IMG/VR virus record: IMGVR_UViG_3300008448_000127 | Span: 1 to 51,414 of that record | DNA from: a virus | Reading direction: 5' to 3' (one strand) | Length of the DNA: 51,414 nucleotides | Position numbers and translations under genes: made by a program | Shown: one piece after another, positions 1 to 51,414 of the stretch | How positions within the stretch are numbered: position 1 is the stretch's first letter | Layout: each line of letters begins with the position of its first letter | Notes under the pieces: generated by a model | Told to the model about the DNA's origin: nothing | The model's input: the letters and a program-made list of their open reading frames with translations, nothing else | Databases searched by the model: none

Positions 1-26
1 GGCATTGTGGTGAGACTACTGAACAC

Positions 27-36
27 GTAGTGAACA
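27..36. repeat. GTAGTGAACA / CTACTGAACA short repeats
   Basis: The first 110 bases contain CTACTGAACA twice (17-26 and 91-100), ACTGAACA again at 104, and GTAGTGAACA at 27-36. GTAGTGAACA recurs at 4493-4502 and an ACTGAACA at about 4195. These short repeats therefore sit on both sides of the 261-3837 operon. They could be operator-like sites or remnants of an inserted segment; nothing shows which. Confidence 0.4.
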
Positions 37-260
37 CGTGCCTGTTTACTGTGCTACTATGCCCGTAGTTTTAGTACACTCTGTAGGCACCTACTGAACA
101 GCATACTGAACAGGCATCTGACCATATACCACAACGTATTGGGGTGTACCAGTCAGGGACCACAAGATATGGGATTCCTGTAATTGTGCTACGATTGGTA
201 CGCTGTTCGCTATATTGGTGGGGCAGGACAGTCGAACAACACTCAACAGGACAACGAACA

Positions 261-479
261 ATGACACAAAACAACAGCTACACTCGTGAATCGGTTCCTA
301 CGTTCAAACGTGAAGTATTCGATGGTTCGATCGAATATGTAAGTATTGACTACTTCCTACCCGCATGGGAGAACGTGGTGAACCATCCTACGTTCACTGG
401 AAAGAGTTATCCCGGACAGTCTCATAGTGTGAATCTGATGTATCGAAACGCTATGTTGTTGCTTTCTGCCGGATTCTAG
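261..479 (+). CDS. Small hypothetical protein (72 aa)
   Basis: First gene of the left plus-strand operon; not recognised. The start is placed at ATG 261 rather than an upstream ATG at 144. The leader TCAACAGGACA..CGAACAATG closely matches the one before the gene at 4846, and the upstream residues look like translated non-coding DNA. The protein (MTQNNSYTRESV...) has no membrane segment or Cys cluster. It has a Trp/Tyr-rich middle and an LMYRNAMLLL-like C-terminal helix. The next gene follows after 57 bases that hold a motif copy and a ribosome site. Confidence 0.55.
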   Translation: MTQNNSYTRESVPTFKREVFDGSIEYVSIDYFLPAWENVVNHPTFTGKSYPGQSHSVNLMYRNAMLLLSAGF

Positions 480-536
480 TGCATCCCCCCTCGATTCAAG
501 GTTTTTTGTTTTAACACTTTCTGAGGAGAAACAAAG

Positions 537-2417
537 ATGGAAGAGAACGAAGTGTGGTCGAGTGAACCAGCAGACATGGAAGAGGCTATCCTGAATGCTG
601 ATGGAAGAGTGTTTAAGGATAGGTCTAGTAAGATCGTTGATGACATACAGACGTATCACCCTGACGCATCGTGCACAGCAAGATTCCCAGCGTACTCAAC
701 TCATACGGGGTGGTATTATAAGACAAACGGTTTTTTGTATGACCATCAAGAAAGCCCGCACGATCTGGTTTCCGTCAAAATTGAAGCCAGGAAACCAGAG
801 CAGGAAGTCCCTGTTGAGTCTAGTGATAATCCTGATTTTTTACGGTTGTTGTCCTTTGCCAAAGACGAACAATCCGCCGAACTGATTCGGAAAGAGTATG
901 CGAGCTATCGACTACTCGAAACGCTGCACCTCAAGGCCCTGGGATTCACTGGCAAACGCAAAGCAGTAACATGGGAAGCGGCCAGTAAGTTAAAAACATT
1001 GTTGAACCTGGACGCTATGTGTGATTCTGTCCCCTGGGTTATTTCTGAAGGGGAAGACATACACGAAGTATTCGAGGAACACCGTCCTGGTAGCTGCATG
1101 CGAGATGGTTCAAAACACGAATTACGCCAATTGTACGCTTTGAATCCTGACAAGGTGAAGACTGCCCACCATGTTAAAGGGTCGCACGGCTTGCTTCAGT
1201 CCGCTATTTCATGCCTAGTATGGTACGGGAAAGATAAAGTGTATATTGACCGTCGATACACTGACGGTTATCTCCCGATGGTGAAGGAACCGTTAATACG
1301 ATCGCTGGCGAGACAATTGAAGGCTCAAACAGGTAAGGACGTGTTGCTAGTCTGGAAAGGTGACGATATCCCAGGGATTGACACCATCAGCAATGAAGTC
1401 AAATTCACGCTCAACAGGGATTCCGACTTGATGCCCTGGTGTGATTCTATTCGGTACGTGGTGGAATACGATGACGATACGGTTACGCTGTCAACGTCCG
1501 AGAAACGTGGTCGCATATGCTGTCAGGACCAATCTGGTACGGATATTACGGAAAGCCCTTGCAAGTGTTGTTCGTGCGCACGTTCGATTGACGAAGACAA
1601 TTCTAGAACCGACGAATCGGGCAGTGTATATTGCGACGATTGTTACTCTGAAGCCTATTCATACTGCAATTGGTACGAGGAAGACTATTCTGCCGACGAT
1701 GTTTCTGAGGTGAGAATCTATTCTTATGGTTCGGCGTATCAGCATAGACGTGTAACATCTATTCCGGGGTCTAGACATCGTGTGGCAACATGGCATACAA
1801 TACACATTAGTGAATCTGCGTTGTCCGATCATTTCACAGAACTCCAGGACGGGACATATTGCCACAATGATTTAGTTATTGAAGACAATCGTGGTAACTA
1901 TTATGCTCCTGACGATGAGGGGAACTACGTCGTGACAGAAGACGGGGAAACGTACCACCCGGACGACGTTTGTCAGACTGTTGACGATGAAATCCATCCG
2001 ATAGAGAATTGCCAGGAATTGCATGACGGCACATGGTGCCTCTCTGAGCATGCTGTAGAGATTGATGGGAAATGGTATTATGATGACGATCGTTCAGAAC
2101 CTGAACAGTCTTCAGAAGCATCTGATGATGATACTGAGGAACCACAACAGGAAGAACAACAACTGACGGACGGTGGATACGTGGTTCCGGACGGCTATCG
2201 TTTGGCTATTCCTGGTGAGATACTTCCTATAGGTTCCCGCTACTTGTTCGGTTACGGGTATAGTGCACAATGGGATTTAACTGTAGAAGCTGGAAAACCA
2301 TACGGTGAGACATCGTGGCGGCTTCAATTACCTTATATCATTCGGAATGATAGTGCGTCGGTCCCTACTGTAGCATCATTACCCGCCAACAAACTAGAAT
2401 CGAGCGTATCACGATGA
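537..2417 (+). CDS. Large acidic Cys-rich hypothetical protein (626 aa)
   Basis: Not recognised as a known enzyme. Around residues 330-385 it has a run of CxxC pairs (CCxD, CKCCSC, YCDDC) that looks like a small zinc-binding treble-clef or ribbon. Flanking it are many Asp/Tyr-rich repeats of the type D-G-T-Y/W-C-x-[NSE] and Y-x-x-D-D, for instance DGTYCHND, DGTWCLSEH and GKWYYDDD, which may be degenerate zinc knuckles. The C-terminus (from about 545) carries the module VPDGYRL...PGE..PIG that recurs in other genes here. The ribosome site GAGGAGA lies within a copy of the polar motif at 518. It overlaps the next gene by ATGA at 2414, so the two are translationally coupled. Confidence 0.75.
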   Translation: MEENEVWSSEPADMEEAILNADGRVFKDRSSKIVDDIQTYHPDASCTARFPAYSTHTGWYYKTNGFLYDHQESPHDLVSVKIEARKPEQEVPVESSDNPDFLRLLSFAKDEQSAELIRKEYASYRLLETLHLKALGFTGKRKAVTWEAASKLKTLLNLDAMCDSVPWVISEGEDIHEVFEEHRPGSCMRDGSKHELRQLYALNPDKVKTAHHVKGSHGLLQSAISCLVWYGKDKVYIDRRYTDGYLPMVKEPLIRSLARQLKAQTGKDVLLVWKGDDIPGIDTISNEVKFTLNRDSDLMPWCDSIRYVVEYDDDTVTLSTSEKRGRICCQDQSGTDITESPCKCCSCARSIDEDNSRTDESGSVYCDDCYSEAYSYCNWYEEDYSADDVSEVRIYSYGSAYQHRRVTSIPGSRHRVATWHTIHISESALSDHFTELQDGTYCHNDLVIEDNRGNYYAPDDEGNYVVTEDGETYHPDDVCQTVDDEIHPIENCQELHDGTWCLSEHAVEIDGKWYYDDDRSEPEQSSEASDDDTEEPQQEEQQLTDGGYVVPDGYRLAIPGEILPIGSRYLFGYGYSAQWDLTVEAGKPYGETSWRLQLPYIIRNDSASVPTVASLPANKLESSVSR

Positions 2418-3361
2418 ATATCATAACACTGGAACAGTACACACACTTTTTGTGTCTGTTGTCTACTGACGACGTTTTCAACCACCTGGAAACAATAGGT
2501 TTTACAGTTCGCCATGCTACCAGCAAAACAAAACGCTATGCCGTTAAACAGGGTAGCAACAAAAACCGTCCGTTGTTGGTCGCACATGCTGATACAGTCC
2601 TGGAATCCAGGGCATACGAATACGATCCCAACACGGGTATTGTCGTATCGTCGGAGTTAGACGATCGTTTAGGTATCGCCATTATGCTGTGCCTGTTACT
2701 TGATGGTATCGACGTATCGTGCCTGATATGTGACAACGAAGAGACTGGCCGAACTACAGCAACACAGTTTATTCGTGAGACTGAATTGACTCCCGTTTGG
2801 TTGACCGAATTCGATCGTCGGGGAATAGACGTTGTTTGCTACGAATATGAAACTCCAATTTTGTGTTCCTTGCTGAAACATTGTGGTTTTACAATTGGTC
2901 AAGGTTCTTTCTCTGACATCAGTAGTATGGAAAGCCTAGGGGTTATTGGTTTTAATGTGGGTGTAGCATACCACAAAGAGCACAGCTTGAAATGCCATGC
3001 TAACCTAAACCAGACGTTAAGCCAGGTTGAACGCTGGTTGTTGTGGTTCGGTTGGTTGTCTAGTGTTCGTCTCGCCCACGAAGAAAAAACGTGGGGCAGG
3101 GCATCGTACGGAAAGTATTACGGATTGTCTACTCGTCTGGACAGCTATATCGTCGATGACTTCCGGGATAGATACGAAAGTAAGATTCTGGATAACCCCA
3201 GGGTAGATGATGCCTGGGACGATGACTTGTTCGATTCTGTAACCGGACTGGAATTGTGCGACCAATGTGGAAACTATTGCGATAGTGAAACAATGTGCGA
3301 CTATTCCGGCGGGACTGTTTGCGAGAACTGTATTGTTGACTTGAAGGGGATGAAATCATGA
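2414..3361 (+). CDS. Dimetal (M20/M28/M42-like) peptidase homologue with C-terminal zinc ribbon (315 aa)
   Basis: The order of motifs fits the co-catalytic zinc aminopeptidase/deacylase fold. AHADTV near residue 57 gives the first His-x-Asp ligand, then LDDRLG, then DNEETG with the Glu-Glu pair (catalytic base and metal ligand), then an FDRRG Asp ligand. GQGSFSDI comes next and finally a His in YHKEHS. The fold would hydrolyse a peptide or amide bond in the cytoplasm; no signal peptide is seen. The last 60 residues add CDQC...CDYSGGTVCENC, a zinc ribbon not usual for this family. Substrate unknown; a role in counter-defence or host protein turnover is speculation. It overlaps both neighbours by ATGA, and no copy of the genome-wide motif was found inside it. 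Confidence 0.7.
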   Translation: MNIITLEQYTHFLCLLSTDDVFNHLETIGFTVRHATSKTKRYAVKQGSNKNRPLLVAHADTVLESRAYEYDPNTGIVVSSELDDRLGIAIMLCLLLDGIDVSCLICDNEETGRTTATQFIRETELTPVWLTEFDRRGIDVVCYEYETPILCSLLKHCGFTIGQGSFSDISSMESLGVIGFNVGVAYHKEHSLKCHANLNQTLSQVERWLLWFGWLSSVRLAHEEKTWGRASYGKYYGLSTRLDSYIVDDFRDRYESKILDNPRVDDAWDDDLFDSVTGLELCDQCGNYCDSETMCDYSGGTVCENCIVDLKGMKS

Positions 3362-3609
3362 CGATCATTCAGAATCAATATTGTGCCTCATACGGTCCTG
3401 ACGATACTCTACTGGCTAGTGTTGATGATATCCGGCAGTACGCTGGAAAGTCGGCATTGTCGGCTGTTGACACCCTGGACATTATTTTTGCAAGGAATAC
3501 GATATGGAAACCAAACAGGATTGGAAGCGAATTCACAGCGAGCATTATGCTAAGGGACCAACAACCGAAGAACGAATCGGTATCTTCCTGCTGTTCTTCG
3601 TGCCGATAG
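3358..3609 (+). CDS. Small hypothetical protein (83 aa)
   Basis: It starts with an ATGA overlap on the peptidase gene, which supports translation. The product begins MTIIQNQYCASYGPDD and has no recognised domain. Its last 35 codons overlap another plausible gene (3504-3647) in a different frame. The Cys-rich tail (SCCSSC) lies in that overlap and may be incidental. Confidence 0.45.
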   Translation: MTIIQNQYCASYGPDDTLLASVDDIRQYAGKSALSAVDTLDIIFARNTIWKPNRIGSEFTASIMLRDQQPKNESVSSCCSSCR

Positions 3610-3647
3610 TATGGTTGTCGTGCATTGCTTTTGAGTTGTTTGCATAG
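3504..3647 (+). CDS. Small single-pass membrane protein (47 aa), overlapping gene
   Basis: ATG at 3504 follows AAGGAA at a good distance. The product has a charged N-terminus (METKQDWKRIHSEHY) and a hydrophobic C-terminal stretch (IGIFLLFFVPIVWLSCIAF) long enough to cross the membrane. This layout is typical of small phage membrane effectors, though the role here is unknown. It begins inside the 3358-3609 frame and ends 10 bases before the next gene, so it fits the operon spacing. Confidence 0.5.
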   Translation: METKQDWKRIHSEHYAKGPTTEERIGIFLLFFVPIVWLSCIAFELFA

Positions 3648-3657
3648 GGGGATTGTG

Positions 3658-3837
3658 ATGGAATCGGGATACTATTGGGCAAAGTGGAACCATGCCCGCA
3701 TGACGGAAATACTGGTTGTTTTTGTCTCCAGCAATGGTGATTGCTTTGTGTCAGGATCGGATCTACCCTACGATCAGGATTCATTTATTTTTCTTTCCGA
3801 CGAGATACAACCACCATGCAATACGTTGATTGGTTAG
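3658..3837 (+). CDS. Small hypothetical protein (59 aa)
   Basis: ATG at 3658 is preceded by AGGGGGA, a better start than an upstream in-frame ATG at 3625. The product (MESGYYWAKWNHARMTEI...) has an aromatic N-terminus and an acidic C-terminus. Its W-x-R-x-x-[EV] plus VxVSxNG pattern resembles small phage proteins of unknown function. It is the last gene of the operon; a terminator follows 60 bases later. Confidence 0.6.
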   Translation: MESGYYWAKWNHARMTEILVVFVSSNGDCFVSGSDLPYDQDSFIFLSDEIQPPCNTLIG

Positions 3838-3897
3838 TGCGAATACGTTTATAGCAGGACTTCTCTTGTACCTGATTCTGGAATGAATCCTAGCTTT

Positions 3898-3930
3898 AAC
3901 CCGGACAACGTTTGTTGTCCGGGTTTCTTT
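3898..3930 (+). terminator. Rho-independent terminator
   Basis: A perfect 12-bp stem AACCCGGACAAC / GTTGTCCGGGTT (3898-3909 with 3914-3925) with a GTTT loop is followed by TTCTTT. It closes the 261-3837 operon. Confidence 0.9.
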
Positions 3931-4402
3931 ACGTCCTGGTGTTTGTCAATGTGGTCCTGATCTCTAATCGTGGGGATCGTCTGGGGCACACTGGCAAGCT
4001 CCAGGACGTTGTTCCGTTTGCTGTTCGGCCAATGTGTCGGACTGCTGACGGCATAACGTCCTGGTTGATTCTGGGGACAATAGAGCGAATTACTACGTAT
4101 ATCGTTTGAACAGTATCGGCTAGGGTACATGGGATATACGTCAACAATGACGTACGTCAACGGGAACGTACGTTTTGACTACGTACATCGTATGTACACT
4201 GAACAAAAGTGATCCTAGTCCAGGATCACATAGGACAGCGTATACGGGCCTCAAATTCTGGACGATACAATGGCCGGACAATAGGACGATAGGCTCGTGT
4301 AGACGATCCTGGAACGTTGTGGATCGTATTGTTGGCGTTTGGATATGCTGGTACGTCGTTTGCGATACGGAAACGCAATATATAGTGGGTGAAGGATAAC
4401 GG

Positions 4403-4422
4403 AACCACAATAGGTTGTGGTT
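4403..4422. repeat. Perfect hairpin AACCACAA / TTGTGGTT
   Basis: An 8-bp perfect inverted repeat with a 4-base loop (TAGG) in non-coding DNA. There is no T-tract after it, so an operator or origin hairpin is more likely than a terminator. Confidence 0.6.
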
Positions 4423-4669
4423 TCAATGGGAACACTGACGGGACGATCCTATCGGTATCGTGTTCAGGATCGTTTTACGTACCGAACGAACAGTAGTGAA
4501 CAAACTATGAGCATAGTTGGTAGTTTAGGTAGGATGACGTTGAATAGTGGGATTGTGACGATTAGGTAAAATGGGTAAACATGTAACTTTCTGGGGAAAG
4601 AAATGGTATGTGTGGTAGGTGGCAGGAACAATGTAAGGCTGATCGAGTGGAGTCAGCAGGTAAGGATGT

Positions 4670-4688
4670 AACTTTCCATCCCAGAAAT
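4670..4688 (-). repeat. Reversed copy of the polar motif
   Basis: The plus strand reads ACTTTCCATCCCAGAAAT, the reverse complement of a good motif copy (ATTTCTGGGATGGAAAGT). It lies about 70 bases from the plus-oriented copy at 4588 in gene-free DNA, so the two copies point at each other. It is one of only three clear reversed copies. Confidence 0.7.
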
Positions 4689-4845
4689 ACAAAGTGGAAT
4701 TGTGGCTGGTTGGAGGGGGATGGGTGTAGAGGTTTTTTGAAGAAAGAATGGGCAGTACAATTCTGACACAATTACAGTTGACTCAGTGGCTGTAATCGCT
4801 AGACTCCCCACATGAGATTTTTTAGGACTTCAACAGGACACGACA

Positions 4846-5097
4846 ATGCCGGTTACCTTTATGTGGATTGTGGCTGCTGACTACCTGACAACAGGAAAGA
4901 AGTATGAGAGTAACGTGCAGTTGTATCGAGACGCTGAAGGTTTACATCTGAAGGTTATCTGGTGTGCCAACAGTGCGTACACTGGGCGTGTTCTGAAGAA
5001 GAAGCATAATCGTACTGTGTGTGATGGTATGTTTGAACGTGTGATTGCTCAGTTGGAGAAAGCAGAATGCAGATTGAAGTTGGTAAAAGGTACGTAA
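4846..5097 (+). CDS. Hypothetical protein (83 aa)
   Basis: Opens the second plus-strand operon. The leader TTCAACAGGACACGACAATG matches the leader of the gene at 261, suggesting a shared initiation context. The product (MPVTFMWIVAADYLTTG...) is basic in its second half, with KKKHNRTVC and ECRLKLVKGT. It has no recognised domain. It overlaps the next gene by 31 bases. Confidence 0.6.
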   Translation: MPVTFMWIVAADYLTTGKKYESNVQLYRDAEGLHLKVIWCANSAYTGRVLKKKHNRTVCDGMFERVIAQLEKAECRLKLVKGT

Positions 5098-5612
5098 GGC
5101 GAGACGGGACAGTGAGTGGTGTAATACGAGCTCTCGACTCGGTAGATTATCCATTTCTGGACAAGGAACTTCTAGCTACTTATACCGCAGAAGGTATACG
5201 AGGCTTAAGGCCGGATCATTGGAGTGATTTGGTAGCAGAGTATGTAGAACCAGTATCCCCTTCAGAAGTTTCTGGAAAGGAAAGTACAGTGGAGTATGAT
5301 CTGAGTGGTATCCCAGCAGGGTATACCTTTGTGGGTTATCGACTTGTCAAAGTTGGTGACCAGTATGTGGGTAACGTGGGAGGGACTAAAGTTTTTGTTG
5401 CGACTAAGAGTGATGCTACAATGAAGAAGTTACGCCTCGTCGTTAAACCGATCGAAACTAAGCAGCGAACGGTGGTGATTCACAAGTGGCTGGTGTGGGA
5501 TCTTCTGGGTAAGGAAAGAATGGTGTTCGGTACCGAGAAGTATATTGGTGACTGTGGATTTTCTGATGCTGTGGATCTTGGTTTCTATGAGGAAGTGAAG
5601 GTGAATGTATGA
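5067..5612 (+). CDS. Hypothetical protein with two small phage modules (181 aa)
   Basis: The start at 5067 is supported by GGAGAAAGCAG just upstream, inside the previous gene. The N-terminus (VGKRYVRRDGTVSG) and the DHWSDLVAEYVEP segment form a small module common in phage hypothetical proteins. The middle (PAGYTFVGYRLVKVGD) resembles the recurrent xWRLVxxGE module found in several genes of this window. Function unknown. It carries polar-motif copies at 5269 and 5503 and overlaps the next gene by ATGA. Confidence 0.65.
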   Translation: MQIEVGKRYVRRDGTVSGVIRALDSVDYPFLDKELLATYTAEGIRGLRPDHWSDLVAEYVEPVSPSEVSGKESTVEYDLSGIPAGYTFVGYRLVKVGDQYVGNVGGTKVFVATKSDATMKKLRLVVKPIETKQRTVVIHKWLVWDLLGKERMVFGTEKYIGDCGFSDAVDLGFYEEVKVNV

Positions 5613-5902
5613 GACGGCACCCTACGTTCAGATATATGGTTGTGGTCGATGATCACTGGTATACCAACGCTGGGTGGGTGAACGCTGCTGATTACAATTC
5701 GCCCAACATAAGACATTGGTCTACGTACCAAAGGGTACCGACGTTCAAGAAAGCCTTGAAGGTTGTAGTCAAGTTGTGTGATGCTGGTCTTCCAGCCAGA
5801 TTGGAAGTCGATAAGAAGATGTGGGCACGTAAAAGTGCTCGACGTAAACAGTGGTGTGGGTATAAGACCTTGACTCTTATTTCGGAGGTTACTGCTCAAT
5901 GA
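5609..5902 (+). CDS. Hypothetical protein (97 aa)
   Basis: Coupled by ATGA to both neighbours. The sequence is basic, with an aromatic start (RHPTFRYMVVVDDHWYTNAG) and a WARKSARRKQWCGYK stretch that could contact nucleic acid. No family is recognised. Confidence 0.6.
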   Translation: MRRHPTFRYMVVVDDHWYTNAGWVNAADYNSPNIRHWSTYQRVPTFKKALKVVVKLCDAGLPARLEVDKKMWARKSARRKQWCGYKTLTLISEVTAQ

Positions 5903-6480
5903 CGAATCGATTACCAAAACAAGAACCAGAGATTGTTGATGTCCAGTCTTTCATGGAACACCATCTGGCTGACTTTATTAAGGAAAGGATTAAGGAAGGG
6001 CATAGTAAAGCTGAGGCTATTAAATGGGCTGCTGATAGGTTTCAGAAAGGTGCTAAGTATAATCTTCAGTCAGTGCGTTCACCGTTTCTGAAGAGAGATA
6101 CAGAAACAGGGATGATTACTTACTTCTGCTACGAAGAAGGGCAGGTGTACCAAGTTGCAGATGCTGATACCGTCACATTAGCGTTGATTGATATCGAGAA
6201 GGCATTCGATTGGGACGGTGCAGCACTCGATGCTCTTAATGATAAAGTCATGGAACTCCAGAAGTGCAGCATCATTATGATTTGGAGAATGTATACCGGA
6301 ATGCACTCGGTGGTTGATGGTGGCATCCAGATGATCAGTTATGTTGGTGGTGAAGAGACCGACACTGATGGTTCATCAGCAATGATGGAAGGTAGTCAGA
6401 CTGGTACGTTAATGGTGAGTGCGATGAACATTCTTGTTCAGCATGATATTTTGGAGTTGGTTGGAGAAGCAGGAAGATAG
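5899..6480 (+). CDS. Hypothetical protein (193 aa)
   Basis: Begins at an ATGA overlap. Residues 15-45 form a charged helix (FIKERIKEGHSKAEAIKWAADRF). The C-terminal 60 residues are Gly/Ser/Met-rich (GGEETDTDGSSAMMEGSQTG) followed by a hydrophobic helix (LMVSAMNILVQHDIL). There is no catalytic motif and no recognised family. The polar motif occurs at 6085. Confidence 0.6.
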   Translation: MTNRLPKQEPEIVDVQSFMEHHLADFIKERIKEGHSKAEAIKWAADRFQKGAKYNLQSVRSPFLKRDTETGMITYFCYEEGQVYQVADADTVTLALIDIEKAFDWDGAALDALNDKVMELQKCSIIMIWRMYTGMHSVVDGGIQMISYVGGEETDTDGSSAMMEGSQTGTLMVSAMNILVQHDILELVGEAGR

Positions 6481-6489
6481 GAGAGTGTT

Positions 6490-6717
6490 ATGCCTTGTGT
6501 AGTGACGAAAGAGGAAGAGGAGTGGTACGAGCGAGAAGGTAACAAGAAGGAGTATGGTGTTGCTGATCTGGATGACAGGATCACAACGACTGTCGCCTGT
6601 GAGCTTGCTAAGATTCTGGAGAAACATGGACTGTTAAATGAGTGCAGTGCCGTGGCTAATAAGTGGATTAAGAAGCACAAGAAGGAGGATCGAGAGAGGA
6701 CTAAACGGACATTATGA
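6490..6717 (+). CDS. Hypothetical protein (75 aa)
   Basis: Last gene of this operon. The start is supported by GGAGAGTGTTATG. The product is highly charged (KEEEEWYEREGNKKEY) and ends in a KKHKKEDRERTKRTL tail. It could be a small helical nucleic-acid-binding or inhibitor protein, but no family is recognised. A variant polar motif lies at 6613. Confidence 0.6.
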   Translation: MPCVVTKEEEEWYEREGNKKEYGVADLDDRITTTVACELAKILEKHGLLNECSAVANKWIKKHKKEDRERTKRTL

Positions 6718-6726
6718 AACGAAGAA

Positions 6727-6758
6727 ACCCCGGTCAGGTTGTCCTGCCGGGGTCTTTT
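6727..6758. terminator. Bidirectional terminator between convergent operons
   Basis: A CCCCGG-(T)-CAGG / CCTG-CCGGGG stem (about 6728-6752) with a TTGT loop is followed by TCTTTTT on the plus strand. On the minus strand it is followed by a weaker T-rich run (TTTCTTC). It lies between plus gene 6490-6717 and minus gene 6771-7166. A near-identical design recurs at 49958. Confidence 0.85.
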
Positions 6759-6770
6759 TATTGGTGGAGG

Positions 6771-7166
6771 TTACCAGTCACTTGGGCGTGGCGAACTGCC
6801 TATCGGTGTTTCTGGGGATGAAAAGTGGTAGCGATTCCAGAGCCACTTGATGACAGGGATAGTGAAGTTCTTGAAGAAGAACCAGGCCAACCATCCATAG
6901 CCCATCTTGAAACGAACGTCATTGATTGCGTCGTCAAGAGTTGCTGGTTGTTTATCTTCATCGTTGACGATCTCAATGAAGGCTTCAGCAATTTTCATCG
7001 CTCGTTCAGCGTTACGCTTATCGTGAATATGCCACTGTTTACGTTCAGTACGTTTACCATCACGAGTGGTAGAAGCCAGCACAATCTCTTCAGCGTATCC
7101 AAACTCGGTAAGCAGGTCTCTGGTTAAAGCAACTTGTTCGTTCAGTGTAAGGGGGTCGAATCTCAT
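6771..7166 (-). CDS. Hypothetical protein with C-terminal membrane-associated segment (131 aa)
   Basis: Distal gene of the minus-strand array. The N-terminal two thirds are charged and helical (RFDPLTLNEQVALTRDLLTEFGY...). Then comes an aromatic, hydrophobic patch (GWLAWFFFKNFTIPVIKWLW) that could insert into a membrane. It lies downstream of the secreted protein and papain-like peptidase genes, so an envelope role is possible. AGGA lies 7 bases before the ATG. No family recognised. Confidence 0.6.
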   Translation of the reverse strand: MRFDPLTLNEQVALTRDLLTEFGYAEEIVLASTTRDGKRTERKQWHIHDKRNAERAMKIAEAFIEIVNDEDKQPATLDDAINDVRFKMGYGWLAWFFFKNFTIPVIKWLWNRYHFSSPETPIGSSPRPSDW

Positions 7167-7173
7167 AGCAGTC

Positions 7174-8019
7174 CTACTTAAAATGTATTTGAAGATCAGG
7201 GATCATGACCTCTGGAGTGATGACAGTAACAGATTTGTAGTCGGGTGTAAAGGTAATTTCTGATATAGAAGCTGATGCGGTGATACCCAGCTTGCGGACA
7301 GATGCCTGAATGGCTGGCTGGAACTTAATGCTGGTCGTACCCAGCTTAATGGTTGGTTCACCAGGCCACTGCATGAGCAGTCCCAGCTTATCGTTCTTGT
7401 AGTTGCGATCCTTCATCAGTTTCTGGAAGATGAAAGGCACACTGTCAGGCAGGTTGATGTCGTACTCAAACCAACCGCTGTAGGTTACGTCTTCCTGTTT
7501 GGCATCAGATGCTGCTTTGTGAGCATTAGCGATTGCAGTCTGCTGAGACAGGTACTCTGCCAGAATGTAAACTATGGCTTCAGGTGATGCTTCGACATCA
7601 GCAGTTGCCGTAACAGTTTCTGGAGAAGAAGATACCGCTGGTTGGAACCAGTACTCAGAAGGAATGACTTTGATCTTCTGTCCGTGGTCACGGTTAGATA
7701 CTGACCAGTCAACGATGTTCTCAGGCTTTCCACCAGACTCAAGGAAGCGTTTTTTACCAGCAGGGCAGGCAGGGCAGTAGTCGCCAATAGCCAAGTAGCG
7801 TTCAGGCTGTGGTGCTGCTTTGACTGCTGTGCTGAAGGTGACTTGAGGGAGTGATGGTGATGGTTCGACGATAGGTGCGTCTGGAGGCACAGGAACCTCG
7901 TCAGACGGCTTGGGTTGTTCGATAGGTGGTTTGGGTTGGATCAGTTTCTCAAAGCGTTCTCGGGCATCCTGTGCGACCAGAGAGGGCGTGAGAAGAAGGA
8001 ACAGAAGGATGGTTCTCAT
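7174..8019 (-). CDS. Secreted protein with CPAC thioredoxin-like motif (281 aa)
   Basis: The N-terminus MRTILLFLLLTPSLVAQ is a clear Sec signal peptide with likely cleavage after VAQ or nearby. A Pro-rich spacer (IQPKPPIEQPKP...VPVPPDAP) follows. Near residue 83, YCPACPAGKKRF resembles the CxxC active site of thioredoxin or glutaredoxin folds, so a periplasmic or surface redox or binding role is possible. The C-terminal half is unassigned. ATG follows the upstream stop closely (TACTAAAATG). Its place beside the lysis genes suggests export during late infection, but that is inference. Confidence 0.65.
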   Translation of the reverse strand: MRTILLFLLLTPSLVAQDARERFEKLIQPKPPIEQPKPSDEVPVPPDAPIVEPSPSLPQVTFSTAVKAAPQPERYLAIGDYCPACPAGKKRFLESGGKPENIVDWSVSNRDHGQKIKVIPSEYWFQPAVSSSPETVTATADVEASPEAIVYILAEYLSQQTAIANAHKAASDAKQEDVTYSGWFEYDINLPDSVPFIFQKLMKDRNYKNDKLGLLMQWPGEPTIKLGTTSIKFQPAIQASVRKLGITASASISEITFTPDYKSVTVITPEVMIPDLQIHFK

Positions 8020-8020
8020 T

Positions 8021-8185
8021 TTAGTACCCCGACATTAAGAGGTCGTACAGTGTACGATTGAATGGTCTGAAGAAGTAGAAGGCGTTGGGGGATCGTTTAA
8101 GGATGTAGGCGAGTGTCTGGACATCGCGGACGGTGGGGGTTCGGTAGCCGTCGTTGTCCATGATCAGGAGGGTGGTTGTGATCAT
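8021..8185 (-). CDS. Small hypothetical protein (54 aa)
   Basis: The start is set by an ATGA overlap with the end of the peptidase gene (ATG 8185-8183). A longer upstream reading would sit wholly inside that gene. The product (MITTTLLIMDNDGYRTPTV...) ends with an aromatic, basic region (FYFFRPFNRTLYDLL). Unrecognised. Confidence 0.55.
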   Translation of the reverse strand: MITTTLLIMDNDGYRTPTVRDVQTLAYILKRSPNAFYFFRPFNRTLYDLLMSGY

Positions 8186-9042
8186 GCGATCATTCCAGTA
8201 GATGGACTGAAGATATTGTCGGGGATGAACTTCAGTTCTCGGTCCCAATCGACCACTCGTGGTTCTGGGGAAGAAAGATCAGAGCAACCGATGGTTACAG
8301 TCCATTTGTCCTTGTCCTGTCCGTCGATGAATGATCTGGATTGGAAGCTAAAGCCGTTCTTGCCATAGTTAGCGTAGTGGCTGTTCGCTTCAACCAGGAA
8401 CACTTCACCGTTGATAGTGATCCAGTCAATGTACGCTCTTGCGTGACCACCTCCGCCGGAAACGAATCGTCGGCAGATACCGTTCGAGTCGGGTTTCCAG
8501 TTACCCCATGCTCCACCTACGACAACAGCACCTTGACCTGCCTGTAGGAAACGCAGGATCTGATCAAACCCATGCAATTCAAGAGAGTAACCAATCTTCC
8601 AGTTTGCTGCGATGTCCCAGCAGTCTCTGGGGAAAGGAAAGTTGTAATCGACTTTGTAGGGATACTCAGCGATACCGTTGTTGTCGATGTCTTCTGGAAG
8701 GAAACCTTTGGTCTTACCTGCCTGAACAACGCCGTGGATGGTGGCACCGTTATCTCCACGAATGTTAGAGACTTCCTGACCTCGACGATAGGACCACAGC
8801 GGATTGAACTGTCGCCACACGCCTGTCTTTAGGTAGTGTGTAACCTCTGCTGTACCAGTGACACCAAACCCAGCACATGAATTCATCTGGTGCTGGTCAT
8901 CTCGTCGCATCAAGTCTTTGATACCACGAGTCTCCGGTACATCACCACAGACAAGGGACATGATATCGAACTTGATACATTGAGCAGTCAATGCTGCACG
9001 TTCTTCTCGTCGTGGATCGTAGCCAGTGAAAGAGAATGCCAT
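8182..9042 (-). CDS. Papain-like (C1-type) cysteine peptidase (286 aa)
   Basis: The catalytic triad of the papain fold is visible in order. QHQMNSCAGFG (about residue 51) carries the oxyanion Gln and nucleophile Cys. GGGGHARAYIDW (about 198) carries the His. VEANSHYANYG (about 215) carries the Asn. There is no signal peptide. A phage peptidase in the lysis/holin neighbourhood might cleave cell-surface protein or peptide cross-links, or act in virion entry; the substrate is not evident. The upstream gene ends just before it and the next gene overlaps by ATGA. A variant polar motif lies at 8262. Confidence 0.75.
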   Translation of the reverse strand: MAFSFTGYDPRREERAALTAQCIKFDIMSLVCGDVPETRGIKDLMRRDDQHQMNSCAGFGVTGTAEVTHYLKTGVWRQFNPLWSYRRGQEVSNIRGDNGATIHGVVQAGKTKGFLPEDIDNNGIAEYPYKVDYNFPFPRDCWDIAANWKIGYSLELHGFDQILRFLQAGQGAVVVGGAWGNWKPDSNGICRRFVSGGGGHARAYIDWITINGEVFLVEANSHYANYGKNGFSFQSRSFIDGQDKDKWTVTIGCSDLSSPEPRVVDWDRELKFIPDNIFSPSTGMIA

Positions 9043-9045
9043 TGT

Positions 9046-9174
9046 TTAGTCTCCGAATGACTCTGATGGTTGTGAAAGACGCAGCATTGTTGTAAGGTCG
9101 AACACTACGCAAGCATCGACCATCGAGGTGTAGTATCGTTTTTGATCGGGTACGTAGTAGACAAGTCCAACCAT
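9046..9174 (-). CDS. Small hypothetical protein (42 aa)
   Basis: ATG overlaps the stop of the previous gene as TGATG (9176-9172). The product MVGLVYYVPDQKRYYTSMVD... stops at TAA 9048-9046, three bases before the peptidase start. It fits the tight gene packing, but no family is recognised. Confidence 0.5.
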   Translation of the reverse strand: MVGLVYYVPDQKRYYTSMVDACVVFDLTTMLRLSQPSESFGD

Positions 9175-9653
9175 CAGAACTTCCTGTCTTTAAGTTTCTG
9201 GGAAAGAGAAGTAGCGTCGGCAGGCTTGGCAGCAACAGCTTTAGCGTCGGTAATGTAAGCATCGTAGGCTGCTGTATACGCTGCCTGCTGAGCGTTGTTG
9301 AGCCACTGAAGACGTGCGTCATCGTCTTTCATGGAGGGTCCTTCAGTAGCGTAGGACTTCCATACTTCCGACAACAGATCACGATAATCGTCAGCACACT
9401 TGTCAAGACGGTCGGTGACCACTACAGGAGCAGGGTTTGGTTCAGGAGTGGGGCTTGGAGTTTCTGAGGAAAGAAGGAAGTAGATACTGACTGCTGGAAT
9501 GATTAGTGATCTGAAACTGAACTTACCAGTACTTGATGGTTTCAGTTTAGCGAGCCAGCCTTTAATGGTTTCCATGGAAGGTTTGGGTACTGTTGCCAGC
9601 ACCACAAGTGCAGCAACAATAATTGCCTTGGTTTGGTTATCGAGAGTGATCAT
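9174..9653 (-). CDS. Membrane protein, possible holin or spanin-like (159 aa)
   Basis: The start at 9653 (MITLDNQTKAIIV) is chosen because AAAGGAAC precedes it; an upstream reading would run through non-coding DNA. Two hydrophobic segments, about residues 10-24 (AIIVAALVVLATV) and 50-64 (LIIPAVSIYFLLS), are followed by a Pro-rich linker and an Ala/Asp-rich helical tail. The layout and position between a holin-like gene and a peptidase suggest a lysis or envelope role. The polar motif lies at 9195, 9461 and, just before the start, 9671. Confidence 0.6.
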   Translation of the reverse strand: MITLDNQTKAIIVAALVVLATVPKPSMETIKGWLAKLKPSSTGKFSFRSLIIPAVSIYFLLSSETPSPTPEPNPAPVVVTDRLDKCADDYRDLLSEVWKSYATEGPSMKDDDARLQWLNNAQQAAYTAAYDAYITDAKAVAAKPADATSLSQKLKDRKF

Positions 9654-9711
9654 GTTTGTTCCTTTGAGTCTTTCTGGAGTGAACAGTAAAGAAATGAGGG
9701 TGTTGTGATAT

Positions 9712-9882
9712 TCAGGCTTTCTTCTTGTCGAGCACTGACCAGATGACTCCGATTGCAGCGACCAACCCGCCGACGATGATATCGACGGTAGCACTATCGC
9801 TGAGTCCTTTGGATACAATGATTGCTCCACCGATAGAGGTTAGAGCGTGACGAACTAAACCTAGTACGACATCTTTACTCAT
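9712..9882 (-). CDS. Putative holin (Pam3-gp28-like, 56 aa)
   Basis: MSKDVVLGLVRHALTSIGGAI..., then a second hydrophobic stretch (IIVGGLVAAIGVIWSVLDKKK). The RHALTSxGG start and WSxxxKK end match the small Pam3-gp28 type of putative phage holin. It would form lesions in the inner membrane to time lysis. GGAG precedes the ATG, and the start overlaps the end of the upstream gene by ATGA. Confidence 0.75.
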   Translation of the reverse strand: MSKDVVLGLVRHALTSIGGAIIVSKGLSDSATVDIIVGGLVAAIGVIWSVLDKKKA

Positions 9883-10094
9883 TTTTCATCTCCAGGTAGC
9901 CTTGGAATAAACGGGATGTACTCAGAGTCAGAGGAGCCAGCAGCATCTGTGAAGCGTGACAAGTACCATAGTTGTCCACAGTACTTACAAAACTTTAGTT
10001 TTAGTGCTGTGGGGATGGTGGTTGTTCCTTTGTAGGTTTGCAGGTCTTCCGAAGGGTGACAACATTCACGTTCTGTTGTGACTTTGATCTTCAT
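9879..10094 (-). CDS. Small zinc-ribbon protein (71 aa)
   Basis: The product contains RECCHP and, 24 residues on, CKYCGQLW, which together could form a four-ligand zinc ribbon. It starts at an ATGA overlap with the HNH gene and ends in one with the holin gene. The role is unknown; small zinc ribbons often pair with nucleic acid or act in protein contacts. Confidence 0.6.
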   Translation of the reverse strand: MKIKVTTERECCHPSEDLQTYKGTTTIPTALKLKFCKYCGQLWYLSRFTDAAGSSDSEYIPFIPRLPGDEK

Positions 10095-10381
10095 GCTCGC
10101 TTCCTTCCTTCGTTCTCTTTCTGGGTCTTATCGTAGTGGCAGGTGATGCACAGGGTTTGGAGGTTTCCATCACAGTCAGGTCCGCCGTCTGCCAGTCCTA
10201 ACCTATGATCCACTTCTAGATTGTATTCAGGGTACGCTTCCTTACATATCTGACAAGTGTACTCATCTCTTTCGAGGATTCGGAATCGGTCTTTGGTTCG
10301 GCCTTTTCGTCGGGACAGGCCGGACTGGTGGGGTAGTGCTTTGTTCGGATTGGGTATCTTGACTGAAGGATAGAGTGACAT
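10091..10381 (-). CDS. HNH endonuclease (96 aa)
   Basis: A compact HNH nuclease. CQIC (zinc), then LEVDHRLGLADGGPD (the first His region), then DGNLQTLCITCHYDKT (the Asn and His with the second CxxC) follow in the standard order. In HK97-type phages such proteins aid packaging-linked cleavage, but others are free-standing. This gene is far from the terminase genes. Its first 119 bases overlap the 3' end of the ATPase gene in another frame, which is a long overlap for this genome. Confidence 0.8.
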   Translation of the reverse strand: MSLYPSVKIPNPNKALPHQSGLSRRKGRTKDRFRILERDEYTCQICKEAYPEYNLEVDHRLGLADGGPDCDGNLQTLCITCHYDKTQKENEGRKRA

Positions 10382-11654
10382 TTTCTTCTACCAACCTAAA
10401 GGCATCACGAATCCACTTAGCACACTTCAGGGTTTGAATAGCACGACCACGAGCAGGACGGTTATCGGTATCGTTGGGGATGAAGATACCGAGACTGATC
10501 AGATCATCGATTCGTCTGCTGATTGTTTCCAGAGGGATGGAGCACTGGAAGCTGATAGCAGTCTTGGTCAGACCAGCAGCGGAAAGTGCCACTGTTCGAA
10601 TGATATTATGCTGACGAGAGAATGCTGTGTCCAGTGCAACCTTGGTGAGAAGTGTACGAATCTGCTGAGTAATGGAATCCGTACCCAGGACGTAGCATAG
10701 ACAAAGAGCAAGACGGGACAACTGTTTGACTACGCGAGTTGAGGCTTCTGGGCGAGCATCGTACAGTAGTTCAGAGTTGCCGAACTCTTTGCTCCGAGGT
10801 GCTTGGGCACGGCTACAGGCGATCATATCGGCTAACGCTTGAATGAGATCCACGTCCATGGTGGTATATTTTGGCCGCAGTACGTCATCAGTTCTGATTC
10901 TGGAGTGAAGGAAGCTAAGGAATCCTGCAGTATAGGCCCGTTGCTTCGGGAAGGATCGAGAGTCACCTGCGTCGTTTCCTTCGAAGTTGGTTCGTGCGGT
11001 GGATTCAAAGATAGACTGAACAGCCTTCGAGTTTCTTCTGGTTTCAACATCGCGAGTAGTCTCAAGGCGACAATGAAGGAAACGCTCTCCAAGGGCAGCC
11101 ATATTGAGAGAATAAATCCGTTCAGTAATTCCAATGACCATACCAAATGCGATATTGGTAAACGATGCTGAAACGCCGTTACGGTAATGAGCTTCGAGAC
11201 TGCCATCGAAGATATCACGCAACTCCCCATAAACGTTTGCCAGTTGCTGCGGAGTACTTTCCAGAAGGAGGGTGCCGTCTTTGACCACAACGCACTTTCC
11301 CTGGAGCATTGGTATGAGGTGAGATCCTTGTCGAGAGCCAGAAACCAGTCCGGTAAACTTCGACAGAGGGCGAGTATGCAGTTCATCAGAAGACAGCAGT
11401 TCGCATATAGTCGATTTACCACTGGAAGGTGCTCCTACTAAGTACATCCAAAGAGGGTCACCATCGAATGCAACAGCAATATGAACTGCCATACAAAGTG
11501 CCATACAATCTTCGAGTGACTGTGTAACGCTCATACCGGACTTGTACACTTCCATCAGTTTGTGGAAGGAGTCACAAGCCTGTGGCTGGACTGTTACCAC
11601 TTCGTCCAGTTTAACTTCTGAGAGGTAGGATTTGATCAGTTCGATGAAGTTCAT
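10263..11654 (-). CDS. P-loop ATPase, primase-helicase or replication-type (463 aa)
   Basis: Start at 11654, where ATGA overlaps the upstream methyltransferase gene. Walker A reads GAPSSGKST (about residue 75), with a likely Walker B near VVVKDGT. Sensor-like residues follow in ERFLHCRLE. The C-terminal region (about 360-420) looks like a winged helix (AAGLTKTAISFQCSIPLETISRRIDDL). This layout resembles DUF927/D5-type or other phage replicative helicase-like ATPases, and the gene sits beside primase and DNA polymerase. It probably unwinds or remodels DNA in replication, but the exact family is uncertain. The tail is Pro/Arg-rich where it overlaps the HNH gene. Confidence 0.65.
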   Translation of the reverse strand: MNFIELIKSYLSEVKLDEVVTVQPQACDSFHKLMEVYKSGMSVTQSLEDCMALCMAVHIAVAFDGDPLWMYLVGAPSSGKSTICELLSSDELHTRPLSKFTGLVSGSRQGSHLIPMLQGKCVVVKDGTLLLESTPQQLANVYGELRDIFDGSLEAHYRNGVSASFTNIAFGMVIGITERIYSLNMAALGERFLHCRLETTRDVETRRNSKAVQSIFESTARTNFEGNDAGDSRSFPKQRAYTAGFLSFLHSRIRTDDVLRPKYTTMDVDLIQALADMIACSRAQAPRSKEFGNSELLYDARPEASTRVVKQLSRLALCLCYVLGTDSITQQIRTLLTKVALDTAFSRQHNIIRTVALSAAGLTKTAISFQCSIPLETISRRIDDLISLGIFIPNDTDNRPARGRAIQTLKCAKWIRDAFRLVEENVTLSFSQDTQSEQSTTPPVRPVPTKRPNQRPIPNPRKR

Positions 11655-12280
11655 CGTTTGCGTCCGTTCGTAAATTTCTGGGAAGGAATCAGTGATCCCC
11701 ACTGGTTAGCCATAGCTTCAGCAATACCGGAGTAAGTTATCGATCGTAGCTTACCTCTGTCTGGTGAAGGTGACATCTTCCAGATGTTCTGATCACGCCC
11801 TTCGACTATGTTTGTGGGGGTAAGTGGTGGTAGATTCTTCAACCAAAGGCAGGTTGCTTTTGTCTCACCATGACCGAACATCCAGGGTTGAATGATTTGA
11901 TCTGGTTTGCGATACAAGCGAGACATAATACCGATCGGGTTCTCGATACACAACCTATGGCATTTTAGTTGGGTGCATAACGTAAAGAAGTCAACACCTT
12001 GTTGTCGTAGGATCTGCCCTTCTTCGGCTGTGTACTTCTTGCAGCCATGGGTCATTGCTTTGTTGTTACTGACTGTGAGATACGTACAAGGTGGGTGAGC
12101 AATGATCAGGTGCCAGTGGAGGTTCAGTGCGATTAAACGCTCCAACGGCATCTCGAAGTGCTTCATCTCAAACTCAGACGGTTCTGAGGGTAAGATGTCA
12201 CACGACCAGGCATCGTGCCCACGTCTTCGGAAGGCGTCCCTCACAGCACCGCTGAACTCGCAGGCAACAAGTACACGCAT
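11651..12280 (-). CDS. DNA cytosine methyltransferase-like protein (209 aa)
   Basis: The N-terminus MRVLVACEFSGAVRDAFRRRGHDAWSCD is a SAM-binding loop of the C5-cytosine type. It is followed by IIAHPPCTY (PPC, the catalytic Cys motif) and IENPIG (an ENV-like motif). The protein is shorter than restriction-linked enzymes (about 300+ residues) and appears to lack a full target-recognition domain, as in small phage Dcm-like proteins. It may modify phage DNA against host nucleases, or may be a degenerate member. It sits among replication genes; polar motif at 11675. Confidence 0.7.
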   Translation of the reverse strand: MRVLVACEFSGAVRDAFRRRGHDAWSCDILPSEPSEFEMKHFEMPLERLIALNLHWHLIIAHPPCTYLTVSNNKAMTHGCKKYTAEEGQILRQQGVDFFTLCTQLKCHRLCIENPIGIMSRLYRKPDQIIQPWMFGHGETKATCLWLKNLPPLTPTNIVEGRDQNIWKMSPSPDRGKLRSITYSGIAEAMANQWGSLIPSQKFTNGRKR

Positions 12281-12281
12281 G

Positions 12282-13052
12282 TCACTTTCCTTGGGAGTTA
12301 TACAGATCGCGGATATCGAACTTGTCAGGAATTTCTGAGTGAGTAGGTACAGTCACCAGTGACCAGTCGATGTACTGGAGAGACTTGATTGTATGCCCTG
12401 ACGATTTCACTCGTCGGGCTACTGACTGCACACCAAGCCTTCCAGCTTCGTCGTTATCAAACAGCAGGACAACGTGCTTGTCTTCCAGCACATGGAGGTA
12501 AGAGCTACTGAAACCAGAGCCACACGTACCAAGGATGTCAGGTTTATCGTAACCTGCTGGTAGTCGTGACCCTGCTTGCTTCATGATCAGGTAGTCGCCA
12601 TGACCTTCAGCAACCCAGACTGTATCAGACCCAGATAATGTTGACAGACCCAAGATACTGCAATTCCAGGGCTTGGGCGAGGCGTAGATAATGCCTGTCG
12701 TGGTATCATATTTGTGGATAGCAACGATGTCGCCCTTCACGTTCCTGACTGGAAACATGAAGTTGGTTCCATCTGACTTGATCCCTTCTGAGCGGAGTAT
12801 AAATGGCTGGACTCCTTTCTTCAGAGTGCAGAAGCGTTTAGCCTGTTGCATCGTAAGTTCTGGGAGTTGAGAGTACCATTCACGCATCAGGGTTAAGGCG
12901 TTACCTGTCTGTTTGCATCGGTAACACTGAAAGACATGTCCTTCATCTTTGCTGACTGAAAGTTTATCTTCAGCACCACACCATAAGCACGACATGATGT
13001 AGTCTTTGTCGGTATCGTTATAGGAGAGTTCAAGGTGGTCAAGTAGTTTCAT
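12282..13052 (-). CDS. DNA primase (zinc finger plus TOPRIM, 256 aa)
   Basis: The start is the ATG of a TAATG junction at 13052. The N-terminal zinc finger is CLWC...CYRC (about residues 23-45). The TOPRIM domain shows VAEGHGD (catalytic Glu, about 150) and LLFDNDEAG (the Asp-x-Asp pair, about 200). The protein should make RNA primers for the PolA-type polymerase encoded just upstream in transcription order. The helicase domain found in T7-like primases is absent; the separate ATPase gene at 10263 may supply it. Confidence 0.85.
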   Translation of the reverse strand: MKLLDHLELSYNDTDKDYIMSCLWCGAEDKLSVSKDEGHVFQCYRCKQTGNALTLMREWYSQLPELTMQQAKRFCTLKKGVQPFILRSEGIKSDGTNFMFPVRNVKGDIVAIHKYDTTTGIIYASPKPWNCSILGLSTLSGSDTVWVAEGHGDYLIMKQAGSRLPAGYDKPDILGTCGSGFSSSYLHVLEDKHVVLLFDNDEAGRLGVQSVARRVKSSGHTIKSLQYIDWSLVTVPTHSEIPDKFDIRDLYNSQGK

Positions 13053-13285
13053 TAGATCATTCCTATGACTAAGCCGCATACGGCACAACGTCTGATATCC
13101 CATGCGTATGCTGGCGTGTCGTAAACTAGTAACTCTACCTGTTGATGGTTACAAGGTTTGCTCATGAACTCTGTTATTTCTTCGGGTGAGGCTTCACGGA
13201 TGTTTGCTGCTCCGCAGTTCCCATCAATTCTTCTAGGTTCATTTGCCGTTTCTATGAAGTACTTCGGTGTGCTAGCTACAGACAT
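13052..13285 (-). CDS. Small hypothetical protein with Cys pairs (77 aa)
   Basis: It lies between the polymerase and primase genes, overlapping the polymerase end by 10 bases and the primase start by TAATG. GGAAA precedes its ATG. Cys residues at CNHQQ and CAVCGLVIG could bind zinc. No family recognised. Confidence 0.55.
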   Translation of the reverse strand: MSVASTPKYFIETANEPRRIDGNCGAANIREASPEEITEFMSKPCNHQQVELLVYDTPAYAWDIRRCAVCGLVIGMI

Positions 13286-15261
13286 ATCTTTGTTTCCTTA
13301 TCCCAGCGGTGAGTGATTAAGTTTGCTTCAACAGGGGCATGAATGCCGTATTCGCTTGCCGCCTGTTCCATAAGTGATACGAGGTTACGCACATGCTTCT
13401 TCGGCACACGAACAGGTACTTCGAAATCGACCTCGTCGTGAACTTGGAGTGCAATTCGCCCTTCAGGATATTCTGAGAGAAGATAGTCGTCGCATAGACG
13501 CATGGCACGTTTGACGATGACTCCTTCAGCACCCTGGACAATGTAGTTTACTCCAGCATGTGCCGCTTTCTCAATACGACCTGTCCACTTATTGACATGT
13601 TCTTTGAGTTCCAGTGGGTAGTCACCAAGTGTAAGTACGTATCCCTGTTCGTTGATTAGTTCCTTTGTTTGCTCGATGAAGGCGTGAGCATTAGGGAAGA
13701 GAGTCGTAACAGTGTCCCAGAGACCAGCGATTCCTGCCGTAGCTTCGATCTTCTTAGGAGACGCTCCGAAGACGAACCCGAAATTGACATTCTTCGCAAC
13801 ACGACGCTGGGCCTTTGTTGGTGACTGGCTGTCGGGTACATTGAATATCTTTCTGGCAACGAAGTCATGGGCGTCCCATCCTCTGTTGAAGGCATCCATC
13901 ATTTCCTGTTCATTGGTGACGTTAGCAAAGATACGTAGTTGTAGCTGGGAGTAATCCATTGTTAACCACCACTTGCCAGGAGGTGGTCCGAAGACTGATC
14001 GCATTGACGGTGAAGCCTGCAGCCACTTAGCAATGTCAGGTGCATCGTCTTCGTATGGGTTACCAGCCTTCGTGATATTCTGGGCGTTAGGATTGTTGCT
14101 GCTGAAGCGTGTGGTCTTGGTGCCCACGATGTTGAACGAAGGGTGGATGAAGCCTGATGAACTTCTGGCATGGTAGTACGACTGAAGAGAAGTTAGTTTC
14201 TTCTCATACTTCTTCTTGCTTAGATACGCTCCCAGGAATCGGTGTACAGGACTTCCCGGTTCTGCATCTTCATGCAGTGCGAGGATGGTTTTGGCATCGA
14301 CTGACGGACTTCCTGTTTTGGCTGACTTGGTGATGGGTTCGAGTTTAAGTTTACCGAAGAGGTATTCTCGGAGATTGTGGTCAGTAATGTGATCAATGCC
14401 TGAAAGTTTGCTAGTTTCGGCAGTGAGCAGTTGTATGAATCGTTCACAAGCATCAATTGACTCCTTCAGTTCAGGGATGTTGACCCACAGACCAATAGTT
14501 TCCATCTTCCAGGTAATGTGCTCTACCTGTTTGTTGATCTCCAGTAGTTCCGTAGTCTGTTCACCGTGACGAGATAGTAGTTCGTGGAAATACATTTCAG
14601 CCAGTTCAAACGTATTGACACAGTCCGCTTTAAGATAGCGAAGCATGACGTTCTTGAGGACTGAGTCCGGGAGTTTAGGTCTTCTGGGTTGCGGAATAAG
14701 TGCGAGTACTGCGTCAGGGAGCCAAAAGTCAGATCGGTTCCATTTGCTGGACGATCCGTACATCTTAAATGTTGGGTGATTTCCGTCACGTCTTGCAATG
14801 TCCCACCTGCTGCAGATATCCTGGAGTGCCTTGGTCTCGACGAGTCTTCGGCATTTATTAACGGCATTGATCAGTTCCTTATCTTCCGGGTAACCTTTAC
14901 CTAAGTATTTCTGAGTGAGAACATCAAGTGAAAGTTCGTCAGTGCTACAGTGGAGGTGGGCAAGGATAGTGGTGTCTACGATCCTTTTCCAGAACGAGGC
15001 TTCTGTTGGTTCTTGCCAGTCGTAGATTCCGGCTTCGCAGAGTGCTCTAAGGTCGAAGTGGGCGTTGTGGAAGGAGATGATGTCTGCGTTGTCAAAAGCG
15101 TTTCTAAGAGACTTCGGATGCTCTTTAGTTCTTCGACGAGTGACTGGATCAATTCCAACTGTTGACGATTTGAATGTGGTTCCATCGTAGATTCCAATAC
15201 TGAAGGTGGTGCAGCCATTTCTAAGCCAAAGACCCGTCGTCTCCGTATCTGCTGCAATCAT
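13276..15261 (-). CDS. DNA polymerase I family (A family) with 3'-5' exonuclease (661 aa)
   Basis: Start at 15261 (MIAADTETTGLW): GGAAG lies at good spacing before it, while the upstream in-frame ATG would overrun this site. The exonuclease motif I is DTET at the very N-terminus, and SFHNAHFDLRAL follows as exo II. Polymerase motif A is MDYSQLQLRIF (about 460), motif B QRRVAKNVNFGFVFGA (about 510) and motif C LQVHDEVDFE (about 625). The protein replicates phage DNA. Motif-B position F/Y lies in VNFGFVFG, a site where variants affect strand displacement and fidelity. Polar motif at 14908. Confidence 0.92.
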   Translation of the reverse strand: MIAADTETTGLWLRNGCTTFSIGIYDGTTFKSSTVGIDPVTRRRTKEHPKSLRNAFDNADIISFHNAHFDLRALCEAGIYDWQEPTEASFWKRIVDTTILAHLHCSTDELSLDVLTQKYLGKGYPEDKELINAVNKCRRLVETKALQDICSRWDIARRDGNHPTFKMYGSSSKWNRSDFWLPDAVLALIPQPRRPKLPDSVLKNVMLRYLKADCVNTFELAEMYFHELLSRHGEQTTELLEINKQVEHITWKMETIGLWVNIPELKESIDACERFIQLLTAETSKLSGIDHITDHNLREYLFGKLKLEPITKSAKTGSPSVDAKTILALHEDAEPGSPVHRFLGAYLSKKKYEKKLTSLQSYYHARSSSGFIHPSFNIVGTKTTRFSSNNPNAQNITKAGNPYEDDAPDIAKWLQASPSMRSVFGPPPGKWWLTMDYSQLQLRIFANVTNEQEMMDAFNRGWDAHDFVARKIFNVPDSQSPTKAQRRVAKNVNFGFVFGASPKKIEATAGIAGLWDTVTTLFPNAHAFIEQTKELINEQGYVLTLGDYPLELKEHVNKWTGRIEKAAHAGVNYIVQGAEGVIVKRAMRLCDDYLLSEYPEGRIALQVHDEVDFEVPVRVPKKHVRNLVSLMEQAASEYGIHAPVEANLITHRWDKETKICL

Positions 15262-15315
15262 TTTACGTGCTTCCAAATTAGGCGTCTGTGTTTATTGTAA
15301 GGCACGGTAATACTC

Positions 15316-15347
15316 CGAAAAAGAAAGCCAGCGGATTAGGCTGGCTT
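15316..15347 (-). terminator. Minus-strand terminator before the polymerase gene
   Basis: AAGCCAGC / GCTGGCTT (15325-15332 with 15340-15347), loop of 7 bases. On the minus strand it is followed by TTTCTTTTTC. It separates the SSB-like gene from the polymerase gene and would lower readthrough into replication genes. Confidence 0.8.
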
Positions 15348-15374
15348 GGGTGTGAGTAATCAGTTCTTTCGTAT

Positions 15375-16193
15375 TTATGCTTCTGGCAGGATCAGATCAT
15401 CGAACTTGACGTTCTTGATTGTCTTACCAGCACGTTCCAGTGTCACTGTTCCTGCGTCGTCGTCAGCATCGACGACTTTGAAAGTGAGTGGTTTTGGTGC
15501 CTTGGCTGGCTTGTAATCGACTTCAAAGCCAATCCAATCAGACGGATTGAATTCTGCTTCAGCATCGTCCTCAGCAGGCACGTCTTCCTCAGCGAGTTCT
15601 TCTGACCATTCATCGTCATCGACCGGGACATCGTCAACCACATCTTCCTGTTCGGCTTCATCAGTTTCTGAGGAAGAATAATCTTCATCGCTATCGACGT
15701 GACCGATGATGTTGAAGTAGAAGCCATCCTTCTTTTTGTTAGGGGCAACACGGATCTTAAACTGTTCACCGATCAACTTCTTCAGTTCAGCATCGATCTG
15801 CTCAGTTGTCATGTCCGCAGTTGGTACACCGAGGCACTGAATGTCAACCATCAGACGGTCCAGAGCCTGTTCGATCGTGCTACGATCAGAGTCATTCAGG
15901 CTATGGAACACACCGATGCGAGCACCGTTGTGCTTTTCCTGTCCTGCCACAGTTCCGTCAACATTGAACTCAAGGATGTAGTAGGTCTTACCGTCCTTGA
16001 CAATAATGGACGGACCTTTGAACTTAGTAATGTACTCACCGGGTTCTCCAGCAAAGTCACGATTACCGACTGCCTTCTTAGCCACTTCGACGTGCTTCTT
16101 CAGTCGAGCGTTGGCTTTCATCAATTGTGCGAGTGAGGTTACTTCTGCCATTTTAACAGCTTTCTTCCAATCAGAGTCAGTGAAGTTGGTCAT
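15375..16193 (-). CDS. Putative single-stranded-DNA-binding or recombination accessory protein (272 aa)
   Basis: The start overlaps the MazG-like gene by ATGA at 16193. The N-terminus is helical. The middle holds a beta-rich core (YILEFNVDG...RIGVFHSL), which could be an OB fold. From about 175 to 215 it is extremely acidic (DEAEQEDVVDDVPVDDDEWSEE, in parts), like the acidic tails of ssDNA-binding proteins. A final beta module (TFKVVDADDDAGTVTL) follows. Position next to a RecA/Sak4-like ATPase and a PD-(D/E)XK nuclease supports a DNA-binding role, but identity is not proven. Confidence 0.5.
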   Translation of the reverse strand: MTNFTDSDWKKAVKMAEVTSLAQLMKANARLKKHVEVAKKAVGNRDFAGEPGEYITKFKGPSIIVKDGKTYYILEFNVDGTVAGQEKHNGARIGVFHSLNDSDRSTIEQALDRLMVDIQCLGVPTADMTTEQIDAELKKLIGEQFKIRVAPNKKKDGFYFNIIGHVDSDEDYSSSETDEAEQEDVVDDVPVDDDEWSEELAEEDVPAEDDAEAEFNPSDWIGFEVDYKPAKAPKPLTFKVVDADDDAGTVTLERAGKTIKNVKFDDLILPEA

Positions 16194-16543
16194 TGTTTAT
16201 CGGCACGATTAACGGCGTCTGCGTTGGTGTATTTCAATGAGGAATACCGCTTTGATAACTTTTGGATATTTGCTTCTAAGCACTGTTCGCGTGTAATTGA
16301 CAGCCCTTGGCGAATGCCTTCTAGATAGAACTCTAAGTCACCAAGTTCTTCAATGACGTTGTCGAGGTCTAAGGCCTTGCGGTAAATAACGCGTTTCTTT
16401 ATTGCATCGAGAAGTTCACCAGATTCGCCACTAACACCAATTGCCATGTGCATTAAGTGAGCATCTTGGTCAGTAATTTCTTTTGCAATTTGCTCTCCGG
16501 GTTTTACAAGAGCGGAAACAAGTTCAGGGTGTGTAATAGACAA
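16190..16543 (-). CDS. MazG-like nucleotide pyrophosphohydrolase (117 aa)
   Basis: Shows GESGELLDAIKK (about residue 38) and VIEELGDLEFYLEGIR (about 63), the ExxE...ExxD metal-binding helices of the MazG/dUTPase-2 superfamily. It would hydrolyse (d)NTPs to monophosphates, possibly shifting pools during infection. The start codon appears to be TTG with GGAGAAG five bases before it, immediately after the upstream stop. It overlaps the next gene by ATGA. Confidence 0.8.
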   Translation of the reverse strand: MSITHPELVSALVKPGEQIAKEITDQDAHLMHMAIGVSGESGELLDAIKKRVIYRKALDLDNVIEELGDLEFYLEGIRQGLSITREQCLEANIQKLSKRYSSLKYTNADAVNRADKQ

Positions 16544-16545
16544 GT

Positions 16546-17526
16546 TTACTTCTCCATTCCAAGGACTTCAGCCAGTTTCTTATAAGTTGCGTCGGCTGAA
16601 TCACCGCAATCCAGTTCCGTAACACCTTCAGGGGTACACCAGGACTTGGCGAGGTAGTACGTTGTTGGTGCCATGCCGATGAATCGACGATCACCCATGG
16701 TTGTTTTCTTCTTGGTCTTTTGGTCAATAGCAACCATGATCTCCTGACCCATGAAGAACATACCGTGCAGGTCTTTACTTACGTACTTCAGAAAGCCCTT
16801 ATCTAGTTCTGGGCGATACTGATCGTAGTCAGGGCCATTAGCGTTCTGCACCGGCTTGAACGTACTGTGAGCAAGCAGGATGACATTCAGACCCTTGGCA
16901 ACAATCTCAAGGATCGTCTTCAGAATTTCTGAGGACCAGAATGCTTCAGCAGCTTTCGTGTAACCAGCGAAATAAGCAGTGAACTCCTTGCTGTCCATGT
17001 CACCATTGAACAGCATGCTGGCACAATGTTGATAGCAAAGATCCTGCAGACCGGAGACAGAGTCGATGACCATTGTCTCGTAGTTGTGCTTCAGGTCACG
17101 GAACCGTTCGAGTGCTAGTTTGCATCGAAGATAACCTGGATGACCTGTTCCTGCCGGAATCTGATCATGAGGAAAGAGCGGGTCAAGTTGAACGATCGGC
17201 ATGTCTTTGCTGACGAGACCCTTTTCCTTGTACAGGTAGATGCCCTGTTCGCCCGATGTCGTAACGAACGCACACTTAGGGAACTTGGCCGCAAGTGTAG
17301 TCTTCCCCATACCTGGAGGACCATAGAACATGATAAATCTGCCATGGGCAACTCGTTCCTCAATCATGTCCTCGAACAGGTTACAGATTCCTGCTTTGAT
17401 TGATGGCAGGTTCTTTAAGTTGTTTGCTGCACTAGGTACGGGCTTTGACGCTGGAGGTTTGTTTGTTGGAGCAGGACGTTGTGGTGGTGCCGGAGCACGT
17501 TTAGCGGGGCGTGTGGGTGTTGTCAT
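16546..17526 (-). CDS. Sak4-like RecA-family ATPase (326 aa)
   Basis: After a Pro/Ala-rich N-terminal tail, Walker A is FYGPPGMGKTTLA (about residue 68). Walker B is ETMVIDSVSGL (about 150), and VILLAHSTFK (about 218) is a switch-like segment. This matches single-domain phage ATPases of the Sak4 type that promote annealing or strand exchange with an SSB. The SSB-like gene and two PD-(D/E)XK nuclease genes lie beside it, giving a full recombination module. Overlaps the neighbouring small gene by ATGA. Confidence 0.75.
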   Translation of the reverse strand: MTTPTRPAKRAPAPPQRPAPTNKPPASKPVPSAANNLKNLPSIKAGICNLFEDMIEERVAHGRFIMFYGPPGMGKTTLAAKFPKCAFVTTSGEQGIYLYKEKGLVSKDMPIVQLDPLFPHDQIPAGTGHPGYLRCKLALERFRDLKHNYETMVIDSVSGLQDLCYQHCASMLFNGDMDSKEFTAYFAGYTKAAEAFWSSEILKTILEIVAKGLNVILLAHSTFKPVQNANGPDYDQYRPELDKGFLKYVSKDLHGMFFMGQEIMVAIDQKTKKKTTMGDRRFIGMAPTTYYLAKSWCTPEGVTELDCGDSADATYKKLAEVLGMEK

Positions 17527-17666
17527 TTCACTTCCATTTCAATAATAGCATGAGTGTCGGGGATTCGCGATTTCAGTTTGTCTGATGCTTCTTTTGCTTT
17601 TTCTCGTGTGCTGTACAGTGCATACAAATCGTATCCACCGCAAGTGTACAAAGCGTAGACTATCAT
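17523..17666 (-). CDS. Small hypothetical protein (47 aa)
   Basis: MIVYALYTCGGYDLYALYSTREKAKEASD..., with ATGA overlaps at both ends (17666 and 17526). The strand-helix pattern with YxLYSTREKAKEA is common in tiny phage proteins of unknown role. Confidence 0.65.
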   Translation of the reverse strand: MIVYALYTCGGYDLYALYSTREKAKEASDKLKSRIPDTHAIIEMEVK

Positions 17667-18628
17667 CGGTAAGATACTTTCGGTCGAAGGCCAATGGTAG
17701 AACCAGTTAAACGGAAGTTTCGGAAACGCTCCAAAGTCCCTTCCATAAACGGATTGTAAAGCCCATAGGGGGTGGGCCAGTGAACTTTATTTACTTCATC
17801 CTTTCTCTGAGGGTGAGTCATGTACGTGTACCAGTCTAAGAATGCTTCGAGCATCGGATACAAGCACCCGTGCAGGAAACGCTGGAATCGTTCTTCGTCA
17901 GGTCTAATCCAGTATCTGAAGAAATGGTAACCACGATCGGTGTCGATTGCTTCAGCGATTCTGTTGCGGTACTCGGTGTCTGATTCCTTTGCTTTCTTAC
18001 GAGGTCCGCTGTAACCAAAACCCCCAGGTCGTCGTGAGTGCTGGTACCAGATCCTTTCAGGCAGACGACCATGTTTCGTAAAGAACATAAGCGTGTACAC
18101 ATTGACTTGAAGATTGAAGTCAATCTCTCTCGCCACATGTTGTTCATCCCATTCTCCACGACACTTGTGTTCAAAGATGATGTCAGAACCTTCCCCGTCA
18201 GTGTAACCGTTCAGGGTGATGGTGCGACCCGATGGGAGTATTACTTCGATCTTGTTCTTCGTTTCAGCCTCGGTGATACCGTACAGGTCGAAGTCTTTAC
18301 CGTATAGGTCAACAAAGGTCTTCACCTGAAGTTGAGCAAGTCCAGCCCACCATGTGATGTCATCGTATTCAGCGAACTTACTTAGTTGCTTCTGGCATTC
18401 ATTGTCGATGAACTTGGCAGCACCACGGACTTGACGAGTCTTAATGAACCCTTCAATGCCAGCACCTACTAGTGTACCGTACATCATGTTCTTGTTCCAT
18501 GGCTCAATTGCTTCCATGTCTCTGAGATAAGAGACTTCAAAAGCAATGCGATCGACTAGCCATAGTTCGAGTGCCGAGACGCTGAGACCATTAACTACGG
18601 GGTTCCAAAGAGGCTTCAATCTTACCAT
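17663..18628 (-). CDS. PD-(D/E)XK exonuclease-like protein (321 aa)
   Basis: Residues 138-175 hold GEGSDIIFEHKCRGEW then REIDFNLQVNVYTLM. These are the Asp, Glu-x-Lys and Gln-x-x-x-Y parts of RecB/Cas4/YqaJ-type nucleases. It likely resects DNA ends for the adjacent Sak4-like ATPase. The start is uncertain between GTG 18631 and ATG 18628, both after AGGA. It overlaps the upstream nuclease-like gene by about 40 bases. Confidence 0.7.
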   Translation of the reverse strand: MVRLKPLWNPVVNGLSVSALELWLVDRIAFEVSYLRDMEAIEPWNKNMMYGTLVGAGIEGFIKTRQVRGAAKFIDNECQKQLSKFAEYDDITWWAGLAQLQVKTFVDLYGKDFDLYGITEAETKNKIEVILPSGRTITLNGYTDGEGSDIIFEHKCRGEWDEQHVAREIDFNLQVNVYTLMFFTKHGRLPERIWYQHSRRPGGFGYSGPRKKAKESDTEYRNRIAEAIDTDRGYHFFRYWIRPDEERFQRFLHGCLYPMLEAFLDWYTYMTHPQRKDEVNKVHWPTPYGLYNPFMEGTLERFRNFRLTGSTIGLRPKVSYR

Positions 18629-18938
18629 CACGAATATCCTGACAAAGTTGGGGGAAGTCTTTTAGGTGGATCACGACTAACGCATTTGATTTGTCTCCTA
18701 GTTCACCAAGGACGCAGACCGCTGTCTTCTTTTCGACAGCAGCTTTTTCACGTTCTTCGGCTACAAGTTTTCTGAGACCAAGATGATTTGATTGTGTGTA
18801 CTTGCAACTGATGAATAAATGAGGGTGTAATGAATCAGAGCGGGTCATCTTACTGTTCCCGCCACTTAGAGAGTTTCTGGTGGAGGAAAAGATACCTGCA
18901 ATGTAACGCTCAAATGCCTTCCAAGTTCCACGGTGCAT
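18591..18938 (-). CDS. Resolvase-like PD-(D/E)XK protein (115 aa)
   Basis: RGTWKAFERYIAGIF (helix with Glu), NSKMTRSDSLHPHLFISCKY (Asp ... x-Cys-Lys) and HLGLRKLVAEEREKAAVEKK follow the layout of small phage Holliday-junction-resolvase-like nucleases. In them Asp and the x-x-K strand form the active site. The usual Glu before x-Lys is replaced here by Ser-Cys, which could lower activity. It would resolve branched DNA before packaging. Family placement is tentative. Confidence 0.6.
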   Translation of the reverse strand: MHRGTWKAFERYIAGIFSSTRNSLSGGNSKMTRSDSLHPHLFISCKYTQSNHLGLRKLVAEEREKAAVEKKTAVCVLGELGDKSNALVVIHLKDFPQLCQDIRDGKIEASLEPRS

Positions 18939-19241
18939 TGGTCTCGTCCATGAGTAAAAGGAGTGGGATTTCGCTGCAGTTCATCAGCATACCTGATAGA
19001 TTTGCCCACGATACGAATATGCTCCAACATTTACCCCTGTTGGACCGTCAACCAGCGACTCGGGTACTTCATCATTGCTGGACTGCCGTTTTGATGGGGA
19101 GGGACCGTCTGGGACGGTAATTGACCGTTGTGGATTCGAACCACTTCGCTCCAGGATGCTTTACCATGTGGGCACTAGCCGCCTCCGGTCAACGACAGCC
19201 TTTTGATTGGCCGGACTGTCAGGGCATTCAAATGTCACATA
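18939..19241. other. Gene-free interval with tRNA-like element
   Basis: About 300 bases with no convincing gene. The right part contains the tRNA-like fold at 19121-19192. The left part has repeated GGACCGTC words at about 19043 and 19102. Nothing else supported. Confidence 0.5.
19121..19192 (-). tRNA. tRNA-like element, possibly degenerate
   Basis: On the minus strand the ends pair as TTGACCG / CGGTCAA. Inside are a D-arm-like hairpin (GTGC...GCAT with GGTAAA in the loop) and a T-arm-like hairpin GTGG-TTCGAAT-CCAC with a canonical T loop at the right distance from the 3' end. Total length is 72, as in a tRNA, but I could not fold a good anticodon arm. CCA is not encoded. It may be a divergent or decayed tRNA or a tRNA mimic. 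Confidence 0.4.
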
Positions 19242-20489
19242 CTACGATGGAAGTGTAGATGCTGTTTTTGGCTTTCGCTTAGGCCGAGGTCGCTTTGCAA
19301 CGGTTTCGGCCTGTGGTGCTTCGAAGGAGTCCTCCCCGGATTCATCATATGCCAATTCTGCTCCAGCTTCTTCGCCATGACTTCCATCGTCAGTTTCAGG
19401 CTTTGATTCTTTTTGTGCTGCTGTTTCAGCTTTCTTAGCAGCAGCACGTTCGAACTGAGCAGTATGGTAACCATCGAACATAATAGGAAATTCATTGTAT
19501 TCCTTCCGCTCTTTGGCGGTTAGAGAGACATCAGAAACTTTCAATCCAGTTCGGTCTTCCAGCAAAGCCTTAACAGCTTTGACGTAAGGACCAACCCAAT
19601 CACGATCACGATCCTTACTGCCTGGCTCAGCCGTCAGCTTGTTCCAGTAACCAGCGAGTACCCAAGCTGGGTCACCCTTCTCGTAACCAGTACCAACTGC
19701 CAGAGCGTTCAGGAAGGAATCGATCTTGTCTGACACTGACTCGTCAATAACGATATCGGCGTACTCAGTATCGATTGATGCAACGTATGACAGTGCTGCC
19801 AAGTAAGGTAGGCTCATTTTCAAACCCTTGTTCCCACCATCGCTGTCGTTTGCGTCCAGAACCATAGTCACGAACTTGTGTAGTTCCGTGTGAGTATTCT
19901 GGATGAAGGAAAGCATTTCCGAGATTAGGAACTTAGGGGCGGAAGACACCACAGCACCACCATCGATTAACCATACAAGACGGGCAGCACCAGCGAGGGT
20001 CTTCGTCCAAGCCTTACGCTTCGCAACAGTTTCATTCCAGGCTTCTGGGATGATACTGTCAACGTAAGGATCGCGGAACAGGACATCGCTGTGGGATCGA
20101 GCCTTTCCGGTGTCCACAGTATCGGCAGTGTCGTGAGGAACACCGCTGATGATAACTGCGTCCCATTCAGTCTGAGCAACAGGCCAATCAAAGCCTTTCT
20201 CAATTTCCTGTTGGGCAAAGATCAGACCTTGTAGGCGATGCTGACCGGAGATCAGGTGTTCGTTACCTTCTTCATCAATGCTGAAGATCAGTGGTTCACC
20301 GTTACACTTCCACTGTCCTCTGAGCATTTCGTTTGCGTACAACTTGGCAACACCCTTGGACATTGGACGGTTGCTGTTGTTCATGTTCTTCAGGCACTCC
20401 AGAGCAAACTTTGAGTTTACTCGGACTACCTTGGACTTGATTGGAGACTGTGACTTGTCGGCCTTTGAGAGTAATGTGTCAAGTTTCAT
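19242..20489 (-). CDS. ParB/DGQHR-like domain protein (415 aa)
   Basis: Residues 35-85 hold SKGVAKLYANEMLRGQWKCNG then HLISGQHRLQGLI. This is the [DS]GQHRL loop of ParB/sulfiredoxin-fold proteins (DGQHR and DUF262-like), which bind nucleotides. The middle (about 120-310) is helical and of unknown role. The tail is a low-complexity Glu/Ala/Lys stretch ending in KRPRPKRKPK, likely nucleic-acid binding. It is the first gene after a possible promoter at 20541-20568. It may regulate DNA or act in replication; no defined function. Confidence 0.6.
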   Translation of the reverse strand: MKLDTLLSKADKSQSPIKSKVVRVNSKFALECLKNMNNSNRPMSKGVAKLYANEMLRGQWKCNGEPLIFSIDEEGNEHLISGQHRLQGLIFAQQEIEKGFDWPVAQTEWDAVIISGVPHDTADTVDTGKARSHSDVLFRDPYVDSIIPEAWNETVAKRKAWTKTLAGAARLVWLIDGGAVVSSAPKFLISEMLSFIQNTHTELHKFVTMVLDANDSDGGNKGLKMSLPYLAALSYVASIDTEYADIVIDESVSDKIDSFLNALAVGTGYEKGDPAWVLAGYWNKLTAEPGSKDRDRDWVGPYVKAVKALLEDRTGLKVSDVSLTAKERKEYNEFPIMFDGYHTAQFERAAAKKAETAAQKESKPETDDGSHGEEAGAELAYDESGEDSFEAPQAETVAKRPRPKRKPKTASTLPS

Positions 20490-20540
20490 GGGGGTCTTTC
20501 GTACAGGGTTAAAAATCGTTTTGTCGTTGCGACGGAGTGA

Positions 20541-20568
20541 AGTTTAGCGAATCAGGAAAGGGTGTCAA
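20541..20568 (-). promoter_or_regulatory. Possible sigma-70-like promoter for 20489 gene
   Basis: On the minus strand TTGACA (20568-20563) is followed 16 bases later by TAAACT (20546-20541), about 50 bases before the start at 20489. The gap between two operon blocks supports it. Confidence 0.4.
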
Positions 20569-20576
20569 CAGTAGTT

Positions 20577-21326
20577 TCACAATTTTTCTGAGTCGAATGA
20601 TTTCGTACGTGTTCTTTGCGTCATGAAGTTTCTGAGAGAGGAAATACGTTGTTCGGCAAGTGGGTCTACAGTGCCGTCAAGGTACGGTGTTGAGCGACCG
20701 CACCAGTTGCGTCCTGCAGGTCCAAGATGAAGGCATTCGAACGGTGGGCGTAGCTTGTGCTGCTTTGGCCAGAGTTGCTGAAAGAAGCTATCAGCACCAC
20801 CAGCGTGCCGCCAGTTTGTTTGATGCCATGGAGCCTGTGGCAGGTGCGGGTCGTTAGCATGGAAGATTTGAGTGTACCCTGCCCATTCAACTTGCTGTGG
20901 ATGGAGCGGATAAGACTTCCAGTAAGGCTCTTGGGGGATTCCTGCAGACAGATCCTCGCACATACGGCGAAGTGGTGTGTAAAGGTAACCTGGAGTTAAT
21001 GTGCCTCCACGATCTTGGTCACATAGTGAAGGGACAAACTTAGGCCAGAGTACATCAGCGTCCATGATACACAACCAACCATGGCGACCGAATTCGTCCA
21101 AGCCTTCTTCTAAGGCTTTGAATTTGTTAAACACAGCACCGTTGTCGTAGAATGCCTCGGTCATATGCACGCGAGCATTGTTTTGTAGGCCGATGTGTAC
21201 TGTACTCAGATCGCGTGGTGTTGTGACGATCATGACTTCAGCGAAGTGGTGTCGGTTGTACGCGAGAGTAATGGCAAGTAGATCGGAGTAATTAACGCAG
21301 ACGATGATAGCACGAAGGGGTGTCAT
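20577..21326 (-). CDS. Glycosyltransferase, GT-A fold (249 aa)
   Basis: Start at 21326 (MTPLRAIIVCVNYSD) with GAGG upstream; the longer reading would lie inside the methyltransferase gene. The N-terminal Rossmann-like strand (RAIIVCVNYSDLLAITLAYN) binds a nucleotide sugar. LCIMDADVLWP gives the DxD metal motif (about residue 90). HLGPAGRNWCGR near the end provides a His that could also bind metal. It is the last gene of the glycosylation cassette. Whether it sugars DNA, virion protein or a host glycan is not shown. Confidence 0.7.
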   Translation of the reverse strand: MTPLRAIIVCVNYSDLLAITLAYNRHHFAEVMIVTTPRDLSTVHIGLQNNARVHMTEAFYDNGAVFNKFKALEEGLDEFGRHGWLCIMDADVLWPKFVPSLCDQDRGGTLTPGYLYTPLRRMCEDLSAGIPQEPYWKSYPLHPQQVEWAGYTQIFHANDPHLPQAPWHQTNWRHAGGADSFFQQLWPKQHKLRPPFECLHLGPAGRNWCGRSTPYLDGTVDPLAEQRISSLRNFMTQRTRTKSFDSEKL

Positions 21327-21333
21327 GGTGACC

Positions 21334-21927
21334 TCATGGCTTATGAATGACGTAGGACCAGGGCATGTACGAAACAATTTCTGAGATGAAATATACATCC
21401 AGACCTTGGGACTCTGCGAACTTAAATACGGCAGGCTGGATGTACTGAGACCATCCATGGTTTACTTCATTGACGCACACAATATCATGACCAGCAAGCA
21501 ATCCACCAGATTTTATCTTAGGCCACCACAGATTGATATCTTCTGTGACGAATGGTTCTTCGTGGTTCCCGTCAAGGTATACGAAGTCCAGTTCGCCGTC
21601 CTCAAATAACTGTTCTGCTGCTCGTTTCGATGTCATTCGAAAGCCGCAGCATCGTGGGTTGTATGGCGTAATCAGTTCTTTGAAGTGCTGGAAGTCTTGG
21701 TTTCTATCAACGCTATCCCACAGGTACTTAGCCTGCTCCTTGTACTCCGGCAGATTTTCCCAAGGGTCCACACAGTATAGATTTCCTTCCGTCCAGTGCT
21801 CAAGTATTTTAGCGGCGAACTCTCCACGATGTGTTCCCACTTCAACACCAGTACCGTGGAGACCCAGCTTGTTGAGGTACAGCCCGAACTGATCACGACT
21901 GTCGATTTCAATCTTAGATATGATCAT
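21334..21927 (-). CDS. SAM-dependent methyltransferase, class I (197 aa)
   Basis: GVEVGTHRGEFA (about residue 28) is the SAM-binding motif I, and LYCVDPWE (about 50) motif II. LDFVYLDGNHEEPFVTEDINLWWPKIKSGGLLAGHD carries the metal/acid residues in the Methyltransf_24 pattern, typical of sugar O-methyltransferases. It overlaps the GT2 gene as TAATG, consistent with decorating a glycan made by the cassette. Polar motif at 21378. Confidence 0.8.
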   Translation of the reverse strand: MIISKIEIDSRDQFGLYLNKLGLHGTGVEVGTHRGEFAAKILEHWTEGNLYCVDPWENLPEYKEQAKYLWDSVDRNQDFQHFKELITPYNPRCCGFRMTSKRAAEQLFEDGELDFVYLDGNHEEPFVTEDINLWWPKIKSGGLLAGHDIVCVNEVNHGWSQYIQPAVFKFAESQGLDVYFISEIVSYMPWSYVIHKP

Positions 21928-22670
21928 TAGGATATCCTACAAACAAATTCTGGGATGAGACTTCCAAGATGGCGACGATGAATCTTGTTGTGTCGATCTC
22001 TGACAATAACGTATGTTGGTGAGGTTTCCTTACCGTCATGTTCTTCAATAAAGATTTCCCCACCATCCGAGAACACACGCAACCCATGACCAAAATAACT
22101 TCGAGCAAACTCAATCTTAGTCGGATCATGGTTTGATTGAGCTTCTGGGCTGAAGCAGTACGTATACAGTACTTCGCTTATGTGGTACCTTGAAGGTTTA
22201 CATATCTTAAGCAGTGGTCGGTACCATAACTGATCGTCTGCATAGCCTAGCTTGTCAGACCAGGCTACTCTGGTAGCAACACTTTTCTTCCAGGCACACA
22301 GATGGTTGGAAGACATATGCCCTATTTCAGGTTTGTCTTCATCGCTATCAAGAATCCACATTTCACTAAACTTAGGAGCGTGCCTTGCCATGTTGAAGCT
22401 AACTACATCAGCATTAGATTTGATGCCTTCGAGTAGTAGCTGTACGTACCAAGCACTAACAAAGTCGTCATCATCAACGAACGCAATGTACTCTCCTTGT
22501 GCTTCCTGAGTTAGATGATTACGTTTTGCACCGCTGGTTAGAGTACCAGCATCAGCAAACCAAAGAACTTCTACATCACCAACAAATCGGAGTGCTTGAT
22601 GCTGAAGTTCTTTGATCAGTGGAGCGTAGTGGCGTGATTCTAAGCACGGCACAAGGATGGATAGCTTCAT
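21927..22670 (-). CDS. Family 2 glycosyltransferase (247 aa)
   Basis: MKLSILVPCLESR (nucleotide-binding strand), GAKRNHLTQEAQGEYIAFVDDDDFV (about residues 47-73) with the DxD motif, and a C-terminal part with a WSDKLGYADDQLWYR acceptor-like segment. It transfers a sugar from a nucleotide sugar. In the cassette it lies next to a methyltransferase. Acceptor unknown. Confidence 0.8.
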   Translation of the reverse strand: MKLSILVPCLESRHYAPLIKELQHQALRFVGDVEVLWFADAGTLTSGAKRNHLTQEAQGEYIAFVDDDDFVSAWYVQLLLEGIKSNADVVSFNMARHAPKFSEMWILDSDEDKPEIGHMSSNHLCAWKKSVATRVAWSDKLGYADDQLWYRPLLKICKPSRYHISEVLYTYCFSPEAQSNHDPTKIEFARSYFGHGLRVFSDGGEIFIEEHDGKETSPTYVIVRDRHNKIHRRHLGSLIPEFVCRIS

Positions 22671-22671
22671 G

Positions 22672-23136
22672 TCAGCGTCTTGAATTTCTTCTTTGAGTTA
22701 CCCTGTCTGCCCAGCGACAGTTTTCTGGGCAGTAGTTACCATTGTTATCAATGCGATCGAGCGTCAGATTGGAGGGTCGCAACCCCATATCAGCAAAAAA
22801 GTTTTCAAATACTAACCATCGTTCACAGACCGTAATACCTCTTTCGCCATAGTGTTTATAGTCAGGGCATTTTTTGTTACGGCACCGCGACAGCATATTC
22901 ATCCATATGGTGTACTCGGTACTTCGTTTAGTCTTTACAGAACCTGACATTCCGTGGGTAGTAATTTTATCTAAATGGTAGCATCCACAAGAGGATGTAT
23001 TGCCGCTGGTCAGTGCGTACTTCGGAGCATATGTGACGCCTCCGCAAAGGCACTCGCATTTCCAAAGCAAGTGTCTGCCTTTTGTTTTTCCCTCTTGTGC
23101 AACAACAGTTAGCCTACCGAAAGTTTGACCAAGCAT
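22672..23136 (-). CDS. HNH homing-type endonuclease (154 aa)
   Basis: A Cys-rich N-terminus ([15 protein letters not shown]) is followed by a central [13 protein letters not shown] helix. The end, [23 protein letters not shown], is the HNH core of phage intron-less homing nucleases (DRIDNxGNYxxxNCRW). It sits between a GT2 and a radical SAM gene and may be a mobile insertion in the cassette. Start at ATG after GTAAATG with GGGGAAG upstream. Confidence 0.85.
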
Positions 23137-24060
23137 TTACTTCCCCAAGTATTGAACCACGATCCTATCCTTCTCCGGGGATAAGGTAGCAATATCTTCA
23201 AGTATGTGCAATAAATGCTTACTATTTTTCAGCTTAAAATTAGACATTTCTTCTGTGACGTGCGTTGCACTTTCATTTTGTGCAAGAGATCCGTGCCCGT
23301 TTAGAGGGACCAGGCAACGGTGACAATGGAACTCGACTTGTTTCTCGAAGTCCTGCATTGGTTTACGCCACCAACCTTTAGTTACTGACATACCTGTGTC
23401 TGGGTAATCAGGATTGTGCTGGTTCAGTATGGCTTGACTACCAGCGATCTCGCAAAAGAATGCTCGTAGCTCACCACGGAACTGGCACAGCATTGCACTC
23501 CAATGCCGATTGATAGGGCAGTTGCTGATTAGCTTCCAGCGTTCAGATTCTTCTGGGACGAACTTAGACATGTTGCCGTGGACTGGTGAGTGACGTGAGT
23601 CCTTGTCTAAACCAAATGGATGGGATTCTGGCCAGTCCTTTAGAAACTCGTGAAACGCTTCGTACTTCAAGTGTACGTTGAGGTTAGACATCGATGGATT
23701 GAATGTCTTCCTCATGACGGCACCATTACCACGAGGATGGTTACACCAAATACCGCATTTCTCTTTCGGAAAGTAGTTGCGGAGAATTGCACAGATATCT
23801 TCAAACTGTGGATGGAGTGCGGGATTTCCTCCAAAGATACCGATCAGTCCGAAGTATCCTTCCATGGACTGGAGTGCCAGTTCGAAGTTCTGGAGAGTAA
23901 TGAAGTCAGACTTTCCACCGAACTGTGAACCTTGTGTGCAGTTGCTGCACCCCAGATCGCAGGCACGGTTGAGATGGATCTGCATAACGCCGTTCATCCA
24001 TTTGCCCGGTCGTTGTGTTCCAGGAGGAATCATTTGTGCCAACGCTTCATGCTTGTTCAT
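23137..24060 (-). CDS. Radical SAM protein (307 aa)
   Basis: CDLGCSNC (about residue 33) is the Cx3Cx2C cluster that holds the 4Fe-4S site. IGIFGGNPALHPQF (about 75) is the GGEP-like SAM motif. The second half has further Cys (SNCPINRHW, AMLCQFRG, FHCHRCLV), suggesting an auxiliary cluster as in SPASM/twitch enzymes. It would use radical chemistry to modify a sugar, peptide or nucleobase. It is unusual in a phage among glycosyltransferases and overlaps one of them by 14 bases. Confidence 0.8.
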   Translation of the reverse strand: MNKHEALAQMIPPGTQRPGKWMNGVMQIHLNRACDLGCSNCTQGSQFGGKSDFITLQNFELALQSMEGYFGLIGIFGGNPALHPQFEDICAILRNYFPKEKCGIWCNHPRGNGAVMRKTFNPSMSNLNVHLKYEAFHEFLKDWPESHPFGLDKDSRHSPVHGNMSKFVPEESERWKLISNCPINRHWSAMLCQFRGELRAFFCEIAGSQAILNQHNPDYPDTGMSVTKGWWRKPMQDFEKQVEFHCHRCLVPLNGHGSLAQNESATHVTEEMSNFKLKNSKHLLHILEDIATLSPEKDRIVVQYLGK

Positions 24061-25108
24061 TGTAGATGTTCCTTAGTGCGTCAATTTGTTCAGTGAGCAG
24101 GAGGGTTTGAACTTTGTAGTCGTAGATGTTGCGAGCGTTACTTGCGTAGTGCCATTGGTGTTCGGGGTTCCAATGGGCAATGCAATCGAGGATTATCTTA
24201 CGTAGGTCAGACATTTCAATGTCAGGATGGACTCTTACCAGATTACCGTCGATTCCCGGCATAACGTCGTCGGCAGGTAGGTCAGTAATCACGATGCAAC
24301 CAGCAGCAGTTGCTTCGATAATCTTTCTGAGAGTGTAACCGTACATGCTGGACGTGCAGATGGCGACCTTAAACTCACTGAGGGTCTTCAGGTACTCTGG
24401 CGTGTTGCTTCCTCTACGATGGTATCCGGGGTGCTGCATATTAACAATAGGCATGTTGCGTTCAGCAAGGATACGCTTGCGTAGAGGGTAGGCACTAGAC
24501 ACTGCACCGGACATTAAGCAGCCACCTACACGCTCCGTATTGAATTCTGGAACAATCAACGGATCAAGTGTGTGGTACGTACGAATCAGATGCTGCTTGC
24601 GAGTGTACGGTGCCAGATGGTTGACAATGTCTTCGTGGTAGTAACATATCCACGCATGGCAACCCATTTCAGCAGCAGCCTCCGAGTGCCAGGCTGGACC
24701 TTGGTGCGAATCCTTTAGGATAGTCAATTTGAAGATATCGCTACGTTCAGCGAGGTAGTTGACATTGTGGAAGCGAGCGTTATGATCCCTGAAGTTTCTG
24801 GGATCGAAATGCCACTCACGTTTGTCCTGAATGACGAGCGTGTTGGGTGGGTATGCAGTTACCAATTTTCGAACGTCTGTGCATTCAATTGGTAAGGCAT
24901 AACCACAGTGTAGGTACCCGTTCTGGGCAAGACCGTGAGTGATCTGCCATCCTTCATCGGTCATGTGGTCCTTCATGGAGGCGACTCCGAGGACCAGACG
25001 GTGCTCACCAGCATTTAGTACTTCGGAGTACTTCGGTGCTGGTAGTTCAGGCGTAGCAGGTTTGGGCAGGGACGCGATAACGTCCGCAACTGTGCGAGGG
25101 GGCAGCAT
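24047..25108 (-). CDS. GT-B-type glycosyltransferase (353 aa)
   Basis: Starts MLPPRTVADVIASLPKP. It resembles GT4-like proteins in its second half: FKVAICTSSMYGYTLRKIIEATAAGCIVITDLPADD (about 270-305) matches the sugar-nucleotide-binding region with the E-x-x-A-x-G core. The N-terminal half (HRLVLGVASMKDHMTDEGW) would form the acceptor domain. Coupled with the radical SAM gene. Acceptor unknown. Confidence 0.65.
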   Translation of the reverse strand: MLPPRTVADVIASLPKPATPELPAPKYSEVLNAGEHRLVLGVASMKDHMTDEGWQITHGLAQNGYLHCGYALPIECTDVRKLVTAYPPNTLVIQDKREWHFDPRNFRDHNARFHNVNYLAERSDIFKLTILKDSHQGPAWHSEAAAEMGCHAWICYYHEDIVNHLAPYTRKQHLIRTYHTLDPLIVPEFNTERVGGCLMSGAVSSAYPLRKRILAERNMPIVNMQHPGYHRRGSNTPEYLKTLSEFKVAICTSSMYGYTLRKIIEATAAGCIVITDLPADDVMPGIDGNLVRVHPDIEMSDLRKIILDCIAHWNPEHQWHYASNARNIYDYKVQTLLLTEQIDALRNIYNEQA

Positions 25109-25122
25109 GGGGATGCTTTCTG

Positions 25123-26448
25123 TCAGGACATAAAATCAGGATCGAAACACTTGGATAGAGGGTGCTTGCGGTTACCGATAGACGACACTTCACCAGTATG
25201 CTGCACAAGTGAAGGATTATGTACGTACTCAGTCCACCCAGCATGGTGCATGGCAGTTACGACAGCACCGTCAATCGACTTAAAGCCTTTCTGTGAGTCA
25301 TAAACTCTTGTCTTCATGTGCGGGCTATTGAGAAGTACCTGAACGGCTTCATGACTGAACACCAGGGCAACTGCACCTCGACCAAGTTGGTACCCTTGTG
25401 GAGCACGAGCAGCAGGTACCCATCCCTTTGTCTTTACCTGCTGAACCATATCGTCATTCTCCATGAATGTAAATAGGTTCCAGTATCCTTTTTCGGGATA
25501 CGTGCATTTTGTCAAATAGGCACGTAAATTGCGTACGCACACAAAGTCATCCTGGAAGATAGCGTAGTACTGACACCATGGATCTCGAAGGTACATCTCC
25601 TGAAGAGTCAAGTACCAGTGAGCATAAGGTCCAATGTTGCTTCCACGGTAAGCGTACGTGTAACCCTGAAGCCAGTCAAATGACCCATCGTTTGGTCCGT
25701 CAACTGCAATAACAGGATCGTCGAAACCAGCAGCTTCCAGACTTTCCAGTGTAGATGGCAGCGAGTTGATTCTGGTCGGAACAGTAGTTACAGAGTACGT
25801 CCAGCGACCTGTAACCCACGGTACGGTAGTTGTAATTCTTTCGAGACCACCATTGACAAACTTGATCTCTTTACGAACCAATTCTTCGTAATCAGTGGTT
25901 GTAATGATTCTGCGATCAAAGTGCGGACTGAGGTTACCTAGTTTAATTGGGATATTAGAGGGTTTTGCCCAGGATTGAATACGCTTGACGTTTCCTTCAT
26001 GGACTGTGCCTACGACAACTTCTGAGGCAGGAACTTGTACTGGTGCCATCATTCGTATCTCACAGGCTTCTACGATCCATGAACGTACGATTTGAGAGGC
26101 AAGTGAAGGAGCGAGACGAGCAGCAAGCCTTTGGTACCACTTTGCTGCAATACGCTGCCCTCTGGCAACAATGCTATCGGCTAGTGGAATTGCTTGCCGT
26201 AACACCTGAGCAGGTGTCATGTAGTCAAGACGATCGATTTCTGCTTTACAGTCTGAGCACGGTACTTCGTTGCCGGTTTCTCGTTTGATAATTGCGTGCA
26301 GGCGAGTACCGATACCGCTGGGCGTCCGTACAAGGGTCTCTGCCTTTGGTGGCACGTTCCAACCTGCTAAAGCTGCTTTGTAGGCTTCAGCTTTGGGTCC
26401 GCCTTTATCGATCTCGTCTTGCCACACTTTGGGGATTTTGCGTTGCAC
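25123..26448 (-). CDS. Two-domain glycosyltransferase (441 aa)
   Basis: Starts at GTG with GAGGAAGA 5-8 bases before it. The N-terminal 110 residues (KVWQDEIDKGGPKAEAYKAALAG... PCSDCKAEIDRLDYMTP) form a helical domain with a Cys pair. The C-terminal 230 residues have WTYSVTTVPTRINSLPSTLESLEAAGF, VIAVDGPNDG and YYAIFQDDFVCV (DxD), typical of a GT-A glycosyltransferase. The N-terminal part may anchor it to another protein. It is the first enzyme of the cassette, right after the tail genes, so virion glycosylation is a reasonable guess. Confidence 0.65.
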   Translation of the reverse strand: MQRKIPKVWQDEIDKGGPKAEAYKAALAGWNVPPKAETLVRTPSGIGTRLHAIIKRETGNEVPCSDCKAEIDRLDYMTPAQVLRQAIPLADSIVARGQRIAAKWYQRLAARLAPSLASQIVRSWIVEACEIRMMAPVQVPASEVVVGTVHEGNVKRIQSWAKPSNIPIKLGNLSPHFDRRIITTTDYEELVRKEIKFVNGGLERITTTVPWVTGRWTYSVTTVPTRINSLPSTLESLEAAGFDDPVIAVDGPNDGSFDWLQGYTYAYRGSNIGPYAHWYLTLQEMYLRDPWCQYYAIFQDDFVCVRNLRAYLTKCTYPEKGYWNLFTFMENDDMVQQVKTKGWVPAARAPQGYQLGRGAVALVFSHEAVQVLLNSPHMKTRVYDSQKGFKSIDGAVVTAMHHAGWTEYVHNPSLVQHTGEVSSIGNRKHPLSKCFDPDFMS

Positions 26449-26450
26449 GG

Positions 26451-26618
26451 TTACTCTTCCTCAAGGACCGCTACTTGTTGTGCCTGAGCGTACGCTTCGT
26501 GCCTATCTCTGATTTCCAGAACGGCTTCAATCTGCTCTGAGGTGAAACCACTTAATGCGTACTGCAAGTGCTGGGATATTACAACGGCAAGGATACTAAC
26601 CAGAATAACGTATCTCAT
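26451..26618 (-). CDS. Small membrane-anchored protein (55 aa)
   Basis: MRYVILVSILAVVISQHL... has an N-terminal hydrophobic helix, then a helical region rich in Glu/Gln/Ala (QIEAVLEIRDRHEAYAQAQQ). It overlaps the tail gene by ATGA. Role unknown. Confidence 0.6.
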   Translation of the reverse strand: MRYVILVSILAVVISQHLQYALSGFTSEQIEAVLEIRDRHEAYAQAQQVAVLEEE

Positions 26619-27196
26619 AGTGTCTCATATACCAAAAAGCTGAGGCATATCGTCGGGTGCTGGATTGGCGGTTGTGGTGGTACTGCCGGGAACACAACAC
26701 TTGACATGCCGGGAAGAAAGCAAACAGTACCGGCTAGAAGGATAGGATTGCAACTGACTCGTGTCAAGAGACTGTCAGACGGAATGAAATCAGGGCTTGG
26801 AGTTCCGACACTGGCACAGCGTCTGAATTCAATACCCCATCCATTTCCTGGTGTACATTGGATGGCAACTTGAAAACAAAAGTACCAAGTTGCTGTCATT
26901 GTCGAATTTGTGGGGTCAAGCCAAACGCATGTTGCATTGATTGTACCAAGACCCCAACGACCATTAGCTACGAGAGTAACCGTAGTGCTACCTTCGAAGC
27001 AACCGTACGTGGTGTCATCGGTCGTCATTTCAATTGTTAAAGTATTTGGTAGTGGATTCTCTGACGGGTCTCCTGTACAAGTTGGTTCTTCGGCAGAGTG
27101 AACCGACCCCGGATAACAACGACTAGGGCAGCATGTCGCTTCTTCTCCACAACCGCAACCGCACAGCAATATCGCTTCAAGTTGGTTTGATGGCAT
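26615..27196 (-). CDS. Cys-rich minor tail/appendage protein (193 aa)
   Basis: The start is the ATG at 27196 overlapping the upstream stop as TGATG; longer readings run through the upstream gene. MPSNQLEAILLCGCGCGEEATCCPSRC has eight Cys in the first 35 residues. A Thr/Ser-rich beta domain (TLTIEMTTDDTTYGCFEGSTTVTLV) and a Pro-rich end follow. It is likely a virion tip or baseplate part because of its position downstream of tail genes; the Cys pattern may bind metal or form disulphides. Confidence 0.55.
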   Translation of the reverse strand: MPSNQLEAILLCGCGCGEEATCCPSRCYPGSVHSAEEPTCTGDPSENPLPNTLTIEMTTDDTTYGCFEGSTTVTLVANGRWGLGTINATCVWLDPTNSTMTATWYFCFQVAIQCTPGNGWGIEFRRCASVGTPSPDFIPSDSLLTRVSCNPILLAGTVCFLPGMSSVVFPAVPPQPPIQHPTICLSFLVYETL

Positions 27197-28170
27197 CAGG
27201 GGGTTCCTGTACCTACAGGGCAAGATGTTTGGACACCAGGACAGTACACACCTTCTGTAATATACGTGTCGCAGCGAACCAGTTTTACTGACTGTGCACC
27301 ATTCAATGTGCAGCACTCGTAAAATCTGTCTGGGATTCCAATGAGATCGTAGCCACCTGATACAATCATCCATACGGATACTTGAGGTATCGCAGTGCCC
27401 GTACCAGTTCCGGGTACAGGAGCAGGATCGTCTGCAGTATCGCCTAAATCGGATACGATGATGTGTGCACCGATCGGCAGTAATAGTTTTCTGGGATCAT
27501 AGACGTAAATTAAGCTACCGTCACCATCAACAACAGTTCGTGTTGGTTGGACAAGCGTACCACATACGGCATCGCCGTCGTTAGCAGCCGTACCGACAGG
27601 TAGCTCATTCTCTCCGTACAGCAAACTGCACAGGTCGCATTCGTTCGTCAGGGCACTGCCCGTACCAACACCAGATATAGTGCCTGTACCAGTTTCTGAG
27701 AAGGAAGGGATTGTGAACCGTGGGTTGGCAGACAGATTTGCGGTATAGTAACCATTACCCAGGCACTGAGTAATGCGGGCGTGACGGTTGTTGCCTGACG
27801 CAGCGGTTATAGGTGACCATTCTGACTCGTTTCGTATAACAAGTATTACGTCGTTAATTGCTGCAGAAAAGGTTGGGAATCGGTTTGTTACATCGATCAA
27901 ACCTTCATCTGTTGTGGAGTCCTCCATATCAAGGCTGTCGGTTAAGACAGGCTGAAGGTATCGGAGGATTCTACCTTGTGCAGTAGTGTAACCTGTACGT
28001 GGATCAGTCGCAGCAGCGAGACTCTCTGTAAGAACCACATAGTACAAGTCGTTATGGATTGTTTTGTCACGGGTGTTGTCCGCTAGAGGTTGTCGGTACC
28101 TATTACCTAAGACACGGCGACCGATCTCGATCGTGTCTTCCAGCGTAAAGATTCCAAGTTCTCTGGTCAT
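27196..28170 (-). CDS. Tail-associated protein with Gly-Thr repeats (324 aa)
   Basis: The sequence is beta-rich with many GTGTG/GTGTP stretches (PGTGTGTAIPQ, TGTGTISGVGTG), and ends in CPVGTGTP. It lies after the 363-residue tail protein and is coupled to it by ATGA. Probably a distal tail or tip component. No domain recognised with certainty. Confidence 0.55.
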   Translation of the reverse strand: MTRELGIFTLEDTIEIGRRVLGNRYRQPLADNTRDKTIHNDLYYVVLTESLAAATDPRTGYTTAQGRILRYLQPVLTDSLDMEDSTTDEGLIDVTNRFPTFSAAINDVILVIRNESEWSPITAASGNNRHARITQCLGNGYYTANLSANPRFTIPSFSETGTGTISGVGTGSALTNECDLCSLLYGENELPVGTAANDGDAVCGTLVQPTRTVVDGDGSLIYVYDPRKLLLPIGAHIIVSDLGDTADDPAPVPGTGTGTAIPQVSVWMIVSGGYDLIGIPDRFYECCTLNGAQSVKLVRCDTYITEGVYCPGVQTSCPVGTGTP

Positions 28171-29258
28171 GGTATTGCCAAACTGTGAGTTTCAATAAAC
28201 CCTGTAAGGTCAGCTTCTTCTGGGAATAACGGATCAATAATGAAGAAATCTGTTTCTGGATCGGCAGCGTTCATCAAATTGAAAGGGTATGCTGTTCCAT
28301 CTGGTTGCAGCGGCCAAGGTGCTTTAGCTAAGTCACCACGGTTATTGATGGGGATTGGTCCGTAGGCTACAGCACCACCTGCCCCCGCAACGAGTTGCTG
28401 CGTGTGCATCGACACTCTTCGATTGGCTTCTCTAAAGTAACCTTCTGGTGATTCTACAGCGGTTCTATCATCAACAACAAACACAGCAGTTATGGTGATG
28501 TAATGCCATGTTCCGTTTGATCCTGCTTGCCCTGCAGGGATAGCAACTCCTGTAGTACGATAATTCTCAACGCAGCTTATTGATTCACAGAACACATGCT
28601 TGATTGGGGCATCGTAAAAGTCGTCTACAGCTGCTTCATTTATTTTTCCAATATAGGGGTCGATATCGGTCTTATAGTTGAATCCTGTCGCTTGGACATT
28701 CCAAGTAAACTGGTGTACCTGCAACTGTAGAGGAAGGTCAATGCCTTCAGTTAGTGGTAGGAAGTTAGCGTGTACAAGTGGGGCACCTGTTGAGTCCTTG
28801 TACCGTGTTGTTGAGACTTGTCTTGTAGACGAGTGCCAAATAACAGGTTCTTCCCACGGGCGTATTACAACTTGCTTAGGAGTTGCTGTTCCTGTCGAGT
28901 CGATGACTCTTGTAGGTACCCTTCCAATGGCTCCTGGAGGAGAAGTATTAAGGAAGTTTGCTGTCTCGTACTCAAGCTCAACAAGCCAGTAGGGCCTTCC
29001 TTCTGTATGTTCTTTAACAGAGGGTGCTGACTTCAGAATTAAATCGGATCTTTCTGGGTGGTAACTTAATCCGATTGTAAAGGTAGGCTCTGGAGTCGTA
29101 CCGAAATCGTACGCAGGTAAAGCTGCCTGAACGTCTACGATGTCCTCCAGTGGTGAGTCCATCTCGATTAGGCAGGTTTCACGAATACGAACAACGCCCC
29201 AAGTCGCAGATAGCACTTGCGGTTGCAGTAAAAACCCATGAATAGTTTTAAGGCCCAC
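28167..29258 (-). CDS. Tail protein downstream of tape measure (363 aa)
   Basis: GTG start with AGGAGGTTAGT upstream. It begins MGLKTIHGFLLQPQVLSAT. Position directly after the tape measure is where distal tail or tail-hub proteins are encoded in siphoviruses. The sequence is beta-strand-rich without a diagnostic motif. Variant polar-motif copies at 28217, 28252 and 29051. Confidence 0.55.
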   Translation of the reverse strand: MGLKTIHGFLLQPQVLSATWGVVRIRETCLIEMDSPLEDIVDVQAALPAYDFGTTPEPTFTIGLSYHPERSDLILKSAPSVKEHTEGRPYWLVELEYETANFLNTSPPGAIGRVPTRVIDSTGTATPKQVVIRPWEEPVIWHSSTRQVSTTRYKDSTGAPLVHANFLPLTEGIDLPLQLQVHQFTWNVQATGFNYKTDIDPYIGKINEAAVDDFYDAPIKHVFCESISCVENYRTTGVAIPAGQAGSNGTWHYITITAVFVVDDRTAVESPEGYFREANRRVSMHTQQLVAGAGGAVAYGPIPINNRGDLAKAPWPLQPDGTAYPFNLMNAADPETDFFIIDPLFPEEADLTGFIETHSLAIP

Positions 29259-29259
29259 A

Positions 29260-31755
29260 CTAACCTCCTGGGACTACGTTGACTCGTGGTGCCTGAGCAC
29301 CCTGCTCCACGAGTTGCCGTTGGATTTCTATGAGAGTATCGAGTCGTTCAACTTGGGCATCACGCGGACCAAATTGTGCTTTGAACATCTGCTCAAATGC
29401 TTTAGCTTGAGCTTCGTACGTGTTTTGCTCCAGACCTTGTGCGTACCCTGGTTTCCTAAGTTGATCGATCTCTTTTTGCACTTGCTCCAACTGCTGGTTC
29501 ATAAACTCTTGAGTAAACGCTTCTTCGCTTATCGGCAGTTGAGGCCCAACAAATGCAGTATCGATTCCAGAGAACGCAGCTTGCTCGTCTCTGATACGCT
29601 TCATTTCCCGTTCCGCTTCAGACATACGCATACTCTCAAGTTCTTCACGCATACGCTGTTGGCGTTCGCGGGTTGCCATACCTTCAATCTCCACTGCTCT
29701 TTGGTTAGCAAGGAGTAATTGGTTGGCAATCTCCAGTTGCTTCTTACGCTCCTCAGTCATATGCTCTTGTTGACTGATTAGCTCTTCAGCAATCTTCTTT
29801 TGCAACTCCATGTTTTCTTGCAGGTCAGTAACATTAGGATGGTATATCTCCTGTAGAGCATTGAGGAGATCAGGATCTGTCAGTTTGCCCTTAAGATTTT
29901 CAAGAGCACTGACATCCATTACCTGGTTGTAATCGCCAAAAAAGTCAGAGATACCTTTGTCTGGTCCAGTCATAATGTCGTGCATGTTGCGAAGTCTTGC
30001 CAACATTACTTGCTCGTTACCGGCAATGGCGGCTTCTCTTGCAGCAGCATACTGAGCCTTAAGTTCTATCGCAGCTTCTTTTTGACCTTGTGTGCCATCT
30101 ATGATCATATTATTGATGCGACGCTGAAAGTCAAATACAGCTTCCTGACCTCCCATAAGGCCTTCAAAGTATGCAGCATTGGCACCTTCACGTTTCATTT
30201 CCTCTTGAGCCATGATCTCATCGAGGCGTGCTTGTTCCTTTTTTAACTCTGTTATTTTTTGTTCAACCTCTTCGCGAGACTGCATATCCTGAATAGCGGT
30301 TGCTTCGTCTTCGAATTGATGACGTAGTTTAGTCATCTCTCCAAGACGTTCTGTTTCTTTACGAAACTCTTCTAATGCTTTGGTTGCTTTATCTGCAGCA
30401 TCTTCAGTGTCCATCAGGTAACGAGTAAGCAAGCCGATGCCAATAAGAACTGCAGGTACACCAAATCCAGCAAGGGCACCCATTGCAGCGTTAGCACCAA
30501 ATACAGATCGAGCAACCATAGATAGGTTGTTCGATGCTGACATGAGTGCCATGTTCATGCCGCCGCCCATGCTAAGAACTTGGATGAAGTCTTCAGCAGC
30601 ATAGGATGCTTGAGTAATAGCAGCACCAGCACCACCAAAACCGCCAGCAGATGCCTGAGCAATTCTGGTAGAGTAAGCTACGGCATCAGCATGTTCCTGC
30701 TGGGTGATGATGTTTCTGGAGAGCATTGCGTCATACTCAACCAGTCGAGCAGTGTGTAATTGCTCTGCTGTCATTAGTTGACGACGAAGACCGATAGCCT
30801 CACGTTCAAGACGGTTCGCTTCTTCCACATCATCTACGTACGCTCGTACTGTTCTCAGAGTATTTTCTGAGACAGGAATACGTCCGCCAACTGTTGAAGC
30901 CTGCATGTCTCCAGCATTCGCACCGGCACGGAATCGGGCAGCATCTTCTTCAATACGCTTTTGTGCTTTGAAGGCAGCAGCTACACGTCGATTCTGCTGC
31001 TCAGTGTAATGCTCAGCTTCTTCTTCCGTTAAGCGTTGCTGCTCAACTGCAGCACGAGCACGGGCCTGAATATCTTCCCGCAATGCCTTAATACGATCGG
31101 CTTCCTGTTGCTCCTGGTACTTGCGTTCCTGTTCGGTAACGCGAAGTGTGTGAGCAGCAGACTCTGATGCCAGGCGATCCTTCTCAGCGTAGAAAGCTTC
31201 CAGTGTTTGGCGTTGCTGGTTAACAATACGGTTCCAAGCAGCGTCCATGAAGCCTTGCGTTTCCGCATCAGCTTTATTGACAGCAGCTTCTTCAGCAGCG
31301 TCCTGTGCAGCGTAGCGAGCAACAACGGCTTCCTGCAGCATTCTGGAGAATGCAATCTGCTTTTGCGTCTCTTCCTCGATCGCAGTTGTTAGCCTGCGTT
31401 CGTTAGATACTGCTTCGTTGTACGTATTGATGTTAGCCTGCTGAACAGCAACAGCAGTCTCACGAGCAATTCGTTCACGGGTAGCAGCTTCTTCCTGAAG
31501 GACATTCTCCTTCTGCTGTTCCAGTTTGTACCAAGCCTGGAACTCACGTTCATTTTCGGTAGCATACCATTTGTTGAACTTCTCTTCAGCTTCCATTTTT
31601 TGCTGAAGGTTGATTTCACGCTCTACTGCTTCGGCTTTAGCGATCTCACGCTGTGACTGAAGAATGACGGCATTGGCTGCAGCCATACCTGTAGCAACGC
31701 CGGTAGCGTCAACGCCAAGTTTGATCGCGAAATCATTGATGCTTTCGCTTGCCAT
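29260..31755 (-). CDS. Tape measure protein (831 aa)
   Basis: The longest gene of the tail module. Residues 1-330 and 450-800 are charged, Gln/Glu/Ala-rich coiled coil. A central Gly/Ala-rich hydrophobic stretch at about 370-460 (GGFGGAGAAITQASYA, FGVPAVLIGIGLLTRYLM) gives one or two membrane-crossing helices, as tape measures have. It sets tail length and helps DNA exit. Start MASESINDFAIKLGVDATG overlaps the end of the tail-chaperone frame by 23 bases. Strong motif copies at 30713, 30864 and 31817 (the last just upstream of this gene, in the chaperone extension). Confidence 0.85.
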   Translation of the reverse strand: MASESINDFAIKLGVDATGVATGMAAANAVILQSQREIAKAEAVEREINLQQKMEAEEKFNKWYATENEREFQAWYKLEQQKENVLQEEAATRERIARETAVAVQQANINTYNEAVSNERRLTTAIEEETQKQIAFSRMLQEAVVARYAAQDAAEEAAVNKADAETQGFMDAAWNRIVNQQRQTLEAFYAEKDRLASESAAHTLRVTEQERKYQEQQEADRIKALREDIQARARAAVEQQRLTEEEAEHYTEQQNRRVAAAFKAQKRIEEDAARFRAGANAGDMQASTVGGRIPVSENTLRTVRAYVDDVEEANRLEREAIGLRRQLMTAEQLHTARLVEYDAMLSRNIITQQEHADAVAYSTRIAQASAGGFGGAGAAITQASYAAEDFIQVLSMGGGMNMALMSASNNLSMVARSVFGANAAMGALAGFGVPAVLIGIGLLTRYLMDTEDAADKATKALEEFRKETERLGEMTKLRHQFEDEATAIQDMQSREEVEQKITELKKEQARLDEIMAQEEMKREGANAAYFEGLMGGQEAVFDFQRRINNMIIDGTQGQKEAAIELKAQYAAAREAAIAGNEQVMLARLRNMHDIMTGPDKGISDFFGDYNQVMDVSALENLKGKLTDPDLLNALQEIYHPNVTDLQENMELQKKIAEELISQQEHMTEERKKQLEIANQLLLANQRAVEIEGMATRERQQRMREELESMRMSEAEREMKRIRDEQAAFSGIDTAFVGPQLPISEEAFTQEFMNQQLEQVQKEIDQLRKPGYAQGLEQNTYEAQAKAFEQMFKAQFGPRDAQVERLDTLIEIQRQLVEQGAQAPRVNVVPGG

Positions 31756-32102
31756 TCTTCAGTTCCTTCGCGGCGTTCAGTATAGCAAAAAACCCGCTTC
31801 TGATAGCAGAGACGGGTTTCTGGACGAGATGAGATAGACGGAAGGTGTAGTCACGCTGAGTAGTCCACTGCTTTAACATCCACGGTTTGACTGTGGACTT
31901 CGGAGCAGAGACCTTCATGTGATGGGCAAGAGCCATTGCTTGTAAGTCATCGTTCATTCCCCATCGGAACTCAGTCCAGAAGTGCCAGTGCTGATAGAAC
32001 TCATTCACTGGCAGTTCATCAATTTCAGCGAGTGACTTTCCCCAACGACTGCAGAGGAACAATTTGAACCACTGCGGGCCGTCAGGGGTTAGCCGTTTTT
32101 TT
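31733..32102 (-). CDS. Tail assembly chaperone, -1 frameshift extension (gpGT-like)
   Basis: This frame has its own ATG at 32119, but reading from the slippery run gives KKRLTPDGPQWFKLFLCSR..., joined to the upstream product after VDVAEK. A fusion of a 140-residue chaperone with a C-terminal part made by -1 frameshift, just before the tape measure, is the conserved design of siphovirus tail assembly chaperones. The fused product should help coat the tape measure. The extension ends 23 bases into the tape measure gene. Confidence 0.75.
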
Positions 32103-32511
32103 CCGCTACATCGACCCACAACTGCTTGCGGATAATTCCCTGAAACTGTTCAAGCTGCGATGCTGTCAGGTTGTCAAGGAAGTAATCCAGTACACGAGTC
32201 AGATACGAACCGTCAAGGTCTTCGAGAGTCTGACGGATACTTACGTTTTCTTCGACAGTAATCGGCCAAACTGCTGGGTCGGTTTCATGGAGCGAGTTGA
32301 CCAACTGTGGAAGGAACGGTCTGCCGTTGTCGTGCAAGCAGATCAAGGTACGAAGACCGCTGAAGTACGAACCGCTGACACGACCTTCAGTGACCTGCGG
32401 TAGAGCCTGGAGAGCAATAGCAAATGCTGTTGCTGTACCTGCTGATGGCTCAACCAATTCAGCCGTTGAAGATTCTGGGACAGGAACTCGTTTAAGCGGG
32501 CGGAGCAGCAT
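32089..32511 (-). CDS. Tail assembly chaperone (gpG-like, 140 aa)
   Basis: Position between the major tail protein and tape measure, and the frameshift site at its 3' end, identify the role more than the sequence does. The product (MLLRPLKRVPVPESSTAELVEPS...) ends WVDVAEKNG at the slippery run. A terminator-like hairpin lies just upstream, so it may be made at lower level than the tail tube. Polar motif variant at 32472. Confidence 0.8.
   Translation of the reverse strand: MLLRPLKRVPVPESSTAELVEPSAGTATAFAIALQALPQVTEGRVSGSYFSGLRTLICLHDNGRPFLPQLVNSLHETDPAVWPITVEENVSIRQTLEDLDGSYLTRVLDYFLDNLTASQLEQFQGIIRKQLWVDVAEKNG
32095..32103 (-). promoter_or_regulatory. Programmed -1 frameshift slippery site
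   Basis: On the minus strand GCG GAA AAA AAC GGC TAA contains seven A's followed by C, two codons before the zero-frame stop. Slipping back one base joins the 32089-32511 frame to the 31733 frame. Confidence 0.75.
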
Positions 32512-32543
32512 GATTAGACCTTAATGAAAGAGGGTTGGGGGAT

Positions 32544-32578
32544 AAAAGCTGACACCGTAAGCGAGTACCTACGGTGTC
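32544..32578 (-). terminator. Minus-strand terminator/attenuator after major tail protein
   Basis: GACACCGTA / TACGGTGTC (32551-32559 with 32570-32578), loop of 10; on the minus strand followed by AGCTTTTATC. It lies between the major tail protein and chaperone genes and would give more tail tube than chaperone. Confidence 0.75.
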
Positions 32579-32613
32579 GGTATCGTTTCCACGCTTGGTG
32601 GATCGACTCAGAA

Positions 32614-33123
32614 TTATACTGGAGCAGTTACGTCAATACCACTCAATCGGAATACAATTTCTGCCATGCTTCGGGCAGCGTTACCTTCTGAGAGAACAGT
32701 ACCCTGTGGTGTGAACTTGTTGACGTAGCCTGTCAGCACAAGGATCGGGCCAGTTGTTTCACCAGATGCAGCAGGGAATTCAACGAGCAAGTTACCAGAG
32801 CGACCGTCGAAGAACGCGGCCATCTCTCGACCGCCCCAAGTGTCATCTGGATCCCAATCGACAGTGAAAGTGACAGTACCCAGATCAACAATGGCACCGG
32901 CACGGAATGAACGGATCAGGTTACCCCAAGCGTCCAGAGTCGTGTTGGAGCAAGTCGTCTCAACGTCACCACGAGTGAACCCGGACCAGTTAGGCCCATC
33001 GGTTACACAGGCGTAGACATCGCTTGCTGCGTCCACAGCGTCAGGTGCAGCACCTGTACCTGTTGGGACAGTGGTCTGTTCATACCACTTGATCTTAATT
33101 CTTGATGCGTCTCGATTTGACAT
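32614..33123 (-). CDS. Major tail tube protein (169 aa)
   Basis: Length and position fit a tail tube protein. The core has ATVFTVDWDPDDTWGG-like beta strands (DLGTVTFTVDWDPDD), a DGRSGNLLVEFP hairpin, and ends with an Ile/Val-rich strand. The start MSNRDASRIKIKWYEQT follows a AGGAGG site. Followed by an attenuator, as common for high-copy virion genes. Confidence 0.75.
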   Translation of the reverse strand: MSNRDASRIKIKWYEQTTVPTGTGAAPDAVDAASDVYACVTDGPNWSGFTRGDVETTCSNTTLDAWGNLIRSFRAGAIVDLGTVTFTVDWDPDDTWGGREMAAFFDGRSGNLLVEFPAASGETTGPILVLTGYVNKFTPQGTVLSEGNAARSMAEIVFRLSGIDVTAPV

Positions 33124-33132
33124 GTTTACCTC

Positions 33133-33600
33133 CTAACAAGTGGCCTTACCAGAAAACGACAGGACAAGCATTGTCAAATCAGGATTGGACTGTCCTGTTT
33201 TTAACGACGAAACTTCTTCCTGCGAATCCAGTCGAAGGAAGTTTATGAAGACAGAAGTTCCGGTCACAGTGTAGGAGGTGAGTTGTGTTCGTCGCCCAGC
33301 AACGATAGGTTGCAGAACTGCGAGCACACTTGTGACCAGTGCTTTCCTCTGAGTATTAGAATGGGCAACACAGGCTACGTCAAGAGAAAACTCCATAACT
33401 TCCAAGCCATTAGCTTCCGCCATACCTTCTGAGGAATGAAGAGGCGTGCATTCGCTAATGTCGAAGTAGACGTAACCGGCTGATGTTGTCTTGAGATCGA
33501 GAGCGGGTAGGAAGTCGATCTTGCTGACAGTAATGGAAGTTCCCAAAGCTGTTGTGAGTAGCTTTTGGATTCCGTCATCGATTGGGTATGGTGAACTCAT
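33133..33600 (-). CDS. Tail terminator/completion protein (155 aa)
   Basis: Order (head-tail gp10-like, this gene, major tail protein) points to the tail terminator. The protein starts MSSPYPIDDGIQKLLTTAL and has alternating strand/helix pattern typical of the gpU-type fold, without distinctive motifs. It overlaps the upstream gene by ATGA. Variant polar motif at 33425. Confidence 0.6.
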   Translation of the reverse strand: MSSPYPIDDGIQKLLTTALGTSITVSKIDFLPALDLKTTSAGYVYFDISECTPLHSSEGMAEANGLEVMEFSLDVACVAHSNTQRKALVTSVLAVLQPIVAGRRTQLTSYTVTGTSVFINFLRLDSQEEVSSLKTGQSNPDLTMLVLSFSGKATC

Positions 33601-34247
33601 CCGAATACCCTTTTGAAGTGTTCCAGGATTTTAGCACGGAATATCTGTTGGGCTTCAGCCTGAGTCTCTGAGCGTACTTGCTCAATGATGTTATGACCTT
33701 TGAACGATCTTGTTCGCCTTCCTGCCCACGGTCCTTTACGGTCCGTAGCACTGAACCCATAGTTCAACAGGTGCCAGTACTTGTTAGGCCAACGAAGACG
33801 AAGTGTTCCTGTTTTCTTTCTGAGGGTAGACTTAACTTCTTTGCGAGGGTATCGCTTACTGAAGACTTCTGCACCGTTACGCAAACGACGTTTAATGCCG
33901 AACGATACTTGGCGTTGTGCTGGAGCGTAGTCTGGCGATGTTCCAGGAGCAATTGCTTCTTTCAGCTTACGGTTAACTCCGACGATGCCGTAGAACACGT
34001 ACTCGTAGGACTTGTGTTGCTTGTACTTGGAAGTAATCGCTCTTGCTGTCGCACCTGACGATTGACGACTGTTAGTTGCAAGGCCAAGTACTTTAGCCTT
34101 TAATGAATTCTTTGCGGGTAACATGGCACTACGAATTGCTTCGCGAATGACATGCTTCTTCATCCTGTCCAACAGCTTAGGGAACCCGTCACGTATTTCC
34201 GTGGGGATAACGAACTGCATTACAATTTGAGTTCGCTTCTTTGCCAT
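33597..34247 (-). CDS. HK97 gp10-like head-tail/neck protein (216 aa)
   Basis: A long basic protein (many Arg/Lys, for instance KKRTQIV, RMKKHVIREAIRSAM, RRTRSFKGHN) of the HK97 gp10-type with MLPAKNSLKAKV. It lies between head closure and tail terminator genes, the normal place for this family. It would join tail tube and head. ATGA/one-base overlaps with both neighbours. Confidence 0.65.
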   Translation of the reverse strand: MAKKRTQIVMQFVIPTEIRDGFPKLLDRMKKHVIREAIRSAMLPAKNSLKAKVLGLATNSRQSSGATARAITSKYKQHKSYEYVFYGIVGVNRKLKEAIAPGTSPDYAPAQRQVSFGIKRRLRNGAEVFSKRYPRKEVKSTLRKKTGTLRLRWPNKYWHLLNYGFSATDRKGPWAGRRTRSFKGHNIIEQVRSETQAEAQQIFRAKILEHFKRVFG

Positions 34248-34642
34248 TAGATTAGAGAAGGGATCAATTGAATTGTGATGGGTTGTGCCACGTTGTCGAT
34301 GACCATGATCTCAATCTTCTTCCTGTCGCCCCAAGGGTCTGTTGCTGGTCCGATGACCGCGAACACTTTCTGGAGAGAAGGAACTACACAGAACATTCCG
34401 CCAGTGACTGTGGCGACCAGCGAGCACCATTGACCAACCAAATGGAATCGTTGCTCAGATTGAACTCGGTTATCAGACTGGATCTCGATCGGTGTGCGTG
34501 GTCGCTCCATGGAAAATGGACCACGATACACCAAGTCGAATGATTGTTCCAGTTCACCGCTCGCTGTTGCAGTTGTGGACGGTACCCAGAACTCGCAGGT
34601 ATAGCGAAGATTCGGGCGTGACTTACGGTTGTATTTGTTCAT
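34247..34642 (-). CDS. Head closure/head-tail adaptor (131 aa)
   Basis: Small beta-barrel-like protein (RYTCEFWVPSTTATASGELEQSF..., VFAVIGPATDPWGDRKKIEIMV) resembling siphovirus head-tail joining proteins. The order connector, this gene, gp10-like supports stopper function. Overlaps the upstream gene by 20 bases. Confidence 0.65.
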   Translation of the reverse strand: MNKYNRKSRPNLRYTCEFWVPSTTATASGELEQSFDLVYRGPFSMERPRTPIEIQSDNRVQSEQRFHLVGQWCSLVATVTGGMFCVVPSLQKVFAVIGPATDPWGDRKKIEIMVIDNVAQPITIQLIPSLI

Positions 34643-34907
34643 GCTCTTGGCCTAACGGAGTCAAGGCTTCATCTAGACACTGTGAGTATGCTGCTTGGAA
34701 TGCTTCATTGTAAGTCTTTGAGCCGTAAGCAAAAGAACCAGTCCAGTTCTTTTCCCAATCGACGATATGCTTAAGGATATCTTTATTGGTGAACCAACCT
34801 TCAGGCCAAAGATTACGCAGGTATCGAATACCGAATTTCACCATTTCGTCTGCAGAGTCAGCAGACACAAAAACAGTAGAGGGTGATGTTCGTTCAAACT
34901 TGAGCAT
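34623..34907 (-). CDS. Hypothetical protein in connector module (94 aa)
   Basis: Start at 34907 (MLKFERTSP...), just after the upstream stop; a longer reading would lie inside the connector gene. The product is mostly helical (VKFGIRYLRNLWPEGW, YNEAFQAAYSQCLDEAL). Unrecognised; location suggests a head or neck role. Confidence 0.5.
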   Translation of the reverse strand: MLKFERTSPSTVFVSADSADEMVKFGIRYLRNLWPEGWFTNKDILKHIVDWEKNWTGSFAYGSKTYNEAFQAAYSQCLDEALTPLGQEHEQIQP

Positions 34908-34908
34908 G

Positions 34909-35571
34909 TTAGCCTCTACTAATCTTCGACCAGTCATCCACGATGTACTGAATGGCTCTGCGGTCGTTAAGCATGTTGTGGTCCCGCAAAGCACAATAGC
35001 CTTGTGGGAGTTCTGATACCGATCCATCACTAATGGCGTCTCGGTACTCAAACAGATGGTAGGCAAGAATCTTCAAAGCACGAACTGTGCTCTTGGGTAC
35101 TTCTGAGAAGGAAGAGTAGCCAGTCGTGTATGTGATTGTGATCGGGTACGGTTGAATGTCATTGATGTCTTCAAACAATGCTGTCCAGTCTTCACACCAC
35201 AACTTGCTGGGTTCATGAGAGTAAAGCGTGTAATCGGATGAGTCAACCGTGCCAGTGGTCAGGTCAGATTTGACGTAGGAGAATGAAGAAATGGATGCGA
35301 CACGACCAAAGGGCAGGAAGAAACATCCGTCACGTTCCAGGAATGCTTCATACGGCAGACTGAGGTTAATAGTCTTTCGCAGGATGAACCGCCACTGTTC
35401 CCTTTCACAAATCTGAATGCACTCATGCAGCAGTTCTGTGATGTCCACAGGGAGCATGTCGTCAGGAGTTTCTGGGTCGAAACCAATGTTACGCTTGACA
35501 GCATTCAGGAAGTCATCAGACACGATTGACGTGACTGCGGCTTCTGTCGATAGGTCAATGTACATCGGCAT
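34909..35571 (-). CDS. Head-tail connector gp6-like adaptor (220 aa)
   Basis: Fits phage head-tail connector (gp6/gp15-type): N-terminal helices (EAAVTSIVSDDFLNAVKRNIGF, LLHECIQICEREQW), a middle beta part (YEAFLERDGCFFLPFGRVASI) and ITYTTGYSSFSEVPKSTVRALKILAYHLFEYRD. The latter is the TGY...P..vr.ail.l..h.y..r pattern of the family. It attaches to the portal ring. Polar motif at 35469 and variant at 35100. Confidence 0.8.
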   Translation of the reverse strand: MPMYIDLSTEAAVTSIVSDDFLNAVKRNIGFDPETPDDMLPVDITELLHECIQICEREQWRFILRKTINLSLPYEAFLERDGCFFLPFGRVASISSFSYVKSDLTTGTVDSSDYTLYSHEPSKLWCEDWTALFEDINDIQPYPITITYTTGYSSFSEVPKSTVRALKILAYHLFEYRDAISDGSVSELPQGYCALRDHNMLNDRRAIQYIVDDWSKISRG

Positions 35572-35582
35572 GATTGACTCCC

Positions 35583-35625
35583 AAAAACAAACCGCAGTCC
35601 AGCCACCCCCGAAACTGAACTGCGG
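35583..35625 (-). terminator. Probable terminator after connector-upstream transcript
   Basis: CCGCAGT / ACTGCGG (35592-35598 with 35619-35625) with a T-rich run (TTTGTTTTTGG) on the minus strand. The loop is long (20 bases), so it may be weak. Confidence 0.5.
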
Positions 35626-35651
35626 CTGTCACCACCGAAGTGGATATTAAA

Positions 35652-35713
35652 ACCCGCTGAGAGGCACGTCATTCTGGAGACACTTTATCTGTCAGAAGAG
35701 AGGTGCAGCGGGT
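35652..35713 (-). terminator. Hairpin with T-tract downstream of 35720 gene
   Basis: ACCCGCTG / CAGCGGGT arms (35652-35659 with 35706-35713); on the minus strand TTTTAAT follows the 3' arm. The internal loop contains a further GTGC/GCAC pair near the arms. A likely attenuator after the decoration-type gene. Confidence 0.5.
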
Positions 35714-35719
35714 AAGTTA

Positions 35720-36151
35720 CTACGTCAACGCTCCAGTACCAGTTGCGGTCAGGTCTCCATACTGATTAAACTTGGTTACCTGCACTGCAGCCTTAACGGT
35801 GTCTGTGTTGGTGCCCGTCAGGCGGAAGACCGTTGACAGAAACACTACGCCTGCTTGGTCCTGAGCGTACGATACTTCTTCGGAGTCAACTTCGACGGAC
35901 ATGTCGTCAGTGTGCTGGTTGAACACAACAGTCTTAATGGTCGTGAAGCTGGACGTACCAGCGAGCACAGTTGAACCGACGACAGTAACCGTAAGTGATC
36001 CGGTCAGGGCAGCATCGTTCAGAACCAGCATCGCTTTGTCGAACGGACCAGCGATAACGTAGGCGTTACCGATTGAGCCGTTCATGGTGAGTGTCCCGAG
36101 AGCCTTGATCAGACTCTTGCTGGACAAATGAGTAAACTTCTGAGTAGCCAT
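35720..36151 (-). CDS. Small virion protein, possibly capsid decoration (143 aa)
   Basis: Start at 36151 (MATQKFTHLSSKSLIK) with GAGGATT upstream; a longer reading would include the terminator hairpin. Beta-rich with repeated Thr/Val strands (SLTVTVVGSTVLAGTSSF). It lies between major capsid and connector genes and between two terminator-like hairpins, so it is probably expressed at high level, as a decoration or stabilising protein would be. Function not proven. Confidence 0.55.
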   Translation of the reverse strand: MATQKFTHLSSKSLIKALGTLTMNGSIGNAYVIAGPFDKAMLVLNDAALTGSLTVTVVGSTVLAGTSSFTTIKTVVFNQHTDDMSVEVDSEEVSYAQDQAGVVFLSTVFRLTGTNTDTVKAAVQVTKFNQYGDLTATGTGALT

Positions 36152-36193
36152 TATAGAATCCTCACAAGGAATTTCTGGGAAGGAAGACAAAGC

Positions 36194-36233
36194 TGATGGG
36201 CGGGGTTCAGGCGGCACTTACTACCCGCCCATC
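36194..36233 (-). terminator. Terminator/attenuator after major capsid gene
   Basis: A 10-bp stem GATGGGCGGG / CCCGCCCATC (36194-36203 with 36224-36233). The minus-strand 3' side is followed only by a short T-rich run (AGCTTTGTCTT), suggesting partial readthrough into 36151-35720. Confidence 0.65.
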
Positions 36234-36246
36234 AAACCTGCATGAA

Positions 36247-37707
36247 TTATGCAGTCGTCTTGGACAGTACGACGAATGGGGACAGAGTCAGACCCGCCTT
36301 GGCAGGGTACATAACGTCTCTCCACCATGGGCGAGCATCGTCGAAGGACGTGAACAAGAAGACTTCTTCTCGCTCCAGGAATCGTACGTGGATGCTGCGA
36401 GTCAGAGTACCAGTTCCACGCTCACCGTACAACATCTGAGTGGGGTTAACGCAAGCGAGGAAGTTATCGTTCCATTCGCTGATTGCGTTTCCGTCCTGAC
36501 CGCTGGTGATACCGTTCATGTACTCGGTCCAGATAATTGGACGACCCAGCAGGAAGTCAGGTCGGTCACCAGACTCAGACGGATTGAACAACTTCACCAG
36601 ACCAGCGTTGTTTGGTGACTCGATGTGCAGAGTAGCGATCGTAGGATACAAGTCCTGAGGCGCCAACCACACAGCGTTGTCGTAACCCCAGACACGCTGA
36701 CGCATCTTGAGTACGTTGGTACCGTTGACAATGACGGAAGTTGACTGGCCGTTCTCTCGGAGGACTGTGAGCAGCGATGGGTTGGCACTGTTCAACATGC
36801 CGAGTGGACGACCGATACCGTTACCATTCAACAGTTCGTTGATGCGGTAAGATCGAGCTTCCTGACGAAGACCAGTATCAATCAGAGCAGCAATGGACAG
36901 CGGGCTGTCGGACATCAATTGGTTGGTTGCTGCAGCAGCACCATTCAGTTCATGTGCCTTCAGACTGATGACTTCCATCTCTGACTTGCTCAGAGTAGGA
37001 GCCTGGGTTTCCTTACCTCGGTAGACTCGGAACCCACCAGTCACTGAGGTACGGTGGTCTCTGTCAACACGAGCAGGAATATCGACGACTGGAGCGGTCA
37101 TCGGGATACGGGTCAGGCGGCTGGTCAACTGGTCAGCTTCTGGTTCCATCTGCATAATGCTGTTGATGAAACCGCGAGGTACAGTGACTCCGAGAGATTC
37201 CCAATTCGCCTTGGAGAACTCGTCAGAACCAACTGCGTCCATGACCACTGCTTTCAGGCGAGGATCAATAGCATCAGGGTTGTGCTTGTTCTTGTAAGCG
37301 TTGATGACCGCACCGAGGTAATCCTGCTGGTTACGAAAACCGAACTTCTCTTTGTCATCTTCCCATGCAGGGCGAACAGTAACACCCCTGGAGAAGTCAA
37401 AGGTTAGCCCACTTGTGGCGTTGGCGATACGAGACGTTGCGAGCAGGGCAGCTTTTCGTTCTGCCAAACCGACGTTCGTTTTGCTCATAGCATTGACGAC
37501 TACTTCGAGTCGGTCAACAGCTTCTGAGTACTGTGTCAGTTCGTTTTGAGCCAGCTTATCGCCCTTGGCTTCAAAACCTTCCGTGAGAGTAATCAGGCGA
37601 GTTCGCTCGTCCTGAAGTTGGTTGACGGTCATCTTGGACACGTCTTCGTGTTTGACAGGTGTATCGTTAAAAGCACGGTACACGCGAGTAGCGATGGCAG
37701 AAGCCAT
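36247..37707 (-). CDS. Major capsid protein, HK97 fold (486 aa)
   Basis: Start at 37707 (MASAIATRVYRAF) because AGGAGGTTTTGTC directly precedes it; an upstream ATG at 37770 lacks such a site. The first ~100 residues are a helical delta domain (VNQLQDERTRLITLTEGFEAKGDKL...) likely removed by the ClpP-type protease. The rest shows HK97 features: a G-x-P-x-x-W (GRPIIWTEYM) P-domain strand and VRFLEREEVFLFTSFDDARPWW near the C-terminus. It forms the head shell. It has its own candidate promoter and a terminator. Only a weak polar motif (37521-37528) lies inside it, despite its length. Confidence 0.9.
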   Translation of the reverse strand: MASAIATRVYRAFNDTPVKHEDVSKMTVNQLQDERTRLITLTEGFEAKGDKLAQNELTQYSEAVDRLEVVVNAMSKTNVGLAERKAALLATSRIANATSGLTFDFSRGVTVRPAWEDDKEKFGFRNQQDYLGAVINAYKNKHNPDAIDPRLKAVVMDAVGSDEFSKANWESLGVTVPRGFINSIMQMEPEADQLTSRLTRIPMTAPVVDIPARVDRDHRTSVTGGFRVYRGKETQAPTLSKSEMEVISLKAHELNGAAAATNQLMSDSPLSIAALIDTGLRQEARSYRINELLNGNGIGRPLGMLNSANPSLLTVLRENGQSTSVIVNGTNVLKMRQRVWGYDNAVWLAPQDLYPTIATLHIESPNNAGLVKLFNPSESGDRPDFLLGRPIIWTEYMNGITSGQDGNAISEWNDNFLACVNPTQMLYGERGTGTLTRSIHVRFLEREEVFLFTSFDDARPWWRDVMYPAKAGLTLSPFVVLSKTTA

Positions 37708-37788
37708 GACAAAACCTCCTGTGATGTTGAGTGGCATCTGGCTGCTGCTTATATGCGTTGCTGTGGGCATAGCCGTTGACTATTGAGT

Positions 37789-37817
37789 AATGTAAAGGGG
37801 CAGATTTGAAATGTCAA
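37789..37817 (-). promoter_or_regulatory. Possible promoter for major capsid gene
   Basis: Minus strand TTGACA (37817-37812), 17-base spacer, TACATT (37794-37789), giving a leader of about 75 bases before the 37707 start. TTGACA overlaps one arm of a 7-bp hairpin (37809-37833) at the end of the protease gene. Confidence 0.4.
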
Positions 37818-37818
37818 A

Positions 37819-38538
37819 CTAATTTAGACATTTTTTGCGTAGATTAAGAGCCTTAAGTTTTAGGGCTGTCAAGTCTGGAGAAACAATTTGTACGTCGGAT
37901 TTGTTCCGTACAATTTCTGGGATAGAAAGACAGTTAAGGATTGCTGTGTCGGGGCGAGCGTTGCGGACAGAATTGAACAGACCTTTAGCCACTGCTTCAG
38001 GTGCGGACATGTAAGTTTCCGCTTCCATCAGATTCTTCACGTCGTCAGCTTTCATAGGCGTTCTGGTAGTGAAGATATCAACGATACTGTCTCGGTGGGA
38101 CTCCCAGCGGTTGCGGACGTTATCTACTTCCTTGAGCGAGTCGATCTTGGCGTACAAATAAGGGTTGTGCATCATGAACAGACCACCATTGCAGATTTGT
38201 CTGTCTTCACCAGCAAGAGCCAGCCAACCCGCAGAACTGAAAGCGTATCCATCTACGATAGTTGTGACCTTACCCTTGTGTTCAAGCAATCGGTTGTAAA
38301 TCGCCAGAGCAGACCCAACTTCACCACCAGATGAGTTGATGCGTACGTTGAGGTCGGCAGGAGCGTCTTTCATGAAGTCCATGACTTCTGCAGGAGTAAC
38401 CGAAGTGTCACCTTCAAACCATTTATGAGGCATGATGATATCATAGATCATCAATTCGTTAGCTTGGTTGAAGGTGACTTTGCTTTCCAGTACTTCACCA
38501 GAAGGCAACTGCTTACGATTCAGTACAAGTGATTTCAT
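37819..38538 (-). CDS. ClpP-like (S14) prohead protease (239 aa)
   Basis: Start at ATG 38538. NVRINSSGGEVGSALAIYNRLLEHKG (about 90-115), then DGYAFSSAGWLAL (about 123) carrying the catalytic Ser, then GGLFMMHNPYLY with the His (about 148). The downstream Asp is less certain. This is the ClpP-type maturation protease found in HK97-like phages. It cleaves the capsid delta domain. It overlaps the portal gene by 26 bases. Polar motif at 37914. Confidence 0.85.
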   Translation of the reverse strand: MKSLVLNRKQLPSGEVLESKVTFNQANELMIYDIIMPHKWFEGDTSVTPAEVMDFMKDAPADLNVRINSSGGEVGSALAIYNRLLEHKGKVTTIVDGYAFSSAGWLALAGEDRQICNGGLFMMHNPYLYAKIDSLKEVDNVRNRWESHRDSIVDIFTTRTPMKADDVKNLMEAETYMSAPEAVAKGLFNSVRNARPDTAILNCLSIPEIVRNKSDVQIVSPDLTALKLKALNLRKKCLN

Positions 38539-40321
38539 TTTCAATTCCTTCAGGTAATTTCTGGGAAGACAACCATTCAGGGATGAGATCGTCGAGAGGC
38601 TTGTTGTTGACCTGTATCAAGTCTTTCCATGAGAACAATTGATCCTGCAGCATGACGTGAAACTTACCGTTCAGAGCATAAAACTCCTGAACAGCAGATT
38701 CGTAGTCATCAGGTCGGGACTGCTTCTTTTGATCCAGTACACGGGTTTCGTACTGCTTCAAGCCATTTACGACATTCATGAAAGCGTTACGAATCCGCTT
38801 GTCAATGTTTGCCTTGGACGGTGATTTGTCCATCTTACCCGATGTTGGTTCAGACTTAGCAGCAGCCTTTTCCTGGAGTGCTTCATGTTCTTCACCCGAC
38901 ACCATTCCTTCATTGGCTTTGACAGTAGACTCTGTTTGAGCCTCGGTCATCTTGTTAGCCAACTCAGCACCTTTCTCAAGGAGTAACGAGTGGTCAACAG
39001 TCATGATGTTAACTGGAACGTACCTTGGATTGGCTGCTGGGTCGGACGGATCAATGTGTAGACCGAGCAAAGCACGCCCTTCGACGCGGTCGATCATACC
39101 GATCTCAAACAGGTTTCTAAGAGAAGTAGTAAACTTGTCGATAACGTTGCGGTAGAGGTACAGGGTCTCGAACTCAAACCCAAACAACATCTGCGAAGGA
39201 AGAGGTAGGAGTTCTTGACGAAACTGAGACTGGAGGCGTGACAAGAATGGACCAATACCTGTTTGGACGAACAGGGCAATTGCTTGAGCTAAGTCTGTAC
39301 CGCCAGCGTCTGTACCCATGTAGCTATGGAGCAGGACAGGAGGTACATTAAGGCCACGAGCAACATCTTCAACGCTGAATGCACGAGTTTCGATAAACTG
39401 AAGTTGCTGCATCGGAGTACCGACGTTAACAGGCTTCAAGTTCTGCTCAAGAATACGTGTACGAAACAATGCGTCGAGTGAATCGTTCGGGTTCTCTTCG
39501 AAGGAGGCCTCAAGGCGTTTAAGCACTTCTGGTGCAAGACGATGCTCAGTTGTCAGCCATGTCTGTGACGCATGACCTTTGGTGTAGTACTTACGTGCGT
39601 ATTCTTCAGCAGCAGAGTACAACTCGTTGCTTTTTGTGGACATGGCGATAAAGCCGTGGGCACGGTGAAACTCAGAGTCAAGTACCTTACCTTTGAAGTG
39701 GGCTATTTCACTACGCAGGAGTAACAGAGGACGGGCGTCAACGTCACGGGCACGATCACCCGTATCGATGCGGTAGACAAGTTCTCCCGGTACAGTTCTA
39801 CGCCCGTTGGATAGCTGATCCCCACCTTGTGAGCGGTAGATGTTACCTCTTGGAATGCGTGTTGGATGGACATAGTATAGCCTGGATAATCTACCCTGAG
39901 CATCGTTCTCTCGGATGAAGTAACAGTTACCATCCATCAGTACGTCATAGATGATCGTAATCAGTGCATCGTCTGCACTGAGTTCTGGGTGGTAGTAATG
40001 CGAGAATATGCGGGACGCTGGATGGTCAGTGGTTGCAACGATACGCTGCTTAGCACCAGTACCTGCTTCCAGTGCGTACATACGTCTAGGCAGAGAACCA
40101 ATCATCCCTGTGTAGATGTCAATTGCACATTTGACAGCAGAGAGTTTTAGAGCGGCGTCTGCGTTGTTGGCGTACATGTGCTCGTGGTTCAAAACCCCGA
40201 ACAAGTCTTTCCAGGACAGTGCAGATGCCTGGTTCAACACGTCATGGACGATGTCCACAAACTTTGAGATTGCGGAACGTGACGGTTCTTGCTGTTGCTT
40301 TTTCCATGGTAGCCACGCCAT
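38513..40321 (-). CDS. Portal protein (602 aa)
   Basis: Order terminase-portal-protease-capsid and sequence fit HK97-type portal proteins. ALKLSAVKCAIDIYTGMIGSLPRRMY (about 58) is the conserved N-terminal helix; DVLMDGNCYFI, ETRAFSVEDVARGLNVPPVLLH and NRYVPVNIMTVD-like segments (PRYVPVNIMTVD) follow. The C-terminal 130 residues (AQTESTVKANEGMVSG...) are extra and charged. It forms the DNA-entry ring. Polar motif at 38558 near the 3' end. Confidence 0.88.
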   Translation of the reverse strand: MAWLPWKKQQQEPSRSAISKFVDIVHDVLNQASALSWKDLFGVLNHEHMYANNADAALKLSAVKCAIDIYTGMIGSLPRRMYALEAGTGAKQRIVATTDHPASRIFSHYYHPELSADDALITIIYDVLMDGNCYFIRENDAQGRLSRLYYVHPTRIPRGNIYRSQGGDQLSNGRRTVPGELVYRIDTGDRARDVDARPLLLLRSEIAHFKGKVLDSEFHRAHGFIAMSTKSNELYSAAEEYARKYYTKGHASQTWLTTEHRLAPEVLKRLEASFEENPNDSLDALFRTRILEQNLKPVNVGTPMQQLQFIETRAFSVEDVARGLNVPPVLLHSYMGTDAGGTDLAQAIALFVQTGIGPFLSRLQSQFRQELLPLPSQMLFGFEFETLYLYRNVIDKFTTSLRNLFEIGMIDRVEGRALLGLHIDPSDPAANPRYVPVNIMTVDHSLLLEKGAELANKMTEAQTESTVKANEGMVSGEEHEALQEKAAAKSEPTSGKMDKSPSKANIDKRIRNAFMNVVNGLKQYETRVLDQKKQSRPDDYESAVQEFYALNGKFHVMLQDQLFSWKDLIQVNNKPLDDLIPEWLSSQKLPEGIENEITCTES

Positions 40322-40322
40322 A

Positions 40323-42221
40323 TTATTGTGCCTTCAGTCCGCGAATGTCTGTGATCGTCTCAAACTCGGGGTAGAGCCATGCACCAATAGCCATGAGACC
40401 AGCAACAATCCCATCGATCTTATTAGTGGATTTTGACTTGTCGGGTCGTATTTGTCCATCCCGATTGGTCATAATTACAACATTTCCTACCATCCAGTCT
40501 AAGACAGGATGCCCACCATGACTAAATTGGTGATCTGTTACCATGGCTTCTGTGCGACGACATGGTTCATTCATACCGTTAAAGTTCTGAGGGTATTGTC
40601 TTGCAGGAAGACCATACTGATGAAGTGCTTTGTAGATGTACTCAACATTCCATCGGTCAAAGGCTATGCAGCGAACATCTCTGAAGTAAGTGAATAGGCC
40701 AGGGTGGTCATCTTTACCAATCATGGCATCAACGATGCCTTGCTGGTCAATTGTTTTGCCGGGAGACGTTGAGTTGATTAATCCAGCTTCCCACCAAATG
40801 TTGTACGGAAGGTTTTGTTCCTGTGAACGTTGATAGATCGATTCGGCTGGAACCCAACCCCAATGCAGCATGACACCGTACTTAGGGAACCACAAGTTAA
40901 CCGATGCGATGTCACTGACTACAGCATTATCGAATCCAGCGTAGCACTCTTCGTCTCTCAAGAACTCCATCTGCCGAATGTACCATGACCAGTACAGTTG
41001 GTACCGACCAATATAAACATCGACGGATGTCGATCCTCTAAACTTTTCTGAGGAAGCAATGTTATGCCACATCCAGTGACGTGACATCCACTCTTTGATC
41101 GCTTCTATTGACAGTAACGGAGTTTCAGGAGAAGCATTACCATTAGCCCAAACGTAAGAAGGAATCCATGCTGTTTCTGTTTTGGTTCTGATGTTGAGGT
41201 GAAGGCGTAGAAAACGATTCAGCTCAACAGGATTGTTAGCGGCATTACGGACGAGTCTCTGGAAGTAATCTCTGGTGATGGACTTACCATAATTAGGATT
41301 AGCTTTCATCCAGACCTTCTCTGAACGAAAGTCGTCAGACAGATCAGCCTCGTAGATCACCGGCAGGAATGTAGGCTCCCACTGACGATCTGTGGCTATT
41401 GCTTTGGCTTTTTCGTACAGAGTGTTACAAACAGATGGTCGATCGTAATCAGCCGTTGTCGTGTACACAATCAAAGGTTGGCGTCGTGCTCCAGTACCCG
41501 TGAGCATAACGTCAATGAGTTCACTGTTGGGGTGAGCGTGAACTTCATCAATGTACACAAAGTTTGGTGATAACCCGTGCTTAGTATCCGCTACTGACGA
41601 CAGTACCTTGTACATGGAGCCATCAGTGTGCTCAAAAGAACGAGTAGAGCGAAATACTTTCTTGTCTCGCAACCGTCCAATAAGCCTTGGGTTGTTCTCG
41701 ATCATGTACTGTGCGTGTCTAAAGTTGTTAGTAGCCTGCTCAATATCAGCAGCACAGCAAAATGATTGAGCACGTTTCTCCTTGTCAACGAAGAACATAA
41801 TTAAGGATATGATAGCCCCAAATGCCGTAGTTTTCCCGTTTTTTCGTGCTACAAATATGAAGCATTCTCGGTATCTGCGGTAGTCTGTACCTTCTTGTTT
41901 CCAGCAGAATAAGTTTGCGTAGATACAGGACTGCCATTCTTCGGGAATAAACGGAAGACCTGTACTTTCAGCTTCTGGGTAGCAACACTCGTTAACTATA
42001 AATGCAATAATACGATCCCATTCAGCACAGTCAAAGTAGTAACCTTTGGCTGAGACAAATGGATCATATAGCGGTAGTCCACGCAGAAAATCAACAGTCC
42101 TGACTTCTTTCCACTTCCAACCAACCAGTTTGTCATTTTCATACAAAGGTTCGGGAATGTTAAGTTTAGCAGGACCACGTATGTACGCTGACTCCGGTAT
42201 AGTTTCTAGTGGCAGGTCCAT
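40323..42221 (-). CDS. terL: Terminase large subunit (632 aa)
   Basis: CFIFVARKNGKTTAFGA (about residue 125) is Walker A; NFVYIDEVHAH (about 222) is Walker B with the catalytic Glu; IVYTTTADYD acts as coupling motif III. The C-terminal nuclease part shows GFDNAVVSDIASVNL (first Asp) and CIAFDRWNVEYI (second Asp). These match HK97-type terminases. It packages DNA through the portal. The small subunit is not adjacent; a P27-like gene lies 8.5 kb away. Polar motif at 41045. Confidence 0.92.
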   Translation of the reverse strand: MDLPLETIPESAYIRGPAKLNIPEPLYENDKLVGWKWKEVRTVDFLRGLPLYDPFVSAKGYYFDCAEWDRIIAFIVNECCYPEAESTGLPFIPEEWQSCIYANLFCWKQEGTDYRRYRECFIFVARKNGKTTAFGAIISLIMFFVDKEKRAQSFCCAADIEQATNNFRHAQYMIENNPRLIGRLRDKKVFRSTRSFEHTDGSMYKVLSSVADTKHGLSPNFVYIDEVHAHPNSELIDVMLTGTGARRQPLIVYTTTADYDRPSVCNTLYEKAKAIATDRQWEPTFLPVIYEADLSDDFRSEKVWMKANPNYGKSITRDYFQRLVRNAANNPVELNRFLRLHLNIRTKTETAWIPSYVWANGNASPETPLLSIEAIKEWMSRHWMWHNIASSEKFRGSTSVDVYIGRYQLYWSWYIRQMEFLRDEECYAGFDNAVVSDIASVNLWFPKYGVMLHWGWVPAESIYQRSQEQNLPYNIWWEAGLINSTSPGKTIDQQGIVDAMIGKDDHPGLFTYFRDVRCIAFDRWNVEYIYKALHQYGLPARQYPQNFNGMNEPCRRTEAMVTDHQFSHGGHPVLDWMVGNVVIMTNRDGQIRPDKSKSTNKIDGIVAGLMAIGAWLYPEFETITDIRGLKAQ

Positions 42222-42236
42222 GGGGATGGATCAGTT

Positions 42237-43406
42237 CTAGGTCTCGAACGTGATTGTGCCTGTTTCGAATGTCATCACTTCAGCATCTGTTCCAGTACCG
42301 ACATAAGGCCAAGTGAACGTGAGTAAACCTGTGTAGCGATACTTCACAAGCCCTTTGGCAGTTTCTGAGGAAGGAATCTCAATAAGGGCGTATGGTGCAT
42401 CTCCTGTACCTGTGCCTGGTGGATCAACAAAAACTGCTGTACCAGTAATTATGCGGGAAGATTCTGTGTCATTGGCACGTTTAATGACAAAGGTCGCTAT
42501 AGCGTCTGCAAAGTTCTTGTTACCTGCAGACGTTAGGGCTACTCCGTCCGTATCAACAATTGGTAGCTGAATACCCCGACCGATTGCATCTGTGTATGAG
42601 TCGCCTACCCTAAGTGTTTCTGGGAAGGAAGTAATGGTTCCTGGTTCCAGTACAGACGCTGCAAGTAGTTGGGTTGCACCGGCTGCAGTGCCAATCAAGT
42701 CTGTCTTAGCTTTTACTGCAAGAAGTGTTGCTTGTGAAGCATCACCTCCGCTGGACGGAGCGAGTTCAAGCATGTTGGCCGTAAACTGGTGGACCAACCC
42801 ATCTTGCACCAGACCCGTGTCGATCTTGTCGAGAATGGTTTTTGCTAGAGCGAGGTTTGCTGCAGTCGCAGGGGCGTAGTCAGGCTGCGTTGCGTCGAGC
42901 TTCACACGAGCATTGGAGTCCAGTTCCGCGTTTACTTTTTCTCCGAAAGTCCCGGCTGTGACGTGTCCAGATCGAGCCTCGTCCCAGACCGCGTCTGCAT
43001 TGGCTGCAGCAGTCGGTGGCGTTGTTGTGTTGGCTCCAAACGCTGCCGTCTGATAGTCCACGGTATCCAACTCAATATAGATATTTACCGGGACCATGTT
43101 CGCGGCCCCTCTCAACTGGATAGCACATTCGTTTCCGCCATCCAGAGCAGCATTCGGAATGCCGATTTCGTACCAGCCAGGCATGTTGGTATTGTCGACA
43201 GCGACGAATCCGCCGCTTGCCCACGTTCCGAGCGTTGCTGTAGCCAGAGTGATCTGTACTTCGTTGGACAGATCCCCCGCGAAGTAGTACGCAACCAGAC
43301 TGCTTGTGTTGTAAACAAGATTTGCCAATCCAGCCCCAACCGTACTGGTTGAATCAGCGATAAAGATCAGGCGACGAACTGAGGTAGAGCCTCGTTTAAG
43401 TTTCAT
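42237..43406 (-). CDS. Chimeric tail/appendage protein (389 aa)
   Basis: The N-terminal ~130 residues (MKLKRGSTSVRRLIFIADSTSTVGAGLANLVYN...) match a beta-sandwich domain common in environmental phage tail proteins (GLxxLVYNTSxLVAYYF). After a helical middle, the C-terminal ~120 residues (LRVGDSYTDAIGRGIQLPIVDTDG...) resemble the baseplate upper-protein N-domain type. Only the 3' half carries polar motifs (42362, 42617), and the 5' half is more GC-rich, so the gene looks recombined. It is probably a receptor-binding or baseplate protein. Confidence 0.65.
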   Translation of the reverse strand: MKLKRGSTSVRRLIFIADSTSTVGAGLANLVYNTSSLVAYYFAGDLSNEVQITLATATLGTWASGGFVAVDNTNMPGWYEIGIPNAALDGGNECAIQLRGAANMVPVNIYIELDTVDYQTAAFGANTTTPPTAAANADAVWDEARSGHVTAGTFGEKVNAELDSNARVKLDATQPDYAPATAANLALAKTILDKIDTGLVQDGLVHQFTANMLELAPSSGGDASQATLLAVKAKTDLIGTAAGATQLLAASVLEPGTITSFPETLRVGDSYTDAIGRGIQLPIVDTDGVALTSAGNKNFADAIATFVIKRANDTESSRIITGTAVFVDPPGTGTGDAPYALIEIPSSETAKGLVKYRYTGLLTFTWPYVGTGTDAEVMTFETGTITFET

Positions 43407-44164
43407 TATTGATCAGCTCCCCCTCTGACGTTCACCATTCGCACACCGCCTCCACTGGCCGGTGCGTAAGTCCCGCCACGACTTGCCGATACTTCTGCAA
43501 CTTCTCCGGCTGTCGCGATTCGTAGCAAAGCCCTGACATCATCGACTCGACCGCTTCCATAAGTCAGAGTCGGAGCCATGACAGCCCCGACAATCACCTT
43601 CGAGCCAGATGCGGTTGGCAGCGTTGTTGGAATTGAACCCGAAAACGTGAGCGTCTTCTCAACTCCGTCCAAATATGCTTTAAGCCGATCCGCGTTAGTC
43701 GCTCCATTGCCGTTGAAGTTGACAATTAACGAATGCCAGTTCGTGTCATTCGTCGCGAAGTATCCAAACGCAGTCGAACCAACAACGATGTAGACATTTC
43801 CGTCTGAAAACACGTTGACAGAAAATCGCGTGGTGTTGTCGTTATTCGCTGCAGCCCACGCCAGCCCTGGTGCTGTGGTGTTGATTGCCGACCGCTTAAA
43901 CCAATACATCAGAGAGGCACATTTCGCCGCTGCCGATGGAGTGTTAGCTGTTAACACATGGTCGTTCGTGCCGTCGAAATCCAGAGCTTTCGTACCACCA
44001 GATCCAGTGTCAGAGAGCCAATCTGTTGCCGCGTCCATGTTCGTTAGCGTACCGTTGGATACGCCGACAAAGTCCGTCAAAGTCGTCGTGCCATCGCCTG
44101 CCGTGTCTTTTGACGGACACATTGCACAGACGGAGCCTGCCCAAATCGTGCTTGCGTAAGACAT
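43406..44164 (-). CDS. LamG/concanavalin-like domain protein (252 aa)
   Basis: The start is ATG 44164 in a TGATG overlap. It shows the LamG-type pattern: GTKALDFDGTNDHVLTAN, then SLMYWFKRSAINTTAP, NWHSLIVNFNGNG, DRLKAYLDGVEKTLTF and YGSGRVDDVRALLR. Such jelly-roll domains bind glycans or surfaces in phage fibres. Unlike neighbours, it is GC-rich and has no polar motif. It probably lies on the virion tip and was acquired recently. Confidence 0.8.
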   Translation of the reverse strand: MSYASTIWAGSVCAMCPSKDTAGDGTTTLTDFVGVSNGTLTNMDAATDWLSDTGSGGTKALDFDGTNDHVLTANTPSAAAKCASLMYWFKRSAINTTAPGLAWAAANNDNTTRFSVNVFSDGNVYIVVGSTAFGYFATNDTNWHSLIVNFNGNGATNADRLKAYLDGVEKTLTFSGSIPTTLPTASGSKVIVGAVMAPTLTYGSGRVDDVRALLRIATAGEVAEVSASRGGTYAPASGGGVRMVNVRGGADQ

Positions 44165-44685
44165 CAGCCAGCCTCCAGCGTGTCGGCAGCCGAACGCAGG
44201 GCAGCAATCAGTGTGGCTCGATTGTTGGCCGATGGATTGATCGATTCGTTCTGCAGCGTGCTCCACTGCTCAGACAATTGGAGTGACTCGTAGGCCGATT
44301 GGCACTGCTCGGCAGTCGTCGAAACGACGGGAACTGATCTCACGCCGAGAGCCTTAACCGCCGCGACTGCTTCCGATGGAAGGCCAGATCCGATGGATTC
44401 AATCATCGCCTGTCGTTCGCTTGTGTGCAGTTGCAGCCCGGTCGTTGAAAATGCGATGAATGCCGATTCCATCAATGGATTGACGGACGCAGCAGTTTTC
44501 ACCGCAGCAGCGATTCCCAAAACCAATTCCTGTGGCAATTGCCCTTGGCTCATCATTAGTCCGAACGACCAGTGCGTTTGATCGACTACATTGGATCGCA
44601 GTGCGTTCAAAGTCTCTGCAACAGCATCCCACCTGCCCGCCTGAGCGTCAGTCAAAGCGTGTTCTCGAATCAGGCCTGCGAGCAT
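44164..44685 (-). CDS. Hypothetical protein in GC-rich fibre block (173 aa)
   Basis: Start supported by GGGGGAAAC. The sequence is helical and Ala/Ser-rich (LAGLIREHALTDAQAGRWDAVAETLNALRS, ATLIAALRSAADTLEAG). It is coupled to the LamG gene by TGATG, so it may be its chaperone or partner. No family recognised. It lacks the polar motif. Confidence 0.6.
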   Translation of the reverse strand: MLAGLIREHALTDAQAGRWDAVAETLNALRSNVVDQTHWSFGLMMSQGQLPQELVLGIAAAVKTAASVNPLMESAFIAFSTTGLQLHTSERQAMIESIGSGLPSEAVAAVKALGVRSVPVVSTTAEQCQSAYESLQLSEQWSTLQNESINPSANNRATLIAALRSAADTLEAG

Positions 44686-44802
44686 GTTTCCCCCAATGAG
44701 CAGCGGAGTCTTTTTCTCCGCGTTTGTGCCGTGTATTTGCTTCTTCTGCCGTCCGCAACCACATGAGGAGCGGGCTACTTAACCGTGTGTACAAAAGATA
44801 AA

Positions 44803-44866
44803 ACCCACAGGGATTCAAAGTCTCCTTGAGCAACCTGCTTATGGTGTCGAGACTGAATGTGTGGGT
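44803..44866 (-). ncRNA. Nested stem RNA element
   Basis: Outer stem ACCCACA / TGTGGGT (44803-44809 with 44860-44866), inner stem AGTCTC / GAGACT (44819-44824 with 44849-44854), and a short ACC/GGT apex pair. On the minus strand TTTGAATCC resembles a T-loop. At 64 bases it is too short for an ordinary tRNA. Strand is uncertain. Confidence 0.4.
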
Positions 44867-44907
44867 GTTATCTAGAGAGGCTTCATAGAAAAGAATGGTG
44901 TAGACCC

Positions 44908-44985
44908 CTGTACTGCCCAGCTATGGAGTCGAACCAAGCACACTGTCTACCGCTCTCACCGTTGAGCTATCCAATGACAGTACAG
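44908..44985 (-). tRNA. tRNA-like element lacking a clear anticodon arm
   Basis: On the minus strand CTGTACTG ... CAGTACAG close the fold with 8 perfect pairs. Inside are a D-arm GCTC-AACGGTGA-GAGC and a T-loop TTCGACT followed by CC with partly paired stem (GCT-TGG / CCA-T-AGC). Spacing between D and T arms is about 10 bases short for an anticodon arm. A divergent tRNA or tRNA mimic; no CCA. Confidence 0.4.
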
Positions 44986-45009
44986 ACTTTTACCATTCCA
45001 ATGCGTAGG

Positions 45010-45270
45010 TTAAGCAGATTCTTCGCTGATGTCAACCTGATTCTTATCATTTTTCTCTTGATACGAGGTAAGACGGCCTTCCAACTTACCTACAGCTCTC
45101 GACACGTCCTTCAATTCAACGTGGAGTTCTTCAATCTTCACCAGAGCCTTGCCGTGCTCATTCTTGCACTCGTCAAGTGCCTTCATGATAAATTTACCAG
45201 CCCATGTACCTGCTGCACCAATCCCGCCAAGGACTGTTGTGACGAGTGTAATGATAATCGATTGATCCAT
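45010..45270 (-). CDS. Small membrane protein with coiled coil, XhlA/holin-like (86 aa)
   Basis: An N-terminal hydrophobic helix (IIITLVTTVLGGIGAAGTWAG) is followed by a long charged coiled coil (IEELHVELKDVSRAVGKLEGRLTSYQEK). The layout (membrane helix and coil of about 85 residues) resembles phage small membrane proteins of the haemolysin XhlA/holin-accessory type with reversed topology. Could be a second lysis factor. Divergent from the plus-strand gene at 45323. Confidence 0.6.
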   Translation of the reverse strand: MDQSIIITLVTTVLGGIGAAGTWAGKFIMKALDECKNEHGKALVKIEELHVELKDVSRAVGKLEGRLTSYQEKNDKNQVDISEESA

Positions 45271-45322
45271 TGTGCTTGCCCTGTTGCTATGTTGTCGCTA
45301 TGGTACCAACAAGGGGGTTACT

Positions 45323-45709
45323 ATGAGCCGACTTAGCCGAAAGATAATCAGACCTAAGAGAAAATGCAAGATCGCTACTGATGCCTTTGCACATTTTCTG
45401 AGGAAGAATCCAACTAAGGCTGAAGCCTACTTCTGGAAACACCTGAAAAAGAGGCAGAAAGAATGGCAACACCAGTTTGTACAACAGGCTGTTGTTTACG
45501 GTTACATACCTGACTTGTACTGCGAGTCACTACACTTGATTGTAGAGATTGATGGACTGATCCATAAACGCAAAGACGTTAAGCGTCGTGATGCTCTGAG
45601 GACAAGAAGATTAAAGAAGCACGGCATTACTGTGGTGCGGTTCACCAACTCACAAGTGTTTGGCAACCCACATGCTCTCATCAGTCTTCTGGAAGAAGTA
45701 TGCGATTAA
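45323..45709 (+). CDS. DUF559-family, Vsr-like endonuclease (128 aa)
   Basis: Start at ATG 45323 after AAGGGGGTTACT. NPTKAEAYFWKHLKKRQ (about residue 31) is the N-terminal helix of DUF559. GYIPDLYCESLHLIVEIDGLIH holds Asp and Glu-x-Asp, and RTRRLKKHGITVVRFTNSQVFGNP the final strand. The family shares the very-short-patch-repair nuclease fold and probably nicks or cuts DNA. A lone plus-strand gene in a minus-strand zone, ending 4 bases into its convergent neighbour. Contains a strong polar motif at 45395 read in frame on its coding strand (FLRKN). Confidence 0.75.
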   Translation: MSRLSRKIIRPKRKCKIATDAFAHFLRKNPTKAEAYFWKHLKKRQKEWQHQFVQQAVVYGYIPDLYCESLHLIVEIDGLIHKRKDVKRRDALRTRRLKKHGITVVRFTNSQVFGNPHALISLLEEVCD

Positions 45710-45981
45710 GTGCGTCGATAACCTACTGACCACAATTGCGTTGCCAGGCCGCTGACCACAGCTTCTTCGGCATTTTCTGGGAGAAGAGATGTTAGTCCGG
45801 TCTCGAACAGGATCGCGTGCAGGATCTCGTGTAATTCGATCAGATCGGCAGGAATGTTGGAGTGCTTTTCCAGCGTCTTGTCGATGCTGATTACTCCCGT
45901 TGCCGGTTCGCATAAGCCGAAGTTGTCACCGATGTCTGCTCGCTTGATCGTATAGTTTCTACCACAAATTTTGAGTTTCAT
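45706..45981 (-). CDS. Zinc metalloprotease-like protein, HExxH (91 aa)
   Basis: LIELHEILHAILFETG contains the HExxH zinc motif (about residue 51), with NAEEAVVSGLATQL downstream as the third-ligand Glu region. Small phage proteins of this type resemble ImmA/IrrE or SprT-like peptidases. It may cleave a regulator or host protein; substrate unknown. Overlaps both neighbours by 4 bases. Polar motif at 45774. Confidence 0.7.
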   Translation of the reverse strand: MKLKICGRNYTIKRADIGDNFGLCEPATGVISIDKTLEKHSNIPADLIELHEILHAILFETGLTSLLPENAEEAVVSGLATQLWSVGYRRT

Positions 45982-46658
45982 AGCGGCATCCTTTCGATGT
46001 AGGCTGTTTGCGAATCGATCACTACTCCACAGGAAATGATCGGTTTAGCGGAGAACTTTGTTCCATACTCCAACTGCATGTGCTTACGGTCTATGCCGGT
46101 GCCGACCTGCATACCGAAGATAATGTTCGCTTCGTTAGCGTGGTACCATAGCCCGCCCTGAGAGTGGTGGTGTCCTTGCACTACAGAGCAAAACTCAGCT
46201 TGAGCATTCTTCAGTGCGGCTTGTTGTCCACCTTTGCCTTGGTCGCCATGCTGGTACAGCACACCATCGAGCACAAGTTTGTGGTATCTCGGATAGACTT
46301 GCCAACCTCGTGGTAACTCGAACAGGTCTTTGAAGTCGCGCAGTAATCGCTGTGGTAACCCAGCGGTTGTGGCTTGGCGTTGGGCAAGACTGTCGTGGTT
46401 GCCCAGGAGTAGATGAGCCTTAGGGAATCTGTCTGTGAGTAATCGAATCTGCTCAATTGCCTCGTCAATTTCTGAGGAAGAACATGATTCAGGTGATTTC
46501 TCGTGATAACTGATGCAGTGGTTATCGACCAAGTCACCGATGTGAATAACACGTTTGCAGTTGTACTTGTCTGCTATTTTTACCAAGAAGTCAGGATACT
46601 CAGGTAGCATTGCTGGTGCATGACAGTCTCCGATGATGAGAGTAACAGTACTTCTCAT
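45978..46658 (-). CDS. Calcineurin-like metallophosphoesterase (226 aa)
   Basis: Start at ATG 46658 with GAGGTAATC upstream. Metal motifs in order: IIGDCHAP (D-x-H), RVIHIGDLVDN (GDxxD), HLLLGNHDS (GNHD), YQHGDQG and VQGHHHSQGG (GHxH). It hydrolyses phosphoesters, perhaps DNA ends, nucleotides or a phosphoprotein. Similar to phage phosphoesterases near DNA genes. An inverted repeat lies just upstream (46691-46708). Polar motif at 46469. Confidence 0.85.
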   Translation of the reverse strand: MRSTVTLIIGDCHAPAMLPEYPDFLVKIADKYNCKRVIHIGDLVDNHCISYHEKSPESCSSSEIDEAIEQIRLLTDRFPKAHLLLGNHDSLAQRQATTAGLPQRLLRDFKDLFELPRGWQVYPRYHKLVLDGVLYQHGDQGKGGQQAALKNAQAEFCSVVQGHHHSQGGLWYHANEANIIFGMQVGTGIDRKHMQLEYGTKFSAKPIISCGVVIDSQTAYIERMPL

Positions 46659-46690
46659 GATTACCTCAAGGGGATGAAGTAATGTTTGGT

Positions 46691-46708
46691 ACAAGTGGTA
46701 ACACTTGT
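46691..46708. promoter_or_regulatory. Inverted repeat, possible operator
   Basis: ACAAGTG-GTAA-CACTTGT, a perfect 7-bp inverted repeat 33 bases upstream of the phosphoesterase start. No T-tract; may bind a dimeric regulator or form a leader hairpin. Confidence 0.5.
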
Positions 46709-46740
46709 GACTGTTGCATAACCCCTCTATCCCCACGAGC

Positions 46741-46952
46741 AATAAAAACAAGCCTTTACTGGCTTGTCTTGTTTTGATGCTGGTGAGTTGGGCTACACAA
46801 CGTCGTTGTGACTGTTGGCATGTTACCTCGCATCATGTTGCTTTACATCGTTGATGCGACAAGTCATTGCTCTTGCCTCTTCCGATGGTGCACGGCTTTT
46901 CTATACCGTGGGGATCACTAGTAGCCGTTCAAGCACGGCAAACACGCTGTGT
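46741..46952 (-). ncRNA. Putative structured small RNA (~210 bases)
   Basis: Minus strand. A promoter-like TTGACA-17-CATGAT (46987-46959) points into it and a terminator with TTTTTATT ends it. Between them are stems CACGG/CCGTG near 46891-46910, CGCATCA/TGATGCG near 46829-46858, and CACAAC/GTTGTG near 46796-46810. There is no ORF with a start and ribosome site on this strand. The layout (own promoter, no ORF, stable stems, terminator) fits a regulatory or mimic RNA such as a 6S-like RNA. Family unknown. Confidence 0.5.
46742..46775. terminator. Terminator ending the minus-strand RNA
   Basis: ACAAGCC / GGCTTGT (46748-46754 with 46761-46767), loop TTTACT. The minus strand continues TTTTTATT; the plus strand continues CTTGTTTT, so it may act both ways. 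Confidence 0.75.
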
Positions 46953-46958
46953 GGCTGA

Positions 46959-46987
46959 ATCATGGTCGAACGGTCAGGTTCTGTCAA
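46959..46987 (-). promoter_or_regulatory. Promoter candidate for the small RNA
   Basis: Minus strand TTGACA (46987-46982), 17-base spacer, CATGAT (46964-46959). Perfect -35 and 4 of 6 in the -10 box. Confidence 0.45.
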
Positions 46988-47025
46988 TGGATTCTCTGGA
47001 TATTTGCTGTAATCGCACAGATTGG

Positions 47026-47107
47026 CCCGTAAACGCATAGTTTTGCTCAGGATGACCTTAGACTCATCTTGCCGCGTGGAGGCTCTCTACGGGCCTGTAA
47101 TGCGTTT
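47026..47107. ncRNA. Pseudoknot-like element
   Basis: Two perfect helices with crossed order: CCCGTA/TACGGG (starts about 47027, partner about 47088) and AAACGCAT/ATGCGTTT (47031-47038 with 47100-47107). Between them GATGA/TCATC forms a hairpin (47052-47069). The first two share bases at the join, so they either stack as a pseudoknot or exclude each other. It lies 50-110 bases before the plus-strand promoter at 47151, so it could be a control element for a transcript or DNA site. Confidence 0.4.
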
Positions 47108-47150
47108 GTGCTGTACAGAATGGTGTACAAAGAATCTTGATACAGTTCTG

Positions 47151-47178
47151 TTGACATGTGCCACAGATTGGTTACAGT
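47151..47178 (+). promoter_or_regulatory. Promoter for the 47216-49940 operon
   Basis: TTGACA (47151-47156), 16-base spacer, TACAGT (47173-47178), about 38 bases before the ATG at 47216. Confidence 0.55.
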
Positions 47179-47215
47179 GCTGGTGGTTTTACTTCAAATG
47201 TTTCTGGAGAAAGAG

Positions 47216-47563
47216 ATGACAGAAGATAGTAAGGTACCAATCAAGCTACACGTTAATGGTCAGTTTGTTGGGTACATCGAAAAGTTGGAGTATGAACGGC
47301 CAGTGCAGGAATTGCCGTCTGTGGACGGTTATGCCCGGTTTGCTCCTGGTAATGAGATCAGGCTAAGTGTTGAACTTACTACGCCAGTAAGTTTGCAGGA
47401 AAAGTGGAGGTTGGTGGAAAAGGGTGAGGAAGTACGGGACACAGACGAGTGGTATAGTGTAGTAGAAATGCAATGGTATCCGCTGTCTATGTTCTATCCA
47501 AACATTGATTGTAAACTGGCTGATGACGATCTTTACCGTAGAAAGGTTCTGGTGTGTGTATGA
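47216..47563 (+). CDS. Hypothetical protein with recurrent small module (115 aa)
   Basis: Start at 47216; its ribosome site GGAGAAAGAG is part of a polar-motif copy (47201). The second half, EKWRLVEKGEEVRDTDEWYSVVEMQW, is the xWRLVxxGExxxxTDEWYS module found in several other genes of the window. No catalytic residues are evident. It overlaps thyX by ATGA. Confidence 0.65.
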   Translation: MTEDSKVPIKLHVNGQFVGYIEKLEYERPVQELPSVDGYARFAPGNEIRLSVELTTPVSLQEKWRLVEKGEEVRDTDEWYSVVEMQWYPLSMFYPNIDCKLADDDLYRRKVLVCV

Positions 47564-48396
47564 CGTTTAACGCAAAGATACTGGCAGACAGTACCAACAC
47601 GCTTGGTAACCGTTTGCTCACAATGGAAATGACTTATCCTCGGTTTGTTCATGCAGAGCATCTGAGGCATAGGATGTTTTCGTTCAACGTAGCATCCAGT
47701 AGGGCTATCCCTGTGGAGAAGATGATTGAGCAGGTAGAGAAGAATCCTGTCATTCCGATTCATTGGGGCAAGGCTCAGCGGGGGATGCAGGCTTACGAGC
47801 AGTTTACTGGTGTTGATGCGAATGAGTGTGTAGATCGATGGTTAACCGCCAGAGACTATGCTCTCGGTGCAGCAGAAGGGATGCTCGATCAAGGTCTGCA
47901 CAAACAGATCATCAATCGCATTCTGGAACCGTGGATGTGGTGTACCGTCATCTGTACCGGCAACATTGGTGCTTGGAATAACTTCTGGGCACTAAGGTGT
48001 CATCCAGAAGCTGAACCGCATATCAGGAAGATTGCGGAAATGACTGAAGGCATTGCTCGAAACAACGTCAGTCATCAACTTGCTGAAGGTGAATGGCATC
48101 TGCCATTGATTGGGTTTGACGGTGACGGTGAACTCAGCTTTGAGGACGCTGTGAAGGTGTCTGCTGGTCGTTGTGCTCGGGTTAGCTACTTAACGCACGA
48201 CGGCCAGAGAGATGTTCAGGCTGATATTGCTTTGCATGATCGATTGATTGCATCAAAGCATTTTAGTCCTACTGAGCACCAGGCACAGAATGTGAGCAAC
48301 TTGGCTTATGGTGCATGGGCTAATGGTAGTCTTGGTGATGGGTGGATGCAGTACAGAAAGACTCTGAAAGGAGAGTATCAGAATGAAAGTAGGTGA
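47560..48396 (+). CDS. thyX: Flavin-dependent thymidylate synthase (278 aa)
   Basis: Start at the ATG 47560 of an ATGA overlap. LRHRMFSFNVASSRAIP (about residue 34) is the ThyX motif RHRxxSxNxxSxR. NIGAWNNFWALRCHPEAEPHIRKIAE (about 138) and HQLAEGEWHLPL support the fold. It makes dTMP from dUMP with FAD and methylene-folate. It shows that the phage supports its own thymidine supply and lies beside a dNTP diphosphohydrolase-like gene. Confidence 0.92.
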   Translation: MTFNAKILADSTNTLGNRLLTMEMTYPRFVHAEHLRHRMFSFNVASSRAIPVEKMIEQVEKNPVIPIHWGKAQRGMQAYEQFTGVDANECVDRWLTARDYALGAAEGMLDQGLHKQIINRILEPWMWCTVICTGNIGAWNNFWALRCHPEAEPHIRKIAEMTEGIARNNVSHQLAEGEWHLPLIGFDGDGELSFEDAVKVSAGRCARVSYLTHDGQRDVQADIALHDRLIASKHFSPTEHQAQNVSNLAYGAWANGSLGDGWMQYRKTLKGEYQNESR

Positions 48397-49015
48397 TGGG
48401 TATAGACAATTGATGCGAAGTGACATAATTAGCGAAGGTGATGAGTGGTATGACTCTTTCGGTATATGGCACCCTGTAAGTGGAAGTACGATAGGTCAGG
48501 GGTATTGGACCTATGCAGGACGCTGCATAAGACGTAAAACGGAAAATAAAGTTGAGACTTCTCCTGCACCAGAACATACTAAGGAATCCAATCCGAAGGA
48601 TGCCATCGGTAGTACCAAGCCTCCAATTGCCAATGTTCCTCTCTCAGTACTTTCTGAGGTAGGAATGGCACTGGCTGAAGGTCAGTACAAGTATGGAGGG
48701 TACAACTGGCGTGTGATCGGGGTAAGGGCATCAGTCTATTGGGATGCCACATTCCGTCATATCAAGGCTTGGTGGGAAGGTGAGGACGTTGATCCAGACA
48801 GCAAGCTGAGCCATATCACAAAGGCTATCAGTGCTCTGATGGTTTTACGTGATGCTATGATTCAGGATAACTGGACTGATGATCGTCCTCCCAGAAGTAA
48901 GCAGAAGCCTGAAGAGGTTGCTGCGATGTACAAAGAAATGTTGGAACGGTTGAAAAGTCTTCAGCCTGATCCGGTACCGGGATATACTCAGAAAGGAATT
49001 GAAGATGTCAAGTGA
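48383..49015 (+). CDS. dATP/dGTP diphosphohydrolase-like (DUF5664) protein (210 aa)
   Basis: Residues 70-150 read NPKDAIGSTKPPIANVPLSVLSEVGMALAEGQYKYGGYNWR...YWDATFRHIKAWWEGEDVDPDSKLSHI. This is the DUF5664/dGTP-diphosphohydrolase N-terminal pattern of phages. The enzyme type turns dATP and dGTP to monophosphates. The N-terminus (YRQLMRSDIISEGDEWYDS) carries the recurrent GE/GDE module. No PurZ-like gene was found, so base-Z synthesis is not implied. Overlaps neighbours. Strong polar motif at 48651. Confidence 0.75.
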   Translation: MKVGDGYRQLMRSDIISEGDEWYDSFGIWHPVSGSTIGQGYWTYAGRCIRRKTENKVETSPAPEHTKESNPKDAIGSTKPPIANVPLSVLSEVGMALAEGQYKYGGYNWRVIGVRASVYWDATFRHIKAWWEGEDVDPDSKLSHITKAISALMVLRDAMIQDNWTDDRPPRSKQKPEEVAAMYKEMLERLKSLQPDPVPGYTQKGIEDVK

Positions 49016-49202
49016 TGAAGGTGCATCGTTTTTACTAGGTGCTGCTTTAATGGGCGTGCTAGTGCTGGTAGTTTGTTCAATCGTACACAAAGGTAGTATG
49101 AACGCTTGGGAGAAGCAGTGCATCGAGTATGGAGCAGCACAGTACAGCCCAACAACAGGTGAATTTGAATGGAAAGAGAAGGTTGAAGATGGCTCGAAAT
49201 GA
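49005..49202 (+). CDS. Small membrane protein (65 aa)
   Basis: ATG 49005 lies inside the end of the previous gene with AAGGAATTGAAG upstream. MSSDEGASFLLGAALMGVLVLVVCSIVHKG gives one membrane helix; the rest is soluble. Role unknown. Confidence 0.6.
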   Translation: MSSDEGASFLLGAALMGVLVLVVCSIVHKGSMNAWEKQCIEYGAAQYSPTTGEFEWKEKVEDGSK

Positions 49203-49389
49203 TGGAGACACAGCAGTGTATGGTGTCAGTGCCCTGAAGACTTTCTGGGCAAAAGCAGATGAAGTAGCTGACGAAATGGGTTTGTCTCGATCAGCAGCCA
49301 TTGTGGATGCCTGTATGAAGCAATGGAAGACAAAGGGTTTAGGGTCAAAAGGTCCAGGTCGTCCTAAGAAGAAAGTGGTGAAGAAATGA
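49189..49389 (+). CDS. Ribbon-helix-helix-like DNA-binding protein with AT-hook (66 aa)
   Basis: Start at ATG 49189 inside the end of the previous gene. YGVSALKTFWAKADEVADEMGLSRSAAIVDACMKQW has the strand-helix-turn-helix pattern of ribbon-helix-helix regulators. KGPGRPKKKVVKK is an AT-hook-like GRP tail. It should bind DNA; target unknown. As a small DNA-binding phage protein it is one candidate to recognise the polar motif. Polar motif at 49242. Confidence 0.65.
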   Translation: MARNDGDTAVYGVSALKTFWAKADEVADEMGLSRSAAIVDACMKQWKTKGLGSKGPGRPKKKVVKK

Positions 49390-49940
49390 CACAGTACAGA
49401 TTGTTGGATAACACCGTTGATATTATTGAAGCGACTGATGAGTTTTGGGATACTGCAGTACGTAAATGGAAAGTGGTACCGCACCATTTTGTTGGCGAAA
49501 GGTTCTACGCGGTTATCCCGTATCGACGGGCTATTCCTGACCCAGAAAATATTGAGCAAGAATCTGCTGTAGCCCCAGGTGAAGACTGGAGGCTGGTCAA
49601 AGATGATGAGATTGTTCTACCTACCGATGAAAGGAGGTTTGTGAACAACCCCAGGGGGAACTGGTCGTTAGTTACTCCAGGTACTACCTTGCGATCGTTC
49701 ATTGAAGGCGAGTCTGTTACGTACGCACAGATTAAAGAACGGCCTGTATGGAGGTCTGTTGTATTCAGGCGACGTGCTACGAAGAAGATTGTACTCAAGG
49801 AATACCTTGAACGGTACGGTGAGCATTACAGGACTGAATGGCATAATGGGAATGTAGAGAACTGCAAAGGTGCAGGGTTCATTATGCCTGATGAGTCGTG
49901 GCCAACAGGTCAGGAAAGAGAGATTGAGATTACTGCCTAG
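49386..49940 (+). CDS. Hypothetical protein with recurrent small module (184 aa)
   Basis: ATGA overlap with the upstream gene. VAPGEDWRLVKDDEIVLPTDERRF repeats the xWRLVxxxE...TDE module, and a second related stretch NWSLVTPGTTLRSFIEGESV follows. A basic tail RRRATKKIVLKE is seen. No known domain. Ends before a strong terminator. Confidence 0.65.
   Translation: MTQYRLLDNTVDIIEATDEFWDTAVRKWKVVPHHFVGERFYAVIPYRRAIPDPENIEQESAVAPGEDWRLVKDDEIVLPTDERRFVNNPRGNWSLVTPGTTLRSFIEGESVTYAQIKERPVWRSVVFRRRATKKIVLKEYLERYGEHYRTEWHNGNVENCKGAGFIMPDESWPTGQEREIEITA
49531..49547 (-). repeat. Reversed copy of the polar motif (variant)
   Basis: The plus strand here is the reverse complement of TTTCTGGGTCAGGAATAG, close to the plus-oriented copy at 30864 (TTTCTGAGACAGGAATA). 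It lies inside the plus-strand gene at 49386-49940. Confidence 0.5.
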
Positions 49941-49957
49941 TTCAAGGCATAAATAAA

Positions 49958-49992
49958 CCCCGCTCAGACTTATTATCTGGCGGGGTCTTTTT
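49958..49992. terminator. Strong terminator between convergent genes
   Basis: CCCCGC-(T)-CAGA / TCTG-GCGGGG (49958-49968 with 49976-49985), loop CTTATTA, then TCTTTTT. Very like the terminator at 6727. Confidence 0.85.
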
Positions 49993-49994
49993 GT

Positions 49995-50252
49995 TTAGTC
50001 AACCTTGTCAACTGTTCCAGTGTAGTATCGGTGTCCTCCTGGTTGGCACATGAAACCTGCTGAGTCCTTTGCCATGAGTGTACGGCACTTGACTCGTGAA
50101 CCATAGACCTGTTGATGGTAGCAGTGGTTTTGGTAAGCATCCCAGACCATAGCATGTATCTCCTTGTGTATTTCTGGGATGACATTGGTACGGAAGTCGA
50201 TTGATTCTTGAAGTATACGTTGGGCACGTTCCACTGGTGTTTCCTCTATCAT
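49995..50252 (-). CDS. Hypothetical protein (85 aa)
   Basis: MIEETPVERAQRILQESIDF... has a helical first half and a Cys/His-rich second half (NHCYHQQVYGSRVKCRTLMAK, GFMCQPGGHRYY) that might bind zinc. No family recognised. Confidence 0.55.
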   Translation of the reverse strand: MIEETPVERAQRILQESIDFRTNVIPEIHKEIHAMVWDAYQNHCYHQQVYGSRVKCRTLMAKDSAGFMCQPGGHRYYTGTVDKVD

Positions 50253-50262
50253 GATTAAGATC

Positions 50263-50769
50263 CTATCGTTTACCGTGTATTGGTGAAAAGCCGTGCTGAT
50301 GTTCTGCTTTTAGTCGGGCGTTAACTGCGGCACGTAAGGATTTGAATCTGCCAAGTTTAATTTGTTGTCTGTCAACGTAGATGTAAGCCAACCATTTGGT
50401 GTGTTGCTTATCCCAAGTAACACCTACGTGCCCAGAAGTGTTGTTGGAGTACAAAGGCATATTCTTCGTATTTTCTTGACGACAAACGTCTCTCAGGTTG
50501 CTTACGCAATTGTTCAACGTGTTTCCGTCTGTATGGTCAATTTCTATGGAAGGCCATTCACCGTGTTCTACAAGCCACACAAGCCTGTGAACTGCGTAGT
50601 TCTTACCAAGTATCTTCATACGCAGATATGGTTTACCTGATTTGTGATCGTAATTCTTACTTCCAAGGGGCTTTAAACCATTTTTCAGTCTACGGTAGAA
50701 CATGCCTTCCTCTTTGAAGTAAGCGTATCTGTTTTCTATCCACTGCAGTATTTGAACGTGTGTAGTCAT
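50263..50769 (-). CDS. HNH homing endonuclease with AP2-like end (168 aa)
   Basis: ATG 50769 follows AGGAG at 5 bases (a GTG start one codon earlier is possible). AVHRLVWLVEHGEWPSIEIDHTDGNTLNNCVSNLRDVCRQENTKN is the HNH_3 core; GHVGVTWDKQHTKWLAYIYVDRQQIKLGRF is an AP2-like DNA-binding region. A free-standing homing nuclease next to the small terminase gene. Confidence 0.85.
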   Translation of the reverse strand: MTTHVQILQWIENRYAYFKEEGMFYRRLKNGLKPLGSKNYDHKSGKPYLRMKILGKNYAVHRLVWLVEHGEWPSIEIDHTDGNTLNNCVSNLRDVCRQENTKNMPLYSNNTSGHVGVTWDKQHTKWLAYIYVDRQQIKLGRFKSLRAAVNARLKAEHQHGFSPIHGKR

Positions 50770-50780
50770 CACTACTCCTT

Positions 50781-51275
50781 CTACCTAAAATAGGTAATAC
50801 CTTTAATTTCATTTGTTTTAGCGTCAAGTACTTCAAGAGAAACTGCTTCAGGATTCGCCAAATAGTGTATGTCTTTCGGACTCATACCGATCTTCTCCAG
50901 AAGTTTGATCAGCATTGGTTGTTGTTTGGACAGGATGCTGAACCAGGCAGATGGAGCAGAGCCGAGGTAGTTACCTTCATCATCGTATCTGTGTACTACT
51001 TCTCCTTCCTCAGAAAGTTTACGACGGCATTTGTCCAGCAGGACAACGACTTCAACAAGTTCTGAGATGAGAAGTGTGTAAGTGCTAGAGAGGCAGTTGC
51101 GGTTTTCCATGTCAGCGACAATGAAATCCCAGAGTTGCTTCTTTACAGGGTCCGATGCGATACGTTCAGGTAATGTCATGTTCTGGGCAGTACATAGCTC
51201 AGTGCCCGGATCTGGTAAAGGGATACCTGAGAAGTAGTACAGTTCTGTAGCGGACTTACGTTTGGGGCGTGCCAT
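50781..51275 (-). CDS. terS: Terminase small subunit, P27-like (164 aa)
   Basis: Start at 51275 (MARPKRKSATELYYFSG) after AGGAGATATC; a longer reading lacks a ribosome site. It has the P27-type pattern: basic RPKRK start, PDPGTELCTAQNMTLPERIA, then helical core with SDPVKKQLWDFIVADMENRNCLSSTY and QQPMLIKLLEKIGMSPKD. It would recognise phage DNA for packaging. It is separated from terL by about 8.5 kb and by an HNH gene. It contains a reversed polar motif at 51001-51018. Confidence 0.8.
   Translation of the reverse strand: MARPKRKSATELYYFSGIPLPDPGTELCTAQNMTLPERIASDPVKKQLWDFIVADMENRNCLSSTYTLLISELVEVVVLLDKCRRKLSEEGEVVHRYDDEGNYLGSAPSAWFSILSKQQPMLIKLLEKIGMSPKDIHYLANPEAVSLEVLDAKTNEIKGITYFR
51001..51018 (-). 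repeat. Reversed copy of the polar motif
   Basis: The plus strand reads TCTCCTTCCTCAGAAAG, the reverse complement of CTTTCTGAGGAAGGAGA, a near-perfect copy. It lies inside the small-terminase gene and is read on that gene's coding strand, unlike nearly every other copy in a minus-strand gene. Confidence 0.7.
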
Positions 51276-51321
51276 GATATCTCCTATGAAATGGTAGCAG
51301 GATTGTCCCAAGTGAGCACGA

Positions 51322-51349
51322 ATGGTAATGGAATGAGAGGATCTGTCAA
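51322..51349 (-). promoter_or_regulatory. Possible promoter for the small terminase gene
   Basis: Minus strand TTGACA (51349-51344), 16-base spacer, TACCAT (51327-51322), about 45 bases before the start at 51275. Confidence 0.4.
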
Positions 51350-51414
51350 TGGTATGTTTGCATTGTAGCACAATAATCATTAAACTCGTGGTAAGATTAG
51401 AATTTACGTGAAGG

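Follow-up and report, generated by a model that had tools for sequence, protein, structure and literature searches.

A recurrent phage cassette of glycosyltransferases and a twitch-type radical SAM enzyme with a putative role in virion glycan synthesis

A recurrent glycosyltransferase and radical SAM cassette

A minus-strand cassette located directly downstream of the tail/virion genes in the window (the whole 51,414-nucleotide stretch of IMGVR_UViG_3300008448_000127 that was analysed here) is perhaps best explained, with a probability of about 0.5, as a cytosolic cassette by which a tailed phage builds a virion glycan, with a radical SAM enzyme altering one of the sugars and with an exchangeable inner block of genes. 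Glycosyltransferases are frequent in phages, mostly without an explained role; should the virion be the acceptor here, such phages would carry an allelic surface-glycan locus made with oxygen-sensitive radical chemistry. The cassette consists of the following genes, given in their order on the minus strand:

25123..26448, minus strand, GTN: a small N-terminal Cys domain followed by a GT-A-fold glycosyltransferase-like domain with an FQDD motif (alignment and AF2 model)
24047..25108, minus strand, GTB: glycosyltransferase of the GT-B type (PF13524, Glyco_trans_1_2, in 12 of 23 family members)
23137..24060, minus strand, radical SAM enzyme, twitch-type, near-constant cassette core (motif cysteines, AF2 fold and Pfam matches in relatives)
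22672..23136, minus strand, HNH endonuclease gene, an insertion (PHROG 374, E 1e-58)
21927..22670, minus strand, GT2: accessory GT2-family glycosyltransferase that came in together with the HNH gene (PF00535, Glycos_transf_2, E 2e-7)
21334..21927, minus strand, optional class I methyltransferase (Methyltransf_24; PF13578, E 7e-17)
20577..21326, minus strand, GTA: GT2-like glycosyltransferase with a DAD motif, the final gene of the cassette (PF13704, Glyco_tranf_2_4, in 15 of 35 family members)

All seven ORFs were found to be real, with junctions ranging from an overlap of ~14 bases to a gap of 14 bases. The start of GTA was moved from the ATG at 21458 to that at 21326 (249 aa) on the basis of the family alignment, as the former falls within the methyltransferase gene and the additional residues are unconserved. 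The same gene order was found again in dozens of further viral contigs, and these syntenic copies led to the rejection of chance or misannotation as an explanation. The tightly packed cassette proposed by a sequence-only reading is thus real, and the four glycosyltransferase calls made there stand at the family or fold level.

When searched singly, the window's own GTA, GTB and GTN yielded no Pfam or PHROG match, the above assignments of GTA and GTB being those of their families. Residues D89 and D91 of GTA are invariant in its family alignment, as is the QDD motif in that of GTN. The AF2 model of GTN (pLDDT 61, with an unreliable N-terminal third) matched GT-A enzymes in Foldseek (best E 4e-5), including SpsA, AfGfsA and a PBCV-1 capsid glycosyltransferase (structure 2p73). 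The capsid glycan of chlorovirus PBCV-1 is synthesized by virus-encoded cytosolic glycosyltransferases and involves methyl-capping, both of which are reminiscent of the present cassette, even though that virus is unrelated and the resemblance of GTN is at fold level only; we know of no radical SAM enzyme in its glycan synthesis.

The radical SAM enzyme

The product of 23137-24060 matched PF04055 (Radical_SAM) with an E value of 1.5e-5, which for the single sequence lies under the family cut-off, and 29 of 30 members of its family matched the same profile. The radical-cluster motif CX3CX2C (C34, C38 and C41) was retained in 32 of 33 sequences, while four auxiliary cysteines (C181, C203, C246 and C249) were invariant in all 33, and the AF2 model placed two hairpin strands at residues 189-194 and 197-201, and a helix at residues 235-248. 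Twitch domains are characterized by cysteines flanking a β-hairpin and a CX2C motif past a helix, without further SPASM cysteines (PMC6231123), and this layout of hairpin-flanking cysteines, post-helix CX2C and no extra SPASM cysteines was found in the phage enzyme. Judged by these residues, the protein is a twitch-type radical SAM enzyme, for which [4Fe-4S] binding and AdoMet cleavage are predicted.

The best Foldseek matches were SpeY (E 1e-4) and BtrN (E 2.5e-3), with MoaA also among the best, for a model of moderate quality (pLDDT 71.5; whole-fold TM-score 0.47). SpeY and BtrN, twitch radical SAM dehydrogenases that act on antibiotic cyclitols/sugars in spectinomycin and butirosin biosynthesis, respectively, resemble the phage enzyme in the CX3CX2C core and in the four auxiliary cysteines around the β-hairpin and the CX2C motif. 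In contrast, sequence similarity is marginal, BtrN being a weak match in the profile search (E 0.075), slightly behind the peptide-modifying YydG/EpeE (E 0.006), and the phage enzyme is viral and encoded amid, or fused to, glycosyltransferases. BtrN performs a two-electron oxidation (PMC9012708), and a reaction is not predictable from the twitch/SPASM fold (PMC6231123). Other radical SAM proteins of phages in BFVD (Podoviridae sp. ctIKM86 and Campylobacter phages CPt10, CP20 and CP21) have the radical SAM fold in common with the enzyme, but their sequence identity to it is low, reaching 16% in the best match.

Among relatives, the radical SAM domain was found fused to a GT47 exostosin domain in L144 and L145 (PF03016, E 5e-29 and 3e-33, respectively), to GT2-like domains in L134, L136 and L137, as well as C-terminally in L116, and to GTA in L101. 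These fusions, together with the twitch cysteines and the SpeY and BtrN fold matches, indicate that the radical SAM enzyme probably oxidises or epimerises a sugar; the modelled fold and the fusions suggest a carbohydrate or cyclitol alcohol oxidation of the SpeY/BtrN type.

The association between both enzyme classes is close. A radical SAM gene of one kind or another was present in 24 of the 25 long relative contigs with GTA (the same family in 21, a different radical SAM/SPASM protein in three more) and, reciprocally, GTA, GTB or GTN was found at 45 of 52 non-redundant radical-SAM loci; L047 carries GTN, GTB and GTA without a radical SAM gene. The earlier remark that a radical SAM member is rare is therefore wrong within the cassette, where such an enzyme is near constant. 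Co-occurrence, fusion and replacement by a second radical SAM family tie the enzyme to the glycosyltransferases in what appears to be one glycan chemistry, and lead to the testable prediction of a carbohydrate-active twitch enzyme.

Optional genes and block exchange

When near-identical phages were compared, the central part of the cassette was seen to be swapped outright for another block, with homologous DNA on both sides. Each exchanged block holds a methyltransferase, a radical SAM and a glycosyltransferase gene, the replacement radical SAM/SPASM enzyme being a different one, in a manner that resembles serotype switching. Accessory glycosyltransferases match capsule-synthesis families (Caps_synth and, weakly, Stealth).

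The methyltransferase is present in L002, L003 and L004, and is replaced in position by a PAPS-reductase-like gene in L016 and L019. Methyl capping had been proposed for the glycan; this is supported in part only, as the methyltransferase is missing in the close relatives L010, L011, L013 and L018. The HNH gene does not lie between the radical SAM and methyltransferase genes of L002, L003 and L004, and GT2 is missing from the closest relatives, being found in the cassettes of L064, L065 and L067; both genes are insertions in the window's cassette.

Candidate acceptors and proposed mechanism

Two genes directly upstream of the cassette encode candidate acceptors:

27196..28170, minus strand, virion-region protein with a Cys-rich C-terminus and Thr-Gly repeat stretches, a candidate glycan acceptor (upstream homologs; repeats in relatives)
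26615..27196, minus strand, Cys-rich variable virion-like protein of 193 aa, a candidate acceptor or adhesin (homolog in L006)

Homologs of the former adjoin the cassette upstream in L003, L006, L010, L011, L013, L016, L018 and L019. The latter has its true start at 27196, coupled to the stop of the preceding gene, and has a 68% identical homolog at the same location in L006, which represents a different phage lineage. Ser/Thr repeats cluster in the ORFs of the virion region that immediately precede the cassette; (TG)n, (SA)n or (SG)n repeats occur in relatives, and the repeats of the window itself are short, none reaching four units. Such Thr-Gly or Ser-Ala repeats may merely represent flexible linkers. 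The upstream Cys-rich proteins are not common to all lineages. The upstream tail proteins stay constant while cassette alleles are swapped, so that the acceptor would have to be generic or located elsewhere.

In most related contigs, the cassette comes after distal tail/virion genes, and a virion or tail protein is favoured as the putative acceptor from this gene position, the Ser/Thr repeats and the lack of clear membrane segments in the cassette proteins. Of the virion or tail glycan initially suggested, the glycan-building cassette is supported, and the virion is its favoured, putative target; in L064 and L067, the cassette comes after a terminase gene.

GTN, GTB and GTA, with the acquired GT2, would draw on the sugar nucleotides of the host to assemble a short glycan chain. 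The twitch enzyme would abstract a hydrogen at a sugar carbon, converting an alcohol to a ketone; the same radical chemistry could alternatively result in epimerisation/deoxygenation. Where encoded, the methyltransferase would cap a hydroxyl. The likeliest acceptor would be a tail-end virion protein, either the adjoining Cys-rich protein or the product of 27196-28170, in which Thr-Gly/Ser-rich stretches occur, and the glycan would differ between phages through block exchange of the inner genes, as in serotype switching, possibly in aid of immune or receptor escape. Mycobacteriophages reportedly glycosylate their capsid or tail tube proteins by means of phage-encoded glycosyltransferases (Freeman et al. 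2023, cited in PMC12619734), a likeness by description, with the acceptor here being a candidate; to our knowledge, no radical SAM enzyme has been described in that system.

Alternative explanations

The cassette could instead serve DNA hypermodification, adding sugars to a modified base as a defence against restriction, with the radical SAM enzyme and the methyltransferase making additional changes to the base adduct. This is a known role for phage glycosyltransferases, which in the case of glycosylated hmC or hypermodified thymine are likewise accompanied by further tailoring enzymes, and it would fit the replication and ParB-like genes that follow the cassette in the window's lineage, the window's ThyX and dATP/dGTP diphosphohydrolase, and the PF00303 (thymidylate synthase/hydroxymethylase family) gene in seven relatives. 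We nevertheless consider it unlikely, as no consistent base hydroxylating/hydroxymethylating or otherwise base-activating partner was seen with the cassette among three enzyme families: PF00303, ThyX and a C5-methylase occur in 7, 5 and 1 of the 25 contigs, respectively, 13 have neither PF00303 nor ThyX, and the window has ThyX only of these three. Moreover, many relatives carry the cassette after virion genes and on the opposite strand to the ParB-like gene.

The resemblance of the block exchange to O-antigen serotype switching, and the capsule-synthesis families among the accessory glycosyltransferases, could also be indicative of enzymes that change the host surface polysaccharide, thereby blocking superinfection or aiding virion release (serotype conversion). 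Gtr-type conversion, however, involves a membrane flippase and lipid-linked sugar transferases, whereas neither a flippase nor a polymerase gene was seen in any of the cassettes and the window's cassette proteins have no clear membrane segment (the threshold is marginally attained by a single GTA and a single GTN protein from relatives); the location after late virion genes and the lack of an integrase among the annotated window genes (a scanned subset of the ORFs) further make this reading quite improbable. Slightly more doubtful still is a RiPP-like peptide modification, in which the radical SAM enzyme would epimerise or thioether-link a Cys-rich virion protein and the glycosyltransferases would add sugars to Cys or Ser, giving something akin to a glycopeptide borne by the virion. 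The weak profile similarity to YydG/EpeE and the Cys-rich proteins upstream are compatible with it, as was a weak match to the S-glycosyltransferase SunS (E 0.27) obtained with a smaller GTA alignment; this match was lost with a larger alignment, and SunS-like S-glycosylation was rejected for GTA. Against it stand the fusion partners, which are glycosyltransferase domains, the top fold matches, which are sugar/cyclitol dehydrogenases, and the absence of the Cys-rich proteins from some lineages, while neither a domain for peptide recognition nor a gene for a small precursor was noticed.

Distribution

At least 272 relatives of the radical SAM enzyme are encoded in one virus collection, while none of the 50,697 deposited phage genomes contained a clear relative at the sensitivity used; the closest match in a named phage was a 26% identical stretch in a cyanophage. 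GTN and GTA likewise had no named phage relatives among deposited phage genomes, and no cultured phage with the cassette was found. As to an origin in cells, no relative was found when 84,980 species genomes were covered by two pattern scans, such scans being prone to miss distant homologs. It is tentatively proposed, at somewhat less than even odds, that widespread uncultured tailed phages bear virion glycans with a radical-SAM-altered (keto, epimerised or deoxy) sugar, the radical SAM function being constant and the inner block acting as a 'serotype' locus. The terminase, polymerase and capsid matches of the window were distant and derived from mixed hosts. No report of phage glycosyltransferases and a radical SAM enzyme sharing one cassette was found in the literature; in Tasman Sea phages, both were separately listed as enriched auxiliary genes (PMC7150976).

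Organization of the cassette

The window, an IMG/VR virus record of 51,414 bases, comes from a tailed phage, as its terminase, portal, capsid and neck genes show; a primase-like gene and a DNA polymerase of family A are also present. The minus-strand cassette reads from 26448 to 20577, with virion genes on one side and a ParB-like gene on the other, in the order GTN, GTB, radical SAM, HNH, GT2, methyltransferase and GTA (GTN, GTB and GTA being glycosyltransferase families named here, and GT2 an accessory glycosyltransferase). Neighbouring genes overlap by up to 14 bases or lie up to 14 bases apart, and the GTA start is corrected to 21326. The seven-gene glycosylation cassette that the sequence-only reading had placed after the tail genes was confirmed. 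The flanking genes are:

29260-31755, tape-measure-like virion gene
28167-29258, virion gene
27196-28170, virion gene
26615-27196, Cys-rich virion gene (corrected start 27196, 193 aa)
19242-20489, ParB-like gene, first gene of the replication block

Between the Cys-rich protein and GTN, a short minus-strand ORF (~26450-26625) encodes a single hydrophobic segment (MRYVILVSILAVVISQHLQYALSG...).

Using the window proteins alone, direct family matches were obtained for GT2, the methyltransferase and HNH, the radical SAM match fell slightly under the cut-off, and GTN, GTB and GTA had no family match; these three were assigned from families of relatives or a predicted model. Glyco_trans_1_2 was matched by 12 of 23 GTB members and Glyco_tranf_2_4 by 15 of 35 GTA members, while the GTN model, the N-terminal third of which is poor, resembles GT-A enzymes (SpsA, a galactofuranosyltransferase and the PBCV-1 capsid glycosyltransferase). 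The earlier glycosyltransferase calls thus hold, directly for GT2, through family members for GTB and GTA, and through a GT-A-like model for GTN. The N-terminal ~130 residues of GTN form a small domain (consensus GLGxxxxxALxxVGITxERVSxWLGxPCxCxERxxKLNxLG), perhaps a docking module, which is a standalone protein in a related contig (L042:785-1069; L-numbers denote related viral contigs or loci) and recurs in other virion-region proteins (e.g. L013:6302-7336).

Gene order among relatives

Scans of the viral collection yielded 19 loci for the radical SAM family and 50 for GTA; a broader radical SAM profile detected at least 272 encoded relatives, 79 loci of which were retrieved. Contigs of the window's lineage (L003, L010, L011, L013, L016, L018 and L019) have tail genes followed by variable Cys-rich protein(s), GTN, GTB, radical SAM, GTA and the ParB-like gene. 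A second lineage (L005-L009, L012, L015 and L020) has mostly different neighbours, with radical SAM, methyltransferase and GTA kept, and a third set has the ParB-like gene on the opposite strand, the cassette mostly following virion-type genes there too. Since radical SAM, methyltransferase and GTA are directly consecutive in L002 and L004, both HNH and GT2 are insertions in the window; HNH was correctly read as inserted, if not as the sole insertion.

The methyltransferase is an optional part, its position being occupied in L016 and L019 by a PAPS-reductase-like gene (called in L019 by similarity to the L016 protein); its presence in the window stands, and the weight formerly placed on methyl capping was too great. 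A sulfotransferase-like P-loop protein (FVTGTGRCGS, by eye) was observed within the cassettes of L064 (4598-5176) and L067 (3779-4318), an indication, together with the PAPS-reductase-like genes, that the glycans of some relatives may be sulfated. In L013 (7355-7927), a 2OG-Fe(II) oxygenase (PF13640, E 3e-10; one close relative) immediately precedes GTN.

DNA comparison of L015 and L046 revealed 94% identity until base 7779 of L015, nothing in common over the following 3.7 kb (2.5 kb in L046), and 86% identity resuming at 11480, the GTA start. The same borders were observed for L005 versus L062, and for L006 and L008 versus L046. One block encodes a double glycosyltransferase, a methyltransferase-like protein, radical SAM 1 and Methyltransf_24, and the alternative a Methyltransf_24-like protein, radical SAM/SPASM 2 and a GT2, the upstream tail genes being unchanged. 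This exchange is an allelic replacement of sets with similar functions, as expected for a glycan under diversifying selection. The Cys-rich protein, a putative adhesin, is 68% identical to that of another phage lineage (L006:6360-6929), with far more divergent neighbouring genes, suggestive of recent exchange between the two lineages.

The radical SAM enzyme

The radical SAM enzyme, previously regarded as a rarity, is the core of the cassette: the same type is present in 21 of 25 long contigs that were selected by GTA, and three others (L052, L059 and L066) carry a different one with a SPASM domain (Pfam matches displayed for the L046 and L059 homologues), leaving L047 as the only contig without any. 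Reciprocally, among 52 non-redundant radical SAM loci flanked by 4 kb or more on each side, 45 have GTA, GTB or GTN, and glycosyltransferase-like neighbours or fusions occur in no fewer than five of the other seven. Single-frame fusions, to GT47 exostosin (L144/L145), GT2-like domains (L134, L136, L137 and L116) or GTA (L101), constitute the strongest link. Radical SAM and glycosyltransferase distance matrices correlate (r 0.40-0.62, Mantel p 0.0005), for which shared phage ancestry alone would suffice.

In addition to CX3CX2C, C181, C203, C246 and C249 are invariant in 33 of 33 sequences and, in the model, flank a β-hairpin and a helix end, a layout shared with twitch domains whose auxiliary cluster is fully ligated, such as that of BtrN (PMC6231123); BtrN performs a two-electron oxidation of a cyclitol (PMC9012708). 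Foldseek ranked SpeY (a twitch dehydrogenase, E 1e-4) first, followed by MoaA and BtrN, and sequence profiles placed YydG/EpeE and QueE a little above BtrN, all weakly. As fold does not predict reaction in the twitch/SPASM-type group (PMC6231123), oxidation of a sugar is proposed mainly on the basis of the glycosyltransferase fusions.

Target of the modification

The glycosylation role was rightly assigned, and we estimate a probability of about 0.8 that the cassette builds a glycan and that its radical SAM enzyme acts on carbohydrate. Given that reading, a virion acceptor, as earlier favoured, is plausible and somewhat the better bet. Three observations favour a phage-protein acceptor. The cassette follows virion genes; its proteins have no clear membrane segments; and, within 5 kb upstream of the cassette, ORFs containing four or more alternating Ser/Thr-Gly/Ala units reach a density ~40-fold that found elsewhere (12 versus 1 ORF; 0.267 versus 0.0065 per 1000 residues, related phages included), with varied codons. 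However, such repeats can also be linkers, and the window's own copy has short repeats only. Glycosylation of DNA is disfavoured by the patchy occurrence of PF00303 (7 of 25 contigs), ThyX (5 of 25) and C5-methylase (1 of 25), with 13 of 25 lacking both PF00303 and ThyX, although these contigs are possibly incomplete.

In the window itself, a gene for a ThyX-like thymidylate synthase precedes one for a dATP/dGTP diphosphohydrolase (PF18909; 47554-49015, plus strand), and a MazG gene lies at 16190-16543. MazZ of 2-aminoadenine phages belongs to the same diphosphohydrolase family; no PurZ was seen among the window genes scanned. Close to the right end, a DUF559 endonuclease-like protein is encoded (45272-45709, plus strand; E 4e-22).
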